Below, piece after piece: positions 1-64,000 of a stretch of 64,000 bases of DNA. Both the position numbers and the translations under genes were made by a program. The first letter of the stretch is position 1, and each line of letters begins with the position of its first letter. The notes below the pieces were generated by a model. The model did no database searches. It worked only from the letters and a program-made list of their open reading frames with translations, and was not told the origin of the DNA. Origin of the DNA: Verrucomicrobiota bacterium (GTDB taxonomy: Bacteria; Verrucomicrobiota; Verrucomicrobiia; Chthoniobacterales; Terrimicrobiaceae); contig JAPLTG010000029.1 in the NCBI GenBank assembly GCA_026398255.1, forward strand, positions 1 through 64,000. The letters are read 5' to 3'.

Positions 1-384
1 AGGGCCACCCGCGCCTTGAAGGCGCCATCGTGTCTTCTGCGTTTGGCTTTCATTTCAATGGTTGGTTTTAGTTTTTTTGATCTCCTCCAACCACCGCTTT
101 TATCTCTTATCCGCTGGTCCGATTTTCGGGGTCCACCTCATCCTCTGCTCGGCCGCTCGATCCGGACCGACCGCTACCGCTTGGTGGAATGGAAGGCTCC
201 CGGGGCTGCTCCCGACACGGCGGTTCTTGAACTTTACGACTATCAAAAAGATCCCCTAGAGAAGAAAAACATCGCAGGTGAGGATGTAACCACGGTTGCC
301 TCGCTGCGCAAAATCCTGAATCAATATCCGGAAGCGAAACCACAGGTGGCGACACCCGATAAAGATAGGCCAAAGGGGAAGTGA
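1..384 (+). CDS. C-terminal part of a sulfatase, cut by the window edge
   Basis: The frame is open from base 1 and stops at 382-384. From about base 148 it reads GRSIRTDRYRLVEW and then ELYDYQKDPLEKKNIA. This is the usual C-terminal end of type I sulfatases of the iduronate-2-sulfatase group, which remove sulfate esters from glycans outside the cytoplasm. The catalytic domain with the C-x-P-S-R site lies outside the window. The first 45 or so codons are hydrophobic and do not resemble a sulfatase, so the gene may already be rearranged here, as several neighbours are. It is read towards the symporter gene at 600. Confidence 0.6.
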   Translation, partial: RATRALKAPSCLLRLAFISMVGFSFFDLLQPPLLSLIRWSDFRGPPHPLLGRSIRTDRYRLVEWKAPGAAPDTAVLELYDYQKDPLEKKNIAGEDVTTVASLRKILNQYPEAKPQVATPDKDRPKGK

Positions 385-599
385 GCCGAAAAGAACAAGA
401 AGTGATTTTCCTGTTCGAGCTTGGTGACAGGTAATTTATCGGGCGTGAAGAGACATCTCTTCCTCAGCAAACACAAAATATGTTCATTTACGAGGGTGAC
501 CCTTTTTACGGGTTGGGTAAAAATTCTGCATGTTTTCATCTGGACTTCATTTCAGAAATGCTCTTAGATTTTTAGCTTAACCCTTCATTTATTTTAAAT

Positions 600-2273
600 A
601 TGCAGACTCTGAGTTCCCTAGATTACATCGTTTTTTTTGTGTATTTTGCCATCGTAGCGGGCTACGGAATTTGGGTTTACAGGCGAAAAAACAAAAACAC
701 TACCTCTGCCTCCCATGAATACTTTCTAGCGGAAGGTTCGCTGACATGGTGGGCGATTGGTGCTTCGCTGATCGCCTCAAACATCTCTGCCGAGCAGTTC
801 ATCGGAATGAGCGGATCCGGGTTTACCATGGGCTTAGCCATTGCGACTTACGAGTGGATGGCTGCGGCTACTTTGATCATCGTGGCTGTGTTTTTCATAC
901 CGGTCTATCTGAAGAATAAAATCTACACGATGCCGCAGTTTTTGAACCAGAGATACAATAGCAAAGTGGCTATGATCATGGCGGTCTTTTGGCTGCTTCT
1001 CTATGTTGGAGTTAACTTAACTTCCATCTTGTATCTTGGGGCTCTGGCGATCAATAGCATCTCCGGAATCAATCTCACACTTTGCATGGCGTTGCTCGCG
1101 GTATTTGCTATTTTCATTACTCTGGGAGGCATGAAAGTCATCGGCTACACCGATGTGATCCAAGTATTCTTCTTGGTCTTGGGAGGGCTGATTACAACTT
1201 ATCTCGCGCTGGACCTCGTGGCCGAGAAATTTGGTGGCAATGGGATGTTACAGGGCTTTGGATTCTTACAAAATAAGGCTCAAGATCATTTTCAAATGAT
1301 TCTTCATCAAGATAATAAGTATTTCATGGACTTGCCGGGACTGACCGTCCTCCTCGGCGGCATGTGGATCGTGAATTTGAATTACTGGGGTTGCAATCAA
1401 TACATCACTCAAAGAGCTCTCGGAGCAGACCTGCAAACGGCTCGCACCGGCATCTTGTTTGCCGCGTTCATCAAGCTCTTGATGCCAGTGATCGTCGTCT
1501 TGCCGGGTATCGCCGCTTATGTTCTGTATCGGGAGGGTAACTTCCAGACAGAGATGCTTCAAAACGGAGAGCTCAATCCAGACCGAGCCTATCCCGTGCT
1601 ACTCAATTTACTGCCAGCGGGGTTGAAGGGAGTGGCATTCGCCGCATTGACCGCAGCCGTGGTGGCTTCTCTCGCAGGTAAGGCAAACAGCATCGCCACT
1701 ATCTTCACGCTGGATGTCTATCTGAAGAAAATCAACCCGCACGCGGACGAGAAGAAAATGGTGTGGATTGGCCGTGCCACCGTGGTGGTTTCGATGCTTA
1801 TTGCGGTGATCATTGCTCCTTTGTTGGGTATCGACAAAAAGGGCGGTTTTCAGTATATCCAAGAGTATACGGGGTTTGTTTCACCTGGGGTATTTGCGAT
1901 GTTCATACTGGGATTCTTTTGGAAGAATGCCACATCGAGCGCCGCTCTCTTTGCGACAGTCGGGGGCTTTATCATGTCCATCATTTTCAAGTTTCTACCT
2001 AATTTCGCGGATCTTTCTTTCTTGGCCTCCTCGGGCTTTGCTAAAGCCAATGATGCTGGAGTTTATGAAATTCCCTTTATCGACCGCATGGGCTTCGTCT
2101 TTGTCTTAGCGATAATAGGGATGATCCTCATCAGTAAGTATGAAGTCAGCCGGGGAGTGAAAACCAATGGACTGGAAATCGATCGCTCGATGTTCAAGGT
2201 GTCCAATGGCTTTGCTGTGGGAGCCTTGATGATTGTTGGAATGCTTACCGCTCTTTACACGATCTTCTGGTGA
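600..2273 (+). CDS. Sodium/solute symporter (SSS/SGLT family)
   Basis: This 557-residue inner-membrane protein has about 14 hydrophobic segments. It imports a small solute, probably a sugar, with sodium. Family marks are SNISAEQFIGMSG near residue 60, GGMKVIGYTDVIQVFF near residue 180 and ASLAGKANSIATIFTLDVY near residue 365. All three match SGLT-type sugar symporters. The protein ends close to the usual family length. It stands alone on the plus strand, while the hydrolase genes that follow are on the minus strand. Uptake of a monosaccharide released by the neighbouring fucosidase and esterases is an inference from position. The 215 bases upstream are AT-rich and show no clear Shine-Dalgarno sequence. 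Confidence 0.88.
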   Translation: MQTLSSLDYIVFFVYFAIVAGYGIWVYRRKNKNTTSASHEYFLAEGSLTWWAIGASLIASNISAEQFIGMSGSGFTMGLAIATYEWMAAATLIIVAVFFIPVYLKNKIYTMPQFLNQRYNSKVAMIMAVFWLLLYVGVNLTSILYLGALAINSISGINLTLCMALLAVFAIFITLGGMKVIGYTDVIQVFFLVLGGLITTYLALDLVAEKFGGNGMLQGFGFLQNKAQDHFQMILHQDNKYFMDLPGLTVLLGGMWIVNLNYWGCNQYITQRALGADLQTARTGILFAAFIKLLMPVIVVLPGIAAYVLYREGNFQTEMLQNGELNPDRAYPVLLNLLPAGLKGVAFAALTAAVVASLAGKANSIATIFTLDVYLKKINPHADEKKMVWIGRATVVVSMLIAVIIAPLLGIDKKGGFQYIQEYTGFVSPGVFAMFILGFFWKNATSSAALFATVGGFIMSIIFKFLPNFADLSFLASSGFAKANDAGVYEIPFIDRMGFVFVLAIIGMILISKYEVSRGVKTNGLEIDRSMFKVSNGFAVGALMIVGMLTALYTIFW

Positions 2274-2463
2274 TATCGGGAGCCCTGTTATACCGAAAGC
2301 TGCTTGCTTTGAGATTTTAGGAGAAGGGCTCCGGCCTTCCCGCCTGTGTGCGTTGGCGTGCTCCTTGGTTCCGATGCGCAGAGCAAGTAGCCAGATCTCA
2401 AAACGGCCGAGATACGGCCATGTCCGCTAACTTTTGAGGTTCAAAGCGTTTTGGTTTTTGGCT

Positions 2464-3279
2464 TCATTGTGGCGCACGAGTTGAATCGAAGGCACCTTCT
2501 CCGATCATAGCTGCGATGATCGGCGCGGGATCAGGCAGGCCGTGGGGATGATGGTCGGCTCCCTCCTTGGGAAAGAGCTTTAGACGCCCCCCTTTGTCTT
2601 GCCACATTTTCACGAGGGGCGCGGCGTTGTCCTCGTAGGGAACGACCGAGTCGACCGTGCCGTGGCAGGAAATCAGAAACACACCGGCCTGGACGGCGGG
2701 CAACATTCCATCGCAGGGTTTGGCGGCCTTTTCTATGGCCTCAGCATCGTTCGTGAAACCAAGCTCCGCCTTGCACAATTCCCAATCTTTCGGACTTCCC
2801 TTGCCCTGCTTGGTGAGTCGAAATCCCGCCGGCCAGGAACGGATGTCGCACACGCCGTTGTCCAAATAAAGCACGCTCACACGGTCAGGGTGAAGGCGCG
2901 TCCACGCCGTCACATAAAGCCCGCCACGGGAGATGCCCAGCAGGGCCGGCTTGGCGGAAAGCCCGCGCTTGCCGTGCATTTCCTCGTAGACCTTCTCCCA
3001 GACTTCCATCGCGCGGGGCGAACCGAATTGGTTGCTCACGCCGACATGGACCACATGCCACCCTTTTTCGACCAATACCTCCTGAAATGCCTTCAACTGT
3101 CCCGGGAACTCGCCCACCCACAGCCAAGGTTTTCCAGGGGCTTGTTGGTCCGGAACCTGTATCGTGACGGGCTTTCCGGCGATGGAGATATTCTCAACGG
3201 TGGAGGCCGAGGCGCTGGAGCAGAACGCGAAAGCGAGAAGACTGGCGGCGAGGAGCAGCAGGGTTTTTGTGTGTTTCAT
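2464..3279 (-). CDS. Exported alpha/beta hydrolase
   Basis: This 271-residue protein begins with a signal peptide (hydrophobic core LLLLAASLLAFAF, likely cleavage after ASAS). The body is an alpha/beta hydrolase with nucleophile elbow GISRGGLY near residue 116, a downstream Asp in HGTVDSVVPYED and a His in GADHHPHG, giving a plausible Ser-Asp-His triad. It is probably a periplasmic esterase or acyl hydrolase, and the substrate cannot be read from the sequence. Its ATG overlaps the stop of the upstream esterase gene (bases 3276-3279). The two are therefore translationally coupled at the end of the sulfatase-fucosidase cluster. Confidence 0.75.
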   Translation of the reverse strand: MKHTKTLLLLAASLLAFAFCSSASASTVENISIAGKPVTIQVPDQQAPGKPWLWVGEFPGQLKAFQEVLVEKGWHVVHVGVSNQFGSPRAMEVWEKVYEEMHGKRGLSAKPALLGISRGGLYVTAWTRLHPDRVSVLYLDNGVCDIRSWPAGFRLTKQGKGSPKDWELCKAELGFTNDAEAIEKAAKPCDGMLPAVQAGVFLISCHGTVDSVVPYEDNAAPLVKMWQDKGGRLKLFPKEGADHHPHGLPDPAPIIAAMIGEGAFDSTRAPQ

Positions 3280-4169
3280 TGGATAAGGGGTTTGGACTGG
3301 ATGGTGGGTTCTCCCCTCAGCAACCCGAGTCGTGTGAAGAAGCGGTCGGCGGCGATAAGAGTCATTGTCTGGAAGGGGTCTTTATTGAAAAAGCCATGGC
3401 CTTGGCCGGGCTCGATGTGCAATTCCAAGGTTTTGATGTCCATCGAGCGCATCTTCGCGTGCACGGCATCCCAGCCTTTTTTCCAAGAATCCTTGTCGCC
3501 GAAAAACACCAATGTCGGAGGCAAATCCGCCGCGAGATGGCGCTGCACATCGATCTCGGGATCGTTGGCGTCCTCGGGGGAAAAGGCGGGATTGAACCAC
3601 AGGAAGGCCGCCGGGCGGATGGCGACATCCTTGGGGTCGGCGGGATCGTTGAGCGCGGGGTTGAGAGTGGCGAGGGCGCTGATGTGAGCACCAGCAGACC
3701 CGCCGCCGATGACGAGGCGCTCGGGATCGAGGCCGAGTTCCTTCGCATGTTGCTTGAACCACCGAATGGCGCTCTTGGCGTCGGTCACGCACACGCGCTT
3801 TCGCGATTCGCCGGGAGGCCGTTTTTTAGCCTCGGCCTTGGGGAGCATGCGGTAGTTGGCGGTCGCGCAGACCATGCCGCGACTGGCGAAGTAAGCACAG
3901 GCGATGCGGAACTGCGCGAGCGATCCCCCAACCCAATTCCCCCCGTGAAAAAGGATCAAGCCGGGAGCGAGGGACTTGGCGGGATCGTGATTTGGGGGAA
4001 AGAAAATCTCCATCTCGCGGGGCGATCCGTCGCTGAGCTTGTAGACATAACGCTTCCCGGCGGGAGCATCCGAACCAATCAAGCCACCACGCTCATCGGC
4101 ATTTGCGTTTCCGAAAACTGGAAGCGCAAGAAGCGAGCACCAGAGTAGGATCAGGAAGGCGCGGCTCAT
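3276..4169 (-). CDS. Exported esterase/lipase of the HSL-like alpha/beta hydrolase group
   Basis: The 297-residue protein has an N-terminal signal sequence (AFLILLWCSLLALPVFG). It then shows the oxyanion motif LFHGGNWVGGS near residue 93 and the nucleophile elbow GGGSAGAH near residue 155. The C-terminal part carries FFGDKDSW for the acid and GQGHGFF for the His. This is the layout of carbohydrate acetyl esterases of the Aes/BD-FAE type. A role in removing acetyl or other acyl groups from a polysaccharide fits the surrounding sulfatase and fucosidase genes, but that is inference. It lies 12 bases downstream of the FGE gene and overlaps the next hydrolase. Confidence 0.78.
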   Translation of the reverse strand: MSRAFLILLWCSLLALPVFGNANADERGGLIGSDAPAGKRYVYKLSDGSPREMEIFFPPNHDPAKSLAPGLILFHGGNWVGGSLAQFRIACAYFASRGMVCATANYRMLPKAEAKKRPPGESRKRVCVTDAKSAIRWFKQHAKELGLDPERLVIGGGSAGAHISALATLNPALNDPADPKDVAIRPAAFLWFNPAFSPEDANDPEIDVQRHLAADLPPTLVFFGDKDSWKKGWDAVHAKMRSMDIKTLELHIEPGQGHGFFNKDPFQTMTLIAADRFFTRLGLLRGEPTIQSKPLIQ

Positions 4170-4181
4170 CGATTGGCTTGC

Positions 4182-5270
4182 TCACTTCGTTTCCGAAACA
4201 GCTGGGCCGTCCTTCGCACAACGGAATCCGACATGGCTACTGCCCGTGTCGGGCGAGGTTCCGCGGCGGGCGGCCGGGCGGTAACTTTCGCAATAGGAGG
4301 GATGGCACAAAAACGAACCACCTTTCATCACGCGGCGCTCGGCTCCGGGAACGGTCGGCGGCGAAGGATCGCCCGGCATGGGTTTTTCCCCCGCTGCACT
4401 CGGGGGTCCCTTGGGGTCACAGCAAACGGCATTCTCGTCGGCCCGGGCCGCGAAAGTGTCGGCGCGGTAGAGGTCGGAGCACCAGTTCCAGACATTTCCT
4501 CCCATGTCGTAGAGACCATAATCATTCGGCGCAAACGAACCCACCGGAGCGGTTCCGACGAAACCATCCTGGGCGTCGTTGCGATACGGAAAATCACCCG
4601 TCCAGCGGTTGAGCATCAACTTGCCATCGGGTTTTTCCAACTCGCCCCAAGCGTAGCGCCGCTCGTCGTGCCCGCCTCGGGCGGCGAACTCCCATTCCGC
4701 CTCGGTCGGCAGGCGTTTCCCGGCCCATTTCGCGTAGGCCAGGGCATCTTCCCAAGCGATTTGGACGACGGGGTGATTTTTGCGTCCCTTGATCGAACTC
4801 CCCTCCCCCTCGGGATGTTTCCAAGAGGCACCGGTGGTCCAAATCCACCACTGCGACATGTCTCGCAAGTCCACCGGCCCGGAAGTCGGGCGAAAAACCA
4901 GGGAGCCCGGCTGGAGCACATCCTCGGGCGGCTTGGGGGTTCCAGGCGGGACCTGTTTTTTCATCTCCTCCCACACGACGGCCCGCTCGGCAACGGTCTG
5001 GTAACCGGTCGCCTCCACGAATTTCGCGAACTCCGCATTCGTCACCGGATGCACATCCAGGAAAAACGGGGCCACCTGCACGCGGTGGACGGGCTTTTCG
5101 TTGGGGAATGCAAAATTCGCTTCGCTGCCCATGTTGAACTCGCCGCCGGGAATCAAAACCATGCCCGCAGGGCCTTGGTCACTGGGCCCACAGCCGATGA
5201 GAATGGCGAGAAAAGCGGCAACTGCCGTTGTTCGGAAAAAACCAATCCCTCGGCAATCGCGTCGGCTCAT
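4182..5270 (-). CDS. Formylglycine-generating enzyme (sulfatase maturase), predicted lipoprotein
   Basis: This 362-residue protein has the full FGE-sulfatase fold. GMVLIPGGEFNMGSEA comes near residue 36, RLPTEAEWEFAARGG near residue 187 and YDMGGNVWNWCSDLY near residue 255. Near residue 325 it has the two active-site cysteines in FLCHPSYCESYR, followed by SSHVGFRCA. True FGE enzymes keep this CxxxxC pair, while many FGE-fold proteins do not. FGE oxidises the Cys of the C-x-P-S-R sulfatase motif to formylglycine. The N-terminus ends in LIGC, a lipobox, so the enzyme is predicted outside the cytoplasm with the exported sulfatases. Its ATG overlaps the stop of the PDZ remnant upstream (5267-5270). 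Confidence 0.9.
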   Translation of the reverse strand: MSRRDCRGIGFFRTTAVAAFLAILIGCGPSDQGPAGMVLIPGGEFNMGSEANFAFPNEKPVHRVQVAPFFLDVHPVTNAEFAKFVEATGYQTVAERAVVWEEMKKQVPPGTPKPPEDVLQPGSLVFRPTSGPVDLRDMSQWWIWTTGASWKHPEGEGSSIKGRKNHPVVQIAWEDALAYAKWAGKRLPTEAEWEFAARGGHDERRYAWGELEKPDGKLMLNRWTGDFPYRNDAQDGFVGTAPVGSFAPNDYGLYDMGGNVWNWCSDLYRADTFAARADENAVCCDPKGPPSAAGEKPMPGDPSPPTVPGAERRVMKGGSFLCHPSYCESYRPAARRGTSPDTGSSHVGFRCAKDGPAVSETK

Positions 5271-5735
5271 GGTTGAAGGGTAAGAGTTCTGGGCGTTTGG
5301 TCGCGCACGATTTTCAGCGTGAGCGGTTGCGTGTCGAATTGTTCGGTGAGCCTTTGGACTTGCCCTACCTTCTCCACGCGCTGGCCGTTGATTTGCAGCA
5401 GGTGGTCACCGCTCACCAATCCGGCGCGAGCGGCGACCGAGCCCTTCGGCACCTCGATCAACGCAACACCGCCTGCGTCTTTGGCAATGCCGTAGGCAGA
5501 AAACGCCTCGCTGCCGAGATCCTGCAAGCGCGCTCCGAACCACTCCACGGTGGCGGGTGCGCGTTTCTTTTTCTCCGCTTGCATCGGCGGGATCTCCGGT
5601 GTGCGGGCGATGGATTTGAGAGAGGGGGTTTTGACGCCAAAGCGGTCCATCGGGAAATTTTTGAAGCCCAGTTTCAACGCCGGGGAGTCCTCGCGCACGC
5701 GGAAGTCGCCTTTGGCGGGGTCGATGAACATCGGA
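5267..5735 (-). pseudogene. 3' remnant of an exported beta-helix/PDZ protein
   Basis: The frame reads DPMFIDPAKGDFRVREDSPA. This resembles the end of the C-terminal block of right-handed beta-helix proteins in planctomycetes and verrucomicrobia. A Lys-rich linker follows, and then a PDZ domain whose core reads GSVAARAGLVSGDHLLQING. The recognisable part begins at the stop codon of the upstream fucosidase gene, and the only Met in frame lies inside the fucosidase coding sequence. The 5' part, including any signal peptide and catalytic region, is therefore missing. Its stop overlaps the FGE start by ATGA. It may still be translated by coupling, but is best read as a truncated gene. Confidence 0.65.
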
Positions 5736-7562
5736 TCATTTGCCGAGGGTGTGGGCGATGGAGGGCACACCTGAGGCCGAGGAATTGCCGGGGATGGCAG
5801 TGAAGGAAATGGATTTGAGGCTGGCGGTCTCGAGGTTACCGTCGAGGCATGCCACGCTGACTTTGTATTTTCCGGGCTTCGGAAAATTCAGCCAACCGAT
5901 AGGAAACGATTGATAGTTGTGGGAGGCGTTTTGCTGGTTTTGGATGGTCTCGCCGCCTTCCACAGCCACGCGCCAAACGAGGCGGTTTTCGCCGGCATAG
6001 GTGAGGTCCACTAGATAGTCGCCGGGTTGGATCACATTAACCTCCCAAGTGGAGCTGCCGCTGGGTTCCCATTGGGAGATTTGATGGCAGTGCTTCCACT
6101 CGCCGAATTTTTCCATCCACCGCTTATTTTTCGATGTGGCACCGGTGACGGTGGCGAAGTTCGCGAGGATTTCCGTGGGGACTTCCGGATCGAGGCCGAA
6201 GTAGGGGTCCACCTCGGGCTTGCCTTGGAGGTCCACCTTGATCACGGAGACCAATTTCTCGGGTGCCGTGGTGGGCAGATTGAAACAAGTCCAGCCGTTT
6301 TCCGTGCGATGGGTGAGCGTTTCCGATTTCGCGCCGTTGAGGAGCTTGGCGGACTTGATGCCGGTCTTGAGGCCCGGCAGGTAGAGTTTGCCTGAGGCGG
6401 GCCACTGGAAGACGGAGAGAAACAGGGTGTTGTTTTTCACGGTGACATCGCCCCAAGGCAGCGAGTGTTTCCATGGCGAGGGGGCGGTGTCATAGACGAC
6501 CTGCGGGTAACGGCGAATCCACTCGCCGGCTGCGCGCAGGGATTCTGCCGCGCGTTCCGGAACCGAGCCGTCACCGCGTGGCCCGATGTTGAGCATGTAG
6601 GTGCCGCCCCGGGCGACGGTGGCGATCAGGCACTCGAGGATGGTTTTGGGAGACTTCCAATTCTCATCATACCAAGCGAAGGCCCACGAGTCGTTGGTGG
6701 TGTCCACGGTTTCCCAGAGGCCTGCCTGGTTCTCCACCGGCACCTCCATGTCGCCGAGGGAACGGTAGTCGCCGAGTCCGTGCCCGGCGCGTCCGCAGAT
6801 CATGGCATTGGGCTGGTTTTTGCGGACCACGGCCACGAGTTCCTCCACACATTTCTTGGGAATCCCGCCGGGGGTGTCGAACCAGACGATTTCGATGGGC
6901 CCGTATTCGGTGGTGATTTCCTCGACTTGCGGCCGGCATTTTTTGGCGAAGTAGTCGTCGAACGTCGCAGGCTTTCCTTCGGCATCAATGGAGGGGCCTC
7001 TGTAACCGCCCGGGAAGGTCCAGTCCTGATTGTGGGAGTAGTAAACTCCGAAACCTAGCCCCTCTTCCTTGCAGGCCTCGGCGAGTTCCTTCATGGGGTC
7101 ACGCTTGAAGGGCGTGGCTTTGACCACATTGAAGTCGTTGGACTTCGAGTCATACATCGCAAAGCCGTCGTGGTGTTTGCTCGTGAAGACGATGTATTTC
7201 ATGCCGACTTCCTTCGCGAGTTTGGCGATAGCTTTGGCATCGAACTTGTCGGGATGGAAGCCGGCGGCGAGCTCCTTGTATTCTGGAACCGGAATGCCGG
7301 CCATGCTGCCGTGCATGATCCACTCACCGATGCCGTAGTAGGTCTTGTCTTTGTATTTATTGCCGATGTCGGAATAGAGCCCCCAGTGGACGAACATCGC
7401 GTAGTTGCCTTGATCAAAAAGCTGGCCGCGCTCGGCATCGTCAGCGCGTAGTTTGACTACGGATTCGCCCCACAATTCGTCCATTTCCTCGGACCAGGCT
7501 GAGGAGGAAAAACCAAAGGTGACGAGTGCCAGCAGGCAGGTTTTTACGAGAGATTGCGTCAT
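5736..7562 (-). CDS. Exported alpha-L-fucosidase (GH29)
   Basis: This 608-residue protein has a signal peptide cleaved near FSSSAWS. The GH29 catalytic domain follows: GNYAMFVHWGLYS near residue 52, FTSKHHDGFAMYDS near residue 125, and EIVWFDTPGG near residue 223 with the Asp expected as nucleophile. GGTYMLNIGPRGDG is near residue 318. The last 150 residues form a beta-rich carbohydrate-binding-like domain. The enzyme releases L-fucose from glycans in the periplasm or outside the cell. It lies 26 bases downstream of the arylsulfatase gene, and with it and the FGE suggests degradation of a sulfated fucose-containing polymer. Confidence 0.92.
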   Translation of the reverse strand: MTQSLVKTCLLALVTFGFSSSAWSEEMDELWGESVVKLRADDAERGQLFDQGNYAMFVHWGLYSDIGNKYKDKTYYGIGEWIMHGSMAGIPVPEYKELAAGFHPDKFDAKAIAKLAKEVGMKYIVFTSKHHDGFAMYDSKSNDFNVVKATPFKRDPMKELAEACKEEGLGFGVYYSHNQDWTFPGGYRGPSIDAEGKPATFDDYFAKKCRPQVEEITTEYGPIEIVWFDTPGGIPKKCVEELVAVVRKNQPNAMICGRAGHGLGDYRSLGDMEVPVENQAGLWETVDTTNDSWAFAWYDENWKSPKTILECLIATVARGGTYMLNIGPRGDGSVPERAAESLRAAGEWIRRYPQVVYDTAPSPWKHSLPWGDVTVKNNTLFLSVFQWPASGKLYLPGLKTGIKSAKLLNGAKSETLTHRTENGWTCFNLPTTAPEKLVSVIKVDLQGKPEVDPYFGLDPEVPTEILANFATVTGATSKNKRWMEKFGEWKHCHQISQWEPSGSSTWEVNVIQPGDYLVDLTYAGENRLVWRVAVEGGETIQNQQNASHNYQSFPIGWLNFPKPGKYKVSVACLDGNLETASLKSISFTAIPGNSSASGVPSIAHTLGK

Positions 7563-7588
7563 TTTTCGAATGCGTAGAGGGACGGAGC

Positions 7589-9466
7589 TTAAGGATTGGG
7601 AACGCCACCGAGCGGAATGGCGGCGTGGGCGAAGGTGTTGTTTTTATCAGGTGCCGGAACCGGCTTGGGGTGGCTAACCAGAAAATTGTTCTCATCAACG
7701 AGGTTGATGTAGGCGTGGGTGGCTTCCGGCGGGAGGGTGGCTTTGACCACGCCGTTGTCGATATCGCCGGATGCGCGTAACCACTCCTCGGTCTTCTCGC
7801 CGGGATGGATCGCGTAGATCACATCCGCGCGGACGACGCGGGCGCCGTTTTCCTGGAAGGTCGCCGTGACCGCGTGGCCGTCCACCTTGTGACTAGTGAC
7901 GGCGGGGATTTTCTCTTTGTTGGGTAGCGCGAATTTGCAGTCGGGATTCCAGTAGGGAAGGCTGGCTTTCATCTCGCCGAGGATTTCGGTGAGGCGCGCG
8001 TTCAGTGCGACGGCCTTTTCCGGCATTTCGCTGGCGAGGTTTTTTGCCTCCTCGAAATCCACGCGCGCGGCCTTGCCGTTCTTGGTTTCGGTCAACTTGT
8101 AGAGTTCGAGGGGCGGCACTTTTCCGCTTTGGGTTTCGTAGTTGCGGATGAGCTTGAAATCCCCCGTGCGGATCGTGCTTTGGAAGGATGTGGAGCCACC
8201 ATGCGGGTAATGCCAAACCATCTCCGTGCGCGGCTTGCCGTTCTGGTCCCGCACGAGCGAGGGATCATCCGCCACCGCGGTGAGGAGCGGCAGGAGATTG
8301 GCGCCATCAAGGTTTTTACCCTCCGGCTTCGCAATGCCGGACATCGAGAGAATGGTTGGATAAAAATCGAGGCCGTTGACCAAGACATCGCTTTCCTTGC
8401 CAGCGGGAATGCCCGGGCCGGCGATGAGGAACGGCACGCGCACGCCGCCTTCCTTCGCCGAGGTTTTCCCTTTGTCGAGCGGGGCGTTGTCGGTGATGAA
8501 TTCTCCATGTCCGCCCACGTTTCCCCCGTTGTCGGAGGTGAAGAAAATGTAGGTGTTGTCGATCAGCTTGTGGCCCGGATTGCGCGGGTCGTCGGTTTTT
8601 TCGAGGAACTGGACGAGTTGGCCGACATAGTGGTCGAGCGTTTCCACCATGGCGCAGTAGTAGGGGTTTTTCTGCCCCTCGAGCGGCCAACCATCGGGAT
8701 TGGTCGGGAAATCAACGCCGAGTTTCTTGCAGTATTTTTCGAGGAGTTCCTTGCTACGGGATTGGATCGGGGTGTGGACGAGCCAGGTCGCGTAGTAGAG
8801 AAAGAACGGCTTGGCCTTGTTGGTCTCCATGAACTCCAGCGCGGCGGTGGTCACAGGGTCGGCGGGGAAACCCTCGGCATCGAGTCGGTAGGGATCTCCG
8901 GGCTGGTCGGTGGCGAACTCTTGGAGTCGGTCTTTCATGCCCTTCTGAATTCCGCGGGAGGAAGCACCCCCTTCGTGTGTGGTGAAGTCAAACCCTTGGT
9001 CCATCGGGCCCGGGAAAGCAAAGTGCCCGTGTGACATGTGCCACTTTCCGGCGTGCCCGGTTATGTAGCCGTTTTCGCGGAGCGTTCTGGCGATCGTCTG
9101 CTCGTTCGCTGGCATGCGCCCGCTGAACCACGGCGTGATCATTCTTTGCTTGGGGCTCGCCCCTGGCGGATTGCCACCGGCGACATGGGTGGTCTGGGCG
9201 CGGGCGGGATGGTTGCCGCTCATGATCGCACATCGGCTCGGCGTGCAGCTGGGCGCGGGGGAATACCCATGGCGGAAGAGAATGCCACGCTTGGCGAGAG
9301 CGTCCATATTCGGAGTATCCGCCGGACTCGGCGCGTCGATGTCGTAGCATTTCAACTCCTGCCAACCTAGGTCGTCGGCGAGCATGAGAACGATGTTCGG
9401 CGGAGGTGCGGCGTGGGCGGGAATGGCCAGAGCGAGGCTCAGGCCGAGCAGAGTGCGTTTGATCAT
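7589..9466 (-). CDS. Exported arylsulfatase with formylglycine site
   Basis: This 625-residue protein has a signal peptide (LLGLSLALAIPAHAA). It then carries NIVLMLADDLGWQE, the N-terminal metal-binding block with paired Asp, and SPAPSCTPSRCAIMSG near residue 75. The latter holds the C-T-P-S-R core in which Cys becomes formylglycine. GHAGKWHMSH and FFTSDNGGNVGGHGE supply further metal and sulfate ligands. It hydrolyses sulfate esters outside the cytoplasm and needs the FGE encoded about 2.3 kb downstream in the same strand and probably the same transcript. The C-terminal 120 residues form an accessory domain not usual for all sulfatases. The exact sulfated sugar is unknown. Confidence 0.93.
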   Translation of the reverse strand: MIKRTLLGLSLALAIPAHAAPPPNIVLMLADDLGWQELKCYDIDAPSPADTPNMDALAKRGILFRHGYSPAPSCTPSRCAIMSGNHPARAQTTHVAGGNPPGASPKQRMITPWFSGRMPANEQTIARTLRENGYITGHAGKWHMSHGHFAFPGPMDQGFDFTTHEGGASSRGIQKGMKDRLQEFATDQPGDPYRLDAEGFPADPVTTAALEFMETNKAKPFFLYYATWLVHTPIQSRSKELLEKYCKKLGVDFPTNPDGWPLEGQKNPYYCAMVETLDHYVGQLVQFLEKTDDPRNPGHKLIDNTYIFFTSDNGGNVGGHGEFITDNAPLDKGKTSAKEGGVRVPFLIAGPGIPAGKESDVLVNGLDFYPTILSMSGIAKPEGKNLDGANLLPLLTAVADDPSLVRDQNGKPRTEMVWHYPHGGSTSFQSTIRTGDFKLIRNYETQSGKVPPLELYKLTETKNGKAARVDFEEAKNLASEMPEKAVALNARLTEILGEMKASLPYWNPDCKFALPNKEKIPAVTSHKVDGHAVTATFQENGARVVRADVIYAIHPGEKTEEWLRASGDIDNGVVKATLPPEATHAYINLVDENNFLVSHPKPVPAPDKNNTFAHAAIPLGGVPNP

Positions 9467-9490
9467 GGTTTTATTGTGGGGTAGTTGGGA

Positions 9491-10327
9491 TTACTGGTCG
9501 GCTTTTTTCTCTTGTTCGGCTTTGGCGGCCTTTTTCTTGTTTATCAAATCGGTTTGGACCTTGCTCCAGACGATCTCGGCATCTCCGCCGCGCTTGACCA
9601 TCACAGGGTAGGTGGCATCCCACCATTTGTCATAAGCCGCGCCCATCGTCGCCGCGCGTTCGGGTTCGGCGGTAGCGAGATCGTTCAGGCAGCCGGGGTC
9701 TTTTTTTCACCTCGAAGAGCGCCCAGCGTCCGGGAGGGGTCACTCCCCAGTGGAATTGGGCATGTTCCGCCGTATAACCAGCACTTTTGCTTCCCACCTC
9801 GACGCTACGGAGGGAGTCGCATTGCTGGCCATTGGCTTCTTCGCAATTCGGGTTGTCGCAGGGCCGACTGCGCAGGAGGAGGTAGTTCCCCTGCCGCACC
9901 CCGGCCATGGCATATTTGTGGTCCGCCGCCATGCCACCCGGCCAGCGGGCGACATGGTGGTAAAGGAACCGGTCATCGTGCCAGGCGATGGGGTCTTTGG
10001 ATTCGAGAAAGGGCAGGAGGTTGAATCCCTCGATCTGTAATTGAAGAGCCTCAGGAATCTTGGCGCCTGCCGCCGCGCAGAGGGTCGGGAGGACATCGAT
10101 GTGCGCGCTGAGATTGTCCACCTGATGAGGTGGCCAGTGGCCGGTCCAGCGCCAGCAGGAAAAGCTGCGCAGACCGCCTTCCCAGACCGTCGCTTTGCAG
10201 CCGCGCATATTGGCATTGTAGACATCCAGGCCATAGGTCTGGCCGTTGTCGGAGATGAGCACCATGATGGTATTTTTATCGAGGTTTTTCTCTTTCAAAA
10301 AACGCCATACCATCCAATGCGGAGCGA
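9491..10327 (-). pseudogene. Sulfatase pseudogene: 5' end lost, 3' end frameshifted
   Basis: A sulfatase C-terminal half is recognisable from MVWRFLKEKNLDKNTIMVL through ISDNGQTYG, GCKATVWEGGLRS and IDVLPTLCAAAGA to WALFEVKK. No catalytic N-terminal half with C-x-P-S-R exists, because the remnant begins at the stop codon of the upstream esterase gene. Near 9705 the coding strand has seven A residues. With six, the frame would continue as EVKKDPGCLNDLATAEP to a TAA at 9491-9493. With seven, it shifts. The gene is therefore doubly broken, and the frameshift could also be a homopolymer sequencing error. Confidence 0.8.
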
Positions 10328-11323
10328 TCAGCCTGAAATCAATTTCTGGATCTCGATCCGGGTTTGCTTCGCTTTTTCTCCGGCCTCTTCGATCGTGGGG
10401 CCGGGTTGGGTATCGGGCCCGCCGGGAACGCCCGGGCGGGAGTGGCCGATCTTCGAGAGATAGGCGGATTGCAGGATCTTCAAGCGCTTGGAGACAAGGC
10501 GGTGGATTGGCTCTCCATTCCCCTTGAAGAGGCCTTGGGAGGCCCGGAGGCCCTGGGAGGCCCGGAGGCCCTGGAGATCCGCACCGAAGTATTGCGAAAG
10601 GATTTCGCGCGCCATGAGCCAGTGCCCTTCCTCCTGCGGGTGAACTCCATCTTTTTGAAAGCGGAATTGGGGATTCTTTTTTCGAATGCCATCGAGTTCC
10701 CGCCGCATCGGACCATGGATATCGACGACCTTCCAACCATCCTGGCGCTTGGAGACAAGCCATTCGCTGAACACCACAAGATTCCGCTCATGGGGATCGT
10801 CGGCTACAGCGTCCGGCCCGGCGTCGTGGATTGGCGGGGTCAGAAACACGACTTCCTTCACACCCGCATCCAAGGCGGCATCGCGCAGGTTTTCGAGGGC
10901 TTTTGCATAGCGCGTGAGGGCGTCCGGCTGGCCACGCATCGCATGGCCATCATTCATCCCGTAGCAGACAAAAAGCACATCCGGCTTGGTGAGTTCCAGA
11001 GTTCTCCGCAGGCGCGCGCTGAGCATGGGGCGGGCAAATCCAAACTTGGCGACATGGTCGGCGTTTTCCGCAGGAAGCAAATCGGTCGCGGATTCGCTGG
11101 ACAGGCCGACATTAAGAATCCTGGCCTCGCGCCCCTGCGCCAACAACCAGCACTCGACATCGGCCACATAGCCTCCCGCCTGGGTGATGCTGTCGCCAAG
11201 AAAGACAATGGTTGGATTCGGAGGCTCAGGAGATTTTACGGAGGAGGCTGCCACCGGGAGCGATGGAATCCACAAGATCAGAAAAAGCCAATAGGATAAG
11301 CGGCGGGCTTTCATCGAATTCAT
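10328..11323 (-). CDS. Exported SGNH/GDSL hydrolase with extended C-terminus
   Basis: After a signal peptide (WLFLILWIPSLPVAAS) the protein shows block I FLGDSITQ with the catalytic Ser, the block III-like stretch YGMNDG and block V DGVHPQEEGH with the catalytic Asp and His. This is the SGNH esterase fold used by carbohydrate acetyl esterases. About 90 residues after block V are unusual: they contain a duplicated SQGLRA unit and a Gly/Pro-rich tail that ends in a helix. The start used here (ATG 11323) precedes the signal peptide; a GTG at 11371 would add 16 residues. The sulfatase remnant begins right at its stop codon, so the original downstream context has been lost. Confidence 0.82.
   Translation of the reverse strand: MNSMKARRLSYWLFLILWIPSLPVAASSVKSPEPPNPTIVFLGDSITQAGGYVADVECWLLAQGREARILNVGLSSESATDLLPAENADHVAKFGFARPMLSARLRRTLELTKPDVLFVCYGMNDGHAMRGQPDALTRYAKALENLRDAALDAGVKEVVFLTPPIHDAGPDAVADDPHERNLVVFSEWLVSKRQDGWKVVDIHGPMRRELDGIRKKNPQFRFQKDGVHPQEEGHWLMAREILSQYFGADLQGLRASQGLRASQGLFKGNGEPIHRLVSKRLKILQSAYLSKIGHSRPGVPGGPDTQPGPTIEEAGEKAKQTRIEIQKLISG
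10537..10572. repeat. 18-bp perfect tandem duplication
   Basis: The 18-base unit gggaggcccggaggccct occurs twice without mismatch at 10537-10554 and 10555-10572. On the minus strand it encodes a repeated six-residue unit (SQGLRA) in the tail of the SGNH hydrolase. The frame is kept, so it changes length only. It looks like a recent slippage event. Confidence 0.9.
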
Positions 11324-11438
11324 CCCGAAAATGGGTTTTTTAGACAGTTTCACAGGATAAAAATAATTCACAGGAGGGGCTTATGAAAGCAGAGGCTTGG
11401 CCAAAAAGATCCAATGTGATTAGCATGAATTCATTCAT

Positions 11439-11470
11439 CCTCTGTGCTCTCTGTGTCCTCTATGGTTAAT
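11439..11470. repeat. CTCTGTG-type short repeat in an intergenic stretch
   Basis: The gap between the SGNH gene and the LuxR remnant (11372-11581) contains a run in which CTCTGTG-like heptamers repeat imperfectly, ending in ctctatggttaat. Similar CTCTGTG runs are common between genes in many environmental bacteria. I see no gene or clear promoter in the rest of this gap. Confidence 0.35.
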
Positions 11471-11581
11471 TCTACTGGATTCGAATTCAAGACCGATGGG
11501 ATTCTTTGTTGGAATAGGGCAGGGGGCGCCATTCCGGAGTGACCTTCGTCGAGGGGTGGATTTTCTGTTTGCACAAATCCG

Positions 11582-11779
11582 CTACAGCGGCAGGAGTCCT
11601 TTTCGAAAAGCCTGATTCACAGCGGCCGGTGCGTTCACGACTTGGAGTTTGGTATAGATGTTTCGCACATGGGCGGCCACCGTGAACGGGCTGATCTGGA
11701 GTTGGACCGCGATCTGTTTTTTTACCAAGCCCTCGGCGAGGAGTTGAAGGATTTCCAACTCGCGACCGGAGATCTCGAG
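11582..11779 (-). pseudogene. C-terminal HTH remnant of a LuxR-type regulator
   Basis: The last 65 codons read as a LuxR/NarL output domain: ISGRELEILQLLAEG, then KQIAVQLQISPFTVAAHV and RNIYTKLQV. The match starts at 11779, and upstream codons in this frame do not resemble a receiver or sensor domain. They overlap the antisense of the rhamnose mutarotase remnant. The regulator therefore lost its whole N-terminal part. A free HTH domain could still bind DNA if it were expressed, but no start codon or promoter is evident. Confidence 0.8.
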
Positions 11780-12004
11780 GCCACCCTGCGCGAGCACGGC
11801 GTCTCCAACTACTCGAACCACTTGAATCCCGAAACCAACGATCTTTTCGGCTATGCAGAAATCGAGAGTGAGGAGCACTGGAATGCGATCGCCCAAACCG
11901 ATGTCTGCCAGCGCTGGTGGGCCCACATGGCTGACATCATGGCTACAAATCCAGACAAGTCGCCAAGCAGCGCGCCGCTTGTGGAGTGTTTCCACATGGC
12001 TTGA
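11777..12004 (+). pseudogene. rhaM: C-terminal remnant of L-rhamnose mutarotase
   Basis: From 11777 the plus strand reads EATLREHGVSNYSNHLNPET, then EIESEEHWNAIAQTDVCQRW and WWAHMADIMATNPDKSP, ending in VECFHMA. This is the second half of L-rhamnose mutarotase, which interconverts the anomers of L-rhamnose. The N-terminal 40 or so residues are missing: the frame upstream is antisense to the LuxR remnant. An ATG at 11642 is in frame, but the peptide from it up to 11777 is unrelated. It indicates that deoxy-sugar catabolism genes once sat here. Confidence 0.85.
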
Positions 12005-12180
12005 TCTACCACACGGGCCGACGTTTGAGTTTCGCCAAAAAACAGCACGCAACTTTTTTGTCCGATCGGCTAAAAAGATTGCGGCCGGGAAAGCGGCTCT
12101 GATCGACACGGGGCCGAACTCCGTGGCAGAAAGCAAAAAGCTCGCCCTCACCAAACATCACCTTTTATCACACCACTCCC

Positions 12181-13146
12181 ATGCCCTGCCTCGACAAACC
12201 ACTCCACGAACTCGAAACCTACACCGGCACGAACCCGAAGCCCGCAGACTTCGATGAATACTGGCTCCGCGCGCTGCGGGAGCTGGATTCCATTGATCCC
12301 AAACCCGAGCTAAAACTCACCGATCAGATTCGCCCCTCGAACAGCGAGGCGTTTGACCTGACTTTCACCAGCGCAGGCGGCGCAAGAATCTACGCGAAAT
12401 ATGTGCGTCCCAAAAATCCCTCCATGCCACACCCCGCCATCTTGGAATTTCATGGGTATTCGGGGAACAGCGGGGATTGGATCGACAAGCTCCGCTACTC
12501 TGGCGAGGGCGTGGCCCTAGCGGCGATGGACTGCCGTGGTCAGGCCGGTCGCAGCCAGGATCCAGGCGGAACGACAGGCAACACACTCCAAGGCCACATC
12601 ATCCGCGGTCTCTCGGACGGGCCAGAGAAGCTCCTCTATCGCTCGATCTTCCTCGATACGGTGCAACTTGCCCGCGTCATCACCTCACTCGAAGAGATCG
12701 ATGCCGCGCGCCTGGCCACCAATGGCGGCTCCCAAGGCGGAGCGCTCGCTATCGCCTGCGCCGCGCTGGAACCCCGCATCACCCGCTGCGTCTCGGTCTA
12801 CCCCTTCCTCTCCGACTACCAGCGCGTATGGGAGATGGATCTCGCCAAGGATGCCTACACCGAGTTGAGAACCTATCTACGGAGCTTCGATCCCCTCTCC
12901 AAAAGCCGCACCAAGATTTTCGAAACGCTCGGCTACATCGATGTGCACCACCTGGCCCCGCGTATCCAAGCCGAGGTCGTGATGGCCCTCACACTCCAAG
13001 ACCCCATCTGCCCCCCTTCCACGCAGTATGCCGTTTACAACAACATCCGCTCCAAAAAGACGCCTTTCGTTTACCAAGATTTCAGCCACGAAGGCATCCC
13101 CGGTCTCGCCGACGAAACCTTTGGATTCCTCACTTTCCAGAAATGA
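12181..13146 (+). CDS. CE7 acetylxylan esterase / cephalosporin-C deacetylase family
   Basis: At 321 residues it has the normal CE7 length and no signal peptide, so it is cytoplasmic. All CE7 signatures are present: the RGQ motif in CRGQAGRSQD near residue 119, the nucleophile elbow NGGSQGGALA near residue 180, Asp in LQDPICPPST near residue 275 and the HE motif in FSHEGIPG near residue 303. These enzymes remove acetyl groups from short acetylated oligosaccharides after import. It is the last intact gene of the glycan-degradation region and runs opposite to the sulfatase cluster. Confidence 0.93.
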   Translation: MPCLDKPLHELETYTGTNPKPADFDEYWLRALRELDSIDPKPELKLTDQIRPSNSEAFDLTFTSAGGARIYAKYVRPKNPSMPHPAILEFHGYSGNSGDWIDKLRYSGEGVALAAMDCRGQAGRSQDPGGTTGNTLQGHIIRGLSDGPEKLLYRSIFLDTVQLARVITSLEEIDAARLATNGGSQGGALAIACAALEPRITRCVSVYPFLSDYQRVWEMDLAKDAYTELRTYLRSFDPLSKSRTKIFETLGYIDVHHLAPRIQAEVVMALTLQDPICPPSTQYAVYNNIRSKKTPFVYQDFSHEGIPGLADETFGFLTFQK

Positions 13147-13342
13147 TCCAACCCAAGCCGAAGACGCTGTGCGGACCTCTTGCAGCAAAATTTAACTGCT
13201 TTGGGACTTCTGGAATGAGGCGGGGACGCGGAGGGAAAGTGCAAAGCGGTCCATTCTGGCCGCGAATGGGGCGATTTCACGCGAATGCTTGGAGGGCTGA
13301 CCTCCGTGTCGGCCCAAATTTCAGGCGCGAATGCGCCGCCCC

Positions 13343-13621
13343 CTAGGAGAGTGGCGTGTCTCGCCCCCATTGACCAAGTCTGATGGGCGGTATGCCGGCG
13401 GGACGCCTTTGGGCCACGAAAAAGTTCCCTTCTCCAGCGGTTCCCTTTTCGAAAAAGGTTTTTTGCCATTGGTAAAATAGCGTCGGCGCGATGCCGTGCT
13501 GGTCGCAGAGGCCGCGGACGGGCGTGCGCTCGATGAGGTGTTGGCGCAGGATGTTCACTTTTTGTTCCGGGGTGTAGTGGCGGCGGGGTGTTTCCATGTC
13601 GGGCTCCATTGTCGGGCCCAT
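13343..13621 (-). mobile_element. Truncated IS transposase (HTH_Tnp_1, IS3-like OrfA type)
   Basis: The first 60 or so residues read RRHYTPEQKVNILRQHLIE, then LCDQHGIAPTLFYQWQKTFF. This is the N-terminal helix-turn-helix of IS3-type OrfA transposases. After EKGTAG the protein turns into unrelated sequence and stops, and no OrfB or DDE domain follows. It is therefore a fragment of an insertion sequence. It lies at the boundary between the GC-rich glycan region and the more AT-rich stretch that begins near 13700. The bases 13147-13342 next to it hold no gene I can recognise. Confidence 0.7.
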
Positions 13622-13703
13622 TCTGTAGCCGATCCATCAGATTTTTCCATTTCGCTCTGAAGCAAAACAAAACACCTACGGCAGGTGGTGCTCCGCGCAA
13701 CGC

Positions 13704-14228
13704 TTACTCCGCTATCTCGCTTTTTTTCTTGTTAAAATAAATCTTACCAGAAGGCAGTTCCAGCCAGTCTGCGAGTTTGAGAACTTCCAGCTTACGCTCC
13801 AGGTTGATTTCTTTTTCTGCGTATTTACGGAGAAGGGCAGATCCTGCCTTGTCTCCTAGATTTACAATCGCATTTACGGCTTCAACTCTGACCTCGGGAT
13901 CTGGCGAGTAAAGATATGGCTCGATGATTGGAAGAGAAGCCGCGTCGTATGTTGTGCTGGCATCCCGCACTTTATCGATGATTTGATTTTTCTCTGAAAT
14001 GGTTGGCGAGGACGGAGGCAGGTCCGGCAATGATTTTGGAGATGGGGTATTATTTTTTTCTAATGGCTTAAATGATTTCTGCGCGGATGAAGCAACTAGG
14101 GTGGAGGAAGAGGGGTCATTATGATGGATTTTTTTTTCTTCTTTGTTAGATGGCCAGAGCAATATGTAAGCTAGCAGGCCACTGACAAGTAATGAAAAGG
14201 CTAGAAGCGCCATTCGCAAGGTTATCAT
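13704..14228 (-). CDS. Membrane-anchored HEAT-repeat protein (paralogue A)
   Basis: The 174-residue protein has one N-terminal membrane helix (LLAFSLLVSGLLAYILLW). A low-complexity Ser/Pro/Lys linker of about 65 residues follows, and then a C-terminal domain with HEAT-type helices: LPIIEPYLYSPDPEVRVEAV followed by NAIVNLGDKAGSALLRKYAE. It is a clear paralogue of the gene at 15203-15736: same length, same layout, and matching IIDKVRDASTTYDAASLPII against VMDRIQEAISTYSAEGVPIL. The fold suggests protein binding in the periplasm. No function is known to me. The DNA here is more AT-rich than the flanks. Confidence 0.7.
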   Translation of the reverse strand: MITLRMALLAFSLLVSGLLAYILLWPSNKEEKKIHHNDPSSSTLVASSAQKSFKPLEKNNTPSPKSLPDLPPSSPTISEKNQIIDKVRDASTTYDAASLPIIEPYLYSPDPEVRVEAVNAIVNLGDKAGSALLRKYAEKEINLERKLEVLKLADWLELPSGKIYFNKKKSEIAE

Positions 14229-14261
14229 CAGTAATGCATTCAGGAATAAAAATATTCAAAA

Positions 14262-14298
14262 TAAAGTGGCCGGATTCAAATCGAATCCGGCCACTTTA
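14262..14298 (-). terminator. Strong hairpin terminator of the secreted-protein gene
   Basis: A perfect 16-bp inverted repeat, taaagtggccggattc and its complement, flanks a 5-base loop (14278-14282). On the minus strand it comes 20 bases after the stop of the gene at 14318 and is followed by an AT-rich stretch with short T runs. It separates that gene from HEAT paralogue A. Confidence 0.8.
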
Positions 14299-14317
14299 CT
14301 TTATTAAAACTACAGCT

Positions 14318-15106
14318 TTATTGCGAAACTTTGTTTGCTTTGGCAGCAGCCAGATTAACTGAACCCGTAAACACACTCGTTCCATAATCACTTTCCAGAG
14401 ATCCCGCAAGTCCGGTGATTTTGACTGCTCCAGGAATGATAACTGGCTCACTTACAGCAGATTTGTCAAGAGTTAATTTACCGGTATCAGGGTCTTCCAC
14501 AGACTCATACCATGTTACAGCCTTGTATGATCCTGCAGAGTAACCAATCATTTCTACATCTCCATAGGTAATGGCGATGGGCCCTTCAATTGTCCCGCTA
14601 TCAGAGTAAGTTTGAGTGATGCTGGTTTGCTCATCATCTTTGTTATAGGTATAGCTTGTGATTGTGCTTGTAGTGTATGTGAACGCTTCCGAATCAGCAT
14701 ATTGAGAGATATCAATACTGTCAATATTGACATCATCTTCATTCTTTTTAGTGGCTACAAGCGCACCAACCCCATCCGAGCTGACTTTATAAACAATTGA
14801 CCATCCAGAAATAGAAACATCTTCACCAAGAGCTTCTTGAAGAAGCTCCTTGTTTCCGAATTTATATGCGACAGACCCCATTTTATAACTCTCACCTTCC
14901 TGAATAATATTGCCCTTTTTATCTTCTTTGTTGATAGGCAATGTGTCAGTAAGCTCGCCATCCACATTATAAGCGGGAATTTGTTCTTTTCCAGTAAATG
15001 CGACGGTGACAGCTTGGGAAGATGCTTCCAAAGCTTGTTGGGCTTTAACGGTTTGTGATGCGCCAATCGCAAGAATAGTAGCGATTAGTAAGCTTTGTAT
15101 TTTCAT
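14318..15106 (-). CDS. Secreted protein of unknown function
   Basis: The 262-residue protein has a clear signal peptide (SLLIATILAIGASQTVKAQ) and no other hydrophobic segment. The mature part is acidic, rich in Ser, Thr, Asp and Tyr, and looks like all-beta structure. A Thr-rich stretch (TTSTITSYTYNKDDEQTS) lies near residue 143. I recognise no domain. Its gene leader on the minus strand is CAA-rich (a perfect 10-base tandem repeat at 15111-15130) and has no Shine-Dalgarno sequence, as for the secreted gene at 18537-19217. It sits between the two HEAT paralogues and ends in its own terminator, so it may be strongly expressed. Confidence 0.7.
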   Translation of the reverse strand: MKIQSLLIATILAIGASQTVKAQQALEASSQAVTVAFTGKEQIPAYNVDGELTDTLPINKEDKKGNIIQEGESYKMGSVAYKFGNKELLQEALGEDVSISGWSIVYKVSSDGVGALVATKKNEDDVNIDSIDISQYADSEAFTYTTSTITSYTYNKDDEQTSITQTYSDSGTIEGPIAITYGDVEMIGYSAGSYKAVTWYESVEDPDTGKLTLDKSAVSEPVIIPGAVKITGLAGSLESDYGTSVFTGSVNLAAAKANKVSQ

Positions 15107-15110
15107 ATTA

Positions 15111-15130
15111 TGGTTGTTTGTGGTTGTTTG
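15111..15130 (-). repeat. 10-base tandem repeat in the 5' leader of the secreted-protein gene
   Basis: On the plus strand tggttgtttg occurs twice head to tail at 15111-15130, giving a CAAACAACCA leader on the coding strand just upstream of the ATG at 15106. It leaves the leader nearly free of G and unstructured. The other secreted gene has a similar CAA-rich leader at 19233-19254. Confidence 0.6.
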
Positions 15131-15202
15131 CTTCTGGGGAAATTTGGTTAGTTGGATGCTAAAACATCACTCTCGGTTCAATAAATTTCATTCATCCTAA
15201 AA

Positions 15203-15736
15203 TTATTTTCTGGGCTTGTAAGCGGGAAGGTCTACGAAATCTGCTGCTTCGAGCATCGCTTGACGATCCCTTGGGTCTGTGACCTTCTTTGCGGCCTCGC
15301 GCAGTGCTGCGGCTGCTTCCGGCGCATCCAGTTGCTTCATGCCTTCGATCGCCTGCTCGCGAATCTCCAAATCCGGGCTCAGGAGAAGAGGCTTGAGGAT
15401 CGGAACACCTTCAGCGGAATAGGTGGATATGGCTTCTTGAATTCGATCCATGACGACCTGCTTTTCACCGTATGGGCCATTGCTCTCTGGCGCTGATTGG
15501 GACGGTTCAGGAGCAGCGGTGGTGGCGACAGGTGCAGACACTGCAGGTTTTTCTTCTGGAGGCGCGATATACTGGGTTGGTGCGGTTGCAGAGCTTTTGT
15601 CTGGTTTACCTGCTATCGGCTTCTGCTCAGGTGGAGATATCTTCTCAGTAGGCGTTGATAGGAAAAGAAAAGCCAGCCCGCCCAATGTGGCAATTATGAG
15701 ACAAACAAGTGCAATGATAATGTGTTTGATGGACAT
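15203..15736 (-). CDS. Membrane-anchored HEAT-repeat protein (paralogue B)
   Basis: The 177-residue protein repeats the plan of the gene at 13704. It has an N-terminal membrane helix (IIIALVCLIIATLGGLAFLF), a Pro/Ala/Ser-rich linker of about 70 residues and a C-terminal HEAT-like domain (ILKPLLLSPDLEIREQAIEG, then LREAAKKVTDPRDRQAML). It is predicted to be anchored in the inner membrane and to face the periplasm. Its neighbours are the secreted protein at 14318 and the O-antigen-ligase-like gene upstream at 15857. A role in export or assembly of that surface material is only a guess. Confidence 0.7.
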   Translation of the reverse strand: MSIKHIIIALVCLIIATLGGLAFLFLSTPTEKISPPEQKPIAGKPDKSSATAPTQYIAPPEEKPAVSAPVATTAAPEPSQSAPESNGPYGEKQVVMDRIQEAISTYSAEGVPILKPLLLSPDLEIREQAIEGMKQLDAPEAAAALREAAKKVTDPRDRQAMLEAADFVDLPAYKPRK

Positions 15737-15856
15737 TTGGTGTCTTCCTTAACAAGAGGTCGATTAATTCATAACTGGCCGCACAAGCTTGTCAATATAC
15801 AAATCCAATGGTGTCAGTTGTTGAATCGTTTCTTTGAGTTCAGATCTTGGATCTCG

Positions 15857-17773
15857 CTAATTGCGGATTTTAGTCGCATTTGCCAGCATGATCCGTGCCA
15901 GTTCCAAGGCGGATCGGCTTGAAATAGTCTGGCGTTCTGGCGGAATGCCCTCGAGTAGCTTCACAGCGGAGGAAAAATCTCCCATATCCATGTAGCACGC
16001 GGCCAGATTTTCGAAGCCCTCGATACGATCGGGGTATCTTTTAATCACGAGGGAAAAACATTCGATGGCTTTGGGGAAGTCCTGCTGTTTGGCATAGAGA
16101 GTTCCAAGATTATTGACGATATGGATTCGGTTGGGATTGTGCTTTCGTGCTAATTCCAGTGCCTTGATGGCTTCTATCTCTTTACCGCAGTTTTGAAGCC
16201 CCATTCCCTCGTAAAAAGCCACCGGCGTGGCGAGAGGATCGAGAGTTTTCCATGGGGTCGCAGCCAATCGGGAATAATCTATAGTGGCCTCCCACTTTTG
16301 CAGGCTGTAAACGCCTCGGGTAATTTGAATGTAGAATTCCTGTTGGGTTGCTGCGTGGCTGTAATAGAGGCCGACTCCAAGCGGGAGGAGGATCAACCCT
16401 GTCACTAAACGAATGAGGGTTTGGGGGGCGGGCTGCGAAGAATTTTTTTGAGACAATTCAAGCACCTCATGCCTCAAGGCAACGGCGATTGCGGCATAAA
16501 GTGACAAGTAAACAAAGTGGCTGACTCTCTCCAGCGGGAAATCGAAAAAGGATATCACGAGATAACTCGATAGGGCCATTAAGCAAAAGGCCGCGAGCCA
16601 AGCTTGCTCGCGCGTTGGATTTTTTCGGAAGACGGAAATAAAATAGAAAAATGTCAATGCGAAAATTCCGAAAAAAGCAGCGAATCCCAGAATGCCCTTT
16701 TCGACCAGCACCCACAGAAAATCATTGTGTGGCTGAAGCCAGTTTGTTCCGACAGCTGAAAAATCAATTCCATCTCCGCCGAAATACTCATCCAGCCGAA
16801 CGGTGAAGTTTCCCGCCCCCACTCCCCATGGAAAATGATCCTTGATCATCTGGAGAGTAATGTTCCAAGCCATTAACCTGCCGCCGATGGAGGCATCTGC
16901 CGCGCCTGAAAGAATGCTTCTGGCGCGAGCAACGATCGGGTTTGATCCGTCTCCGAGTATCAGAAAAGCTGCTACAAGAATAAAACCGGCAAATCCGAAA
17001 CCGAGCAGCACATTTCGAATTCGGCGAGATACACCGAATAAATTCGGCTTTGCCAATATAGGTAGTAGCAGTGCGACTCCTCCAGCAAGCACACCGAGGT
17101 AGGCGGCACGCGTTTGTAACAGCACGATTAAAATCGCCAGCCCTGCTCCAACCACAATGGCGGCCATGCGCCAAAAGCCCTGCAGAACCGCGATGCCGCA
17201 TAAACACAGGGGAAGCACAAGACACATAAAGCTGGCGTAGAGGTTGACATTCGACATCAGTCCATCAATACCCTCCATCGCTGCTCGCGAATGCAGGCCC
17301 AGCCCGAGACTTGTGAGGATTTGGTAAAAACCAACAGTTGTCGATACGCCGCCAGCACAGAGGGCGATTTTCACCACCTTGAGATGCCAACCCTCCAGCC
17401 TTGGAAAGAACACACAAGCAGCGCAAAAAAATATAAACCCGCCCAGAGTCTTGAAGCAGTCCGTGAATCCGGCAGTAAAATTTAAAGCAAGAAAAAGTGA
17501 ACCCCAAGAAATCAGCACATAGGCCGCGAAGCAGTAGACCAAGACATTCTGGAGCGTAGATATCTCCAGCGAATGAGCGCCTCTAAAAACCATCACTACC
17601 CCCCCAACCGCAAGAGCAATGTAAAGAAAGCCGAGTCGGGGAATGAGCGTTATGTCCATACACCGCGTTTCAAATACGCAAGCCAGCCCAATGAGCAAGG
17701 CAGCAAATAAACAGATCAAAGCAGACTTCAAGCGTTTATTTGGAATTGGGATTAGCTTTTTTTTGCCCATCAA
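15857..17773 (-). CDS. O-antigen ligase/polymerase (Wzy_C-like) with C-terminal TPR
   Basis: This 638-residue integral membrane protein has about 12 hydrophobic segments. It has a large loop holding GVGAGNFTVRLDEYF and WLQPHNDFLWVLVEKGILGF near residues 320-360, where WaaL/Wzy enzymes carry their conserved His. The last 180 residues are soluble and contain tetratricopeptide-type helices: KALELARKHNPNRIHIVNNL, then GTLYAKQQDFPKAIECF and ENLAACYMDMGDFSSAVKLL. Such proteins join or polymerise lipid-linked oligosaccharides on the periplasmic face. It is separated by an IS remnant from the other polysaccharide genes at 19398-23685, with which it probably works. Confidence 0.82.
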   Translation of the reverse strand: MMGKKKLIPIPNKRLKSALICLFAALLIGLACVFETRCMDITLIPRLGFLYIALAVGGVVMVFRGAHSLEISTLQNVLVYCFAAYVLISWGSLFLALNFTAGFTDCFKTLGGFIFFCAACVFFPRLEGWHLKVVKIALCAGGVSTTVGFYQILTSLGLGLHSRAAMEGIDGLMSNVNLYASFMCLVLPLCLCGIAVLQGFWRMAAIVVGAGLAILIVLLQTRAAYLGVLAGGVALLLPILAKPNLFGVSRRIRNVLLGFGFAGFILVAAFLILGDGSNPIVARARSILSGAADASIGGRLMAWNITLQMIKDHFPWGVGAGNFTVRLDEYFGGDGIDFSAVGTNWLQPHNDFLWVLVEKGILGFAAFFGIFALTFFYFISVFRKNPTREQAWLAAFCLMALSSYLVISFFDFPLERVSHFVYLSLYAAIAVALRHEVLELSQKNSSQPAPQTLIRLVTGLILLPLGVGLYYSHAATQQEFYIQITRGVYSLQKWEATIDYSRLAATPWKTLDPLATPVAFYEGMGLQNCGKEIEAIKALELARKHNPNRIHIVNNLGTLYAKQQDFPKAIECFSLVIKRYPDRIEGFENLAACYMDMGDFSSAVKLLEGIPPERQTISSRSALELARIMLANATKIRN

Positions 17774-17807
17774 TCAAAAATCCTATTTGTTAAGAGTCTT
17801 GCCTAGT

Positions 17808-18456
17808 TTAGAGAGGAAAATAGCGCATTTGCGTTAGCAGAATTGAATAGATGTTATCACTTCGATGATTGAAACGCCACTCCGATTCATTGACGTGCAT
17901 GAGGAATTTTCCCTTTCGGACCACGCGAAGTTTTGCCATGTGAAACTTCGCATAACGCCAAAAAAGATTCGATGCCGTTAACATGATTCCCCTCACGAAT
18001 TCATTTTCAAGGTGGTGAAAGCGGTGGTGTTGATAGCCATTTGTTAGCAATCCATCGTAAGCCTTCCAGCCATCGGTATAAACAACGCTGCCATTCATAA
18101 TTCGGCCTTGAAGAATTGGCATAGGCTCTGTATTGGAACAGTTTTTGACGACACTCAAAAACACCCTTCCTTGTCGTTTATGCAGGCCCAGAACAGGGAT
18201 TTTACCGGACGCTCCTCTTCCGCGTTTGCCACGAACTCGCCTGGGCCAAAATAGCTTTCATCAACTTCAATATCCCCATAAACGGCTTGGATTCCTGGAT
18301 GGCCATATTAACTATCTGGTCACGAAGCAGAGTGAAAATCCGCTGAACAGCGTTGCGGTTGATCGCTCTTAAATTTGCTGTCGATGTGGTTGGGATGTCC
18401 TCGCAAAAAACACTTACACAGTTCCAAAAAGCAAGCCAAAATATCCACAAGTTAAA
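17808..18456 (-). mobile_element. IS1595-family transposase pseudogene (ISXO2-like)
   Basis: The transposase can be followed over three frames: IPTTSTANLRAINRNAVQRI, then GDIEVDESYFGP with the first catalytic Asp, then RVRGKRGRGASGKIPVLGL running on through VVYTDGWKAYDGL to ESEWRFNHRSDNIYSILL. At least two frameshifts, both near 18230-18290, separate these pieces, and the zinc-finger N-terminus is short or missing. It is an inactive ISXO2-like element. I could not identify terminal inverted repeats with confidence. It sits between the O-antigen ligase gene and a secreted-protein gene. Confidence 0.82.
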
Positions 18457-18484
18457 ACAGTTCGAACATTCACCGGAATAAAAA

Positions 18485-18510
18485 ACGCGGGGCCCTATTG
18501 GGCCCCGCGT
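18485..18510 (-). terminator. Intrinsic terminator after the second secreted-protein gene
   Basis: A perfect 11-bp stem, acgcggggccc paired with gggccccgcgt, encloses the loop TATT. On the minus strand it is followed directly by five T residues (18481-18485 read in complement). It begins 26 bases after the stop of the gene at 18537 and is a textbook Rho-independent terminator. Confidence 0.9.
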
Positions 18511-18536
18511 CAATTAGATTTTCAGGAATTAAGTGT

Positions 18537-19217
18537 TTATTCTTCTGTCACTAAGGAGGTTCCTGATAGAGGAAGAGTAACAGTCACATTAAGTTGCAAG
18601 GTGTTGGTGGAATCGACTTCGATAATTGTGCCTACACCATTTGATGGGATATCGAGAATGTCAATATTGTAAACTCCTGCAGAGTAATTGGTTGTAGTTG
18701 TCGTGACGCTGTTTTTTGTAGCGGTCTTCTTGTTGGAAACAACTAAATCTGCAATCATTTCATCGGAATAGAAAACATCAGATTCAGCTGGCACAAAATC
18801 GTAAGAAATGGTATTCCCGGATTTTGCTGATTTAAGTGCACCAAGTTGTCCTGATGCAAAAGTGCCGGCACCCTCAATCACCCAAACAAGCTGATACCCT
18901 CTGGCTGCAGTGGAATTTCCGCCAAAGATCGAATTGAGGATCGATGCATTGGTTATTTTCCTAACTGTGCTTGATACGGTGGCTGAACCGGAATCGGTAT
19001 TCTGAGTGATAACCGTTCCCGCAATAGTAACAGGGTTGATAGTTTCAGAAACTGTGGAGTTTCCAAAGGTAATATTGAGGTATTTTCCCGGAGTAATCTT
19101 CATGGATCCAACAAAGGATTGAGAATCTTTCTGCCCAACGCTTGTTTGAGCCGATGCAGAATAAATTGCAGTCATTGCAATCGCTCCCGCAGCTATTAAT
19201 TTGATAGTGTTTTTCAT
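18537..19217 (-). CDS. Secreted protein of unknown function
   Basis: The 226-residue protein starts with a signal peptide (LIAAGAIAMTAIYSASAQ). The mature part is rich in Ser, Thr, Asn and Val with a predicted all-beta character, including a Thr run (NSVTTTTTNYSAGVYNIDIL). It has no cysteine and no recognised domain. Size, composition, signal-peptide end at AQ, CAA-rich leader and strong terminator all resemble the secreted gene at 14318-15106, but I see no convincing sequence alignment between them. A 16-base sequence is duplicated across its start codon (19199-19231). It may be an abundant surface or matrix protein. Confidence 0.68.
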   Translation of the reverse strand: MKNTIKLIAAGAIAMTAIYSASAQTSVGQKDSQSFVGSMKITPGKYLNITFGNSTVSETINPVTIAGTVITQNTDSGSATVSSTVRKITNASILNSIFGGNSTAARGYQLVWVIEGAGTFASGQLGALKSAKSGNTISYDFVPAESDVFYSDEMIADLVVSNKKTATKNSVTTTTTNYSAGVYNIDILDIPSNGVGTIIEVDSTNTLQLNVTVTLPLSGTSLVTEE

Positions 19218-19231
19218 TTGATAGTGTTTTT
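19199..19231. repeat. 16-base direct repeat across the start codon of the secreted gene
   Basis: The sequence atttgatagtgttttt is found at 19199-19214 and again, unchanged, at 19216-19231, one base apart. On the coding strand the first five codons after the ATG (KNTIK) are thus repeated as an untranslated copy just before it. It is probably a recent tandem duplication. Confidence 0.85.
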
Positions 19232-19397
19232 AATTTTGTTTGTTTGGTTGGTGGTATTACTGCGAGAGTTTTTTCTTACTGCCCGCCCGCGCCACGTTTA
19301 TCTTTCGTTGCGCATGATGCGTCAATAAAAAAATGCACGACCCGCAAAGCGCGATTGCAAGCGCTCGAGCGGTCGCTTCAAAAAAAATTTCACTGGT

Positions 19398-21371
19398 TCA
19401 CGCCGACTTATTTCCCATCGAAGCCAGGGTGCCCGGCGACCGGAAATTAGAATTCTGCGAACCATTGGGATAGCCAACAAGCAAGGCCATCCACCGCATT
19501 GCCTCGTCGGAACTCATGTAATGCAGCCGCCATCTCATGGCCTCCAACGGCTCGATAACTGCGGGATGAGCGGACTGTAAAATACGGCGGATTTTGGGGT
19601 GGGATGATGTGGCAACTCTCTCCGCTGGATGAATGGGAGTCTCGCAGAGTTTTTCACCAGGCCGGAGACCGGTGTAAACAATGTGAATGTCGCGGTCGGG
19701 CTCGAATCCCTGTAGCTGGATCATTTGGCGAGCGAGATCATCGATGCGAATCGGAAAGCCCATATCAAGAACGAAGGAATCCGCAGGCTCCGCGAAGGTG
19801 GCAGATTGAAGGATCAAGCCAACCGCCTCCGGAATACTCATAAAATAACGCTCCACATCGGGGTGGGTCACGGTGACTGGCCCGCCTGCGGCAATCTGAC
19901 GCCGGAAGACGGGAACCACGCTACCTGAAGAATCGAGCACATTGCCGAAACGCACGGAACAAAAAACCATGTGACCACATTCCTTGCCCTGCAACTCGGA
20001 GAGAACCAACTCAGCGAGCCGCTTGCTGGCTCCCATGGCATTGGATGGATCCACAGCCTTGTCAGTGGAGACGAGAACAAATCGCTGTGCCCCGTGCTTC
20101 TGGGCAGCGCGGGCGCAGAACAATGTGCCGAAAGTATTGTTCCAAACAGCCTCACCGGGCTGTCTCTCCATCAAGGGGACATGTTTGTGGGCAGCGGCAT
20201 GGAAAACAATCGTGGGCGAGTAGGTGGAGAAAACAGTATCCAGTTGGTGCTCATTGCAAACACTCCCCGCGACAGCCTCCAAAGCAAGTGCTGGGTAATC
20301 CCTCAAAATCTCCTGTTCCACCTCGAACAGCGCTGGCTCGGCACGCTCCATGAGCACAAGCAGCTCAGGATTGCGCGCAGCAATTTGTCGGCAAAGTTCC
20401 CGCCCAATACTGCCGCCAGCACCGGTGACCAGCACCCGCGCGCCGTGAATCATGGTATTGATCGAATCTTCATCCAACGAAACAGGGGCGCGACCGAGCA
20501 GATCCTCGGGGGCCACATGGCGAAGGCGCTCCACAGAAAACTTTCGGCCGAGAATGCAACTTACCGAAGGCAAGATGTCGTGGTCAATCCCCGCAGAATT
20601 TAGCTCGGAGACAATGCGCGAGATCAAGCCGGGAGAGGCCTCTGGCATGGCCAGAATGGCTTTGCTGATTTCCAGCCTAGATAAGGCAGGGAGCATTTCC
20701 GCGAAATTACAAACCACGGGTATGCTGTGAAGCGTGCGACCAATTTTCTGAGAATCATCGTCAAAAAAACAAACAACATCCAAGCCAAGTCCCGGCTTGC
20801 ATTGAATCTCGCGCACAAGAGTTGCGCCCGCCTCACCGGCTCCAAGAATGGCCACCCTTTTGGCCTGTGCCGATTGAGCTCTCTTAACGAAGAAACGATC
20901 CCTGAGAGTCTTCATCATGATGCGCAATCCACAGACTCCGAGAAATGAAAGAATAAAATCTACTACAATTGTCCCCCTCGGAATCATCCCCTCGCCACCA
21001 GTTATAAACCAAGCAACAAGCTGAAAGATAGCTGCGGCACCCAAACCCGCGAAAACCATTTTTGCATCGGGAAAGCTGAAAAATGTAAGCAAGCTTCGGA
21101 ATTGGCCGACAAAAGCGAGGATGGCTAGTTTGAGAGCAATGACCCAAAGGACGGATTCAGCCCACCTTTGAAGAAACTCTGGCGGAATATTCAAATCAAA
21201 CCGTGTCAAGAGCGCGAGCAAAGACGAAAGGCAAAATATCAATGAGTAAGACACTACCAACAGAGGCGCGCGCAAAGGGCCGGTAATCCAATCATGGAGC
21301 AATTCGGAAAATCTATTGTCCCCGGCTAGTCGCATTAGTGGCTGACTCCTTCCGATTGTGAGATTTTCCAT
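19398..21371 (-). CDS. Membrane NDP-sugar 4,6-dehydratase/epimerase (CapD/WbpM/PglF type)
   Basis: The 657-residue protein has four N-terminal membrane helices, a first nucleotide-binding fold (VAILGAGEAGATLVREI near residue 168) and a C-terminal SDR domain (VLVTGAGGSIGRELCRQI near residue 313). The catalytic region reads VLVSTDKAVDPSNAMGASKR. This keeps the D-K pair of inverting and retaining UDP-GlcNAc 4,6-dehydratases, with Met replacing the usual SDR tyrosine, as in PglF/WbpM. It makes a 4-keto-6-deoxy sugar nucleotide for envelope polysaccharide. Its start overlaps the end of the phosphoglycosyl transferase gene by 37 bases. Confidence 0.9.
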   Translation of the reverse strand: MENLTIGRSQPLMRLAGDNRFSELLHDWITGPLRAPLLVVSYSLIFCLSSLLALLTRFDLNIPPEFLQRWAESVLWVIALKLAILAFVGQFRSLLTFFSFPDAKMVFAGLGAAAIFQLVAWFITGGEGMIPRGTIVVDFILSFLGVCGLRIMMKTLRDRFFVKRAQSAQAKRVAILGAGEAGATLVREIQCKPGLGLDVVCFFDDDSQKIGRTLHSIPVVCNFAEMLPALSRLEISKAILAMPEASPGLISRIVSELNSAGIDHDILPSVSCILGRKFSVERLRHVAPEDLLGRAPVSLDEDSINTMIHGARVLVTGAGGSIGRELCRQIAARNPELLVLMERAEPALFEVEQEILRDYPALALEAVAGSVCNEHQLDTVFSTYSPTIVFHAAAHKHVPLMERQPGEAVWNNTFGTLFCARAAQKHGAQRFVLVSTDKAVDPSNAMGASKRLAELVLSELQGKECGHMVFCSVRFGNVLDSSGSVVPVFRRQIAAGGPVTVTHPDVERYFMSIPEAVGLILQSATFAEPADSFVLDMGFPIRIDDLARQMIQLQGFEPDRDIHIVYTGLRPGEKLCETPIHPAERVATSSHPKIRRILQSAHPAVIEPLEAMRWRLHYMSSDEAMRWMALLVGYPNGSQNSNFRSPGTLASMGNKSA

Positions 21372-21916
21372 AGCGTTAAAAGAAGGATTTTCAGATCGAA
21401 AAGAAAAGTCGAACTGCGCAAGTATTGGTGGTCCAAATCCACCTTTCTCTCAAGGGGAATTTCATCACGGCCATTGACTTGAGCCCATCCGGTAATGCCT
21501 GGACGCAAGGAATGAATGCCGAGTTTTGTTCGTTCAAAAACGAGATCATCTTGATTGAATAAAGCGGGGCGCGGGCCGACAAGTGACATGTCGCCCACCA
21601 ACACACTCCATAACTGAGGCAGTTCGTCGAGGCTCGTTCGACGCAGGAAGCGCCCGACAGGAGTCAAATGAGTATCCGGATCCTGGATGAGGTGGCTAGC
21701 GACCTGAGGAGCGCTGACATGCATGGAGCGGAATTTCGGCATCAAAAAAAATTTATTCCACATGCCAACCCGCTTCGAAACATGAAAAACAGGCCCCGTA
21801 GAGCTGAGCCGGACTAAAATCGCGCATAGGAAAAAAAGGGGGCTTAGAATGAACAGCAGAGCGCCCGAGATCAGAATGTCGAAAAATCGCTTAAGCATCC
21901 AATTGTTGCCATTCAT
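21335..21916 (-). CDS. Monotopic phosphoglycosyl transferase (PglC/WecP-like sugar transferase)
   Basis: The 193-residue protein has the small-PGT layout. A re-entrant hydrophobic helix (FDILISGALLFILSPLFFLC) is followed by GPVFHVSKRVG, FLMPKFRSM and the catalytic Asp-Glu pair in TSLDELPQLWSVL, then GDMSLVGPRPA. It transfers a sugar phosphate from a nucleotide sugar to undecaprenyl phosphate on the cytoplasmic face, starting a surface glycan. Its neighbour encodes a dehydratase that could make the deoxy-sugar donor, as pglF does for pglC in Campylobacter. The reading frame runs 37 bases into the dehydratase gene. Confidence 0.92.
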   Translation of the reverse strand: MNGNNWMLKRFFDILISGALLFILSPLFFLCAILVRLSSTGPVFHVSKRVGMWNKFFLMPKFRSMHVSAPQVASHLIQDPDTHLTPVGRFLRRTSLDELPQLWSVLVGDMSLVGPRPALFNQDDLVFERTKLGIHSLRPGITGWAQVNGRDEIPLERKVDLDHQYLRSSTFLFDLKILLLTLWKISQSEGVSH

Positions 21917-21927
21917 GAAAAATCATT

Positions 21928-23685
21928 CTACTGGCGCTTCCAAGCGCTAGGAGGCTCGAAATTCCGGGGGTTGAATTTCAAATCATGAACTGCGGGTCCA
22001 TGGTCGAATACCAAATCGGCATTCATGCGTTCAAAAATGCCAGTCGGAGGCCGAAGACCTCTTGGCAATACATTTCCAATACAGTCGAGTGCTCTTAAAA
22101 ATGTCCGTGGGATTTTTATGAATCTCGGCGCAATGCCGACTGAATCAAAAACCCGCCCTGCCATTTCCAAGTAGGCCAGCGTCTCACCCCCTGAAAGATC
22201 ATAGACCGCTTGGCTTTTTCCCAGGCGAAGCGCCGATAAACAGGCTTTAGCGACATCTTGGGCATGGAGAGGCTGACGAAGCCCATTAGCAGGGAATAGC
22301 ACGGGCAGGCATTGGAATTTTCTAATAAACCGGGCCATTGTAGCGATGTTTGCATCCCCCTTTCCATCGTAGGTGAGAGTCGTCCGAAGCACAACGAGGG
22401 ACACTCCCTTTTGCACGGCCCAGTTTTTCAAAGCTTCTTCCGCTTTTTCAAGATTGCTGGCCACTATGCGTTCGCGAGGGTCCCGCGAGTTTTTTTTGGT
22501 GAAGCGGCTCGTTGAGGATACGGCGACCAAACGCTCGACACCGGCCAATTCCAGAAGCGGCAGGGCTTGCGGCAGAGCTGTGATTGGGCAAAGGGCAATC
22601 CAAACTGGAATCCTTCCGGCACCAAAAACTCCCGAGGCCGAAAAAGGCCGCCAATCGAACTCCGGGCTTTTTCCCTTAGGGTTTCTAGAAAAAGTCACCG
22701 GGTTCCAACCGTCGCTCCGGGCCAACGGCAAGAGATGTCCGCCTAGAAAGCTTGAGGCACCCACAACTCCAATATCGGACACTCCCGCCCGACGGGGACA
22801 ATACGCTGGCTCCATGGGAGCATGCTCTTGCCCATTACTGCAAATCTTCTCGCGCGCGCAGACTGCGGCAAACCTTATCCACACTCCGGCGTGAATGATT
22901 GGTTTAAAAAAAGCCCGAGGACCATGCCCAATATGCTTTTGAAAAAATCGAAGCATGCCTTTGTGCTTGTGCCACTCGACAAAGAGCGATTTCCCAGTGC
23001 CACAAACCCCTTTAGAATGGAATACCCTCGCAGCAGGACAACTGAAAACCAGCCAACCCCGACGCTTCGCAGAGACACACAAATCCAGATCCTCGCAGTG
23101 CAGAAAATATCCCTCGTCAAAACCGCCGATTTCCTTAAAGACCTCCCGCCTGATCATCAGACAAGCACCCGAAACCGCATCGACCTCCACGGGCTCTTCT
23201 GAGATTTTTTGATATTCCAAATGGAAATCGCTGCGACGCCACAATCGCCACAATCCGCTTGCTCTTGTAAAAGCCCTCCAGATCGTAGGCTCCGCCCGCC
23301 GCCCGCCTCCCTGCTCCTTGGAGTCCTCCCCAAGCAACATTCCGCCAACAATTCCCACTCGGGGGTAATGTTCCAAAAATTCACCAAGTTTTTCGAACAA
23401 GTCAGGCAAACAAATGCAATCGGGATTCAAAAAAAGCAGATAGTCGCCAGAGGATGAAGCTACACCCGCATTGCATCCTGCGGAAAACCCCGTGTTTTTC
23501 TGAAGACGAACCACACGAAACCCCACACACATTTCAAAACGGGAAACAACTGACTCAAAATTTTCAGGCTCGGAATGATTATCGACAACCACTACCTCGG
23601 CAACCTTGTCAATCACCGAAGCCAAGCAATTCTCCAATGCCATGCCGGCATTATGATTAACAATGATTACAGAAATTTTAGGCAC
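21928..23685 (-). CDS. GT2 glycosyltransferase fused to an SDR (epimerase-like) domain
   Basis: Residues 1 to about 280 form a GT-A glycosyltransferase of family 2, of the rhamnosyl-transferase-like subgroup: ISVIIVNHNAGMALENCL, VVVVDNHSE, LLFLNPDC and FDEGYFLHCEDLDLC. From about residue 300 a second domain begins (DIGVVGASSFLGGHLLPLA) with a Rossmann dinucleotide-binding motif. It continues as an NAD(P)-dependent epimerase-like fold to the end. The joint is in frame, with no stop or start codon between. The SDR half lacks an obvious YxxxK catalytic pair. The protein probably adds a sugar to the lipid-linked glycan, and what the SDR half does is unknown. Confidence 0.82.
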   Translation of the reverse strand: MPKISVIIVNHNAGMALENCLASVIDKVAEVVVVDNHSEPENFESVVSRFEMCVGFRVVRLQKNTGFSAGCNAGVASSSGDYLLFLNPDCICLPDLFEKLGEFLEHYPRVGIVGGMLLGEDSKEQGGGRRAEPTIWRAFTRASGLWRLWRRSDFHLEYQKISEEPVEVDAVSGACLMIRREVFKEIGGFDEGYFLHCEDLDLCVSAKRRGWLVFSCPAARVFHSKGVCGTGKSLFVEWHKHKGMLRFFQKHIGHGPRAFFKPIIHAGVWIRFAAVCAREKICSNGQEHAPMEPAYCPRRAGVSDIGVVGASSFLGGHLLPLARSDGWNPVTFSRNPKGKSPEFDWRPFSASGVFGAGRIPVWIALCPITALPQALPLLELAGVERLVAVSSTSRFTKKNSRDPRERIVASNLEKAEEALKNWAVQKGVSLVVLRTTLTYDGKGDANIATMARFIRKFQCLPVLFPANGLRQPLHAQDVAKACLSALRLGKSQAVYDLSGGETLAYLEMAGRVFDSVGIAPRFIKIPRTFLRALDCIGNVLPRGLRPPTGIFERMNADLVFDHGPAVHDLKFNPRNFEPPSAWKRQ

Positions 23686-23941
23686 AAAAGCTGATTGGAT
23701 GGAGCGTTGGTAAACCGACCAACCCTGTAACTAAATCTGCACCGAAAGGTGGAGCAAGGAACTTTGGTAGAAAGGAAGTCACAAACAACCATGCAAGCAG
23801 CAACGGTTGCGGCGGGGTCGTCATGCTGAGGAGTGGAGGCTGTCTTTCATGCTGTGCGCGGAGACACCGTTTTTTGTGGAGGCTTTACAGATCCCTTGAT
23901 AGCGGAGCTTCGGACTGATTGCGTCGGTTTCCTTGCTGGGA

Positions 23942-24049
23942 TGGCGGAGAGGGTGGGATTGATTCAGGCCTTCGGCCTTCACCCCTCCGGGGCTGCGCTT
24001 CGCTCAGTCTGTGCCGCTTCGCGGCGCTCGAACTTCGTTCTCATCCCAC
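23942..24049 (-). repeat. Hairpin-chain element bounded by a copy of the tRNA-Ser 3' end
   Basis: The stretch 23686-24083 holds no gene. It contains a copy of the tRNA-Ser 3' end: 23942-23960 matches 24084-24102 at 18 of 19 bases. In place of the normal T-loop it has about 83 bases forming five short hairpins (23967-23977, 23982-23992, 23993-24007, 24013-24025, 24030-24040). On the minus strand these have loops GAA or GGA. An outer stem pairs GTGGGAT (24043-24049 in complement) with ATCCCAC (23953-23959). It looks like a tRNA-derived repeat or a small structured RNA downstream of the tRNA. Confidence 0.6.
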
Positions 24050-24063
24050 ACCCATATTTTAGG

Positions 24064-24080
24064 AATCCGCTTCGCGGATT
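24064..24080 (-). terminator. Possible terminator hairpin just downstream of tRNA-Ser
   Basis: A perfect 7-bp stem (aatccgc/gcggatt) with a 3-base loop begins 3 bases after the tRNA CCA end on the minus strand. The bases that follow are AT-rich but not a clean T run. It could stop transcription or mark RNA processing. Its GAA loop is like those of the neighbouring hairpin-chain element. Confidence 0.45.
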
Positions 24081-24083
24081 ACT

Positions 24084-24171
24084 TGGCGGAGAGAGTGGGA
24101 TTCGAACCCACGGGACCTTGCGGTCCTCCGGTTTTCAAGACCGGCGCATTAGACCACTCTGCCACCTCTCC
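24084..24171 (-). tRNA. tRNA-Ser (anticodon TGA)
   Basis: The minus strand folds as a class II tRNA of 88 bases: acceptor stem GGAGAGG paired with TCTCTCC, anticodon stem CCGGT/ACCGG with loop CTTGAAA (anticodon TGA), a long variable arm GGACC-GCAA-GGTCC, and a T-arm GTGGG-TTCGAAT-CCCAC. The discriminator is G and CCA is encoded. It reads UCA-type serine codons. Confidence 0.97.
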
Positions 24172-24229
24172 TTGAGATTGAGAACTAATGCACCCCAGAG
24201 ATCGGGGCGGCAAACCGAAATTGTAAAAT

Positions 24230-25312
24230 TTATCGCAGGGCTTCGATGGCCTGTTCGATGTCGACGGCCGTGACGGAGTCTGAAACGAAGGCGTCACCGA
24301 GAGCTCGAAGGAGAACGAATCGGATCGCGCCGGCGTGGAATTTTTTGTCTTTGCGGAGCGCGGCGAGGATAGAGTCGGTCGAAATGTTGTCGGGGAGGAT
24401 TTGGGGAAGATGGTGACGGGCGAGTGCGGCGAGGATTTGGTCGGCGGCGGCTTGCGGGAGGCCGGATTTTTCGACCGAGAGGCGACAGGCGGCGACGAGG
24501 CCGAGGCTGATGGCTTCGCCGTGGAGGAGGCGTCCGTAGCCGGCGGCATTTTCGATTCCGTGGCCGATTGTGTGGCCGAAGTTGAGAAGCGCGCGGAGGC
24601 CTTTAGTCTCGAATTCATCCTCGGCGACGATGGCGGCTTTGATCGCGACATTTCGGGCGATGAGCGGGGCGATGTTGTCGAGGCTGTCGTCGGCTGCCAG
24701 CATTTGGGGATCGCGGATGGCGGCGTGCTTGATGATTTCGGCGAAGCCTTCGTGAAACTCGCGCGGTGGCAGGGTGCGGAGCGTGTCGGTATCGGCAATG
24801 ACGAGGCGCGGTTGGTGAAACGCTCCGATAAGATTTTTGCCGCCGGGGGCGTTGATTCCGGTCTTGCCGCCGACGGAACTATCGACCTGGGCGACGATGG
24901 TGGTGGGGATTTGAATGCAGGGAATGCCGCGGTAGTAAATGGCGGCAGCGAATCCCGCGAGGTCGCCGACCACGCCGCCGCCGAGAGCCACGAGCATGGA
25001 GGATCGGTCGAGCCCCGCCGCAATCATGGCATCGCAGATTTTCGCGGCTTGCTCGAAGGATTTGGAGGACTCTCCAGCAGGAACGGTAATACGGATGGGC
25101 TCGAACCCGGCTTGCCGGAGCGAGGCCTCGACGGCCTCGGCGTGGAGTGGGCCGACATTCGAGTCGGTGACAAGGGCGCAACGCGAGGGCTTGAGAATTT
25201 CGGCGATCCGGGCACCGCAATCCCGAATCAATCCGGGCCCAACGATCACCTGGTAGGGTGAACGGGCGAGTGGAACTTCGATCGGAGTGTGAACGGTGCT
25301 GCCGGCAGACAT
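24230..25312 (-). CDS. aroB: 3-dehydroquinate synthase
   Basis: This enzyme performs the second step of the shikimate pathway, turning DAHP into 3-dehydroquinate in the cytoplasm with NAD and a divalent metal. The 360-residue length is standard. Visible signatures are LVALGGGVVGDLAGFAAA near residue 107 (NAD site), QVDSSVGGKTGIN near residue 142, FHEGFAEIIKHAA with the metal-binding Glu, and LNFGHTIGHGIE with a metal-binding His. It is transcribed towards tRNA-Ser and diverges from ychF across an 80-base gap. Confidence 0.96.
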   Translation of the reverse strand: MSAGSTVHTPIEVPLARSPYQVIVGPGLIRDCGARIAEILKPSRCALVTDSNVGPLHAEAVEASLRQAGFEPIRITVPAGESSKSFEQAAKICDAMIAAGLDRSSMLVALGGGVVGDLAGFAAAIYYRGIPCIQIPTTIVAQVDSSVGGKTGINAPGGKNLIGAFHQPRLVIADTDTLRTLPPREFHEGFAEIIKHAAIRDPQMLAADDSLDNIAPLIARNVAIKAAIVAEDEFETKGLRALLNFGHTIGHGIENAAGYGRLLHGEAISLGLVAACRLSVEKSGLPQAAADQILAALARHHLPQILPDNISTDSILAALRKDKKFHAGAIRFVLLRALGDAFVSDSVTAVDIEQAIEALR

Positions 25313-25393
25313 GGGATCAATTCAATAAAGGCGGGGGGCTCGGGCAAAAGAAGATTTTTCCTTTGGCGAGCGAGTGGCTAGTGTCCCGCCCCT

Positions 25394-26509
25394 ATGTTGA
25401 AAACCGGAATCGTCGGACTGCCGAATGTCGGAAAGTCCACCCTCTTCAATGCCGTCACTCGCACCCGCAAGGCGCAGGCGGCGAATTTCCCTTTTTGCAC
25501 GATCGAGCCCAATGTCGGCATCGTGAATGTGCCCGATGACCGGTTAGCCAAGCTGGCCGCGATGTCGAAGTCGGAAAAAATCCTGCCTGCCGCGATTGAG
25601 TTTGTGGATATCGCCGGATTGGTCGCTGGCGCGAGCGAGGGCGAGGGCCTCGGGAACCAGTTCCTGAGCCACATCCGCGAGGTCGATGCGATCATTCAGG
25701 TCGTGCGTTGCTTCGAGAGTTCGGACATCCACCATGTCGCAGGAACAGTCGATCCCGTGCGCGACATCGAGGTGATCAATACCGAGCTCATCCTCGCCGA
25801 TCTCGCCTCGGTAAAAAAACGCGCCGAGCGAAACCAAAAAGCCGCACGCAGCGGGGACAAAGCCGCCAAAGCCGAAGTCGCCCTCGCGGAAAAACTCATT
25901 CCCCATCTCGACTCCGGCAAGCCCGCGCTCACCTTCGAACTCGCCGATTCCGAAAAGGACATCCTGCGCGGTTTTTTCCTCCTGACCTCCAAGCCGACAC
26001 TCTTCGCCTGCAATGTCGGCGAAAACGACCTCGCGAATCTTGAGGGAGATTCGGCCGCCGCCAAGCATGTGTGCGCCGTGCGGGACTATGCCTCGAAGCA
26101 CCTCGGCTGCGGTGCGGTCGTGATCAGCGCGCAAATCGAAAGCGAACTCGCCGACCTGCCGCCGGAAGAAGCCAGGGAGTTTTTGGCTGGCCTGGGCGTC
26201 GAAGACAGCGGCGTGGGCTTGCTCATCCGCGCTGCCTACCATCTCCTCGGCCTTCGCACCTACCTCACGACCGGACCTAAGGAAACCCGCGCCTGGACGA
26301 TCCATGCGGGTGACAAGGCTCCGGCGGCGGCGGGTGTGATCCACAGCGATTTCGAGCGGGGATTTATTGCAGCGCAGATTGTTTCTTTTGAGGATTTGAT
26401 CGCTTGCGGCTCGGAGGCCAAGGCCCGCGAGGCCGGTAAGCTCCGCTTGGAGGGCAAAGAGTATGTCGTCCAAGACGGGGATGTGATCGAGTTTCGCTTC
26501 AATGTTTAA
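25394..26509 (+). CDS. ychF: Ribosome-binding ATPase YchF (Obg-HflX superfamily)
   Basis: The 371-residue protein begins [18 protein letters not shown] (P-loop). It has [17 protein letters not shown] (G3) and CNVGEND at the base-recognition position. There the usual NKxD of GTPases is replaced by NxxE, which is why YchF prefers ATP. The C-terminal TGS-like domain ends [17 protein letters not shown]. It binds ribosomes and takes part in translation and stress responses. It appears to be a single-gene unit upstream of the HTH-OmpA gene. Confidence 0.97.
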
Positions 26510-26633
26510 ATAACCCGCCAACTCGGCAGCCCGGAATCGCTGCAACCCAACGCGGCAAGGCATTGGAGAGCAAAACGAGAGATTGCAAGGAAGGTCGTTT
26601 TGCCCCAGTGTCCCCAACTCCACAAATCTCGGC

Positions 26634-28184
26634 ATGGACAACGATCAATCGAACCCCACCAACGAAGTAATGAACGGCGACGAAGCGGCAGCATTTCTGC
26701 AAATGCCCAAATCGACGCTCTTGAAGCTCTGCAGCGAAGGGCAATTGCCTGGATTGAAGGTGGGCCGGAATTGGAGATTCAACCGCACCGCCCTCGAAAA
26801 ATGGAAAAGCGCCAAGGCCGGTTCTGAAGTGGATTTCACTGAGGAATCCGAAGTGGTCGGGGAACCGACTCCAATGGATTTCGCCGACAACCTTACGGAA
26901 GCCGAGGCCTCGGTGGGCATACAAATCAAGGAAGTGGTCGGATCTGTGGGCGAGGATGATTTTGAAGATACGGGCGATGTAGTCGAACTCGACAACATCT
27001 CCGAGGGAGTGGGTGAGGTGCACGAAATCGAGGAACCGGCCAAAAAGTCGCCGCGCCGCGGGCGTTCGTCCTCCGCCCTCGATCTCATGGCGCAAATTTC
27101 CGACAAGTCCCCGGGCCGCCGTGGAGCCAAGACAACCCGCGCGAAAACCGCGCCGGCCATTGCCCCCCGATCCAAACCCTCTCCGGAACCCATTCCGCCC
27201 GCTCCGAAACGCGAGTCCCGCATCGATGACGGGGCCGTCGAGGTATCCCGTCCCTACAATCGCCAAGCCGCTGCGGCCCCTGTGCCAAGGACTCCCGAGC
27301 GCCGCCCCCCTGGTGGCGGAGGCGTCGGTGTTCTCAAAAAATTGGTTTATTGGGTGGTCGTTCTCGTCGTCCTCGGCCTCGCCGGCGTGGGCGTGAAGAG
27401 CATGCTGATTCCGATTTCCACCCTTCCCATTCCAACCACTCCCGATGAGGCCGCCATGGCAGAGGCAGCCGCCTTGCCGGAATTCCAAGTGGTTTACCGC
27501 CATAACGAGGAGGAATCACTCAAAGAGGACAAACTCGCAGTTCCCACCCCTCCCCCAGCCGCTCCTGCAGCAGCCGCTCCTGCAGCAGCCGCTCCTCTCA
27601 CTTCCTCGGCGCCCGTGGATACCGTGGCACTACAAGCCCCGCCGGCTCCTCAGCAAGCCCCGCAAGCTCCTTCCGCCACTCAGGAAGGCACGCAACAACC
27701 AGCCGTCCCTATCGCCACCACCCCTCCCGTCAGCCGCAGCCTCGAGGCGATCAACCGTCTCCTTCCCGCGCTCTTCAACCTTTCGGGCTCTACCGTCAAC
27801 AGCAACAACAACGAAATTCGAATCACCTTCCAAGAAGGCGTCTTCTCATCGGGCATCACGGTCAGCGATTCTGGAAAAGCCCAGCTCTCTCGTGTTGCGG
27901 AATTCCTGAAAGTCAACGCACCCGATTTCTGGGTGATCATCGAGGGCCAAACGGATAGCAAACCCGTCCGCTCGAACTCCCCATTCCGCGATAACTACAC
28001 CCTCGGCCTTCGCCGCGCCGTTGCCGCTACCGAGGTCATGCGATCCGAGGCCCAGTTCCCGAATGACCGCCTCCTCGCAAGTTCCTCAGGAGGGCTCCCC
28101 CCTCCATTCCCGGAAGACCAAGCCGGATCAGCCGCTCGCAACCGCACCGTCATTCTGCGTCTCGTTCCGAGAATTCTCGAATAA
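26634..28184 (+). CDS. HTH - transmembrane - OmpA-domain protein
   Basis: The predicted product of about 516 residues has three parts. The N-terminal 60 residues are an excisionase-type winged helix (DEAAAFLQMPKSTLLKLCSE, LKVGRNWRFNRTALEKWK) that should bind DNA or protein in the cytoplasm. A long acidic then Pro/Ala/Lys-rich linker leads to one membrane helix near residue 235 (YWVVVLVVLGLAGVGV). A further Pro/Ala-rich linker leads to an OmpA/MotB-type domain (WVIIEGQTDSKPV, YTLGLRRAVAATEVM) expected to bind peptidoglycan. I chose ATG 26634; a TTG at 26583 would add 17 residues. It lies beside ftsZ, convergent with the dcw operon. A link between DNA and cell wall is inference. Confidence 0.8.
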   Translation: MDNDQSNPTNEVMNGDEAAAFLQMPKSTLLKLCSEGQLPGLKVGRNWRFNRTALEKWKSAKAGSEVDFTEESEVVGEPTPMDFADNLTEAEASVGIQIKEVVGSVGEDDFEDTGDVVELDNISEGVGEVHEIEEPAKKSPRRGRSSSALDLMAQISDKSPGRRGAKTTRAKTAPAIAPRSKPSPEPIPPAPKRESRIDDGAVEVSRPYNRQAAAAPVPRTPERRPPGGGGVGVLKKLVYWVVVLVVLGLAGVGVKSMLIPISTLPIPTTPDEAAMAEAAALPEFQVVYRHNEEESLKEDKLAVPTPPPAAPAAAAPAAAAPLTSSAPVDTVALQAPPAPQQAPQAPSATQEGTQQPAVPIATTPPVSRSLEAINRLLPALFNLSGSTVNSNNNEIRITFQEGVFSSGITVSDSGKAQLSRVAEFLKVNAPDFWVIIEGQTDSKPVRSNSPFRDNYTLGLRRAVAATEVMRSEAQFPNDRLLASSSGGLPPPFPEDQAGSAARNRTVILRLVPRILE

Positions 28185-28251
28185 TTCTAGGGGACGCAGG
28201 CAAGAATGCGGCGTCTCATTTCTTAAACCCAAACGCGATCAGCGCCAGGGG

Positions 28252-29481
28252 TTATTTTTTGATTTTGAGCCGCAGGAAGGTCGGGACATCCAAATCCTCG
28301 CCTTCGACAATCGTCGGCTCACTTCGTTCGAAGCGCCCCCGGGCAATCGGCTCGAGCGGGAGGAAATCCTGTTTCACCTTTTGAGTTTTAGTCGTCGGGC
28401 TCGCGACTTCCGGATCCTCGATCACCTTGTCCTCGACTGGGGGAGCGGGAGCCGCAGGAGGCGGCGTGGAAATCGAAGGAATGGCCACCGAGGGCGCGGG
28501 TGCGGATTTCCTTTCCTCCACTCCGGTGCGGCCAATGATCGTCACAATGAGCGGTGCAGAGTCATCCCCAGCCGTGCTAACCCCCAGGCAGAGGTTTGCC
28601 GAAGCGGAGGTGTTTTTTGAGATTTCCCTCATGACGGCGGCCACTTCGGCGAATGTCAGGGAGGCAGGACCTGAGAGATGGACCAAGATTTTCCCGGCTT
28701 CTTGAAGTAGGCGGCCGCGATCGAGCAAGGGGCTGCGAAGAGCCTGTTCCAAAGATTCGTGGGCTCGGTTTCCGCCCTCCGATTCGCCGCAACCGAAAAG
28801 GCATCCGCCCGCGCCAGCACGCAAAACAGAAAGAAGGTCGTTCACGGCAATCGGCAGCGGCCCGGGGTTGCCAAGCATTCGAACGATCCCGCCGATGGCT
28901 TGGAAAAGAAGTCCGTCACAAGCCGCGAAAGTTTCGGAAACATCCGCACGCGGCTCGACAAGTTCGGCCATGCGGTCGTTCTCAAAGTGAATCAAGGCGT
29001 CCACATGCCGCTTCAATTCCGCCAGCGATTCAGCAGCCTGTTGCGATCGGCGACGGCCTTCGAATTGGAATGGCGAAGTGACAACGCCCACCACAAGAGC
29101 GCCCTTCTCCTTGGCCATTTTGGCCAGCAACGGAGTCACCGCGCTGCCAGTGCCACCCCCAAGTCCAGCGCAAAGGATCACAACATCCGACCCCGAAACC
29201 GCCTCTTGCAATTCGCCGAGGGATTCCTTCGCCGCGTCAATCGCACGCTCCGGGTCACCTCCGGCGCCAAGGCCGTGGGTTGTCATCGGCCCGAGAACCA
29301 GTTTTTTTGAAGCCACGGATGCGGTGAGCGACTGCTGGTCGGAGTTTAATGCGATCGTGCGGATCGGGAGAGCGGCACGCATCGCGAGTCGATCGGTGAT
29401 GTTCACCCCGGCGTTTCCGATGCCGATCAAAGTGATCACGGCTTCTTTCGCGGGTTCCTCGTGGTGTGGATAGGGGCTCAT
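28252..29481 (-). CDS. ftsZ: Cell division protein FtsZ (divergent)
   Basis: FtsZ is the tubulin-like GTPase that forms the division ring. The nucleotide-binding half is recognisable: LIGIGNAGVNITDRL near residue 19, ALNSDQQSL near residue 44 and AGLGGGTGSAVTP (tubulin signature) at 105-117. The C-terminal peptide DVPTFLRLKIKK, the docking site for FtsA and others, is kept after a Pro-rich linker. The T7 catalytic loop is altered: in an ungapped alignment the E. coli N207-x-D209-x-x-D212 becomes P210, A212 and D215. GTP hydrolysis may therefore be weak or use other residues. It is the last gene of the dcw operon; its ATG overlaps the ftsA stop. Confidence 0.93.
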   Translation of the reverse strand: MSPYPHHEEPAKEAVITLIGIGNAGVNITDRLAMRAALPIRTIALNSDQQSLTASVASKKLVLGPMTTHGLGAGGDPERAIDAAKESLGELQEAVSGSDVVILCAGLGGGTGSAVTPLLAKMAKEKGALVVGVVTSPFQFEGRRRSQQAAESLAELKRHVDALIHFENDRMAELVEPRADVSETFAACDGLLFQAIGGIVRMLGNPGPLPIAVNDLLSVLRAGAGGCLFGCGESEGGNRAHESLEQALRSPLLDRGRLLQEAGKILVHLSGPASLTFAEVAAVMREISKNTSASANLCLGVSTAGDDSAPLIVTIIGRTGVEERKSAPAPSVAIPSISTPPPAAPAPPVEDKVIEDPEVASPTTKTQKVKQDFLPLEPIARGRFERSEPTIVEGEDLDVPTFLRLKIKK

Positions 29482-30689
29482 AATCCGAGGTTGAAATTCA
29501 GGAGTTTTTTGAATTTCGACATGATGGTTTCCTCCGGCATGTCGGCATTCACGGCTTGAGCGTATTTGACGAGGCCGATGCAGGTCGAAAGCTGTGGATT
29601 CTCAAATGCCGAAGTCGGCCCTGAAACCGAGTGAGCATGGACAAGGGTGACGGGCGAATCGAAAATCATCTCAGCCACCTCGCGAACTCCGCGGAGCATG
29701 CTGCATCCCCCTGTGAGAAGAACTCCCGATCCGAGCAGGTGCTCTGGAACAACTTCATGAATCCGTTTTTTTAGAATCTTAAAAAGCTCATTCACACGCG
29801 CATTGATGATCATGTTCAGCAATTCGCGGTCGACTTCCTTGCCGGAAAATCCGGTGTCGTTTCGGAGCGTGATTTTTTCTCCGGGGGGATGACCTCCGAC
29901 CATGGCAGAGCCCTCCTCGATCTTTAACTTCTCCGCACGAGTGATTGGGATGCGCAGGCCGATGCAAAGATCATTCGTGATGTGGTCGCCGCCGATCGCG
30001 ATCGCTCCGCTGTGGCGAACGACTCCATCGTGATAGACGATGTAATCAGTAACTCCCCCGCCGATATCGATCACCACGGCGCCGGCTTGTTTCTGCGAAT
30101 CGCTGAGGACGACCTGGGCCGAGGCGACTGAATTCACCACCACATCGTCCACATCGATATCAAATTCCTTAACGCAACGGATCGTGTTTTGAATCCGGGT
30201 CATCACCCCGTGAATAATGTGGTAATCGGCCTCCAGCTTGGTGCCGAGCATTCCAAGGGGATCGATCACACCCTCCTGACCATCGACATAATATCGCTGG
30301 ATGATCGAATGCAGGATCACATTTTCCTTCGGGATCGAGATCTCCTTGGCCTTGTATTCGACATCGCCGATTTCTTTTTCGGTGATTTCACTTTCCTCCG
30401 CCAGAGAGCTTGAGCTCCGATTATTGAAACTTTCAAGATGGCTTCCCGTGACCGCGAGCCAGACGCTTTTGATTTCCTGGTCGCTACGCTCTTCTGCATC
30501 GGCGAGTGCGTCGTGCACACATTTCGAAGCATTTTGAAAATCGACAATTTCTCCTTTGCGAACGCCTCGCGAGGGGCTTTCGCCTACACCGAGCAGGCGA
30601 ATCTCGCCATCACGCCCGCACTCGGCCACCACAGCGCAAACCTTGGTGGTTCCGATTTCCAGACCGACATGGATTTTTTCCTTGGCCAT
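29478..30689 (-). CDS. ftsA: Cell division protein FtsA
   Basis: This actin-like ATPase anchors FtsZ to the membrane. The 403-residue protein starts IHVGLEIGTTKVCAVVAE (phosphate 1), has VVIDIGGGVTDYIVYHDG (phosphate 2) near residue 210 and VLLTGGCSMLRGV (adenosine motif) near residue 325. It ends in the amphipathic helix MSKFKKLLNF, the usual membrane-targeting sequence. It overlaps ftsQ by TGATG and ftsZ by ATGA, so the three genes are translationally coupled. Confidence 0.96.
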   Translation of the reverse strand: MAKEKIHVGLEIGTTKVCAVVAECGRDGEIRLLGVGESPSRGVRKGEIVDFQNASKCVHDALADAEERSDQEIKSVWLAVTGSHLESFNNRSSSSLAEESEITEKEIGDVEYKAKEISIPKENVILHSIIQRYYVDGQEGVIDPLGMLGTKLEADYHIIHGVMTRIQNTIRCVKEFDIDVDDVVVNSVASAQVVLSDSQKQAGAVVIDIGGGVTDYIVYHDGVVRHSGAIAIGGDHITNDLCIGLRIPITRAEKLKIEEGSAMVGGHPPGEKITLRNDTGFSGKEVDRELLNMIINARVNELFKILKKRIHEVVPEHLLGSGVLLTGGCSMLRGVREVAEMIFDSPVTLVHAHSVSGPTSAFENPQLSTCIGLVKYAQAVNADMPEETIMSKFKKLLNFNLGL

Positions 30690-31630
30690 CAGTTTTTCCG
30701 TTTGGTTTTTGAAATCGCCTCACTTTTTTTGCTCACACTGGGCGGCAAAGCAGCCATGACAAATTTGACTGGGGTGTTTTTCGTCACCATGAGGTTCACC
30801 GAATCCAGCTCGCGACCCGTATCGCGGCAATGCTCGAGAAGGCGGTGGAGCTTGTCGATTTGCTGGTGAAAATCCGAGCGCCCGAATTTTACGCGCGCAT
30901 TCTGATCCGTCAGCGCATCGATGCAGTAGCCCTTGGAAATATTCAGCGAACGAATCCGGACCAAAGAATCGGGGCGGGCGGAGGCTTCATCCAGGAGCGC
31001 GATCGCTTTTTTCAAGTCATCGCTCTGGAGCGGCTTCCCCTCGTAAATATCTTCAGGATTCACTCCATAAATAACGGGCAAGCTATGAAATTCCTGGGGA
31101 ATCAAACGGGGCTTCATCAGGTAACCCGAGGCGTCCACAAGAAGCATCGTCGAGACATCGTAGGCCGCAAAGGGATCGTTCGATGACGAAACCCAGGACA
31201 CCGGCTCGCGAGATTTCAAAACGACGCGCATCCGGTCCGGCAGAACGCGCTCGATCGTGACATCGGCCACCATTGGAATCGCCCGAAGATGGCGGTCGGC
31301 TTTGTTGATATTGAGTTTGAAGATGTTCTTTCCCTCTAGGATGCCCGTTTCCTCACGGAGGTCTTCGGGCGTCATGATCCCATCCAATTCCAGGTCCAAC
31401 TCCACGACATTGTAGGCTGGGTTGGAGAAGAAAAATTTGTCGAGCGTGCGACTGATTCCAAACCAAGCCAGACCGCAGAACAGCGTGAGCCCGATCACGA
31501 CCATGGAAAACGATGTGAGCAACTGTTGGCGTTTCCGCTTCGCCGTCGCAGCCCTCATTTTGACATTCAACATCCGCTGCCCGCGTGCAGTGCGGCGGCC
31601 TGAAGATGTTTTGAGAAGGCGGGTCCTCAT
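30689..31630 (-). CDS. ftsQ: Cell division protein FtsQ/DivIB
   Basis: This is a bitopic inner-membrane protein of the divisome core with FtsL and FtsB. A basic N-terminus is followed by one membrane helix (FSMVVIGLTLFCGLAWFGI). The POTRA domain begins NVVELDLELDGIMTPEDLRE, and the FtsQ domain contains RVLPDRMRVVLKSREPVSW. The start at ATG 31630 is chosen because it forms an ATGA overlap with the ddl stop, as at other junctions in this operon. A longer frame from 31675 would run into ddl. Confidence 0.9.
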   Translation of the reverse strand: MRTRLLKTSSGRRTARGQRMLNVKMRAATAKRKRQQLLTSFSMVVIGLTLFCGLAWFGISRTLDKFFFSNPAYNVVELDLELDGIMTPEDLREETGILEGKNIFKLNINKADRHLRAIPMVADVTIERVLPDRMRVVLKSREPVSWVSSSNDPFAAYDVSTMLLVDASGYLMKPRLIPQEFHSLPVIYGVNPEDIYEGKPLQSDDLKKAIALLDEASARPDSLVRIRSLNISKGYCIDALTDQNARVKFGRSDFHQQIDKLHRLLEHCRDTGRELDSVNLMVTKNTPVKFVMAALPPSVSKKSEAISKTKRKN

Positions 31631-32550
31631 GGGCGTCGTTTTACTAAAAGTGAAAGCCCCGCAATCTCTTCGCATAGCGATGCGAAATCGAGCCCCAAAA
31701 CTGCGGCGGCTTTGGGTAAAAGACTGGTCTCTGTCATGCCTGGAATCGTGTTGACCTCCAGGACGAATGGCTTGTTTGCGGCATCGAGTAACACATCGAC
31801 GCGGGAATACACTTCGAGTCCAAGCGATCGATGCGCCGCCAAGGCCGCGGCTTGGACAGAGCGAGTGGTTGCTTCATCGAGGCGTGCCGGGCAGAAGTAG
31901 TCCGAGTTGCCCTTCGTGTATTTGTTCTCGTAGCTGTAAAAATCGACCTTGGGCACGATTTCGACGACTGGAAGCGCCGCTCCGCCCACGATGCCGACTG
32001 TCAATTCCCTGCCATTCACAAACTCCTCGATGAGCACTTCGCTGTCGCGTGCGAAGCAGTCCTCTAGAGCGGCATCGAGCTCCTCGGGTTTCAGAACGAT
32101 ATGAACACCAACACTGGATCCCTCGCGGGGAGGTTTTGCCACGAGCGGGAGAGGAATGGAGGGCTTTTCGCCAAGCCCAAGGATTTCCCAACGAGCATTC
32201 GGCACGCTGGCTTCATCGAATTTCCGTTTGCTGGCGATTTTGTCGAAAGCCAATCGGCTGCCAACTTCCCCCTCGCCGGTGTAGGGAACCCCAAGATTGT
32301 CGAGGATCGCCTGCAACTCGCCATCCTCACCAAATGTTCCGTGGATCATGTTGAACGCGAGATCGGTCTTTTCAGGGATCGAGAAATTCCGTCCCGCAAC
32401 ATCGATTTCCACGACCTCTGCACCGAGTTGGCGGAGCGCTCTGGCCACTGCCGCGCCGGAGTTCAGCGAGACGGGGCGTTCCTTGCCCGGGCCGCCCATG
32501 AGAAGAGCAACCTTCTTACCGCGCAAGATTCCGGAATATTTTGAATTCAT
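31627..32550 (-). CDS. ddl: D-alanine--D-alanine ligase
   Basis: It joins two D-Ala with ATP to give the dipeptide that MurF adds to the peptidoglycan precursor. The 307-residue length is that of DdlB. Motifs: ALLMGGPGKERPVSLNSG near the start, FDKIASKRKFDEASVP, VLIEEFVNGRELTVG and FVLEVNTIPGMTETSLLPK with the Mg ligands. In chlamydiae Ddl is fused to MurC. Here it is separate but placed directly after murC-murB, with an ATGA overlap. Confidence 0.96.
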   Translation of the reverse strand: MNSKYSGILRGKKVALLMGGPGKERPVSLNSGAAVARALRQLGAEVVEIDVAGRNFSIPEKTDLAFNMIHGTFGEDGELQAILDNLGVPYTGEGEVGSRLAFDKIASKRKFDEASVPNARWEILGLGEKPSIPLPLVAKPPREGSSVGVHIVLKPEELDAALEDCFARDSEVLIEEFVNGRELTVGIVGGAALPVVEIVPKVDFYSYENKYTKGNSDYFCPARLDEATTRSVQAAALAAHRSLGLEVYSRVDVLLDAANKPFVLEVNTIPGMTETSLLPKAAAVLGLDFASLCEEIAGLSLLVKRRP

Positions 32551-34835
32551 AAATCGACCCCTGTGATTTGGACCTCGGTTTCGAGGGTGATGCCGCGTTT
32601 TTCTTTGGCGGTTTTTTGGATTTCACAAATCAAAGCGAGGATGTCCGAGGCGCTCGCTCCCCCGTCGTTGACAATGAAATTTCCATGGACTTCAGACACA
32701 CGCGCCGCACCGACGGTATGGTTTTTTAAACCCAGTTCCTCGATGAGGCGGCCAGCCGGAATTTCTGCGGGGTTTTTGAAAATGCATCCCGCACTCGCGG
32801 CCACGGGCTGGCTGGAACGCCGTTTGGCGACCGACGCGGCGATCGCGGAATCAATCTCCCCGGCCGTCCCAGGCTGACCGCGTAGCACGGCGGAGAGGGC
32901 GAAGTTTTGACGAAGCATGGGAACATTCCGGTAGTGGACTTCGATCTCGGCAGGGGTCTTGGTAAAAATATTTCCGTCCTGATCGCAGAAGCGGATGCGA
33001 ACCACTTGATCGAATGTCTGAATGCCCATCGCGCCGGCATTCATTCGGAGTCCACCACCGAGGTTTCCCGGGATGCCCTCCATCCACTCAAAGCCAGCGA
33101 TCCCAGCCGTGCGGGCGAGTCCGGTGAGTTGTTTGAATTTCACTCCCACTCCGGCGGAAATTTCCATGCCTTGGATTTCGTGATGAGCGAACTCGCCGCG
33201 GGCGAGATGGACCACCACGCCGGGGATTCCGCCGTCGCGAACGAGGAGATTCGAGCCACGGCCCATGACCATCAACGGGATGTTTTCGTCGAAACAAAAC
33301 CTCACGAGGTCGGCAAACCCCTCCTCGGTTTCAGGCTCCGCCCAGAATTGTGCGGGGCCTCCGACACGCATCGTCGTGTGTTTGGAAAGCGGTTCGTAAA
33401 GTTTGATGCGCCCCACCCCCATGATGCCCTGCAATTGGTCGCGTTTTTTCAAATCATCAACCAAGCGGGCCCCCGCTTCGTGGATATTGCCCGCACCGAG
33501 ACTCAAGACGAGATCGCCCTCTTCGAGAACAGCTCCAGCGGCCTCGTGCATTTTTAAAACACTGGGAACCGAATGCGCCGAGGAATGTCCGCTGGCGATG
33601 GCGGAATCAACGAGGGTCTGCCCGGCAATCCCAGGAATGGGCGACTCGCTGGCGGGATAGATGTCGGAAATAAAAACATGATCGGCTTTTTGAAACGCCA
33701 TTCCGAATTGATCCTTCAATGCCTGCGTCCGAGTGAACCGGTGCGGCTGGAACATCACGACGACTCGCTTGTTTGGCCCCGTGCGGGCGGTGGCGATCGT
33801 GGCAGCGATTTCCGTGGGATGGTGACCGTAGTCATCCACGACGATCTGGCGGGGGCTGCCGTAAAGAATTTCGAACCGACGCCGGGCCCCTCGGAAGGTT
33901 TCCATTGCGGGGGAGATTTTATCGAAAGGCACACCAACTTCTGTGGCGAGGGCGATGGCAGCTAGGGAATTGAGGGCATTGTGCGCGCCAGGGATGTTGA
34001 GAATAATCTCCCCGAGGATTTCGTCGCCGCGCTGGACGCGAAAATAGGAGCAGAAATTTTTCGTCGTCAAATCAACGATTCGGTAACGCGCTTCGGGGGA
34101 ATGCCCGTAAGAAATGGCACGGGGATTTTCGGAGCAAACGCGGGAAGCCCCCCGATCATCTGCACAGTAAATAATGCTTCCGGATGTCTGAGAGACGAGG
34201 CGCTGATAAACGGCATCGATCGCGGCGAGATCCTCGTAGTAATCGAGATGCTCGGGCTCGATATTTAAAACGATCGCATGGCGAGGATGGTAGTTCACCA
34301 GTGTCCCATCACTTTCGTCCCCCTCCGCGACAAAAAATGCCCCCTCCGAATCCCATCGGGCATTGGTGCCGAGGATCGGAATTTCCGCCCCGACATAGTG
34401 GGAGGGTTTGAGGCCAGCGGCGCGAAGCAAGTGCGCGGCCATGGCGGAGGTGGTCGTCTTGCCATGCATTCCACAAACGATGATTCCTTGCTTGGAGGCC
34501 ATCACCGCCGCGAGGGCATCGGCTCGACGGACCATCGGAATTCCGAGACGGGCGGCTTCATCGTAGGCAGGATTGCCGGGTTTGATTGCGGAGGAAAAAA
34601 CCACCAGATCGGCCCCCCTCACGCATTCGGCCGAGTGCGGGCAGGAGAAGCGAAGACCTTTTTTAGAAAGCCTCTCCACCTCGATGGTGTCCACTTTGTC
34701 AGATCCTCCGACATCATGTCCGAGGCCAAGCAGCAGCGCGGCGATCCCGCTCATTCCGGAACCCGCCACTCCGATCAGGTGGATTTTTGCTGGGGTCGGA
34801 CCCGCCAGAAGTTCGCGGAGTTTTTCAGCCCTCAT
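32547..34835 (-). CDS. murC/murB: MurC-MurB fusion (UDP-MurNAc-L-Ala ligase / UDP-MurNAc dehydrogenase)
   Basis: Residues 1 to about 455 are MurC: HLIGVAGSGMSGIAALLLG near the start, GMHGKTTTSAMAAHLL (P-loop) near residue 121 and DDYGHHPTEIAATIATAR. Residues 475-762 are MurB: VMGRGSNLLVRDGGIPG (FAD binding), WMEGIPGNLGGGLRMNAGAM and a C-terminal SAGCIFKNP. MurB reduces UDP-GlcNAc-enolpyruvate and MurC adds L-Ala, so two early cytoplasmic steps share one polypeptide. The MurB general acid, usually Ser (S229 in E. coli), is Cys684 here. Start and stop both make ATGA overlaps with murG and ddl. Confidence 0.95.
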   Translation of the reverse strand: MRAEKLRELLAGPTPAKIHLIGVAGSGMSGIAALLLGLGHDVGGSDKVDTIEVERLSKKGLRFSCPHSAECVRGADLVVFSSAIKPGNPAYDEAARLGIPMVRRADALAAVMASKQGIIVCGMHGKTTTSAMAAHLLRAAGLKPSHYVGAEIPILGTNARWDSEGAFFVAEGDESDGTLVNYHPRHAIVLNIEPEHLDYYEDLAAIDAVYQRLVSQTSGSIIYCADDRGASRVCSENPRAISYGHSPEARYRIVDLTTKNFCSYFRVQRGDEILGEIILNIPGAHNALNSLAAIALATEVGVPFDKISPAMETFRGARRRFEILYGSPRQIVVDDYGHHPTEIAATIATARTGPNKRVVVMFQPHRFTRTQALKDQFGMAFQKADHVFISDIYPASESPIPGIAGQTLVDSAIASGHSSAHSVPSVLKMHEAAGAVLEEGDLVLSLGAGNIHEAGARLVDDLKKRDQLQGIMGVGRIKLYEPLSKHTTMRVGGPAQFWAEPETEEGFADLVRFCFDENIPLMVMGRGSNLLVRDGGIPGVVVHLARGEFAHHEIQGMEISAGVGVKFKQLTGLARTAGIAGFEWMEGIPGNLGGGLRMNAGAMGIQTFDQVVRIRFCDQDGNIFTKTPAEIEVHYRNVPMLRQNFALSAVLRGQPGTAGEIDSAIAASVAKRRSSQPVAASAGCIFKNPAEIPAGRLIEELGLKNHTVGAARVSEVHGNFIVNDGGASASDILALICEIQKTAKEKRGITLETEVQITGVDL

Positions 34836-35941
34836 TTCATTCCCTCCGTGACAGCCCGCTCCATAACATCAGCTACATTCGCTGCCGCCGCTTCGGGCGA
34901 GAGCTGCCGCGCTGCGGCGGCCATGGCGGATCGGCGCTCGGGATTTCCAAGCCACTTCGAAAGGGCGGATGAGAAAACCTCGGGTTGAATTTCCCGCTCA
35001 TTGATCAATTCGGCGGCTCCGGCGCGCACGAAAATCTCGGCGTTGGCCTTCTGGTGGTCGTCGGTCGCGTAGGGATATGGAATTAAAATTGAGGGCAGAC
35101 CAAACATGGCGAGCTCGCTCAGGCTCGAAGCCCCGGCACGAGAAACCACGAGATCAGCCGCCGAGTAGGCCTCCTCCATCCGGTGATGAAACGGCGCGAC
35201 ATAATGAGGAATGTGGTCGCGTTGGTAGTTTGCAGCGGCGAGGCGGTCGTCATTTTTTCCCGTCAGGTGGATGATTTGAAGATTCTCCGTGGGGAGGAGC
35301 GGCGCGGTTTTGAAGAGAAGTTGATTGATCCCGCTCGCCCCTTGGCTTCCGCCTGTGACGAGCAGCGTGGTGCGGGTGGGATCGAGGTTGAAAACTTTCA
35401 GCGCTTCCTCGCGAGGAATCGGGCGGCCGAGATTTTTCCGGACCGGCGTGCCTGTGACGACACAGGAGGAGCCGCTGAAATACGGGCGGCAGTCCTCGAA
35501 GCCGAGAAGGACCCGGGTAGCAAATTTCGCGGCGAGACGGTTGGCGCGCCCTGCGATGGCATTCGATTCGTGAATGAAACTCGGGAGCCCTGCCAAGCGA
35601 GCCGCGAGGATCGGCGCGGTGGATGTGAAGCCCCCCATGCCAAGCACAACGGATGGGCGGTATTTCCGGTAAACCGAACGACAGTGGCGATAGCTCTCCC
35701 AAAATCGCTTCAGGAAACTAAGAAACGCCGGAGAGACAACCATCGAGGGCATTCCGATCGAAGGGAGTTTTTCGGAGCGGAATTCGGGGTGAGCTTGGAG
35801 CGCCGTGGCGTCGATTTCTTTTTCCGAAACAAAAAGCAAAACCTCGTGTCCCCGCTCGTGGAGCGTCTCGGCGACGGCCAAGCCCGGGAAGAGGTGTCCT
35901 CCCGTTCCCCCGCAAGCGATGATGGCCTTGAATGGTTTCAT
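34832..35941 (-). CDS. murG: MurG N-acetylglucosaminyltransferase
   Basis: MurG adds GlcNAc to lipid I at the inner face of the membrane, giving lipid II. Motifs are AIIACGGTGGHLFPGLAVAE at the N-terminus and VVSRAGASSLSELAMFGLPS followed by ILIPYPYATDDHQ near residue 270. The start ATG 35941 is chosen over an upstream one at 36046, because it precedes the conserved GGTGGH by the usual distance and forms an ATGA overlap with the ftsW stop. Confidence 0.96.
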   Translation of the reverse strand: MKPFKAIIACGGTGGHLFPGLAVAETLHERGHEVLLFVSEKEIDATALQAHPEFRSEKLPSIGMPSMVVSPAFLSFLKRFWESYRHCRSVYRKYRPSVVLGMGGFTSTAPILAARLAGLPSFIHESNAIAGRANRLAAKFATRVLLGFEDCRPYFSGSSCVVTGTPVRKNLGRPIPREEALKVFNLDPTRTTLLVTGGSQGASGINQLLFKTAPLLPTENLQIIHLTGKNDDRLAAANYQRDHIPHYVAPFHHRMEEAYSAADLVVSRAGASSLSELAMFGLPSILIPYPYATDDHQKANAEIFVRAGAAELINEREIQPEVFSSALSKWLGNPERRSAMAAAARQLSPEAAAANVADVMERAVTEGMK

Positions 35942-37080
35942 ACCCGGGGTTCGAAGTGCGGGCGTAGAAGCACCGGTGCGAAGCGTGAGACAAGCGGTTG
36001 CCCCTGGCGGTGGATATTGACGAGAAGGCCGATCAAAAAGAGGCACACCACGAGGTTCGATCCCCCGTAGCTGATGAAAGGAAGGGGCATGCCTTTATTG
36101 GGAAGCAGCGAAGTGGTAACCCCCAAATTCACCATACTCTGAATGGTGATGAGCATGGTGCAACCCAAGCCGAGGAGCATTCCAAAGCGGTCGCGGGCAT
36201 TCGCGGAAATCAACGCCCCGCAGAGAAGAATCACCAAAAATGCAAAGACCGTGAGTGCCGTGGCTTTCAGGCCGAGTTCCTCACCGATCATCGGAAAAAT
36301 GAAATCTGTGTGGGCATACGGGAGGTAATGCATTTTCTGGCGTCCCTCCCCGAGGCCGACTCCATCAAAGCCCCCGGAACCAAAGGCAATGAGGCCCTGC
36401 CATTGCTGAAGCCCCTCGCAGAGCCTGTATTTTTCAGGGTCCGTAAAAGCCACGAGCCTCTGAACCCTCTCGGGCACGGCCAATGCGACAAGAAAAATGG
36501 AAGCGAAAGCCATCGGAGCCAAAACCGCGAGCCAACGCAAAGCCCCGCCGGCCACGAAGATCATTGCGAGTGCCGCTGCGCCGATGAGGGCGGTATTTCC
36601 GATGTCCACCTCGAGAACAATCAGGACCATCGGAACGCCGAGAATCGAGATGGGAAGAAGAAGTCCGTTTTTTAATTTTTCAAAAGTGATGTCTTCGCGG
36701 GAAAACCACCAAGCCACAAAAAAGATCGAGCTGATCTTTGCAAATTCGCTGGGCTGGAGAGTTCCGAAGCCGAGATTGATCCAGCGTGAGGATCCGTTGA
36801 TGCGCTGTCCGATCGGCGGGATGAAACAAAGAAGCAGAAGAAATGCACTGCCGGCAAAGAAGACCCACCACCACTTCCTCCAGAAATGGTAATCCACGCT
36901 CGCGGCAATCAAGGCCGCAATGATTCCAACCACGAGCCAGAACCCCTGTCGCTTCACGAAAAGATACATGTCGCCGTGGCTATCCCGCGCAAATGCCCCC
37001 GTGCTGAAAAGCATCACTAGGCCGAGCGCGATCAACCCAGCGACTGCCAGCATCAGAAAGGCTATGACATTTTTTTGCAT
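35938..37080 (-). CDS. ftsW: Lipid II polymerase FtsW (SEDS family)
   Basis: This 380-residue SEDS glycosyltransferase polymerises septal glycan with FtsI. It has about ten membrane helices. Signatures are RWINLGFGTLQPSEFAKISS near residue 102, QQWQGLIAFGSGGFDGVGLG and the C-terminal LPFISYGGSNLVVCLFLIG. It is flanked by the LysM gene (34 bases upstream) and murG (overlap downstream), the gene order seen in chlamydiae. Confidence 0.95.
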   Translation of the reverse strand: MQKNVIAFLMLAVAGLIALGLVMLFSTGAFARDSHGDMYLFVKRQGFWLVVGIIAALIAASVDYHFWRKWWWVFFAGSAFLLLLCFIPPIGQRINGSSRWINLGFGTLQPSEFAKISSIFFVAWWFSREDITFEKLKNGLLLPISILGVPMVLIVLEVDIGNTALIGAAALAMIFVAGGALRWLAVLAPMAFASIFLVALAVPERVQRLVAFTDPEKYRLCEGLQQWQGLIAFGSGGFDGVGLGEGRQKMHYLPYAHTDFIFPMIGEELGLKATALTVFAFLVILLCGALISANARDRFGMLLGLGCTMLITIQSMVNLGVTTSLLPNKGMPLPFISYGGSNLVVCLFLIGLLVNIHRQGQPLVSRFAPVLLRPHFEPRV

Positions 37081-37114
37081 GATCGGACTCTTGGGGGAGC
37101 TATGGGATCAAATC

Positions 37115-37897
37115 TCAGGGAATGGCGAGTTTTTGGCCGATCTTTAGCTTGCGCGGATCGTCGATGTTGTTGGCTTTCATCAAGGCATCTTGGGTGACCT
37201 TGAATTTCTTGGCGATCGAGTAGGGATTGTCACCTTTGGCTACCACATAGGATTGCCCGGCGGAGTCTGCAGCTGCCTCCTTGGCGGATGCCAAAGGTTC
37301 GGGCGGCGCGGTTTTGGCCACGACTGGCTGGACTGGCGCGGGCTTGGCAACAACAGACGGGGTGGCTTGCGAATGAGGAACCGGCTCAGCTTTTACAGGG
37401 GCTGGCGCGGCGTTGGCTGAAGCCGCCTTGCCGACCACGAGAACCTGCCCGGTGCGAATGATCGAAGCGCTTGAGAGGTTGTTGGCTTTTTCCAGCGACT
37501 CGATGCTCGTGTTGAATTTCGAGGCGATCTTTTTGAGCGTGTCACCAGCCACGACGGTGTAGGTCTGACCCTCATTGGCAGCAGAGGCCTGCGGCTTCGC
37601 TTCGGCAACAGGCTCGGGCGCCTTGGCGACGACTTCTGGCGCGGCTTCTTTCTTTTCAGCCACCGGCTTTGGTTTCGTCTCATTCAGTTTGTTGAACCCA
37701 TAAATGCCGCCAACGGCGACGACATGAAGAACGAGAACAACGATGAAAGCTTGTGAGAGTTTCATGCTCGGCTCGGTTTCGGATTCGTAGTCTTCGACTT
37801 CTTCCCGACTCGACGCCGCACGGGCATGGAGTCTCTTACGGGATACCAGGCGGCGGGTTGGGCGCTGAGGTGTGTTGGTTGTTTTTTTGAACAGCAT
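37115..37897 (-). CDS. LysM-repeat membrane protein (NlpD-like position)
   Basis: The product of about 260 residues has an Arg-rich cytoplasmic N-terminus and one membrane helix near residue 52 (AFIVVLVLHVVAVGGIYGF). Two LysM domains are separated by an Ala/Pro/Lys-rich linker: QTYTVVAGDTLKKIASKFN near residue 110 and QSYVVAKGDNPYSIAKKFK near residue 213. LysM binds peptidoglycan GlcNAc chains, so the protein probably ties the membrane to the wall during division. No LytM peptidase domain is present. I chose ATG 37897, just downstream of the murD stop, since the longer frame overlaps murD. Chlamydiae also place nlpD between murD and ftsW. Confidence 0.85.
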   Translation of the reverse strand: MLFKKTTNTPQRPTRRLVSRKRLHARAASSREEVEDYESETEPSMKLSQAFIVVLVLHVVAVGGIYGFNKLNETKPKPVAEKKEAAPEVVAKAPEPVAEAKPQASAANEGQTYTVVAGDTLKKIASKFNTSIESLEKANNLSSASIIRTGQVLVVGKAASANAAPAPVKAEPVPHSQATPSVVAKPAPVQPVVAKTAPPEPLASAKEAAADSAGQSYVVAKGDNPYSIAKKFKVTQDALMKANNIDDPRKLKIGQKLAIP

Positions 37898-37904
37898 GGT
37901 TTTT

Positions 37905-39233
37905 TTAGGGTGTGGTGTTTGGCAGTTGGTTGACGAAATTTTTGAAGAGGTTCCCGCGCTCGCCGTAATTTTGGAACATATCGAACGAGGAGGTTCCCGG
38001 GGAAAAGAGCACTGTGTCCCCGGCACGCGCGAGGCTTTGGGCGACGGCCACGGCTTCCTCGAGGGAGTCCACACAGTGGCAATCGGTATTTTTCCAGGAG
38101 CTGGCGATGCGGTGACGCATCTCTCCGATCAGCACGGCGGCTCGGGCACGGCTTTGGACGAGTTCCGCAATGTCATCGAATTCGAAGCCCTTGTCTTTTC
38201 CCCCAGCAATCAGAACAACAGGCCCAGCCGCCGAGCGGAGAGCTTGAGCCATGGCGTCCAGATTTGTCGCCTTTGAGTCGTTGATCCACCGGACGCCATC
38301 AAGATCGCGCACCCATTCGCAACGGTGGGCTGGCGGGGCGTAGTCGCTGATGGAAGCCGCGAGGGCCTCGATCTCAAGTCCCAACGCATGACCGATCCCG
38401 AGAGCCGCCATCATGTTTTCGGCGTTGTGGGGACCGGGCAATCGAGTCTGGGATTGCTCGAGAATTCTCCTCGATCGGAAATAGATCGCGTTGTCGCGAA
38501 GAGTGAAGTCGGCCTTTTCCGTGGAAGCGCTGAATGTGATGGGCTGGGCCTTGAGCGGCGGAAGGTCGTTGACGGCATTGATCACGGCGAAATCCTCGGC
38601 CGTTTGGTTCTCGAAGAGGCGAAGCTTGGCGGCGCGGTATTCCTGCATGCCCGGATAGCGATCGAGGTGGTTCGCGCTCAGATTCAGCCAAGCGGAGACC
38701 TTCGGGCGGAAAGTCTGGATCGTTTCGAGTTGGAAGGAACTCACCTCGAGAACCATCACATCCATCAACGCGCTTTGCCGGACGGCGTTTGCAAACGGCA
38801 GGCCGATATTTCCACTCGCCATCGTGCGGAGTCCACAACCTTCAAGGATGCGGGTCGTGAGTTCCGTCGTGGTGGTTTTTCCATTGGTTCCTGTGATAGC
38901 GACAACCGGGCAGACGCATTCCTGAAATGCCAACTCGAGTTCACCAATGACCGGAATGTTTTTGGCGATGACATTGCGCACGAGAGGAACCACCGGATCG
39001 ATACCAGGACTGAGGACGGCGAAGTCGTAGTTTGCGGGATCGGATTCGGCTTTGAGGCCGATCAAAATAGATGCGCCGCGAGCACTCAGGGATTCCGCTT
39101 TTTTACGGATCGCCGGCGAGTCGGAGGTCTCGCAAACCGTGACGGTGGCACCTTGCTCCAGCAAAAGATTCGCGGCGGCCTCACCACTGTGGCCGAGACC
39201 GAGAACGACTGCTTTTTTGCCGGTGTGATTCAT
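37905..39233 (-). CDS. murD: MurD UDP-MurNAc-L-alanine--D-glutamate ligase
   Basis: It adds D-Glu to the peptide stem in the cytoplasm using ATP. The 442-residue protein has the MurD N-terminal dinucleotide-like motif KAVVLGLGHSGEAAANLL and the P-loop VAITGTNGKTTTTELTTRI near residue 113. It also has WLNLSANHLDRYP and, in the C-terminal domain, RWINDSKATNLDAMAQAL. It starts one base after the mraY stop. Confidence 0.96.
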   Translation of the reverse strand: MNHTGKKAVVLGLGHSGEAAANLLLEQGATVTVCETSDSPAIRKKAESLSARGASILIGLKAESDPANYDFAVLSPGIDPVVPLVRNVIAKNIPVIGELELAFQECVCPVVAITGTNGKTTTTELTTRILEGCGLRTMASGNIGLPFANAVRQSALMDVMVLEVSSFQLETIQTFRPKVSAWLNLSANHLDRYPGMQEYRAAKLRLFENQTAEDFAVINAVNDLPPLKAQPITFSASTEKADFTLRDNAIYFRSRRILEQSQTRLPGPHNAENMMAALGIGHALGLEIEALAASISDYAPPAHRCEWVRDLDGVRWINDSKATNLDAMAQALRSAAGPVVLIAGGKDKGFEFDDIAELVQSRARAAVLIGEMRHRIASSWKNTDCHCVDSLEEAVAVAQSLARAGDTVLFSPGTSSFDMFQNYGERGNLFKNFVNQLPNTTP

Positions 39234-39234
39234 T

Positions 39235-40365
39235 TCAACGCAATTTCAATGTGGCCAGACCGAGGAGGGCGAAGAACACGGAGAGAATCCAGAAGCGCAC
39301 GATCACCGTGTTTTCCTTCCAACCGCTGAGCTCGAAGTGGTGGTGGATGGGGGACATCTTAAAAATCCGGCGGCCGGTTGTCTTGAAGCTCGCGACTTGG
39401 AGAATGACCGACATCGCTTCGATGACAAAAACCCCGCCGACAATCACGAGGAGGAGTTCCTGTTTGCAGCAAATCGCCACGGATCCCAGCATCCCGCCGA
39501 TCGCGAGTGAACCCGTGTCGCCCATGAAGACTCGGGCGGGATAGGCATTCCACCAAAGGAAACCAAGGCAGGCACCAAGTAGAGCAAGGCAGAGCACCGT
39601 GAGTTCCCCGGAAAACTGGACGAACGGAACTTGAAGATAAGTCGCGGCCTTGAAGTTTCCTGCCACATAGGCAAGCACCGCATAGGTCGCAGCCACCGTG
39701 GCGGTGCAACCCGTGGCTAGACCATCCAAGCCGTCGGTGAGGTTCACCGCGTTGGAGGTGCCAACAATGACCAGCAGATAAAAAATAAAAGTGAAGGCTC
39801 CCATTCCGAGAACGAGCGGGTCTTTTAGAAACGGAATGTAGAGCTGTTGGGCCGTTGCAGAGAGTTGCGGGTTGAGCAGGAAAAACAGAGTGAAGATTCC
39901 GGCGAGAGCGCACTGGAGAACGAACTTCAGTCGACTACTAATGCCGTCCGAGTTTTTCTTGGAAACCTTCAGCCAATCATCGTAGAGGCCGATGGCTCCC
40001 AGGAAGAGCGTGCTGAATAGAACCAGCCAGACGAACGGGTTCTCGGGTTTCGCCCAGAGCAAAGTGGAAATCACAATCGAACCGATCAAAAGAATTCCGC
40101 CCATGGTTGGGGTTCCCTTTTTTGCGCCATGGAGTTCGAAAAGTTTGTGGACCTCGGCAGCGGTTCGAATCGGTTGGCCGAACTTCAAGGAGATCAACTT
40201 TCGGATGACGAGATTTCCAAAAAGCAGAGAAATAAGAAATGCCGTCACGCCCGCACAGATGGCTCGAAAGGTGATGTAGGAAAAAACATTCAGCGCCTTG
40301 AACAAGTCATTCGTCCAACCGCGCTGCACGGCCCAGTCGCCAAGTTCAGAAAGGTAGTAGAGCAT
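39235..40365 (-). CDS. mraY: MraY phospho-MurNAc-pentapeptide transferase
   Basis: MraY moves phospho-MurNAc-pentapeptide onto undecaprenyl phosphate to make lipid I. The 376-residue protein has about ten membrane helices and the catalytic stretches GAIGLYDDWLKVSKKNSDG (DD pair), NAVNLTDGLDGLATG, VFMGDTGSLAIGGMLG and PIHHHFELSGWKE. The start shares one base with the murF stop (TAATG). Confidence 0.97.
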   Translation of the reverse strand: MLYYLSELGDWAVQRGWTNDLFKALNVFSYITFRAICAGVTAFLISLLFGNLVIRKLISLKFGQPIRTAAEVHKLFELHGAKKGTPTMGGILLIGSIVISTLLWAKPENPFVWLVLFSTLFLGAIGLYDDWLKVSKKNSDGISSRLKFVLQCALAGIFTLFFLLNPQLSATAQQLYIPFLKDPLVLGMGAFTFIFYLLVIVGTSNAVNLTDGLDGLATGCTATVAATYAVLAYVAGNFKAATYLQVPFVQFSGELTVLCLALLGACLGFLWWNAYPARVFMGDTGSLAIGGMLGSVAICCKQELLLVIVGGVFVIEAMSVILQVASFKTTGRRIFKMSPIHHHFELSGWKENTVIVRFWILSVFFALLGLATLKLR

Positions 40366-41732
40366 TAGTTCTGGAGGTGTTCGAATAAGGTTTCCATGCG
40401 GGCGGAGCGACTCCCCTTCACGAGGACCAAGTCCCCGGGACGGGCGAGTTGCGAAAGCATTCTGGCAGCGGCGGCCGTGTCCTCGACATCGTGAACGCGC
40501 CCAAGTCCTGCGGCACGGGCGGCGGTAGCGATCGAGGTGGCCTCGGATCCCACGGTTAAAAGAATATCCGCCAACTTGGCGGCAGCCTCGCCGGTCCGGC
40601 GATAGCCATCTGCGGCGTGCTCTCCGAGTTCGCCCATTTTTCCAAGCACAGCAATTCGGCGTCCACTTCCAGGCACAATGCGGAGAGTATTCAATGCAGC
40701 CACCATGGACTCGGGATTCGCGTTGTAGGTATCATCGAGATAGATGACGCCTGCGATGCTTTTTTGTTCGAGACGGCCACCGACTAGCCGTGCCTTGGCG
40801 AGTCCCTTCACGCCTTTCTCAAGGGGGACACCCATCTCCAGACCCGCGGCTAGCGCGAGGAGAGCATTTTGGACCATGTGGGTGCCATGAACTCCGATCG
40901 ATGCTGAGACCTTGATGCCGTTGTGGAAGATGGTGAATCGAGTTCCTTCGCTTGTGGATTCCAGCTCAGAGGCGATGAGGTCTCCATGGGAGATACCGGT
41001 TCGGACAACCTTGGCGTGACACCGTGCGGCGATGGAATCCGACTGATCGTCCTCCGCTGGCAGGATGACTGAACCAGTGGCGGGAACGGCCTCGGCGAGC
41101 ATGCCTTTTTCCAGAGCGATCGCGTCCCGAGTCTTCATGTATTCGATGTGCGCGGTGCCGATATTCGTGATGATCGCGCAGGCGGGTTGGATCAAAGCGG
41201 CCAGCGGAGCGATTTCTCCGGGGTGATTCATGCCGACTTCCCAAACGGCCGCTTCGGCGTCGTAGCCGGCGGTGAGAATGGAAAGTGGAACACCGATATG
41301 GTTGTTCAGATTCCCCTCGGTTTTGACGACGCGGTATTTCGAGCCAAGAACAGCGGCGGCGAATTCCTTGGTGCTCGTCTTACCACTGCTTCCGGTGATT
41401 CCGAGCACGAGCAATTTCAATCGAGAGCGCCATGCGGCAGCGAGAAGGGTGAGGGCTTTGAGGCTGTCCTCCACAAGAAGCACTGGGTGAAACTCGGCGA
41501 GCTTTTCGGCCAACACTGGCGAATCCAGCAAGGCCGCGCCGGCGCCAAGTTCAAAGGCTTGGGCGGCGAATTCATTTCCGTCGAATTTCTCCCCGCGAAG
41601 TCCGATGTAAAGGTCACCGGGCTTAATGGTGCGGGTGTCTTTATTGAAGCGAACAAAAGTTGCTCCCGTATCTCGGCCGAGCAGTTTGGCTCCCGACATG
41701 GCGGCGATTTCTTTGAGTGGAAGTGGATCCAT
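40365..41732 (-). CDS. murF: MurF UDP-MurNAc-tripeptide--D-Ala-D-Ala ligase
   Basis: MurF adds D-Ala-D-Ala to complete the pentapeptide. The 455-residue protein has the Mur-ligase P-loop LGITGSSGKTSTKEFAAAVL near residue 112, VWEVGMNHPGEIAPLA, NALLALAAGLEMG and IYLDDTYNANPESMVAAL. Both junctions, with murE upstream and mraY downstream, are TAATG one-base overlaps. Confidence 0.96.
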   Translation of the reverse strand: MDPLPLKEIAAMSGAKLLGRDTGATFVRFNKDTRTIKPGDLYIGLRGEKFDGNEFAAQAFELGAGAALLDSPVLAEKLAEFHPVLLVEDSLKALTLLAAAWRSRLKLLVLGITGSSGKTSTKEFAAAVLGSKYRVVKTEGNLNNHIGVPLSILTAGYDAEAAVWEVGMNHPGEIAPLAALIQPACAIITNIGTAHIEYMKTRDAIALEKGMLAEAVPATGSVILPAEDDQSDSIAARCHAKVVRTGISHGDLIASELESTSEGTRFTIFHNGIKVSASIGVHGTHMVQNALLALAAGLEMGVPLEKGVKGLAKARLVGGRLEQKSIAGVIYLDDTYNANPESMVAALNTLRIVPGSGRRIAVLGKMGELGEHAADGYRRTGEAAAKLADILLTVGSEATSIATAARAAGLGRVHDVEDTAAAARMLSQLARPGDLVLVKGSRSARMETLFEHLQN

Positions 41733-43204
41733 TAGAAATCTCCTCCCGTCTTGTCGGAGATCGCGCGGGCGGCGATGGCGACATCATCAAACGGCACTTT
41801 GCGGTCGGCGAATTCCTGGGTCTTTTCATGCCCCTTGCCGGCGATCAAAACAATATCGCCCGGACCCGCCAAATCGATGGCGCGGCGAATCGCTTGTTCG
41901 CGATCCACAATTTTCTCGTGATTGCGCTGCGAGAGGCCTTTTTCCATTTCCTTCAAAATGTCTTCGGGATTTTCACTCCGAGGATTGTCAGAAGTCAGGA
42001 TTGCGAGATCGGCTAAGGATTCCCCCACATAGGCCATGAGCGGGCGCTTCGCCCGATCGCGATCTCCGCCGCAACCAAACACCGTAATGAGACGCGCCGG
42101 GTTCGCCTCGCGTAGAGTTTGCAGCACATTTCGCAGGGCGTCGTCTGTGTGAGCGTAATCCACAAAAGTCTGGAAATTTCGACGGGACGGAACACGCTCA
42201 AGGCGCCCGGGGACCTGCGGAGCATCCGCGATGGCGTCGATCGCGCGTCGAAGTTCCACACCGCAAGTCATCGAAGCCGCGAGGGCGGCCAGGACATTGT
42301 AGACATTGAAAAGTCCAATGAGCGGCGTCCGGACGAGGTAACTCTTCCCACGCGCTTCGAGAGCGAAGCGTGTGCCATACAAATCCTGACGAATGTTGCT
42401 GGCGCGAAATTCCGCGTGGACATTCTGACCAAAGGTGACGGTCTTGATTTTTTTGGAAATGCGATCGATCAGGCGTTGACCAAAGCGGTCATCGGAATTC
42501 ACCACAGCACGGCCTTTTTTGCTTTTCTGAACCGCGAGGGCCTCGAACAGAAGAGCCTTTGCCTCGAAGTAGGAATCCATCGTCTCGTGGTAGTCGAGAT
42601 GGTCCTGCGTGAGGTTGGTGAAAATGGCTGCGTCAAATTCCATCCCTCGCACGCGGTTCTGAACCAGCGCATGACTCGAAACCTCCATCGCCACCGAGCG
42701 ACCGCCCGTATCGCGGATTTCGGCGAGCATTTGCTGGAGATCGATCGACTCCGGCGTGGTGTGGGTCGCAGGGCGTTCTTCGCCAGCCACGATGTATTTG
42801 ACTGTTCCAATCAAGCCGGAATGGAATCCGACCGAATCAAAGATGTGTTTGACGAGATACGCAGTCGTGGTTTTGCCATTCGTTCCGGTGATTCCCACGC
42901 ATTTGAGATCGCGGTCGGGGTGACCGTAAAATTCTGCTGAAATATCAGCCATCGCGGCGCGGGCATTATCGACAAGGACGAGGGGATAGTCATTTCCAGA
43001 GACGGAATATTGTGCCACCACAGCGGCGGCTCCGCGCTCTACCGCCTGAGCGATGAATTGGGTGCCATCGGATTTCGCGCCCGGGAGCGCAAAGAAAAGA
43101 CACCCTGGCTTCGCGAGGCGCGAATCGTGGCAGAGCGAGGAAATATCAGGGTCGGCCAAGCCGGGGGCAATTCCTGAGGCTTGGAGAAGGGTGCGGAGAT
43201 TCAT
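41732..43204 (-). CDS. murE: MurE UDP-MurNAc-L-Ala-D-Glu--meso-DAP ligase
   Basis: MurE adds the third stem residue. The P-loop GITGTNGKTTTAYLVKHIFD lies near residue 105. The motif TSDNPRSENPEDI near residue 400 contains DNPR, which marks enzymes specific for meso-diaminopimelate rather than lysine. The start ATG 43204 precedes the usual N-terminus (MNLRTLLQASG) and lies 4 bases after the ftsI stop. An in-frame start at 43354 would overlap ftsI by 145 bases and is not supported. Confidence 0.96.
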   Translation of the reverse strand: MNLRTLLQASGIAPGLADPDISSLCHDSRLAKPGCLFFALPGAKSDGTQFIAQAVERGAAAVVAQYSVSGNDYPLVLVDNARAAMADISAEFYGHPDRDLKCVGITGTNGKTTTAYLVKHIFDSVGFHSGLIGTVKYIVAGEERPATHTTPESIDLQQMLAEIRDTGGRSVAMEVSSHALVQNRVRGMEFDAAIFTNLTQDHLDYHETMDSYFEAKALLFEALAVQKSKKGRAVVNSDDRFGQRLIDRISKKIKTVTFGQNVHAEFRASNIRQDLYGTRFALEARGKSYLVRTPLIGLFNVYNVLAALAASMTCGVELRRAIDAIADAPQVPGRLERVPSRRNFQTFVDYAHTDDALRNVLQTLREANPARLITVFGCGGDRDRAKRPLMAYVGESLADLAILTSDNPRSENPEDILKEMEKGLSQRNHEKIVDREQAIRRAIDLAGPGDIVLIAGKGHEKTQEFADRKVPFDDVAIAARAISDKTGGDF

Positions 43205-43208
43205 GGGA

Positions 43209-44972
43209 TCAGCGAGTCTCCTCCTCGGCATCAAACAATGTCGTGATCGGATCGGGTTGCAGGGCGATGGCCGGTTGAGTCGGCACGAGGTCGAGATGGC
43301 GGGCCGAGCGTTCGGCGATTCGCGAGAAGATCGGTGCGGCAACAAGCCCGCCATAATTCAAACCCGAGGAAACTTGGGCGTCATCGACCATCACCAAGCA
43401 GACAAATCGAGGATCCTCGGCCGGCATGTAGCCCACAAAAGAGACAACATATTCGCCCGGTGCGTAGCCGCCCTTTTCACTGACTTTTTGTGCTGTTCCG
43501 GTTTTTCCTGCGACATTGAAACCATTCACTCGCGCGAAGGTCGCGGTGCCTCCTGGTTGAGTCACGCATGCGAGCGCATCGCTTATAAAGTGAGCGGTTT
43601 TTTCAGGGATCACCTCGCGGACCACTTTGGATTGTTGGCGCTCGACCTCTCCGTCTTGGCTTTCGATCGACTTCACAATCTGTGGAGCCATGAGGCTGCC
43701 GCCGTTAGCAATAACGGACATTCCCATGGTGATTTGGAGTGGGGTGACCGCTACGGAATGCCCCATCGGCATGCGGGTGATGGTGAGTTTGTCCCAACGC
43801 GCTGGCGGGTGGACAAGTCCTGGAATCTCCCCGGGAAGCTCGATGCCGAGCCTCTCGCCGAAGCCGAAGCGGCGGACATACTCGTGAAATTTATCGCCGC
43901 CCATCATCATAGCCATTTTGGCGCATCCGATGTTGGAGGATTTCACCAAAATATCGTGAACGCTCATGTGGCCGTAGCCGTGGTGGTCTTTGAGGGTTCG
44001 ACCTCCATAAAAAAAGCGGCCGTTTTCGCAAAAGATGGAGGATTTTTCATCTACCTTGCCTTCGTTGAGGGCGCCCGCTGCCACAACGATTTTAAAGGTC
44101 GATCCAGGTTCGACCATGTCGATGATCGACCGGTTTTTCATCGTCTCAGGATCGGCGCTCCCGGGCTTGTTCGGGTCGAAGCAAGGGCGGCTTGCCATTG
44201 CGAGAATTTCGCCGGTTTTCGGATCGACCATGATCGCATTGACGGTGTGGGGTTTCAGGTCGCGGTAGGTGGCATCGATCTCCTCCTCAAGGATCGCCTG
44301 AAGGCCCATGTCGATCGTGAGGCGGATATTTTTCCCGTGCTGTGCCTCTTGCTCTTGGCCACGGTAGAGAACGATCTCGCGGCCTGTGCGGTCGCGCTCG
44401 GTGTAACGAAATCCATCCTCTCCGGAGAGGTGTTTTTCCATGGTGCGCTCGATTCCCTGCACGCCCTTGCGCTCGTGGTTGAGATATCCAAGCACATGAC
44501 CCAGCATGGAGTTGTTTGGATAGGCACGAATGGAATCAATCTCCGTGTAAATTCCGCGCAGGTTGCGCTCGCTCATTTCCGCCTGCATTTTCAGAACCGT
44601 TTCGTCGGGAACTTTGCGCTTGAGGACGAGATATTTTCCTCCGGTTCCGATTTTTTGAGAAACCTCGGATTGTTTGAGACCAAGATAACGCGCGATGAGT
44701 TCGGATACGGCCTCGGCGTCTTTGATGTGGGATGCGTCGGCGAAAACGGTGTGAACAGGTAAATTGACCGCAAGTTTGTCCCCGTTGCGGTCGAGGATCA
44801 GGCCGCGCTTGGCGGGAATGATCTGACGGACGGTATTTTTCTCGGCCGCGATGCGGGAGTATTCGGCATGCTTGGAGACATGCAGGTCGACGAGTCGCGC
44901 GGAGACGATGGTGAAGAGCAGAGCGCCTGCAATGCAGGCGATGACAATTCGCATCTTCTCCTCTTTCCTCAT
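43209..44972 (-). CDS. ftsI: Septal transpeptidase FtsI (class B penicillin-binding protein)
   Basis: The 587-residue protein has one N-terminal membrane helix (IVIACIAGALLFTIVSARL), a PBP dimerisation domain starting IPAKRGLILDRNGDKLAVN, and a transpeptidase domain with VEPGSTFKIV (SxxK, active-site Ser), KSSNIGCAK (SxN) and VAGKTGTAQK (KTG). It cross-links septal peptidoglycan with FtsW. No PASTA domains are present. Its start overlaps the ftsL stop (ATGA). Confidence 0.96.
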   Translation of the reverse strand: MRKEEKMRIVIACIAGALLFTIVSARLVDLHVSKHAEYSRIAAEKNTVRQIIPAKRGLILDRNGDKLAVNLPVHTVFADASHIKDAEAVSELIARYLGLKQSEVSQKIGTGGKYLVLKRKVPDETVLKMQAEMSERNLRGIYTEIDSIRAYPNNSMLGHVLGYLNHERKGVQGIERTMEKHLSGEDGFRYTERDRTGREIVLYRGQEQEAQHGKNIRLTIDMGLQAILEEEIDATYRDLKPHTVNAIMVDPKTGEILAMASRPCFDPNKPGSADPETMKNRSIIDMVEPGSTFKIVVAAGALNEGKVDEKSSIFCENGRFFYGGRTLKDHHGYGHMSVHDILVKSSNIGCAKMAMMMGGDKFHEYVRRFGFGERLGIELPGEIPGLVHPPARWDKLTITRMPMGHSVAVTPLQITMGMSVIANGGSLMAPQIVKSIESQDGEVERQQSKVVREVIPEKTAHFISDALACVTQPGGTATFARVNGFNVAGKTGTAQKVSEKGGYAPGEYVVSFVGYMPAEDPRFVCLVMVDDAQVSSGLNYGGLVAAPIFSRIAERSARHLDLVPTQPAIALQPDPITTLFDAEEETR

Positions 44973-45349
44973 TGAGCGGATTCCGAGTTGAAGGCTGTGC
45001 GCATGACGCCACCGGCAACGGCCGTTGCAGGCGGAGTGAGGCGGGCGATCTTGTCACCAGTGATCGCCACGACGGCGATGAATTTCTCAGAGACTCGTTT
45101 TTGCAGCATCGGGCGCGAGGAAAGCTCGGTCACCTTCGCGACCAAAACCTCGTTGCGCGATTGGACATCGCGAATTTGGCGCTCGGTCTTGCGGATTTGC
45201 TCCGCCAACACGAATTGCTGATTTTTTATATAGACGTAAGCAAGCCCGATGGCGCCGACCAGGAAGGCCAGAGAGACGAACTTCACGAGCTTGGCGATCT
45301 GAATCGGATTTGAGGTCTGCGGTGTGGCAGGGTGGAGTGCTGGATTCAT
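44969..45349 (-). CDS. ftsL: FtsL-like divisome protein
   Basis: This 126-residue bitopic protein has one membrane helix (LVKFVSLAFLVGAIGLAYVY). It is followed by a coiled-coil stretch (QQFVLAEQIRKTERQIRDVQ, SRNEVLVAKVTELSS). The sequence is not conserved enough to name on its own. Size, topology and position between rsmH and ftsI identify it as FtsL, which binds FtsB and FtsQ and activates FtsWI. The start ATG 45349 gives the usual short cytoplasmic tail; longer frames run back into rsmH. Confidence 0.82.
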   Translation of the reverse strand: MNPALHPATPQTSNPIQIAKLVKFVSLAFLVGAIGLAYVYIKNQQFVLAEQIRKTERQIRDVQSRNEVLVAKVTELSSRPMLQKRVSEKFIAVVAITGDKIARLTPPATAVAGGVMRTAFNSESAQ

Positions 45350-45360
45350 AGGAGGGTTGA

Positions 45361-46338
45361 TTAGAGTTTTTCCACAACTCGCAGTTTGGCGCTGCGGGCT
45401 CTGGGGTTTAGCTGCGTCTCCCTCGCAGTCGCCGTAACGGGATGCGGGGTCAAAAGTCGGAAAAGACGATCGGGATTTCGGCGCGCTTCCGGCCACTCGG
45501 GGCGGTCGATCCACTCGCGGCTGTGCTCGCGGAAAAAGACCTTCACGATCCGGTCCTCGAGCGAATGAAATGTGATCACGGCAAATCGCGCACCGGGCGC
45601 GAGGCTAGTGGGAATCTCGTTGAGCGCCCGGCGGAGGGCTCCGAGTTCATCGTTCACATGCATGCGCAGGGCTTGAAAAACCCGCGTAGCCGGATGACGC
45701 GGACCGCGGCGCGGGATGATTTCGCAAACCGCATCGGCGAGTTGCAGCGTGGTTTCAAATGGACGGGTCTTGCGAACTCTCACCAAGTGCGCGGCGACCT
45801 GCTTTCCCCGGGGCTCTTCGCCATATTGAAAAAAGATTTCAGCCAACTCGGAGGCCTCCATCTCATTGACCACCTCGGCGGCTGTCCGAGGAATTCCCGG
45901 TCCCATTCGCATATCGAGGGGACCTGCCTGCTGGAACGAAAATCCGCGTTCAGCGGCATCCAAATGACGGGAGGAAACTCCCAGATCCAGCATCGCACCA
46001 TTTAATAGACGCGCTTCGCCGATTTGCTCCAAGGCCGCATCGGCGTTCTGGAAATTCGTTTCGACCAAGCGCACTCGCCCCCCAAAATCCCCCAACTGCC
46101 GCCGGCACTCCGCCAGCGCCTCGGGATCTTGGTCCAACGCGACAACCTCCGCCCCCGCCTCGAGCATCATGCGCGTGTGCCCTCCCCCGCCGGCGGTTCC
46201 ATCGAGAAACAATCCTCCCAGCCCGGGTTGCAAAAAGCCCATCACTTGCTGGCCCAGCACCGGCACATGGTAAACGGAGACTTTATCGAGATGTTCCACG
46301 CTGATTCCTAAAAATTGGTCGCAATCGAGGTTCTTCAT
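45361..46338 (-). CDS. rsmH: 16S rRNA (cytosine1402-N4)-methyltransferase RsmH
   Basis: RsmH (MraW) methylates C1402 of 16S rRNA in the ribosomal P site. Motifs: YHVPVLGQQVMGFL at the N-terminus, LFLDGTAGGGGHTRMML (SAM binding), LNGAMLDLGVSSRHLDAAER and RFAVITFHSLEDRIVKVFF. ATG 46338 is taken as the start because it lies shortly before the conserved HVPVL. A GTG at 46395 would add 19 basic residues. It is the second gene of the dcw operon. Confidence 0.95.
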   Translation of the reverse strand: MKNLDCDQFLGISVEHLDKVSVYHVPVLGQQVMGFLQPGLGGLFLDGTAGGGGHTRMMLEAGAEVVALDQDPEALAECRRQLGDFGGRVRLVETNFQNADAALEQIGEARLLNGAMLDLGVSSRHLDAAERGFSFQQAGPLDMRMGPGIPRTAAEVVNEMEASELAEIFFQYGEEPRGKQVAAHLVRVRKTRPFETTLQLADAVCEIIPRRGPRHPATRVFQALRMHVNDELGALRRALNEIPTSLAPGARFAVITFHSLEDRIVKVFFREHSREWIDRPEWPEARRNPDRLFRLLTPHPVTATARETQLNPRARSAKLRVVEKL

Positions 46339-46470
46339 GTTTTTTCCAGCCCCGGCATCCCGCCTCTTCGCCGCCGACCCGCTTTTCCGGGCCACGCATC
46401 ACGGCATATGGCGTCGAGATTTTCAGCCCTCCCTGGTTTTCATGGTTGATGGTCCGATTTTCATAAATTT

Positions 46471-46923
46471 TTACAGGCCGATCTCCACAGCCACGCGTTG
46501 GTAGATGCCGGTATTTGCGCTGACATCCGATTCGTGGCGCTCCTTCGACCAAATCTCAAAACGCCGTCCCGCCCCGACGATCACGACTTCCGCCTTGAGG
46601 CCTGCCGCAGCCGCGTGGGTTTCGGGAACGAGAATTCGCCCCTGCTTGTCGGTGGTGACTTTGTGCGCCTCGCTGAAAAACCGCCGAATCGCCTGGCGCT
46701 TCTCCTGCGCGGTCACGCCAGAAGCCATGATCCGCTGCTCCGTGGAGTGGAATTCCTCCGGCGGCATCACCATCAGGTAGCCATCCTGCGGATGCGGAAT
46801 CACATAAAAATCCGACCCCGATCCCTTGATCCAAGCCGATGGAACAGCCGCACGATGCTTCGCATCGATCGCTCGCTCGTAAGTGCCAGAGTAGAAGGGC
46901 ACATCTTGAGGTTCGGTTGGCAT
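46471..46923 (-). CDS. mraZ: MraZ transcriptional regulator of the dcw operon
   Basis: MraZ is a ring-forming DNA-binding protein with two AbrB-like swapped-hairpin domains that represses its own dcw operon. The 150-residue product shows FYSGTYERAIDAKHRAAVPS near residue 9 and VTTDKQGRILVPETHAAA near residue 85, the two halves each holding the DxKxR-type turn. The ATG at 46923 is preferred to a TTG at 46947. A matching operator lies directly upstream (46953-46976). Confidence 0.93.
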   Translation of the reverse strand: MPTEPQDVPFYSGTYERAIDAKHRAAVPSAWIKGSGSDFYVIPHPQDGYLMVMPPEEFHSTEQRIMASGVTAQEKRQAIRRFFSEAHKVTTDKQGRILVPETHAAAAGLKAEVVIVGAGRRFEIWSKERHESDVSANTGIYQRVAVEIGL

Positions 46924-46952
46924 GGGTTTCTTGGGATGATTAAACAATATTC

Positions 46953-46976
46953 ACCACTGCCCCCCACAATTACCCA
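46953..46976 (-). promoter_or_regulatory. MraZ operator: three repeats with 10-base spacing
   Basis: On the minus strand, 30 bases before the mraZ ATG, three boxes TGGG, TGGG and TGGT begin exactly 10 bases apart (ending at 46973, 46963 and 46953). MraZ of E. coli and other bacteria binds TGGGN repeats separated by five bases in this arrangement. It implies autoregulation of the whole cell-wall and division operon. The third box deviates by one base. Confidence 0.8.
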
Positions 46977-46996
46977 CCAACCTCCACGAAAGCAAT

Positions 46997-47017
46997 GAAA
47001 ATTTTTTTTAAAAAAAT
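46997..47017. promoter_or_regulatory. A/T-tract palindrome between divergent mraZ and nuoB
   Basis: A run of A, then eight T, then seven A and three T lies between the mraZ operator and the nuoB start. Such tracts bend DNA and often act as promoter upstream elements. No clear -35/-10 pair can be assigned for either gene, so this is only a likely promoter region. Confidence 0.35.
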
Positions 47018-47141
47018 TTGCCGCATCAGGCACCTTCACGACGATGCCAACGATGGAAAATCGATCCGCCCCCGAGGCTCAAATCAAGCGATGCGGAAAT
47101 TTCGGCTTGCCGCGCGGAAGCAGGAAAATAGGGTGTCCCGC

Positions 47142-47666
47142 ATGTCCACAACACTCAGCCCCGTGGCTTACGACGGAAAGATCGAGGGCAATGTCATCTT
47201 CACCCAACTCGATGCAGCTATAAATTGGATGCGCAGCCATTCCCTTTGGCCGATGCCGATGGGCCTCGCTTGTTGCGCCATCGAACTCATGGCCGCCTCC
47301 TCCTCGCGTTTTGATATCTCCCGCTTCGGCGCCGAGGTCATGCGCTTCTCACCGCGCCAAGCCGATGTCATGATCGTCGCCGGCACAGTCACCTACAAAA
47401 TGGCACTCGCCGTGAAGCGCATCTGGGATCAAATGCCCGAGCCGAAATGGTGCATCGCCATGGGAGCCTGCGCCTCGTCCGGCGGCATGTATCGGAGCTA
47501 CGCCGTCCTTCAAGGCATCGACCATTTGATCCCTGTGGATGTCTATGTTTCCGGCTGCCCTCCGCGTCCCGAGGCGCTTCTCGACGGCCTCATGAAACTC
47601 CAGGCGAAAATCATGAAAGAGCACTCTGTGACCGAGCAGAAAAAAGAACTTCTCGAAAACCTATGA
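47142..47666 (+). CDS. nuoB: NADH:quinone oxidoreductase subunit NuoB
   Basis: NuoB (PSST) carries the terminal 4Fe-4S cluster N2 of respiratory complex I next to the quinone site. The ligand cysteines are all visible: the tandem pair in [12 protein letters not shown], one in [12 protein letters not shown] and one in [16 protein letters not shown]. The start ATG 47142 fits the usual length of about 175 residues; longer frames add a basic segment without similarity. It overlaps nuoC by ATGA. Confidence 0.95.
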
Positions 47667-48271
47667 CCTGCGAAGACGCCGTTAAAAAGCTCCGCGAGGC
47701 TTTTCCAGACTCGATCCACGAGGAAACCCAATTCCGCGGCGAGACCTCTCTGCGCATTGCCAAATCCTCCCTTCGCGACATCTGCCTCCACGCCCGCGAT
47801 CGCATGGGATTTGATTACCTCGTCGATGTCTCGAGTGTCGACCATTTCGGCCAGGAGCCGCGCTACGAGATGGTTTACGAGCTTTATTCGCTCCGCAATG
47901 AATTCCACCTCCGCCTCAAAACCGAGGTCAGCGAGGATGACAATACGGCCCCGACCGTGTCGGATATTTGGCCCACGGCCGATTGGCACGAACGGGAGGT
48001 TTACGACCTCATGGGTATCCGGTTTATTGACCATCCCGATCTTCGCCGCATCCTGATGTGGGAAGGCTATCCCTACCATCCGCTGAGAAAGGATTTTCCT
48101 CTTGAAGGCAAGACCACGGAAATGCCCGGAGTGGCATTCAGCGAGCCCGCCCCGCTGGCCGGAGGGCCATTTGTCACAATCCCAACCGATGGCACCACCC
48201 AAGTCCGTGAACCCCGTGCGCGCCATGCTGGCGAGATCCCTTCGCCCGAGAAATTCCTCGCCGAGCCTTGA
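47663..48271 (+). CDS. nuoC: NADH:quinone oxidoreductase subunit NuoC
   Basis: This is the 30-kDa subunit of complex I. The 202-residue protein contains the family signature: [19 protein letters not shown], then [20 protein letters not shown] and DFPLEG. It is a stand-alone NuoC, not fused to NuoD. Unusually, no nuoD follows: the next gene is a ribonuclease D, which overlaps its stop. The other complex I genes must lie elsewhere. Confidence 0.94.
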
Positions 48272-49320
48272 TCACCGACCAGAAGGCGCTTGAGGATCTT
48301 GTCGAAGAATTCCACAGCCAGCAGCGCATCGCCATCGACACCGAGGCAGACAGCCTTCATTGCTATTTTGAAAAGGTCTGCCTGATCCAGCTCAGCAGCA
48401 GCAAGGGCCACTGGCTCGTCGATCCACTCGCCGATCTCGACCTCCAATCCCTCTTTGATGTGGTCTGCTCTCGCCGGCTGGTTTTGCACGGCGCGGACTA
48501 CGATTTGCGACTCCTGCGCCGCATCGGCAATTTCGAACCCACGAATCTTTTCGACACGATGATCGCCGCCCGACTCGTCGGAAAAGCCGGTCTCGGCCTC
48601 GCTGCGCTCGTGAAGGAGTTTTTCGGCGTCGAGCTCTCCAAAGCCTCGCAGAAAGCAAACTGGGCCATCCGACCACTTCCTCCCGAAATGATCGAATACG
48701 CGCACAACGACACGCGCTACCTTTTCGAAATTTCCGACCACCTCGAGGCGGACCTCCACCGCCTCGAACGCTGGGAATGGTTCACCGAATCGCGCGACCG
48801 AATGATTGCTGCGGCACGCGAGGTGAAGGAACGCGATGACAACACCGTCTGGCGCATCAGCGGCTCGTCCGCCCTGTCTCCACGAGCTCAAGCCGTTCTT
48901 CGCGTGCTGTGGTTCTGGCGCGACTCCGAGGCCCGCTCCTGGGACCGCCCTCCATTTCATGTCATTGGCAACGCAGACATGCTCCGTGCTGCCCAGGAAA
49001 TTGCTGACGGCGGCAATTTTTCTGCTCCCCGAATGAATGGACGCCGACGCAAAAGCTTCGAGGTTGTCGTCGCCCTTTCGCTTCAGATTCCGGAATCCGA
49101 GTGGCCGGTCATCGAAAAAGTCCGCCGCAAACGCATTTCCCAAGACCAGATTCAACGCTGTGAGCAGCTGAGGAAAATCCGTGATCGCGTGGCGGGAGAA
49201 CTTGGGCTGGACCCCTCGATCATCGCCCCCAGAGCCGCTCTGGAAGCCGCCGCAGCGGATAGCTCTTCGAATGCCCTCATGAGTTGGCAGCGCCGACTTT
49301 TGGAGCTGCCCGTCGCCTGA
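48268..49320 (+). CDS. rnd: Ribonuclease D
   Basis: This 3'-5' exoribonuclease trims tRNA precursors. The DEDD catalytic residues are visible: IAIDTEADS (D, E), VLHGADYDLRLL (D) and IEYAHNDTRYLFEI (Y and D). The second half carries an HRDC-type region. The TTG start at 48268 overlaps the nuoC stop (TTGA). Length 350 is close to the E. coli enzyme (375). Confidence 0.9.
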   Translation: MITDQKALEDLVEEFHSQQRIAIDTEADSLHCYFEKVCLIQLSSSKGHWLVDPLADLDLQSLFDVVCSRRLVLHGADYDLRLLRRIGNFEPTNLFDTMIAARLVGKAGLGLAALVKEFFGVELSKASQKANWAIRPLPPEMIEYAHNDTRYLFEISDHLEADLHRLERWEWFTESRDRMIAAAREVKERDDNTVWRISGSSALSPRAQAVLRVLWFWRDSEARSWDRPPFHVIGNADMLRAAQEIADGGNFSAPRMNGRRRKSFEVVVALSLQIPESEWPVIEKVRRKRISQDQIQRCEQLRKIRDRVAGELGLDPSIIAPRAALEAAAADSSSNALMSWQRRLLELPVA

Positions 49321-49328
49321 CCCCAAGA

Positions 49329-50162
49329 ATGCCCGACCTCATCGATCTCGCGCTAGCGGAAGACATCGGTTCCGGCGACATCACGGCCAAATTTTTTACC
49401 AAACCGGGAGCGGTCGCCCGCGCGAAAATCATCGCGCGTCAAAGCGGCTGCTTGGCTGGCATCGAAACCGCCGGGGAGGCTTTTCAGCGCGTGGACTCCA
49501 GCCTTGCGGTCGTCCTCAAAAAAACAAATGGCGACTCTTTCGATGCCAACGACTGCGTTCTCGAAGTCTCTGGAAATGCCGCCTCGATCCTCACCGCCGA
49601 GCGAACGGCTCTGAATTTTCTCCAGCACCTCTCCGGCGTGGCCACGCTCGCTCGCCGCTTCGCTGATGAGATTCAGGGAACCCGCACCCGCATTCTCGAT
49701 ACGCGAAAAACCACACCCGGATTTCGCCTCTTGGAAAAACAAGCCGCTGCGGCTGGCGGCGCCCGCAACCACCGCATGGGCCTCCACGACATGTTTCTCG
49801 TGAAGGACAACCATCTCGCCACGGGCCTCGATTCCGACTCACTCCAAAAAATGATCGACCGCGCACGGGCCGCTCATCCCGAGGCGAATCTCGAGATCGA
49901 AGCCGACACGCTCGAGCAGGTCCAAAATTTCTACGCCTTGCGCGGGGTCGATTTTATTCTCCTAGACAATATGAGCCTCGCCGATTTGCGAGAAGCCGTG
50001 CGCCTTTGCCCGCCCCACATCCAACTCGAGGCGAGTGGTGCTGTGAACCTCTCCACCGTCCGTGCCATCGCGGAAACCGGAGTCCATTTCATCTCCGTCG
50101 GCGCCATTACCCACTCGGCACCGTCCGTCGATTTCGGCTTGGATTTCGACCCCGCCTGCTGA
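49329..50162 (+). CDS. nadC: Nicotinate-nucleotide pyrophosphorylase (quinolinate phosphoribosyltransferase)
   Basis: NadC turns quinolinate and PRPP into nicotinate mononucleotide in NAD synthesis. The 277-residue protein begins IDLALAEDIGSGDITAKFF. It has LNFLQHLSGVATLARRF near residue 96, RILDTRKTTPGFRLLEKQA, GGARNHRMGLHDMFLVKDNH, and IQLEASGAVNLSTVRAIAE near the end. The start ATG 49329 is 9 bases after the rnd stop. Genes nadA and nadB are not in the window. Confidence 0.95.
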   Translation: MPDLIDLALAEDIGSGDITAKFFTKPGAVARAKIIARQSGCLAGIETAGEAFQRVDSSLAVVLKKTNGDSFDANDCVLEVSGNAASILTAERTALNFLQHLSGVATLARRFADEIQGTRTRILDTRKTTPGFRLLEKQAAAAGGARNHRMGLHDMFLVKDNHLATGLDSDSLQKMIDRARAAHPEANLEIEADTLEQVQNFYALRGVDFILLDNMSLADLREAVRLCPPHIQLEASGAVNLSTVRAIAETGVHFISVGAITHSAPSVDFGLDFDPAC

Positions 50163-50185
50163 AACCCCATCCTGGATTTGCCACC

Positions 50186-50713
50186 ATGTCTGGCCCGAAG
50201 ATACTCACCGGCATGCTTCGAAAATGGAAATTCGCGGGCACGGCTCTGCTCGCCACGGCCATCGCTTTCATGACGGCTTGCGAAGAAAAACAACCCGCCC
50301 CCGCAATTCCCTCCCCCACCCCGTCTTTTCCTCGCGAGGCACCACCTGAGCGCGTTAGCAAAAAGAGTCCCGAGGCCATCCTTCAAACCCTCCACCGTGC
50401 CTCGCAGGAGATGGCTCTCGATGGTTTCCAATTCGACAAGCCTCAACTCGGCTGGCCGTTTGACTGCCGCGCCGCCACAACCTCCGACTACCTCCGCCTG
50501 CTAACGGAAAACGGCTACCTGGGATCGGACGACCTCTCGCTGTTCTTTGAAGTTGAAATCGCCAACCTAAGCGACGCCGATCCTGCCGAGTCTCCCTTCG
50601 CCAAAATTCCCCAAGGCAAAAAAAACTTCTTCATCCGAAAAGATGGAGCCGTGGTTTCTGAATTGCCCCAAACCAAACCCTCCCCGCGCGATCCTGCCTG
50701 GCTGCCCCGATGA
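50186..50713 (+). CDS. Small lipoprotein of unknown function
   Basis: The 175-residue protein has a signal peptide ending in the lipobox MTAC (WKFAGTALLATAIAFMTAC). A Pro-rich stretch follows, and then a compact domain of about 110 residues with DYLRLLTENGYLGSDDLSLF and SPFAKIPQGKKNFFIRKDGA. I do not recognise the domain. A start at 50213 is equally possible. Its stop overlaps the start of the next lipoprotein gene (ATGA), and a TolC-type gene follows. The three may form an envelope unit. Confidence 0.7.
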   Translation: MSGPKILTGMLRKWKFAGTALLATAIAFMTACEEKQPAPAIPSPTPSFPREAPPERVSKKSPEAILQTLHRASQEMALDGFQFDKPQLGWPFDCRAATTSDYLRLLTENGYLGSDDLSLFFEVEIANLSDADPAESPFAKIPQGKKNFFIRKDGAVVSELPQTKPSPRDPAWLPR

Positions 50714-51267
50714 ACCCTCGCCTCACAGCCACCATCGCGCTCTCCGCGTTCCTGCTCGCCGCCTGCGCCACCAAGAAAGAATCGATCCAGCCCACGCCAG
50801 ACTCACCGCCCGAATTGACCGCTACTTTTTCCGATAGCCCAGCTCCCAAAATCCCATCCCTTGCCGGCCTCGGTTCTTTTTTCTCGAATTGGTTCCCGCG
50901 AAAAACTCCCCCTCCACCCACCGCCACCCCGGTGCAATGGGCGGGAGAAATTCGCATGGTCAACATCGCGGAAAATTTTGTTCTTCTCGAATCCAACTCC
51001 TCCGTTTCCGCCATTCCGGGTGAGAAATACCTTACCATCCGAGACAGTCAGGAAACCGGCACCGTGCGAATGACCTCCCTCCGCAACCCGCCCTTCCTCA
51101 TTGCCGATATCGTCTCCGGCGATCCCTCACCAGGTGACAAAATCCACCTTCCCCGCTCCACAGTGACCATTCCCGCCCCCGCGCCCACCCCCGCGCTTAA
51201 ACCGAAATTAGGATTCCTGCCAAAGTTTCTTCGCGAAATACTTCCCTCCTCCAAGCCCAAGCAGTAG
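50710..51267 (+). CDS. Small Pro-rich lipoprotein of unknown function
   Basis: The 185-residue protein has a classical lipoprotein signal (ATIALSAFLLAACATKK; lipobox LAAC). A Pro/Ser/Thr-rich segment is followed by a small beta-rich domain of about 70 residues: EIRMVNIAENFVLLESNSSV, VSAIPGEKYLTIRD and FLIADIVSGDPSPGDKIHLP. The domain resembles the small barrels that carry a turn around a conserved Gly-Asp. The C-terminal tail is basic and Pro-rich. It is coupled to the gene upstream and lies 18 bases before the TolC-type gene. Confidence 0.68.
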   Translation: MNPRLTATIALSAFLLAACATKKESIQPTPDSPPELTATFSDSPAPKIPSLAGLGSFFSNWFPRKTPPPPTATPVQWAGEIRMVNIAENFVLLESNSSVSAIPGEKYLTIRDSQETGTVRMTSLRNPPFLIADIVSGDPSPGDKIHLPRSTVTIPAPAPTPALKPKLGFLPKFLREILPSSKPKQ

Positions 51268-51285
51268 TGATTATCCGATACTGAC

Positions 51286-53157
51286 ATGACCCGATACCTT
51301 TCCTATCTCGCCGCCATCTTTTTCTCGGCCTCGATGTTGATCGCCCAGAGCCCGGAGCCCACCCCGCAAACCCCAAATCTCCCGACTCCCCCGCCACTCC
51401 CCCAATTCACCCCGCTGCCCTTGGATCCCGCTGTCCCTCCCACCGGCACGCCCGCTCTACCCGCCCCGACTCCTCTGCCCGATGGCACCATGCCGCTGCC
51501 CTTGCCTCCAATGCCCGCCCTGCCTCCCCTGCCAGACGCCCAGCAGATCAACAACGAACTCGCGCCTCCCATCCCGCCTCAACAGCCAGAACCTCTCTCC
51601 CCCTCACCAGAAACTTCGACCCTTCAGGAAAGCGGACGCCAAGCCGTAACGAAGGAAATGGCCACGACGAATTTCTACAAAGCCCTGGATCAATTGATCG
51701 CCAAACAGCGCAACCCGAAGGTTCCCGACCTCACGATCCAAGACGCCATCACCGCAGCGATCCAAAAAAATCCCGACATCCTCGTGGCCGCGCAGGAATT
51801 GAATACCACCTCGGGCCAGTTCATCAGCGTTCGCTCCCAAATCATCCCTCAAGTCGCGCTGAAAGCCGACTACGGATACACGAGCAGGGAACTGCAAAAC
51901 GAGGAAGACCTCGGGGCTCCAAACATCAATAACGAGAGCTGGGGCGTGAATGTCGAATTCTCACAACTCATCTACGACGGCGGCGCTGTGGTCTCGGGCA
52001 TTCGCGCCGCGATTTCCGATGAAGTCGAATCCTACTACCGCCTGCGCGGAGTCATCGACCGAGTTATCTTCGAGGTGAAAACCAATTTCTACGAAGTCGT
52101 CCTCAACCGCGCCTTGATCATCGCGAACCAGCAATCCGTCGACCTCCTCGCCGAGCAACTCAAGGACCAGCAGAACCGCTACGAGGCCGGCACCGTTCCC
52201 CGCTTCAATGTCCTCCAGGCCGAGGTCGCCCTCGCCAACGCCAAACCCCCGCTCATCGAGGCAGAAAACAACTACCGCGTTTCCATGTATCGCCTCGTCC
52301 GGCTGCTTGGAAAAGACTACCCGGCCGGCTTTCCGACCGAGGTGCCTTTTAATGTGGTTGGCAAACTCGATTACAACGCGCGCGATTTTAATGCCGATGA
52401 TGCGGTCCGCTCCGCTGTGACCCGCAACCCGGATCTCAAGGCCCAACGACAAGTCATCCTCGGCGAAGCCGCGCGAGTGAATAAAGAATTCGCCGGATAC
52501 CTCCCGCAGATCAATGCCAAGGCCGTTCAGACAAACCAAAGCGACATGTTGACCAGCAACCTCACCAACATGGTTAATGGTTGGTTTTTTGGCATCACCG
52601 GCTCCTGGGCCGTTTGGGACGGACTCCTCACCTACGGAAATGTGAAAGCCGCCAAAGCCCGCATGGAGCAGGCGAAAATCAATTACGACAACGGCGTGCG
52701 CGAGGTCATCCTCCAAGTCCAGCAGGCGATCTCGAATATTCTCCAAGCCAAGGAAACCGTCGACAGCCAGGAGGCCAGCGTCGTTCAAGGCGTCGAGGCC
52801 TTGCGCTTGGCCCAAGAGCGCCTCGATGCCGGTGCCGGCACGCAGCTCGATGTCTTGAATCAGCAGACCTCGCTCCTGCAGTCCCAGACCTTCCTCTTGC
52901 AGGCTTACTACAGCTACATCAAAGGCGTGGCGGACTACGACCGCGCCCTGTCGCTCGACACGAAATTTCAGGATATTTTCGACGACCCGCTCACCAATCC
53001 TCAGGCGCGCCGTTTCTACAAAATCAACAATCCCGACCGGCCTCAGCCAACGCTCCCACGCACCTACCGCAAGAAGGATCCGCTCGTGCCGATTCTCCAG
53101 CCAGCCCCCTCGCCTTCTTCCTCGCCGGCCAAAAAATCCAAGCCCAAAGGAAATTGA
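51286..53157 (+). CDS. TolC-family outer membrane efflux/secretion channel
   Basis: The 623-residue precursor has a signal peptide (YLAAIFFSASMLIAQ). A Pro-rich region of about 80 residues comes next, then the TolC domain from residue 145: DLTIQDAITAAIQKNPDILV, QLIYDGGAVVSGIRAAISD, EAGTVPRFNVLQAEVALANA and RLDAGAGTQLDVLNQQTSLL. The two similar halves match the repeated helical-hairpin layout of TolC. It forms the outer-membrane duct of an export system. No inner-membrane pump or adaptor gene is next to it; the two lipoproteins upstream are possible partners. The stop shares one base with pgeF. Confidence 0.9.
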   Translation: MTRYLSYLAAIFFSASMLIAQSPEPTPQTPNLPTPPPLPQFTPLPLDPAVPPTGTPALPAPTPLPDGTMPLPLPPMPALPPLPDAQQINNELAPPIPPQQPEPLSPSPETSTLQESGRQAVTKEMATTNFYKALDQLIAKQRNPKVPDLTIQDAITAAIQKNPDILVAAQELNTTSGQFISVRSQIIPQVALKADYGYTSRELQNEEDLGAPNINNESWGVNVEFSQLIYDGGAVVSGIRAAISDEVESYYRLRGVIDRVIFEVKTNFYEVVLNRALIIANQQSVDLLAEQLKDQQNRYEAGTVPRFNVLQAEVALANAKPPLIEAENNYRVSMYRLVRLLGKDYPAGFPTEVPFNVVGKLDYNARDFNADDAVRSAVTRNPDLKAQRQVILGEAARVNKEFAGYLPQINAKAVQTNQSDMLTSNLTNMVNGWFFGITGSWAVWDGLLTYGNVKAAKARMEQAKINYDNGVREVILQVQQAISNILQAKETVDSQEASVVQGVEALRLAQERLDAGAGTQLDVLNQQTSLLQSQTFLLQAYYSYIKGVADYDRALSLDTKFQDIFDDPLTNPQARRFYKINNPDRPQPTLPRTYRKKDPLVPILQPAPSPSSSPAKKSKPKGN

Positions 53158-53822
53158 TGTCCACCTCCCCACAGGAGGCACCACTCGAAACTTTTCCCGC
53201 GCTCGACGCGCTCGCTCATCTTCGAGCTGGTTTTTTCCGCCGAGTGCCCGGCTTGGATGTCCAGACGGACCGCGACACCGCCATGGCTCGCCTGGCATCA
53301 ATCCACCGCGCCGCCCTCGACCGTGCTGGGTTTGATGGAATGCCACTCGCCAGCGCCGTGCAGGTCCACGGAAATTCCGTGAGGGAGGTTTTCGCCGGTG
53401 ACGAATTTCCCGTGGCGGATTGCGACGCCTTGATGACCCGCGAGCGCCGCCTCTGCCTTGGGATTTATGTCGCCGATTGCGCCGCCGTTTTCATCGCCGA
53501 CAAATTCGGCCGAGGCATCGCCCTCGCCCACTCGGGGCGGAAAGGAACGGAACTCGGCATCGTCCCGCGCACCATCGATTTTCTCCTCACCCACACCGGC
53601 GCCGCGCCGGACGACCTCGTGGTTCAAATTTCCCCCTGCATCCGCCCCCCGCATTACGAGGTCGATTTCGCCGCCGAAATCCGTCGCCAAGCCGCTGAGG
53701 CGGGCGTCGTCGAAATTCACGACAACCTCCGCTGCACCGCCTCCGACCCCGCCGCCTACTATTCCTACCGCAGGGAAAAAGGAAAAACCGGCCGACTCCT
53801 CGCCGCCATGGTGATGATTTGA
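53157..53822 (+). CDS. pgeF: Peptidoglycan editing factor PgeF (YfiH/laccase-domain)
   Basis: PgeF enzymes remove wrongly incorporated L-Ser from UDP-MurNAc-peptides; the family was earlier annotated as polyphenol oxidase. The 221-residue protein has QVHGNSV (metal His), DCDALMT, YVADCAAVFIAD (Cys ligand), ALAHSGRKGT (His ligand) and QISPCIRPPHYEV, ending YSYRREKGKTGRLLA. It shares one base with the stop of the TolC-type gene, so the two are coupled, although their functions are not obviously linked. Confidence 0.88.
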   Translation: MSTSPQEAPLETFPALDALAHLRAGFFRRVPGLDVQTDRDTAMARLASIHRAALDRAGFDGMPLASAVQVHGNSVREVFAGDEFPVADCDALMTRERRLCLGIYVADCAAVFIADKFGRGIALAHSGRKGTELGIVPRTIDFLLTHTGAAPDDLVVQISPCIRPPHYEVDFAAEIRRQAAEAGVVEIHDNLRCTASDPAAYYSYRREKGKTGRLLAAMVMI

Positions 53823-53879
53823 AGCGCGTCTGCCGTCTTGCAACTCAACGACCGACGACTAAAGTCTCCCGTCCGACAT

Positions 53880-55289
53880 ATGAGCAAGACGCTACTCGAC
53901 AAGGTGTGGGAGGCGCACACCGTTCGCACCCTTCCCAATGGAGCCACCCAACTCCTCATCGGCACCCACCTCATCCACGAGGTCACCAGCCCGCAGGCCT
54001 TCGGGATGCTCCGCGACCTGGGCCTCAAGGTGCTATACCCTCACCGCACCTTCGCCACCGTGGACCACATCGTTCCGACCGACGAACGCGTCGAGCCTTT
54101 CAGCGACGATCTCGCCGACGCCATGATCAAGGCACTCCGCCAAAACTGCGCGGAAAATGGCATCACCTTTTTTGATCTCCCCACCGGCAAGCAAGGCATC
54201 GTCCACATCGTCGGTCCCGAGCAAGGCATCACCCAACCCGGCACCACGATTGCCTGCGGTGACTCCCACACTTCCACCCACGGTGCATTCGGCGCAATCG
54301 CCTTTGGCATTGGCACCAGCCAAGTCCGCGATGTCCTCGCGACCCAAACCATGGCGCTCCACAAGCCCAAGGTCCGCCGCGTCGAAGTGAATGGAAAACT
54401 CGCCCCCGGCGTTTACGCGAAGGATGTCATTCTCCACATCATCCGAAAACTCGGAGTCAACGGCGGCCTCGGCTACGCCTACGAATTCGCGGGCTCCACT
54501 TTCGATGCCTTCACCCAAGAAGAGCGCATGACCGTTTGCAATATGTCCATCGAGGGCGGCGCGCGCGTGGGCTATGTGAATCCCGACAACACCACTTTCG
54601 AATACCTCAAAGGCCGCCCCTTCGCTCCGAAGGGCGCCGACTGGGATGCCGCCGTCGCCCGCTGGAAAGCCACCGCTTCGGATGCCGATGCGAAATACGA
54701 TGATGTCGTAACCTACAACGCTGCCGACATCGCCCCCACCGTCACCTGGGGAATCAATCCCGGGCAGGCGATTTTCATTCACGAGAAAGTTCCCTTCGCC
54801 AGCGAGGTTCCAGAAAAAGACCGCGCCACCGCCGAAGAAGCCCTCGCCCACATGCACCTCAAGTCCGGCGCTCCCATCAAAGGCACCAAGGTCGATGTCG
54901 CCTTCCTCGGAAGCTGCACGAACGGCCGTCTGAGTGACCTCCAGGAAGTCGCCCGCCACATCAAGGGCCGCAAGGTCCGTGAGGGCGTTAAGGCCATCGT
55001 CGTTCCCGGCTCGCAAGGCGTCGCCTCCGTCGCTGAAAGCATGGGACTCGCCGAGATTTTCCGAAATGCCGGCTTCGAATGGCGCGGTGCGGGATGCTCG
55101 ATGTGCCTCGGCATGAATCCCGACAAACTCGTCGGCGACCAACTTTGCGCCAGCTCGAGCAACCGTAACTTCAAAGGCCGCCAAGGCAGCCCGACCGGAC
55201 GCACTGTCCTCATGTCGCCGCTCATGGTCGCCGCCGCCGCCGTCACCGGAGAAATCTCCGACGCCCGCGAGGTCTTCGGCGTGAAATAA
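53880..55289 (+). CDS. leuC: 3-isopropylmalate dehydratase large subunit
   Basis: LeuC and LeuD isomerise 2-isopropylmalate to 3-isopropylmalate in leucine synthesis. The 469-residue protein starts [19 protein letters not shown]. It has [20 protein letters not shown] near residue 126 and the 4Fe-4S cysteines in [14 protein letters not shown] near residue 345 and [13 protein letters not shown] near residue 405. It ends at [23 protein letters not shown] 53880 is the usual start. leuD follows after 24 bases. Confidence 0.97.
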
Positions 55290-55313
55290 ACCGCATTTCA
55301 AATTTTTAAAAAA

Positions 55314-55916
55314 ATGGCTCTCGAAAAAATCACCCAAGTTGCCGGTCGCGGCGTTTATGTCCCCGGCGAAGATCTCGACACCGACCGCATCATCCCCGCC
55401 CGGTTCATGAAGTGCATTACCTTCGACGGACTCGGAGAGTTTGCTTTCTACGACGCCCGTTCGTTCGCCAAAGCCGATGGTCAAGTTCACCCGCTGGATG
55501 ACGAGCGCTTCCAGGGAGCGTCCATCCTTCTTTCCGGGTCAAACTTCGGTTGCGGCAGTTCGCGCGAACACGCCCCGCAAGCCCTCTATCGCTTCGGCAT
55601 TCGTGCCATTGTCGCCGAGAGCTTCGCGGAAATTTTCTTCGGCAACTCGATCACACTCGGAATGCCCTGCGTGATTGCCTCCAGCGAGGATATCCGCGCC
55701 ATCGCGGCTCTCATCGAGTCCGATCCCGCCGCCGTCCTCACGCTGGATTTGACCGAGAAAAAAATCTCCATCGCCGACACCGATTTTCCCGTCACCATCG
55801 CCGCCCATGCCCACGAGGCTTTGGTCAGCGGAAAGTGGGACGCCATTGCCGACCTCCTCGAGGGCCTTGATGCCGTGAAATCACGCGCCAACGTCCTTCC
55901 CTACATGGCCGCTTGA
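55314..55916 (+). CDS. leuD: 3-isopropylmalate dehydratase small subunit
   Basis: The 200-residue swivel subunit of isopropylmalate isomerase shows GEDLDTDRIIPARFMKCIT near residue 17, SGSNFGCGSSREHAPQALYR near residue 78 and ESFAEIFFGNSITLGMP near residue 103. It works with LeuC, encoded just upstream. Its stop overlaps the TTG start of hemC (TTGA), joining the leucine and haem genes in one transcript. Confidence 0.97.
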   Translation: MALEKITQVAGRGVYVPGEDLDTDRIIPARFMKCITFDGLGEFAFYDARSFAKADGQVHPLDDERFQGASILLSGSNFGCGSSREHAPQALYRFGIRAIVAESFAEIFFGNSITLGMPCVIASSEDIRAIAALIESDPAAVLTLDLTEKKISIADTDFPVTIAAHAHEALVSGKWDAIADLLEGLDAVKSRANVLPYMAA

Positions 55917-56851
55917 AACAGGAATTCCGAATCGCCTCGCGCGGAAGCGAGCTGGCCCTCTGGCAAACAAATTGGGTCCGGGGCGAGTTGGAAAAACGCT
56001 TTCCCGAAGCGCGATTCGAGACGATCACGATCAAAACCACGGGGGATAAAATCCTCGATGTCCCGCTCGCAAAAATCGGCGACAAGGGGCTTTTTACCAA
56101 GGAACTCGACACCAGCCTCCTCCGCGGCGAAACAGATTTTGCGGTTCACAGCCTGAAGGACCTCCCCACCAAACTCCCCGAGGGCTTGGCCATTGCCGCA
56201 ATTACGGAACGCTGGGACGCCCGCGATGTTTTGATTTCTCGCCACGGCGAGGTTTTGGCAACTCTCCCCGAGGGAGCCCGCGTGGCCACCGGTAGTTTGC
56301 GCCGGCGCTCGCAACTCCTCAGCCACCGCCCGGACCTCGAAATCCTCGAGATCCGTGGAAACCTCAACACACGCTTCCGCAAATTCGACGAGGCGGATTG
56401 GGATGCCATGATTCTCGCGGCAGCCGGCGTGGAGCGCCTCGGATGGCATAACCGCATTAGGGAGAAAATTTCCACCGACATCCTCCTCCCCGCCGTAGGT
56501 CAAGGGAGTTGCGCCATCCTCTGCCGCGAGGAGGATTCCGAGACTCGGGAATTTCTGGCGTCCATGGAGCATCGCGACTCGATGTTGGCCGCCTTGGCCG
56601 AGCGCTCGCTCATGCGGACACTCGAGGGCGGTTGCCAAGTTCCGATCGGCGCCCACGCGGTTCTTTCGGATAAAGGAATCTCGCTCGCGGGCTGTGTTTG
56701 CTCGCTCGACGGCAAAATCCTCGTGCGCGATTCGGTTTCGAGCGAATCCTGCAACGACGCCCAGGCTCTCGGTGCACGGTTGGCGGGGATTCTTCTGGAA
56801 AATGGCGCTCGGGAAATTTTGCGGCAGATTTTCGGGAAGGACAGCCGCTGA
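55913..56851 (+). CDS. hemC: Porphobilinogen deaminase (hydroxymethylbilane synthase)
   Basis: HemC joins four porphobilinogen units. The 312-residue protein has FRIASRGSELALWQTNWVRG at the start, KIGDKGLFTKELDTSLL, DFAVHSLKDLPTKLPEGL and ATGSLRRRSQLL. LEGGCQVPIGAHA near residue 240 contains the Cys that carries the dipyrromethane cofactor. It starts with TTG overlapping the leuD stop. The TGA stop is in the same frame as hemE, which follows. Confidence 0.95.
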   Translation: MKQEFRIASRGSELALWQTNWVRGELEKRFPEARFETITIKTTGDKILDVPLAKIGDKGLFTKELDTSLLRGETDFAVHSLKDLPTKLPEGLAIAAITERWDARDVLISRHGEVLATLPEGARVATGSLRRRSQLLSHRPDLEILEIRGNLNTRFRKFDEADWDAMILAAAGVERLGWHNRIREKISTDILLPAVGQGSCAILCREEDSETREFLASMEHRDSMLAALAERSLMRTLEGGCQVPIGAHAVLSDKGISLAGCVCSLDGKILVRDSVSSESCNDAQALGARLAGILLENGAREILRQIFGKDSR

Positions 56852-56902
56852 CCACTGGCGCCGTGGATTGCAAAAACCGCTTCAAGCTGGGAGGATTTCG
56901 CC

Positions 56903-57946
56903 ATCGATACTGAGAAACATCTTTTCCTCCGCGCCTGCTACCGGCAGCCCGTGGAGCGCACGCCGGTTTGGATCATGCGCCAAGCGGGCCGCTACCTGCC
57001 CGAATACCGCGCCGTTCGGAAGAACCACTCGTTTTCCGAAATGTATAAACGGCCCGACCTCGCGACTGAGGTGACGCTGCAACCGATCGACATCCTCGGT
57101 GTGGATGCCGCCATTCTCTTTTCGGACATTCTCGTCGTCCCCGAGGCCATGGGGATGGAACTCCATTTCAGCGAGGGCAAGGGACCGCAATTCCCCTCGC
57201 CGCTCCGCGACGAAGCCGCGCTGAAGGCCCTCCGGCCCGTGGATTCGAACCAAGACCTCGGCTTCGTGATGGAGGCGATCCGCGAAATCCGCCGCAGCCT
57301 CGCCGACCGGGTGCCGCTCATCGGCTTCGCTGGGGCTCCGTGGACCCTCGCCACCTACATGATCGAGGGCGGTGGCTCGAAAACTTTCCAGCACGCCAAA
57401 AAATGGCGCTTCGCCCGTCCCGACCTGCTCCGCATCCTCGTGGAAAAGATCGCCGATGTCGTGATCGACTACTGCCGCGCGCAAATGGACGCCGGCGCAC
57501 AGGCGATCCAGATTTTCGATTCGTGGGCGGGAATCCTCGACACGGATGGCTTCGAGGAATTCGCGCTCGCGCCCGTCCGCCGGATCATCTCGGAGATCAA
57601 ACGCCCGGGCATTCCCGTGATTTATTTTCCCAAAGGCGGAATGACCTGGCTCGACCGCGTGGCGGATTGCGGAGCCGATGTCATCGGAGTGGATTGGACG
57701 ATCCCGCTCGACGCCGCCCGACGCATCACCGGCGACCGCGTGGCCTTGCAGGGAAATATGGACCCCACCGCACTCTACGCCCCGCCCGAGGCGATCCGCG
57801 ACCAAGTGCGATCCGTGCTCGCCAGCTACGGAAAAGGCCACGGCCACATCGGCAATCTCGGCCACGGCATGCTGCCCGACATCCCCGTCGAACACACCCG
57901 AGCGTATGTGGACGCCATGAAAGAATTCAGCCCGGCATGGAAATGA
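56903..57946 (+). CDS. hemE: Uroporphyrinogen decarboxylase, apparently with a non-standard start
   Basis: HemE decarboxylates uroporphyrinogen III to coproporphyrinogen III. The body is intact: PVWIMRQAGRYLPEYRAVRK, ILFSDILVVPEAMGM, GFAGAPWTLATYMIEGG and GHIGNLGHGMLPDIPVEHT. The family N-terminus FLRACYRQPVERTPVW is encoded from 56924, but between the hemC stop and GTG 56951 the frame contains no ATG, GTG or TTG. The best candidate is ATC at 56903, seven bases after GGGAGGA (56889-56895), giving IDTEKHLFLRAC. CTG 56855 and ATT 56867 are other options. Starting at GTG 56951 would remove the conserved FLRACYRQP. The stop overlaps hemN (ATGA). Confidence 0.9.
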   Translation: MDTEKHLFLRACYRQPVERTPVWIMRQAGRYLPEYRAVRKNHSFSEMYKRPDLATEVTLQPIDILGVDAAILFSDILVVPEAMGMELHFSEGKGPQFPSPLRDEAALKALRPVDSNQDLGFVMEAIREIRRSLADRVPLIGFAGAPWTLATYMIEGGGSKTFQHAKKWRFARPDLLRILVEKIADVVIDYCRAQMDAGAQAIQIFDSWAGILDTDGFEEFALAPVRRIISEIKRPGIPVIYFPKGGMTWLDRVADCGADVIGVDWTIPLDAARRITGDRVALQGNMDPTALYAPPEAIRDQVRSVLASYGKGHGHIGNLGHGMLPDIPVEHTRAYVDAMKEFSPAWK

Positions 57947-59349
57947 CCTCCGCCGCATCCAGCCCAAGGCTCGAGGTCGATCTTGACCTTCTCAAAAAAT
58001 ACAACCGGCCCGGCCCGCGCTACACGAGCTACCCGACTGCGCCTCATTTCCACGAGAGCTTTGGACCGGAGGAATACCGCCAGGAAATCCTCGCGACCAA
58101 TGCTGGCGAAACGCCGCGCGACCTCTCGCTCTACTTCCATTTTCCGTTCTGCAAATCGCTTTGCTACTTCTGCGCCTGCAATGTGGTCATCACCAAAGAC
58201 GCCAGCCGCGTCGGTCATTACCTCGGCGTCCTGAAAAAGGAGATCGACATCGTCTCGAATCTCATCGATCCACGCCGCCAAGTCGTGCAAATGCACTGGG
58301 GCGGTGGCACGCCGACCTACATGTCGCCCGACCAGATCCGGGACATTTTCGGTTACATCCGCAAAAAGTTTCCCTTCACCCACGAAGCCGAAATCAGCAT
58401 CGAAATCGACCCCCGCACGATCTCGCCGGATCACCTCCCCGCCTTGCGCGAGGCGGGTTTCAACCGCGTGAGTTTCGGCCTGCAGGATGTGAACCCCGAG
58501 GTCCAGTCGACGATCAACCGCATCCAGACCGACGAACAAAATGCCTTCGTCATCAACGAAAGCCGTCGCCTGGGTTTTGACTCGATCAATGTCGATCTCA
58601 TCTACGGTCTGCCTCACCAAACGGTGGAATCCTACGAGCGCACACTCGAAAAAATCATCGCGTGGGATCCCGATCGCCTCGCGGTTTTCAACTACGCGCA
58701 TGTGCCTTGGCTGAAAAAGCACCAGAAGCTCCTCCCGCTCGAGGCGATGCCCGACGCCGCCGACCGTCTGCGGATGCTGAAGCTCATCATCGATCGCCTC
58801 ACCGAAGCCGGCTACGCCTACATCGGCATGGACCACTTCGCAAAGCCCGGCGATGAGCTCACAAAGGCCCTGCGCGAGCGCACGCTCCACCGGAATTTCC
58901 AAGGCTACAGCACGCGCGCCGAGGCCGACATGTTTGCCATGGGCGTGACCTCGATCAGCAAACTCGCCGGAGCCTATGGACAAAATCTTAAAAGCCTCGC
59001 CGCCTACGAAGCCGCGCTGAACGAAGGCCGACTGCCCACCGCGATCGGGCTCAAGTTCTCGCACGACGACCTGCTTCGCCAGCATGTGATCACCGAGATC
59101 ATGTGCAACAACCGCATCATTAAACGCGATGTGGAGAAAAAATTTGGCATCACTTTCGATTCCTACTTCGCCGATGTGCCGGAGAAATTGAACGAGTTCG
59201 TTCTCGACGGTCTCGTATTGCTCCAACCCGACCGGATCGAGGTCAGCGAGGCCGGGCGGCTGGTCATTCGCAACATCGCGATGGCCTTCGACGCCTACCT
59301 CAAGCCCGAGGCCTCGCAGGAAAAACCGATCTACTCGCGAACCGTCTAG
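57943..59349 (+). CDS. hemN: Oxygen-independent coproporphyrinogen III dehydrogenase (radical SAM)
   Basis: HemN converts coproporphyrinogen III to protoporphyrinogen IX without oxygen. The 468-residue protein begins YNRPGPRYTSYPTAPHF, specific for HemN. The radical-SAM cluster motif follows in HFPFCKSLCYFCACN (C-x3-C-x2-C), then MHWGGGTPTYMSPDQI, SFGLQDVNPEVQSTINR and HFAKPGDEL. The full HemN length and the C-terminal domain distinguish it from the haem chaperone HemW. ATG 57943 overlaps the hemE stop; ATG 57937 is an in-frame alternative. Confidence 0.95.
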   Translation: MTSAASSPRLEVDLDLLKKYNRPGPRYTSYPTAPHFHESFGPEEYRQEILATNAGETPRDLSLYFHFPFCKSLCYFCACNVVITKDASRVGHYLGVLKKEIDIVSNLIDPRRQVVQMHWGGGTPTYMSPDQIRDIFGYIRKKFPFTHEAEISIEIDPRTISPDHLPALREAGFNRVSFGLQDVNPEVQSTINRIQTDEQNAFVINESRRLGFDSINVDLIYGLPHQTVESYERTLEKIIAWDPDRLAVFNYAHVPWLKKHQKLLPLEAMPDAADRLRMLKLIIDRLTEAGYAYIGMDHFAKPGDELTKALRERTLHRNFQGYSTRAEADMFAMGVTSISKLAGAYGQNLKSLAAYEAALNEGRLPTAIGLKFSHDDLLRQHVITEIMCNNRIIKRDVEKKFGITFDSYFADVPEKLNEFVLDGLVLLQPDRIEVSEAGRLVIRNIAMAFDAYLKPEASQEKPIYSRTV

Positions 59350-59356
59350 CCACGCC

Positions 59357-60757
59357 ATGCCAAGCCACACCGATGCGATCATCCTCGGAGGGGGCATTTC
59401 GGGACTGACGACTGGATTTTACCTCGCGGAAAAAGGGCTCTGCGTTCGCATCCTCGAAAAAAGTTCCCGCGTCGGCGGCTCGATCCGCAGCGAGCGGCGG
59501 GACGGATTCCTCATCGAATTCGGGCCGAACACTGTTCTCGATACGACACCGCTGCTCGGGGAGCTTTTCCAAAAACTCGGCATCGCCTCCGAACGCGTCG
59601 ATGCCTCCCCGCAAGCCAAGAACCGCTACATCGTTCGCGACGGCAAACTCCACGCCTTACCGACCTCGCCGCTGGCGTTTCTGAAAACCCCGCTCTTCTC
59701 CACCACTGCGAAGCTCCGCCTCCTGCTCGAGCCGTTCATTTCCCGCGCACCGGAGGACCGCGAGGAATCACTCGCCGACTTTGTCACACGCCGCATCGGA
59801 CCCGAGTTTTTGGATTACGCCATCAACCCCTTTGTGGCCGGAGTCTATGCCGGCGATCCCGCCCATCTCGGCGTTCAGAGCGCCTTTCCCAAACTCCACG
59901 CCCTGGAGGGCGAGCATGGGAGCCTGATCCGCGGAGCAATTTTCAGTGCGCGCCAACGCAAGAAATCCGGTGAGTCGCCGAAAAATCGCGCCGCCATGCT
60001 TGGGTTCCAAAACGGACTCCAAACCTTTCCCGATGCCCTCCAGCGCGCGCTCGGAGATTCAGTTTCCACCACCTGCGTCCTGCGGTCGGTTTCACGCACG
60101 GCGTCAGGTTTTTCCGTTACGCTCGAATCCGGAGAAATCCTCGAAGCGCCTGCTCTGCTCTCCACGGTTCCCGCCCACTCGTTTGCGAGCCTGCCGATCG
60201 AGTTCGCCCAACCGCTCGCCACGACACTCGACGCCATTATCCATCCGCCCGTGGCCATGGTTTTCATGGGATTCGACAAGCCGCCCGGCGGCATCGAGCG
60301 CGATGGCTTTGGGTTTTTGGTTCCCGCGAAAGAGAAACGCCAAATCCTGGGTTGTATCTGGAGTTCCACGGTTTTCGATGATCGCACACCACCGGGGGGT
60401 GCGGGGCTCACGGCGTTTGTGGGCGGCAGTCGCCAGCCCGATCTCGCTCGACTGGATGACACTGGCCTCGCCGCGCTCGTTCTTGATGAACTCCGCGCGC
60501 TCATGGGAATCACCGCCACGCCATCGCTTGTCGCTGTGCAGAAATGGGAGAAAGCCATCCCCCAATACCAAGTCGGCTATGGCAGGACGATGGATGCCAT
60601 ATCCCGCTTCGAAAACGCCACGCCCGGTTTTTTTGTTGCCGGAAATTTCCGGGGTGGAATCTCCGTGCCAGATTGCGTGAAGCAATCCCGCGCCATGGCC
60701 GACCGCATCTCGGACTTCCTCCAAAGCCATTCGTTGCCTAAAACTCACCGCCAATGA
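59357..60757 (+). CDS. hemY: Protoporphyrinogen oxidase, FAD-dependent (HemY type)
   Basis: It oxidises protoporphyrinogen IX to protoporphyrin IX. The 466-residue protein has the N-terminal FAD motif [20 protein letters not shown], then [47 protein letters not shown] and a C-terminal [20 protein letters not shown]. This is the oxygen-using HemY family rather than HemG or HemJ. Its stop overlaps the hemB start (ATGA). Pairing it with an oxygen-independent HemN suggests life across a range of oxygen levels, which is inference. Confidence 0.93.
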
Positions 60758-61728
60758 TCCCAACTCCACTGCTCCGCCCGCGCCGCCTGCGCAAAAACCC
60801 GGCCATCCGCGCGATGGTGCGCGAGACCTCGCTCAGCCCCGAGGATTTCATTCTGCCGCTGTTCGTCGTCGAAGGTGAGAACATCAAAAAACCGATCTCC
60901 AGCATGCCGGGGCATTTCCAGATGTCCCTCGACCACCTTGCAAAAGAGGCTACGGAAATCCAATCCCTCGGCATCCCGGCGGTGATCCTCTTTGGCATTC
61001 CCGCCCACAAAGACGCCTGTGGGTCCGAAGCCATGAGCGCGAACAGCATCGTCTGCCGCGCTGTCCAAGCCCTCAAAAAAGCCGCGCCGCATCTCTATGT
61101 GATCGCCGATGTCTGTTGTTGCGAATACACCGACCACGGCCATTGCGGCAAGCTCGTCGGTCAGGATGTGGACAACGATGCCACACTCGAATTGCTGCAA
61201 AAGCAGTCCCTCGTTCTCGCCCAAGCCGGGGTGGATATGGTTGCCCCTTCGGGAATGATGGATGGCATGGTCGCCGCCCTCCGCGTTGCGCTCGATGGCG
61301 CGGGATTTTCGGGAATTCCAATCATGAGCTACGCCGCGAAATTCGCCTCCGGGTTTTACGGCCCCTTTCGCGAAGCGGCGGAGTCCACCCCGCAATTCGG
61401 CGACCGCTCGACCTACCAGATGGATCCCGCCAACGGCCGCGAAGCCCTGCGCGAGGCAGCGCTCGATTATGAGGAAGGCGCCGACATTTTGATGGTTAAG
61501 CCAGCCATGCCCTACCTCGATGTGCTTTCGCAAATGCGCGCCGCCTTCGACATTCCCATCGCCGCCTATCAGGTCTCCGGTGAGTTCGCGATGCTCAAAG
61601 CCGCCGCCCAACAAGGCTGGCTCGACCACGACCGCGTGATGCTGGAATCCCTCCTCTCGATCAAACGCGCCGGCGCCGACCTCATCCTCACCTACTTCGC
61701 CAAGGAAGCCGCTACAAAACTCGGGTAA
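60754..61728 (+). CDS. hemB: Porphobilinogen synthase (delta-aminolevulinate dehydratase)
   Basis: HemB condenses two 5-aminolevulinate molecules. The 324-residue protein begins [18 protein letters not shown]. The zinc-site stretch is [14 protein letters not shown] near residue 117 and keeps the zinc-binding cysteines. The two active-site lysines lie in [16 protein letters not shown] and [13 protein letters not shown]. It closes the cluster hemC-hemE-hemN-hemY-hemB. Genes hemA, hemL, hemD and hemH are not in the window. Confidence 0.97.
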
Positions 61729-61797
61729 ATCAACCTTGGAACCAAAAAAATCCCTAAAATATTAGAATAATGCGGGGTTTTAGTTTTCTTAAAATTG

Positions 61798-61834
61798 AAT
61801 TTCCGAAATTCCGAAAAGTGGTATTCTGGAAATT
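61798..61834 (+). promoter_or_regulatory. Inverted repeat before the antitoxin gene, possible autoregulatory operator
   Basis: The 7-base arms aatttcc (61798-61804) and ggaaatt (61828-61834) flank 23 bases and end right at the ATG of the AbrB-type antitoxin gene. Inside are two ttccgaaa-like repeats and the sequence TATTCT. Antitoxins of this type usually bind palindromes over their own promoter. No experimental consensus is available here. Confidence 0.4.
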
Positions 61835-62068
61835 ATGACAGCAACAATGGAATTGGGCCCCAAGGGAGCAATCACTCTTCCGAAGAAAATGAGGGACAAA
61901 TTTGATCTTCGTGACAGGAGTTTGATCTCGTTGGAGGAAACTCCGGAAGGGATTTTGATTCGGCCTGCGGTGGCTTTTCCGATTGAAATGTATTCGCAGG
62001 AGCGGATGCAAGAATTTGACCGCGAGAATAATCAGTCAATCGCGGCATTTTTCGTTCAGAAAGTTTAA
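61835..62068 (+). CDS. AbrB/MazE-type antitoxin, toxin partner decayed
   Basis: The 77-residue protein has a SpoVT-AbrB swapped-hairpin domain: GPKGAITLPKKMRDKFDL, then SLISLEETPEGILIRPA. A C-terminal tail (ERMQEFDRENNQSIAAFF) would wrap a toxin. Such proteins repress their own operon and neutralise a PIN or MazF toxin. The downstream frame (62075 on) encodes the start of a PIN toxin but is broken by stop codons, so this antitoxin appears to be an orphan. It lies about 100 bases after hemB in AT-rich DNA. Confidence 0.8.
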   Translation: MTATMELGPKGAITLPKKMRDKFDLRDRSLISLEETPEGILIRPAVAFPIEMYSQERMQEFDRENNQSIAAFFVQKV

Positions 62069-62074
62069 GCTCGG

Positions 62075-62200
62075 GTGAAGGTTTTTCTCGATGCGAAAAT
62101 TCTCTTTGCCGGATAACAAACTGGAACTCCGATGCGGTGCCTCGTAGAGTGTTTGCAAGTCAATGGCCATGAGCGTCCTGCGGCATCGTAAAAAACCTTG
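62075..62200 (+). pseudogene. Remnant of a PIN-domain toxin
   Basis: From GTG 62075 the frame reads VKVFLDAKILFAG. This is the N-terminus of PIN nucleases with the first catalytic Asp, but it meets TAA after 13 codons. The same frame continues QTGTPMRCLVECLQVNGHER, typical of the next PIN helices, and meets another TAA. At least two stops and the loss of the C-terminal half show that it is inactive. It starts 7 bases after the antitoxin stop, the normal spacing for a toxin-antitoxin pair. Confidence 0.6.
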
Positions 62201-62236
62201 GTTGAATACTCCGAAAAATGTGGGATTATCCCACGA

Positions 62237-62467
62237 GTGAAGCTCATTGTTGATCAAAAGCGTCGTGTCGTATTGCCGAAATCCGTGAAGCCCGGAGATG
62301 CCTTGGAAGTCATGTCCACTGGGGATGTGATTTTACTACATGTGTTAAAGCCTGTCCTGAGAGGTGTTCCGCCGGTTTCTCCAACGCCGGTTTCCTGGGA
62401 CTTGTTGACTGGTGTGGATCTGGATGAACCGGCGTTTGATTCCCTCTCGAATGAAAGCGTTGCTTGA
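62237..62467 (+). CDS. AbrB-type antitoxin of the second PIN module
   Basis: The 76-residue product from GTG 62237 begins VKLIVDQKRRVVLPKSVKPG, then DALEVMSTGDVILLHVLKP. This is an AbrB-like hairpin domain. A Pro-rich hinge and an acidic tail (VDLDEPAFDSLSNESVA) follow, suited to blocking a PIN active site. It overlaps the toxin start by 17 bases, the common layout of vapBC-type operons. A TTG at 62198 would add 13 residues without similarity. Confidence 0.75.
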   Translation: MKLIVDQKRRVVLPKSVKPGDALEVMSTGDVILLHVLKPVLRGVPPVSPTPVSWDLLTGVDLDEPAFDSLSNESVA

Positions 62468-62849
62468 TACCGGCGTTTGGTTTCGCCGATACCACGGGCT
62501 CCCGATGAGCCAATCCTTGCGGGATTTTCTGAATGACGAAGTGGAGGAGTTCCACATCTGTCCTTTGAGTGTCTCGGAAATTTGTTTCAAGTGGCGGAAG
62601 GGGCGATTGCCGGGAGTCCCTGACCCTCAAAAGTGGGTGGCACATTCCTTGCAAAACTTTGTGATGGAGATGCCTGATTCCGCCGTTGCAATGACTTCCG
62701 GGCTGTGGGATTGGGCGCATGGCGATTTGGTGGATCGCACGCTGGCAGCGATTGCCAAAGAAAAAGGACTCACGCTCATTCATACGGACAAGGTTTTAAA
62801 AAGCATGACCGGCTTTCCCCAAAAATGGTTTCGAAATGTTGCGGAATAG
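62451..62849 (+). CDS. vapC: PIN-domain toxin (VapC type)
   Basis: The 132-residue protein begins MKALLDTGVWFRRYHGLP with the first PIN Asp. It has ICPLSVSEICFKWRKGRLPG with the conserved Glu, and DLVDRTLAAIAKEKGLTLIH, then TDKVLKS, with the further acidic residues. This PIN subgroup (ThreeDL-like end FPQKWF absent of extra domains) cleaves RNA, often tRNA or rRNA, when free of its antitoxin. It is intact, unlike the toxin of the preceding module. Confidence 0.85.
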   Translation: MKALLDTGVWFRRYHGLPMSQSLRDFLNDEVEEFHICPLSVSEICFKWRKGRLPGVPDPQKWVAHSLQNFVMEMPDSAVAMTSGLWDWAHGDLVDRTLAAIAKEKGLTLIHTDKVLKSMTGFPQKWFRNVAE

Positions 62850-62918
62850 GGATGCTCCCCTTGATCAAACACGCCGGGTGGTTATGCAAAAAGCCGGTTG
62901 ATTTTGGCTTCTGGAATG

Positions 62919-63076
62919 TAGCGCGGGCGTCTCGCCTGCGGGCGTTTGATTTCCGAAGTCAGGCGGGACGCCTGACCTACATAAGCGATTTTAATCGAAT
63001 ATGGCAGGGCGGTCGCGCCGCCGACCGCTGCGGGCGAAACATTTTTTTCAAAAGAAGTCGGCAACGGCGTGCCGAC
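62919..63076. repeat. Row of intergenic palindromes
   Basis: The gene-free stretch 62850-63162 contains three clean inverted repeats. These are gtcaggc/gcctgac at 62958-62976, gcggtcg/cgaccgc at 63009-63028 and gtcggca/tgccgac at 63057-63076, preceded by a partly related gtagcgcgggcgtctcgcctg at 62919. Such sequences recur between genes in many verrucomicrobial and planctomycete genomes. They could act as terminators or be mobile palindromes. I see no reading frame in this stretch. Confidence 0.55.
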
Positions 63077-63162
63077 TCTACCATGAAAGCGTCTGAATTT
63101 TTCCCGAAAGAAATTATGGAGGTTTGGGGGATGGTTGATAAAAATGCGCCTATGCTGGCAAA

Positions 63163-64000
63163 TATGGCGTCACGAATGACTCTCCGCGCGGGATTGTTTC
63201 TTGCGGGGTTTTTGGCTTTGGCGATGTCTGGCTGGGCGGAGGTTTCGAAGAAGCCGCCGAAGGAGGCGTTGCTGATTGCGAATGGCAAATACTCGCACTT
63301 CGCTGGCTTGGCGCACCCCGGGGCGGATGCTTCGAAGCTGAGCGCCGCACTCGAGCAGCTCGGCTTTCGCGTGCGTGTGGTGCGGGACGGGAGCCGCGAG
63401 CAAATGCTCGATGCGATCAGCGAGTTTGAGCGCGGGTTGCGAAATACCGGGGCGATCGCGTTTTTCCATTACGGCGGGCATGGCGTTCAGGTGGATGGCA
63501 AAAACTATCTCCTCCCTGCCGATGCCGACATTCCCGATGAACGCCGGGTGGCGACGCGGGCGGTGGCGCTCGATGAGGTGATGACTGCGATGGATGCGGC
63601 GGCGGCGCGGGCGAGCATTATTGTGATTGATGCGTGTCGGGACAACCCGCTACCGGCGGGGTCGGGACGCAATCTCGCGCGGGGTCTCTCGGTGGTGGGT
63701 CTGAAGCCGAAAAACTCGATCGTCATTTACGCAGCGGAGGCTGGAAGCAAGGCGCTCGATGGGCTTTTCACGCCGATCTTGGCCAATTCGCTCCAGCAAA
63801 AAGGCCGCACCATCAATCAAATCATGATCAGCGTCCGCAGCGAGGTGTATGCGAAATCGAGCGGTCAGCAAACGCCGGGGGAATACAACCAGCTTTTCGA
63901 GGAGTTGATTTTGGGAGAGGCGGAGGGTGGCGATTTGTCAGCGGAGAAGATTTTTGCCGCAACGCCTGCGCCGACTCCCTATGTCGCACCAACGCCAAGT
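63163..64000 (+). CDS. Exported caspase-like (C14) protease, partial
   Basis: The frame is open to the end of the window. A signal peptide (LFLAGFLALAMSGWA) is followed by a caspase-like p20 domain with ALLIANGKYSHFAGL, the catalytic His in FFHYGGHGVQVDGKNYLLPA and the catalytic Cys in IIVIDACRDNPLPAG. These are the metacaspase/orthocaspase motifs. The domain ends near residue 240 and a Pro/Thr/Ala-rich linker (TPAPTPYVAPTPS) leads to an unseen C-terminal part. The signal places it in the periplasm or outside. Starts at 63151, 63163 or 63175 are possible. Confidence 0.88.

Follow-up and report, generated by a model that had tools for sequence, protein, structure and literature searches.

Can a single protein connect the bacterial chromosome directly with the cell wall? 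This question is raised by a gene in the 64,000-bp stretch of DNA analyzed here (referred to as the window), which stems from a MAG of a freshwater genus of Spartobacteria. The gene (ORF 26634-28184, plus strand) starts with ATG and codes for 516 amino acids followed by a stop codon. The first-pass annotation had described its product as a cytoplasmic winged helix-turn-helix (wHTH), acidic and proline-rich linkers, one membrane helix (TM), and an OmpA/MotB domain, and had suggested that this protein could bring the chromosome and the wall into direct contact, possibly as a division-site factor.

Domain architecture and predicted topology

The proposed domain order was borne out by Pfam searches, an AF2 model, and the charge pattern along the protein. 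The gene comprises the following features:

26634..28184, plus strand: whole gene, coding for the wHTH-TM-OmpA protein (ORF and orthologues)
26664..26819, plus strand: wHTH (HTH_17, MerR/Xis type), residues 11-62, net charge +4 (Pfam, model, charge)
26820..27053, plus strand: residues 63-140, an acidic linker in the cytoplasm (net charge -21; charge count)
27054..27323, plus strand: residues 141-230, a basic linker in the cytoplasm (net charge +11) that is rich in Pro (17%; composition)
27072..27101, plus strand: short helix SALDLMAQIS, residues 147-156, conserved within a variable linker (alignment, AF2 model)
27234..27260, plus strand: residues 201-209, a conserved motif N-terminal of the membrane helix that reads AVEVSRPYN here and AVEISRPYN in most orthologues (alignment)
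27324..27395, plus strand: single membrane helix, residues 231-254, no acidic residue (AF2 model, sequence)
27396..27731, plus strand: residues 255-366, a linker in the periplasm rich in Pro (20%) and Ala (23%), with a conserved LPEFQVVY motif (alignment, composition)
27732..28181, plus strand: OmpA/MotB-like domain, residues 367-516, with NRT replacing NRR and with the diaminopimelate-binding positions occupied by Asp441 and Arg461 (alignment, model)

The AF2 model contained a wHTH (residues 12-62), a membrane helix (231-254), and an OmpA domain (368-512; pLDDT 92-95). The linkers are predicted to be disordered except for two short helices, and a central coiled coil like that of RacA and RocS was not seen in the model. 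Since positively charged residues flank the membrane helix on its N-terminal side, the N-terminus is predicted to be located inside the cell.

Distribution and conservation in the genus

Full-length orthologues with both end domains were found in 14 of the 16 species genomes of the genus. A 15th genome contained an orthologue truncated at a contig end, and the only genome without one consists of 590 contigs and is 87% complete. No orthologue was found in 10 genomes representing four sister genera of the same family. The scan beyond the phylum covered 84,980 species and was pattern-based, requiring near-exact HTH peptides, and remote HTH-OmpA fusions could escape it. Six of seven orthologues tested passed the Pfam cut-offs of both HTH_17 and OmpA. 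Compared to the nearest sister, the gene has a dN/dS of 0.11 overall, 0.07 in the OmpA domain, and 0.17 in the HTH (based on only five changes there). The wide occurrence of full-length copies in the genus together with the low overall dN/dS indicates that the architecture is more than a product of chance. Loss of the HTH in homologues, which the first-pass annotation had regarded as speaking against its proposal, was seen in none of the genus orthologues. The picture is mixed, however, since more remote proteins homologous to the OmpA half have other cytoplasmic modules where the HTH would be.

The winged helix and the cytoplasmic linker

HTH_17 (PF12728) matched residues 16-60 of the window protein (E 3e-11; 43.8 bits versus a cut-off of 27) and exceeded its cut-off in all seven orthologues tested. 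The AF2 model of the wHTH reached a pLDDT of about 90 over residues 11-60, and its best fold matches were RdfS (Z 7.6), DNA-bound BldC (Z 7.4, rmsd 2.3 over 53), Xis (Z 6.8), and the RacA-DNA complex 5i44 (Z 5.6). At these moderate Z values, the nearest solved folds were mainly DNA-bound or DNA-binding proteins, and terminase and MerR-family wHTHs were also listed. Foldseek with the same model returned no HTH match below an E of 0.001 (best E 0.009). A PDB search with the single HTH sequence gave no match, and a PDB profile search with the HTH retrieved RdfS (E 6e-4). Ten residues (K26, S27, T28, K31, K42, G44, R45, W47, R48, and F49) are invariant across the genus, most of them being common to the stand-alone excisionase-like proteins of the phylum as well. 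K26 and R48 align, according to the alignment made in the present analysis, with Lys26 and Arg48 of BldC, which contact DNA (PMC5859096). The residues and the charge of the wHTH would be compatible with DNA binding.

Further hints came from the cytoplasmic linker. In three orthologues its basic part contains altogether five copies of the AT-hook core RGRP, whereas shuffling at constant composition predicts 0.05 (0 of 5000 shuffles reached the observed count). RRPGRP cores resembling AT-hooks occur in three further orthologues, making six in all; the linker of the window copy lacks such a core. Because the search was made after the sequences had been seen and the orthologues are not independent of each other, the AT-hook cores are taken as support rather than proof of DNA binding. 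A bacterial precedent for AT-hooks is WhiB7 (PMC11354804).

The fold matches of the wHTH model also included CbpM (3ucs, Z 5.9). CbpM is a MerR-like protein that binds another protein, CbpA, and not DNA. In other Verrucomicrobiota, HTH_17 was observed at the N-terminus of an apparent acetyl-CoA synthetase (L159, L161, L166). This fusion and the CbpM match imply that a MerR-like fold could bind protein instead of DNA. Other families of the order have HTH_17 fused to an apparent receiver domain of the response-regulator type (L016-L019, L021).

The OmpA domain and wall binding

The Pfam OmpA model had no match on the window protein and was above cut-off in six of the seven orthologues. OmpA-type models of NCBIfam matched residues 387-511 with E values of about 1e-11 to 3e-11, under the models' own cut-offs. 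The structural agreement was close: the domain model aligned over 148 residues with the MotB-like structure 3khn (Z 17.3, rmsd 2.7), followed by MotS (Z 16.8) and PomB (Z 16.5). In OmpA-type domains, diaminopimelate is held by a pair of Asp and Arg residues (PMC6572160). Arg461 of this pair is invariant across the genus, and Asp441 is present in the window and replaced by Ser or Asn in 4 of 15 orthologues. Judged from sequence and model, the OmpA domain is likely to bind peptidoglycan.

MotB, PomB, MotS, and TssL resemble the window protein in that the OmpA fold they share with it stands behind a single membrane helix. In contrast to these proteins, the window protein has no acidic residue in the TM, no conserved partner gene, the NRT motif, and a large cytoplasmic head. 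A function as MotB-type stator was ruled out, as helix 231-254 contains no Asp or Glu for ion flow. A Zorya-like defense system was also dismissed, because the weak matches to ZorB (which is MotB-like) were confined to the OmpA part and no partner gene is conserved.

Relatives of the OmpA half elsewhere in the phylum

Profile searches of 388 genomes of the phylum, with the genus profile A1 serving to find relatives, revealed that other Verrucomicrobiota classes possess a coherent subfamily of OmpA domains. This TM+OmpA "NRT" subfamily is defined here by a profile match, a TM preceding the domain, and N-R-T in place of the N-R-R that MotB, Pal, and OmpA usually have. Its members have one membrane helix followed by an OmpA domain with N-R-T (in one case N-K-T). 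The window protein shows the motif and the TM and groups with these relatives in the tree; profile A3 includes its sequence by construction. In the OmpA-domain tree, the HTH-containing genus formed one clade (99/98) with a TPR-type member as sister, and the ParB members require one change (76% of bootstraps). The nearest OmpA relative of the genus protein (L213:1632-2751, minus strand) has an apparent frameshift upstream of the TM, where TPR-like sequence is split between two reading frames.

The cytoplasmic modules attached to the TM+OmpA anchor are diverse and comprise ParB_N (Pfam-confirmed in 10 genomes), long coiled coils, a weak GYF_2 match, a TPR-like region, and disordered tails. Some of these genes directly follow parA, which codes for a ParA-type ATPase:

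L203:5234-7422, L204:1462-3643, and L214:4671-6675 (other Verrucomicrobiota classes): parA, then directly a ParB_N-TM-OmpA gene
L211:1737-3513 (-): parA, then a TM-OmpA gene without ParB_N that has kept the N-terminus LGRGLGDLL

The pairs in L203, L204, and L214 appear to represent a second, wall-anchored ParAB-like pair beside an ordinary ParB. As an ordinary ParB was present in all 21 genomes checked, the ParB_N-TM-OmpA proteins are regarded as extra proteins. No parS-binding part was found in them by Pfam, and they may therefore hook ParA or ParB rather than DNA. The LGRGLGDLL N-terminus, which resembles ParB N-termini, may contact ParA. Compared with the window protein, these relatives share the OmpA subfamily and the TM plan and have a partition-type head, but they carry ParB_N instead of the wHTH and come from other Verrucomicrobiota classes.

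The TM-OmpA relatives L193, L195, L196, L197, L198, and L201, which form one coherent clade, have the motif QLDLF near the N-terminus. It matches the consensus for beta-clamp binding, and this clade could join the replisome to the wall. For the genus of the window such a motif was dropped, as SALDLM and not QLDLF is found there.

A possible tether between DNA and the cell wall

The best reading of these data, which we hold with moderate confidence, is that the product of the window gene is bitopic in the inner membrane and links DNA with the cell wall; its binding to DNA and peptidoglycan and its role in positioning are deduced from the features described above. According to this model, the N-terminal wHTH of the MerR/Xis type would bind chromosomal DNA in the cytoplasm with the aid of the basic linker, and a flexible linker of about 170 residues would span the distance from the wHTH to the membrane helix. 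On the other side of the membrane, the 110-residue Pro/Ala linker would allow the MotB-like OmpA domain to reach the peptidoglycan and grip it non-covalently. Regions of the nucleoid would thereby be held near the envelope, or their movement would be damped. RacA and RocS have a similar job, but here the fixed point would be the wall itself. A tether fits best because of the intact wHTH, the AT-hook cores in orthologues, the long linkers on both sides of the membrane, the domain of a wall-binding type, and the partition-type modules on the same anchor. Consequently, of the proposal in the first-pass annotation, the architecture, the predicted topology, and a possible link between chromosome and wall are supported by the domains, the folds, the orthologue AT-hooks, and the ParB_N relatives, whereas the division-site role is not.

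RacA of Bacillus and RocS of Streptococcus combine an N-terminal MerR-type wHTH that binds DNA with attachment to the envelope (PMC11500499). A MerR-type wHTH is also found in the window protein, whose model aligns to that of DNA-bound RacA (5i44, Z 5.6), but RacA and RocS rely on a coiled coil and are connected to the membrane or pole by an amphipathic helix or DivIVA, whereas the window protein contains a genuine membrane-spanning helix along with an OmpA domain. In the literature collection searched, no paper on ParB-OmpA proteins, HTH-OmpA proteins, or wall-anchored chromosome tethers was found.

Another possibility, which we consider rather unlikely, is that the protein serves as a scaffold or landmark anchored in the wall, with a wHTH that recognizes a protein rather than DNA. 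The HTH, or the motifs SALDLMAQIS and AVEISRPYN, would then dock a partner such as ParA, ParB, a protein of cell division, or the replisome at a defined position on the wall, in the manner of FimV/HubP. Distant relatives have coiled coils, TPR, GYF-like regions, or ParB_N where the HTH stands, and these varied heads on the same anchor imply that the shared job need not be DNA binding. The short motifs conserved within otherwise variable linkers and the protein-binding, MerR-like CbpM among the fold matches point in the same direction. The HTH of RodZ, which binds MreB, illustrates such a function. RodZ resembles the window protein in having a cytoplasmic HTH, one TM, and an extended periplasmic part, but differs by containing HTH_25 rather than HTH_17 and by the absence of an OmpA domain. 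A replacement of RodZ was ruled out, since all genomes of the genus, including the source genome, encode MreB and an HTH_25 protein of their own. The plan of FimV/HubP is also alike, with a periplasmic peptidoglycan-binding domain, a TM, and an acidic cytoplasmic region (PMC12918733), but these proteins have LysM instead of OmpA, the reverse sequence order, and the FimV domain instead of the wHTH. Arguments against a scaffold are that the HTH has retained the usual HTH_17 residues and its basic charge, and that the AT-hook cores of six orthologues point toward DNA.

Gene neighborhood, promoter, and regulatory alternatives

The local neighbors of the gene are unrelated between species groups. 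Upstream of it, the following element was recognized:

26583..26611, plus strand: sigma70-like promoter, TTGCAA-17 bp-CAGTGT (upstream alignment; spacing and -10 element assigned by eye)

An element resembling TTGCAA-17 bp-CA[GC]GAT (CAGTGT in the window) was kept before 13 copies of the gene in the genus, most of which differ in their neighbors, and was not enriched within the window. Its retention despite the changing neighbors indicates that the gene is an independent unit, and the arrangement reads as a gene that moves alone with its own predicted promoter. Elsewhere in the window, the GC content falls to 0.45-0.52 at about 14-24 kb, compared to about 0.58 in the surrounding sequence. This AT-richer stretch may be an inserted region and has a tRNA-Ser gene (TGA; 24084-24171, minus strand) beside it.

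In CadC and ToxR, a wHTH is followed by a TM and a periplasmic domain, and the window protein has the same order. It could accordingly be pictured as a membrane-bound one-component transcription factor, with the OmpA domain sensing the state of the wall and the wHTH regulating genes. MerR-like relatives such as BldC do regulate transcription (PMC5859096). Nevertheless, this explanation seems improbable: the gene has no conserved neighbor or divergent target gene, and the wHTH belongs to HTH_17 and not to the OmpR type of CadC/ToxR, whose Trans_reg_C model had no Pfam match in the window protein. The upstream element was also set aside as an operator, since its two parts, 17 bp apart, are those of a sigma70-like promoter; this leaves room for autoregulation.

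That the protein is a division-site factor acting with FtsZ, as first proposed from the convergence with ftsZ (28252-29481, minus strand) and the nearby dcw cluster, can be considered highly improbable: the convergence is real in the window, but ftsZ adjoins the gene only there and in a 95%-identical sister, and lies on a different contig or about 96 kb away in the other species in which both genes could be placed. Hence, the company with ftsZ and ychF is accidental, and a functional link to these genes was rejected.

Implications for chromosome organization in the Verrucomicrobiota

To our knowledge, the chromosome tethers described in bacteria so far end at the membrane or at a protein of the cell pole. 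If the window protein is indeed a tether, one protein reaching from DNA to peptidoglycan would provide a rigid external reference for the nucleoid. More tentatively, it might belong to a modular family of tethers that span the envelope in the Verrucomicrobiota, in which a constant wall anchor made of the TM and the OmpA domain is combined with interchangeable chromosome-handling heads (a wHTH with AT-hooks, or ParB_N with its own ParA), and by which DNA or the partition machinery would be fixed to the wall. The ParB_N-TM-OmpA relatives encoded beside parA suggest that this theme is wider than one genus. With a single protein of this kind, wall-anchored chromosome organization would become testable in a phylum where it has hardly been studied.
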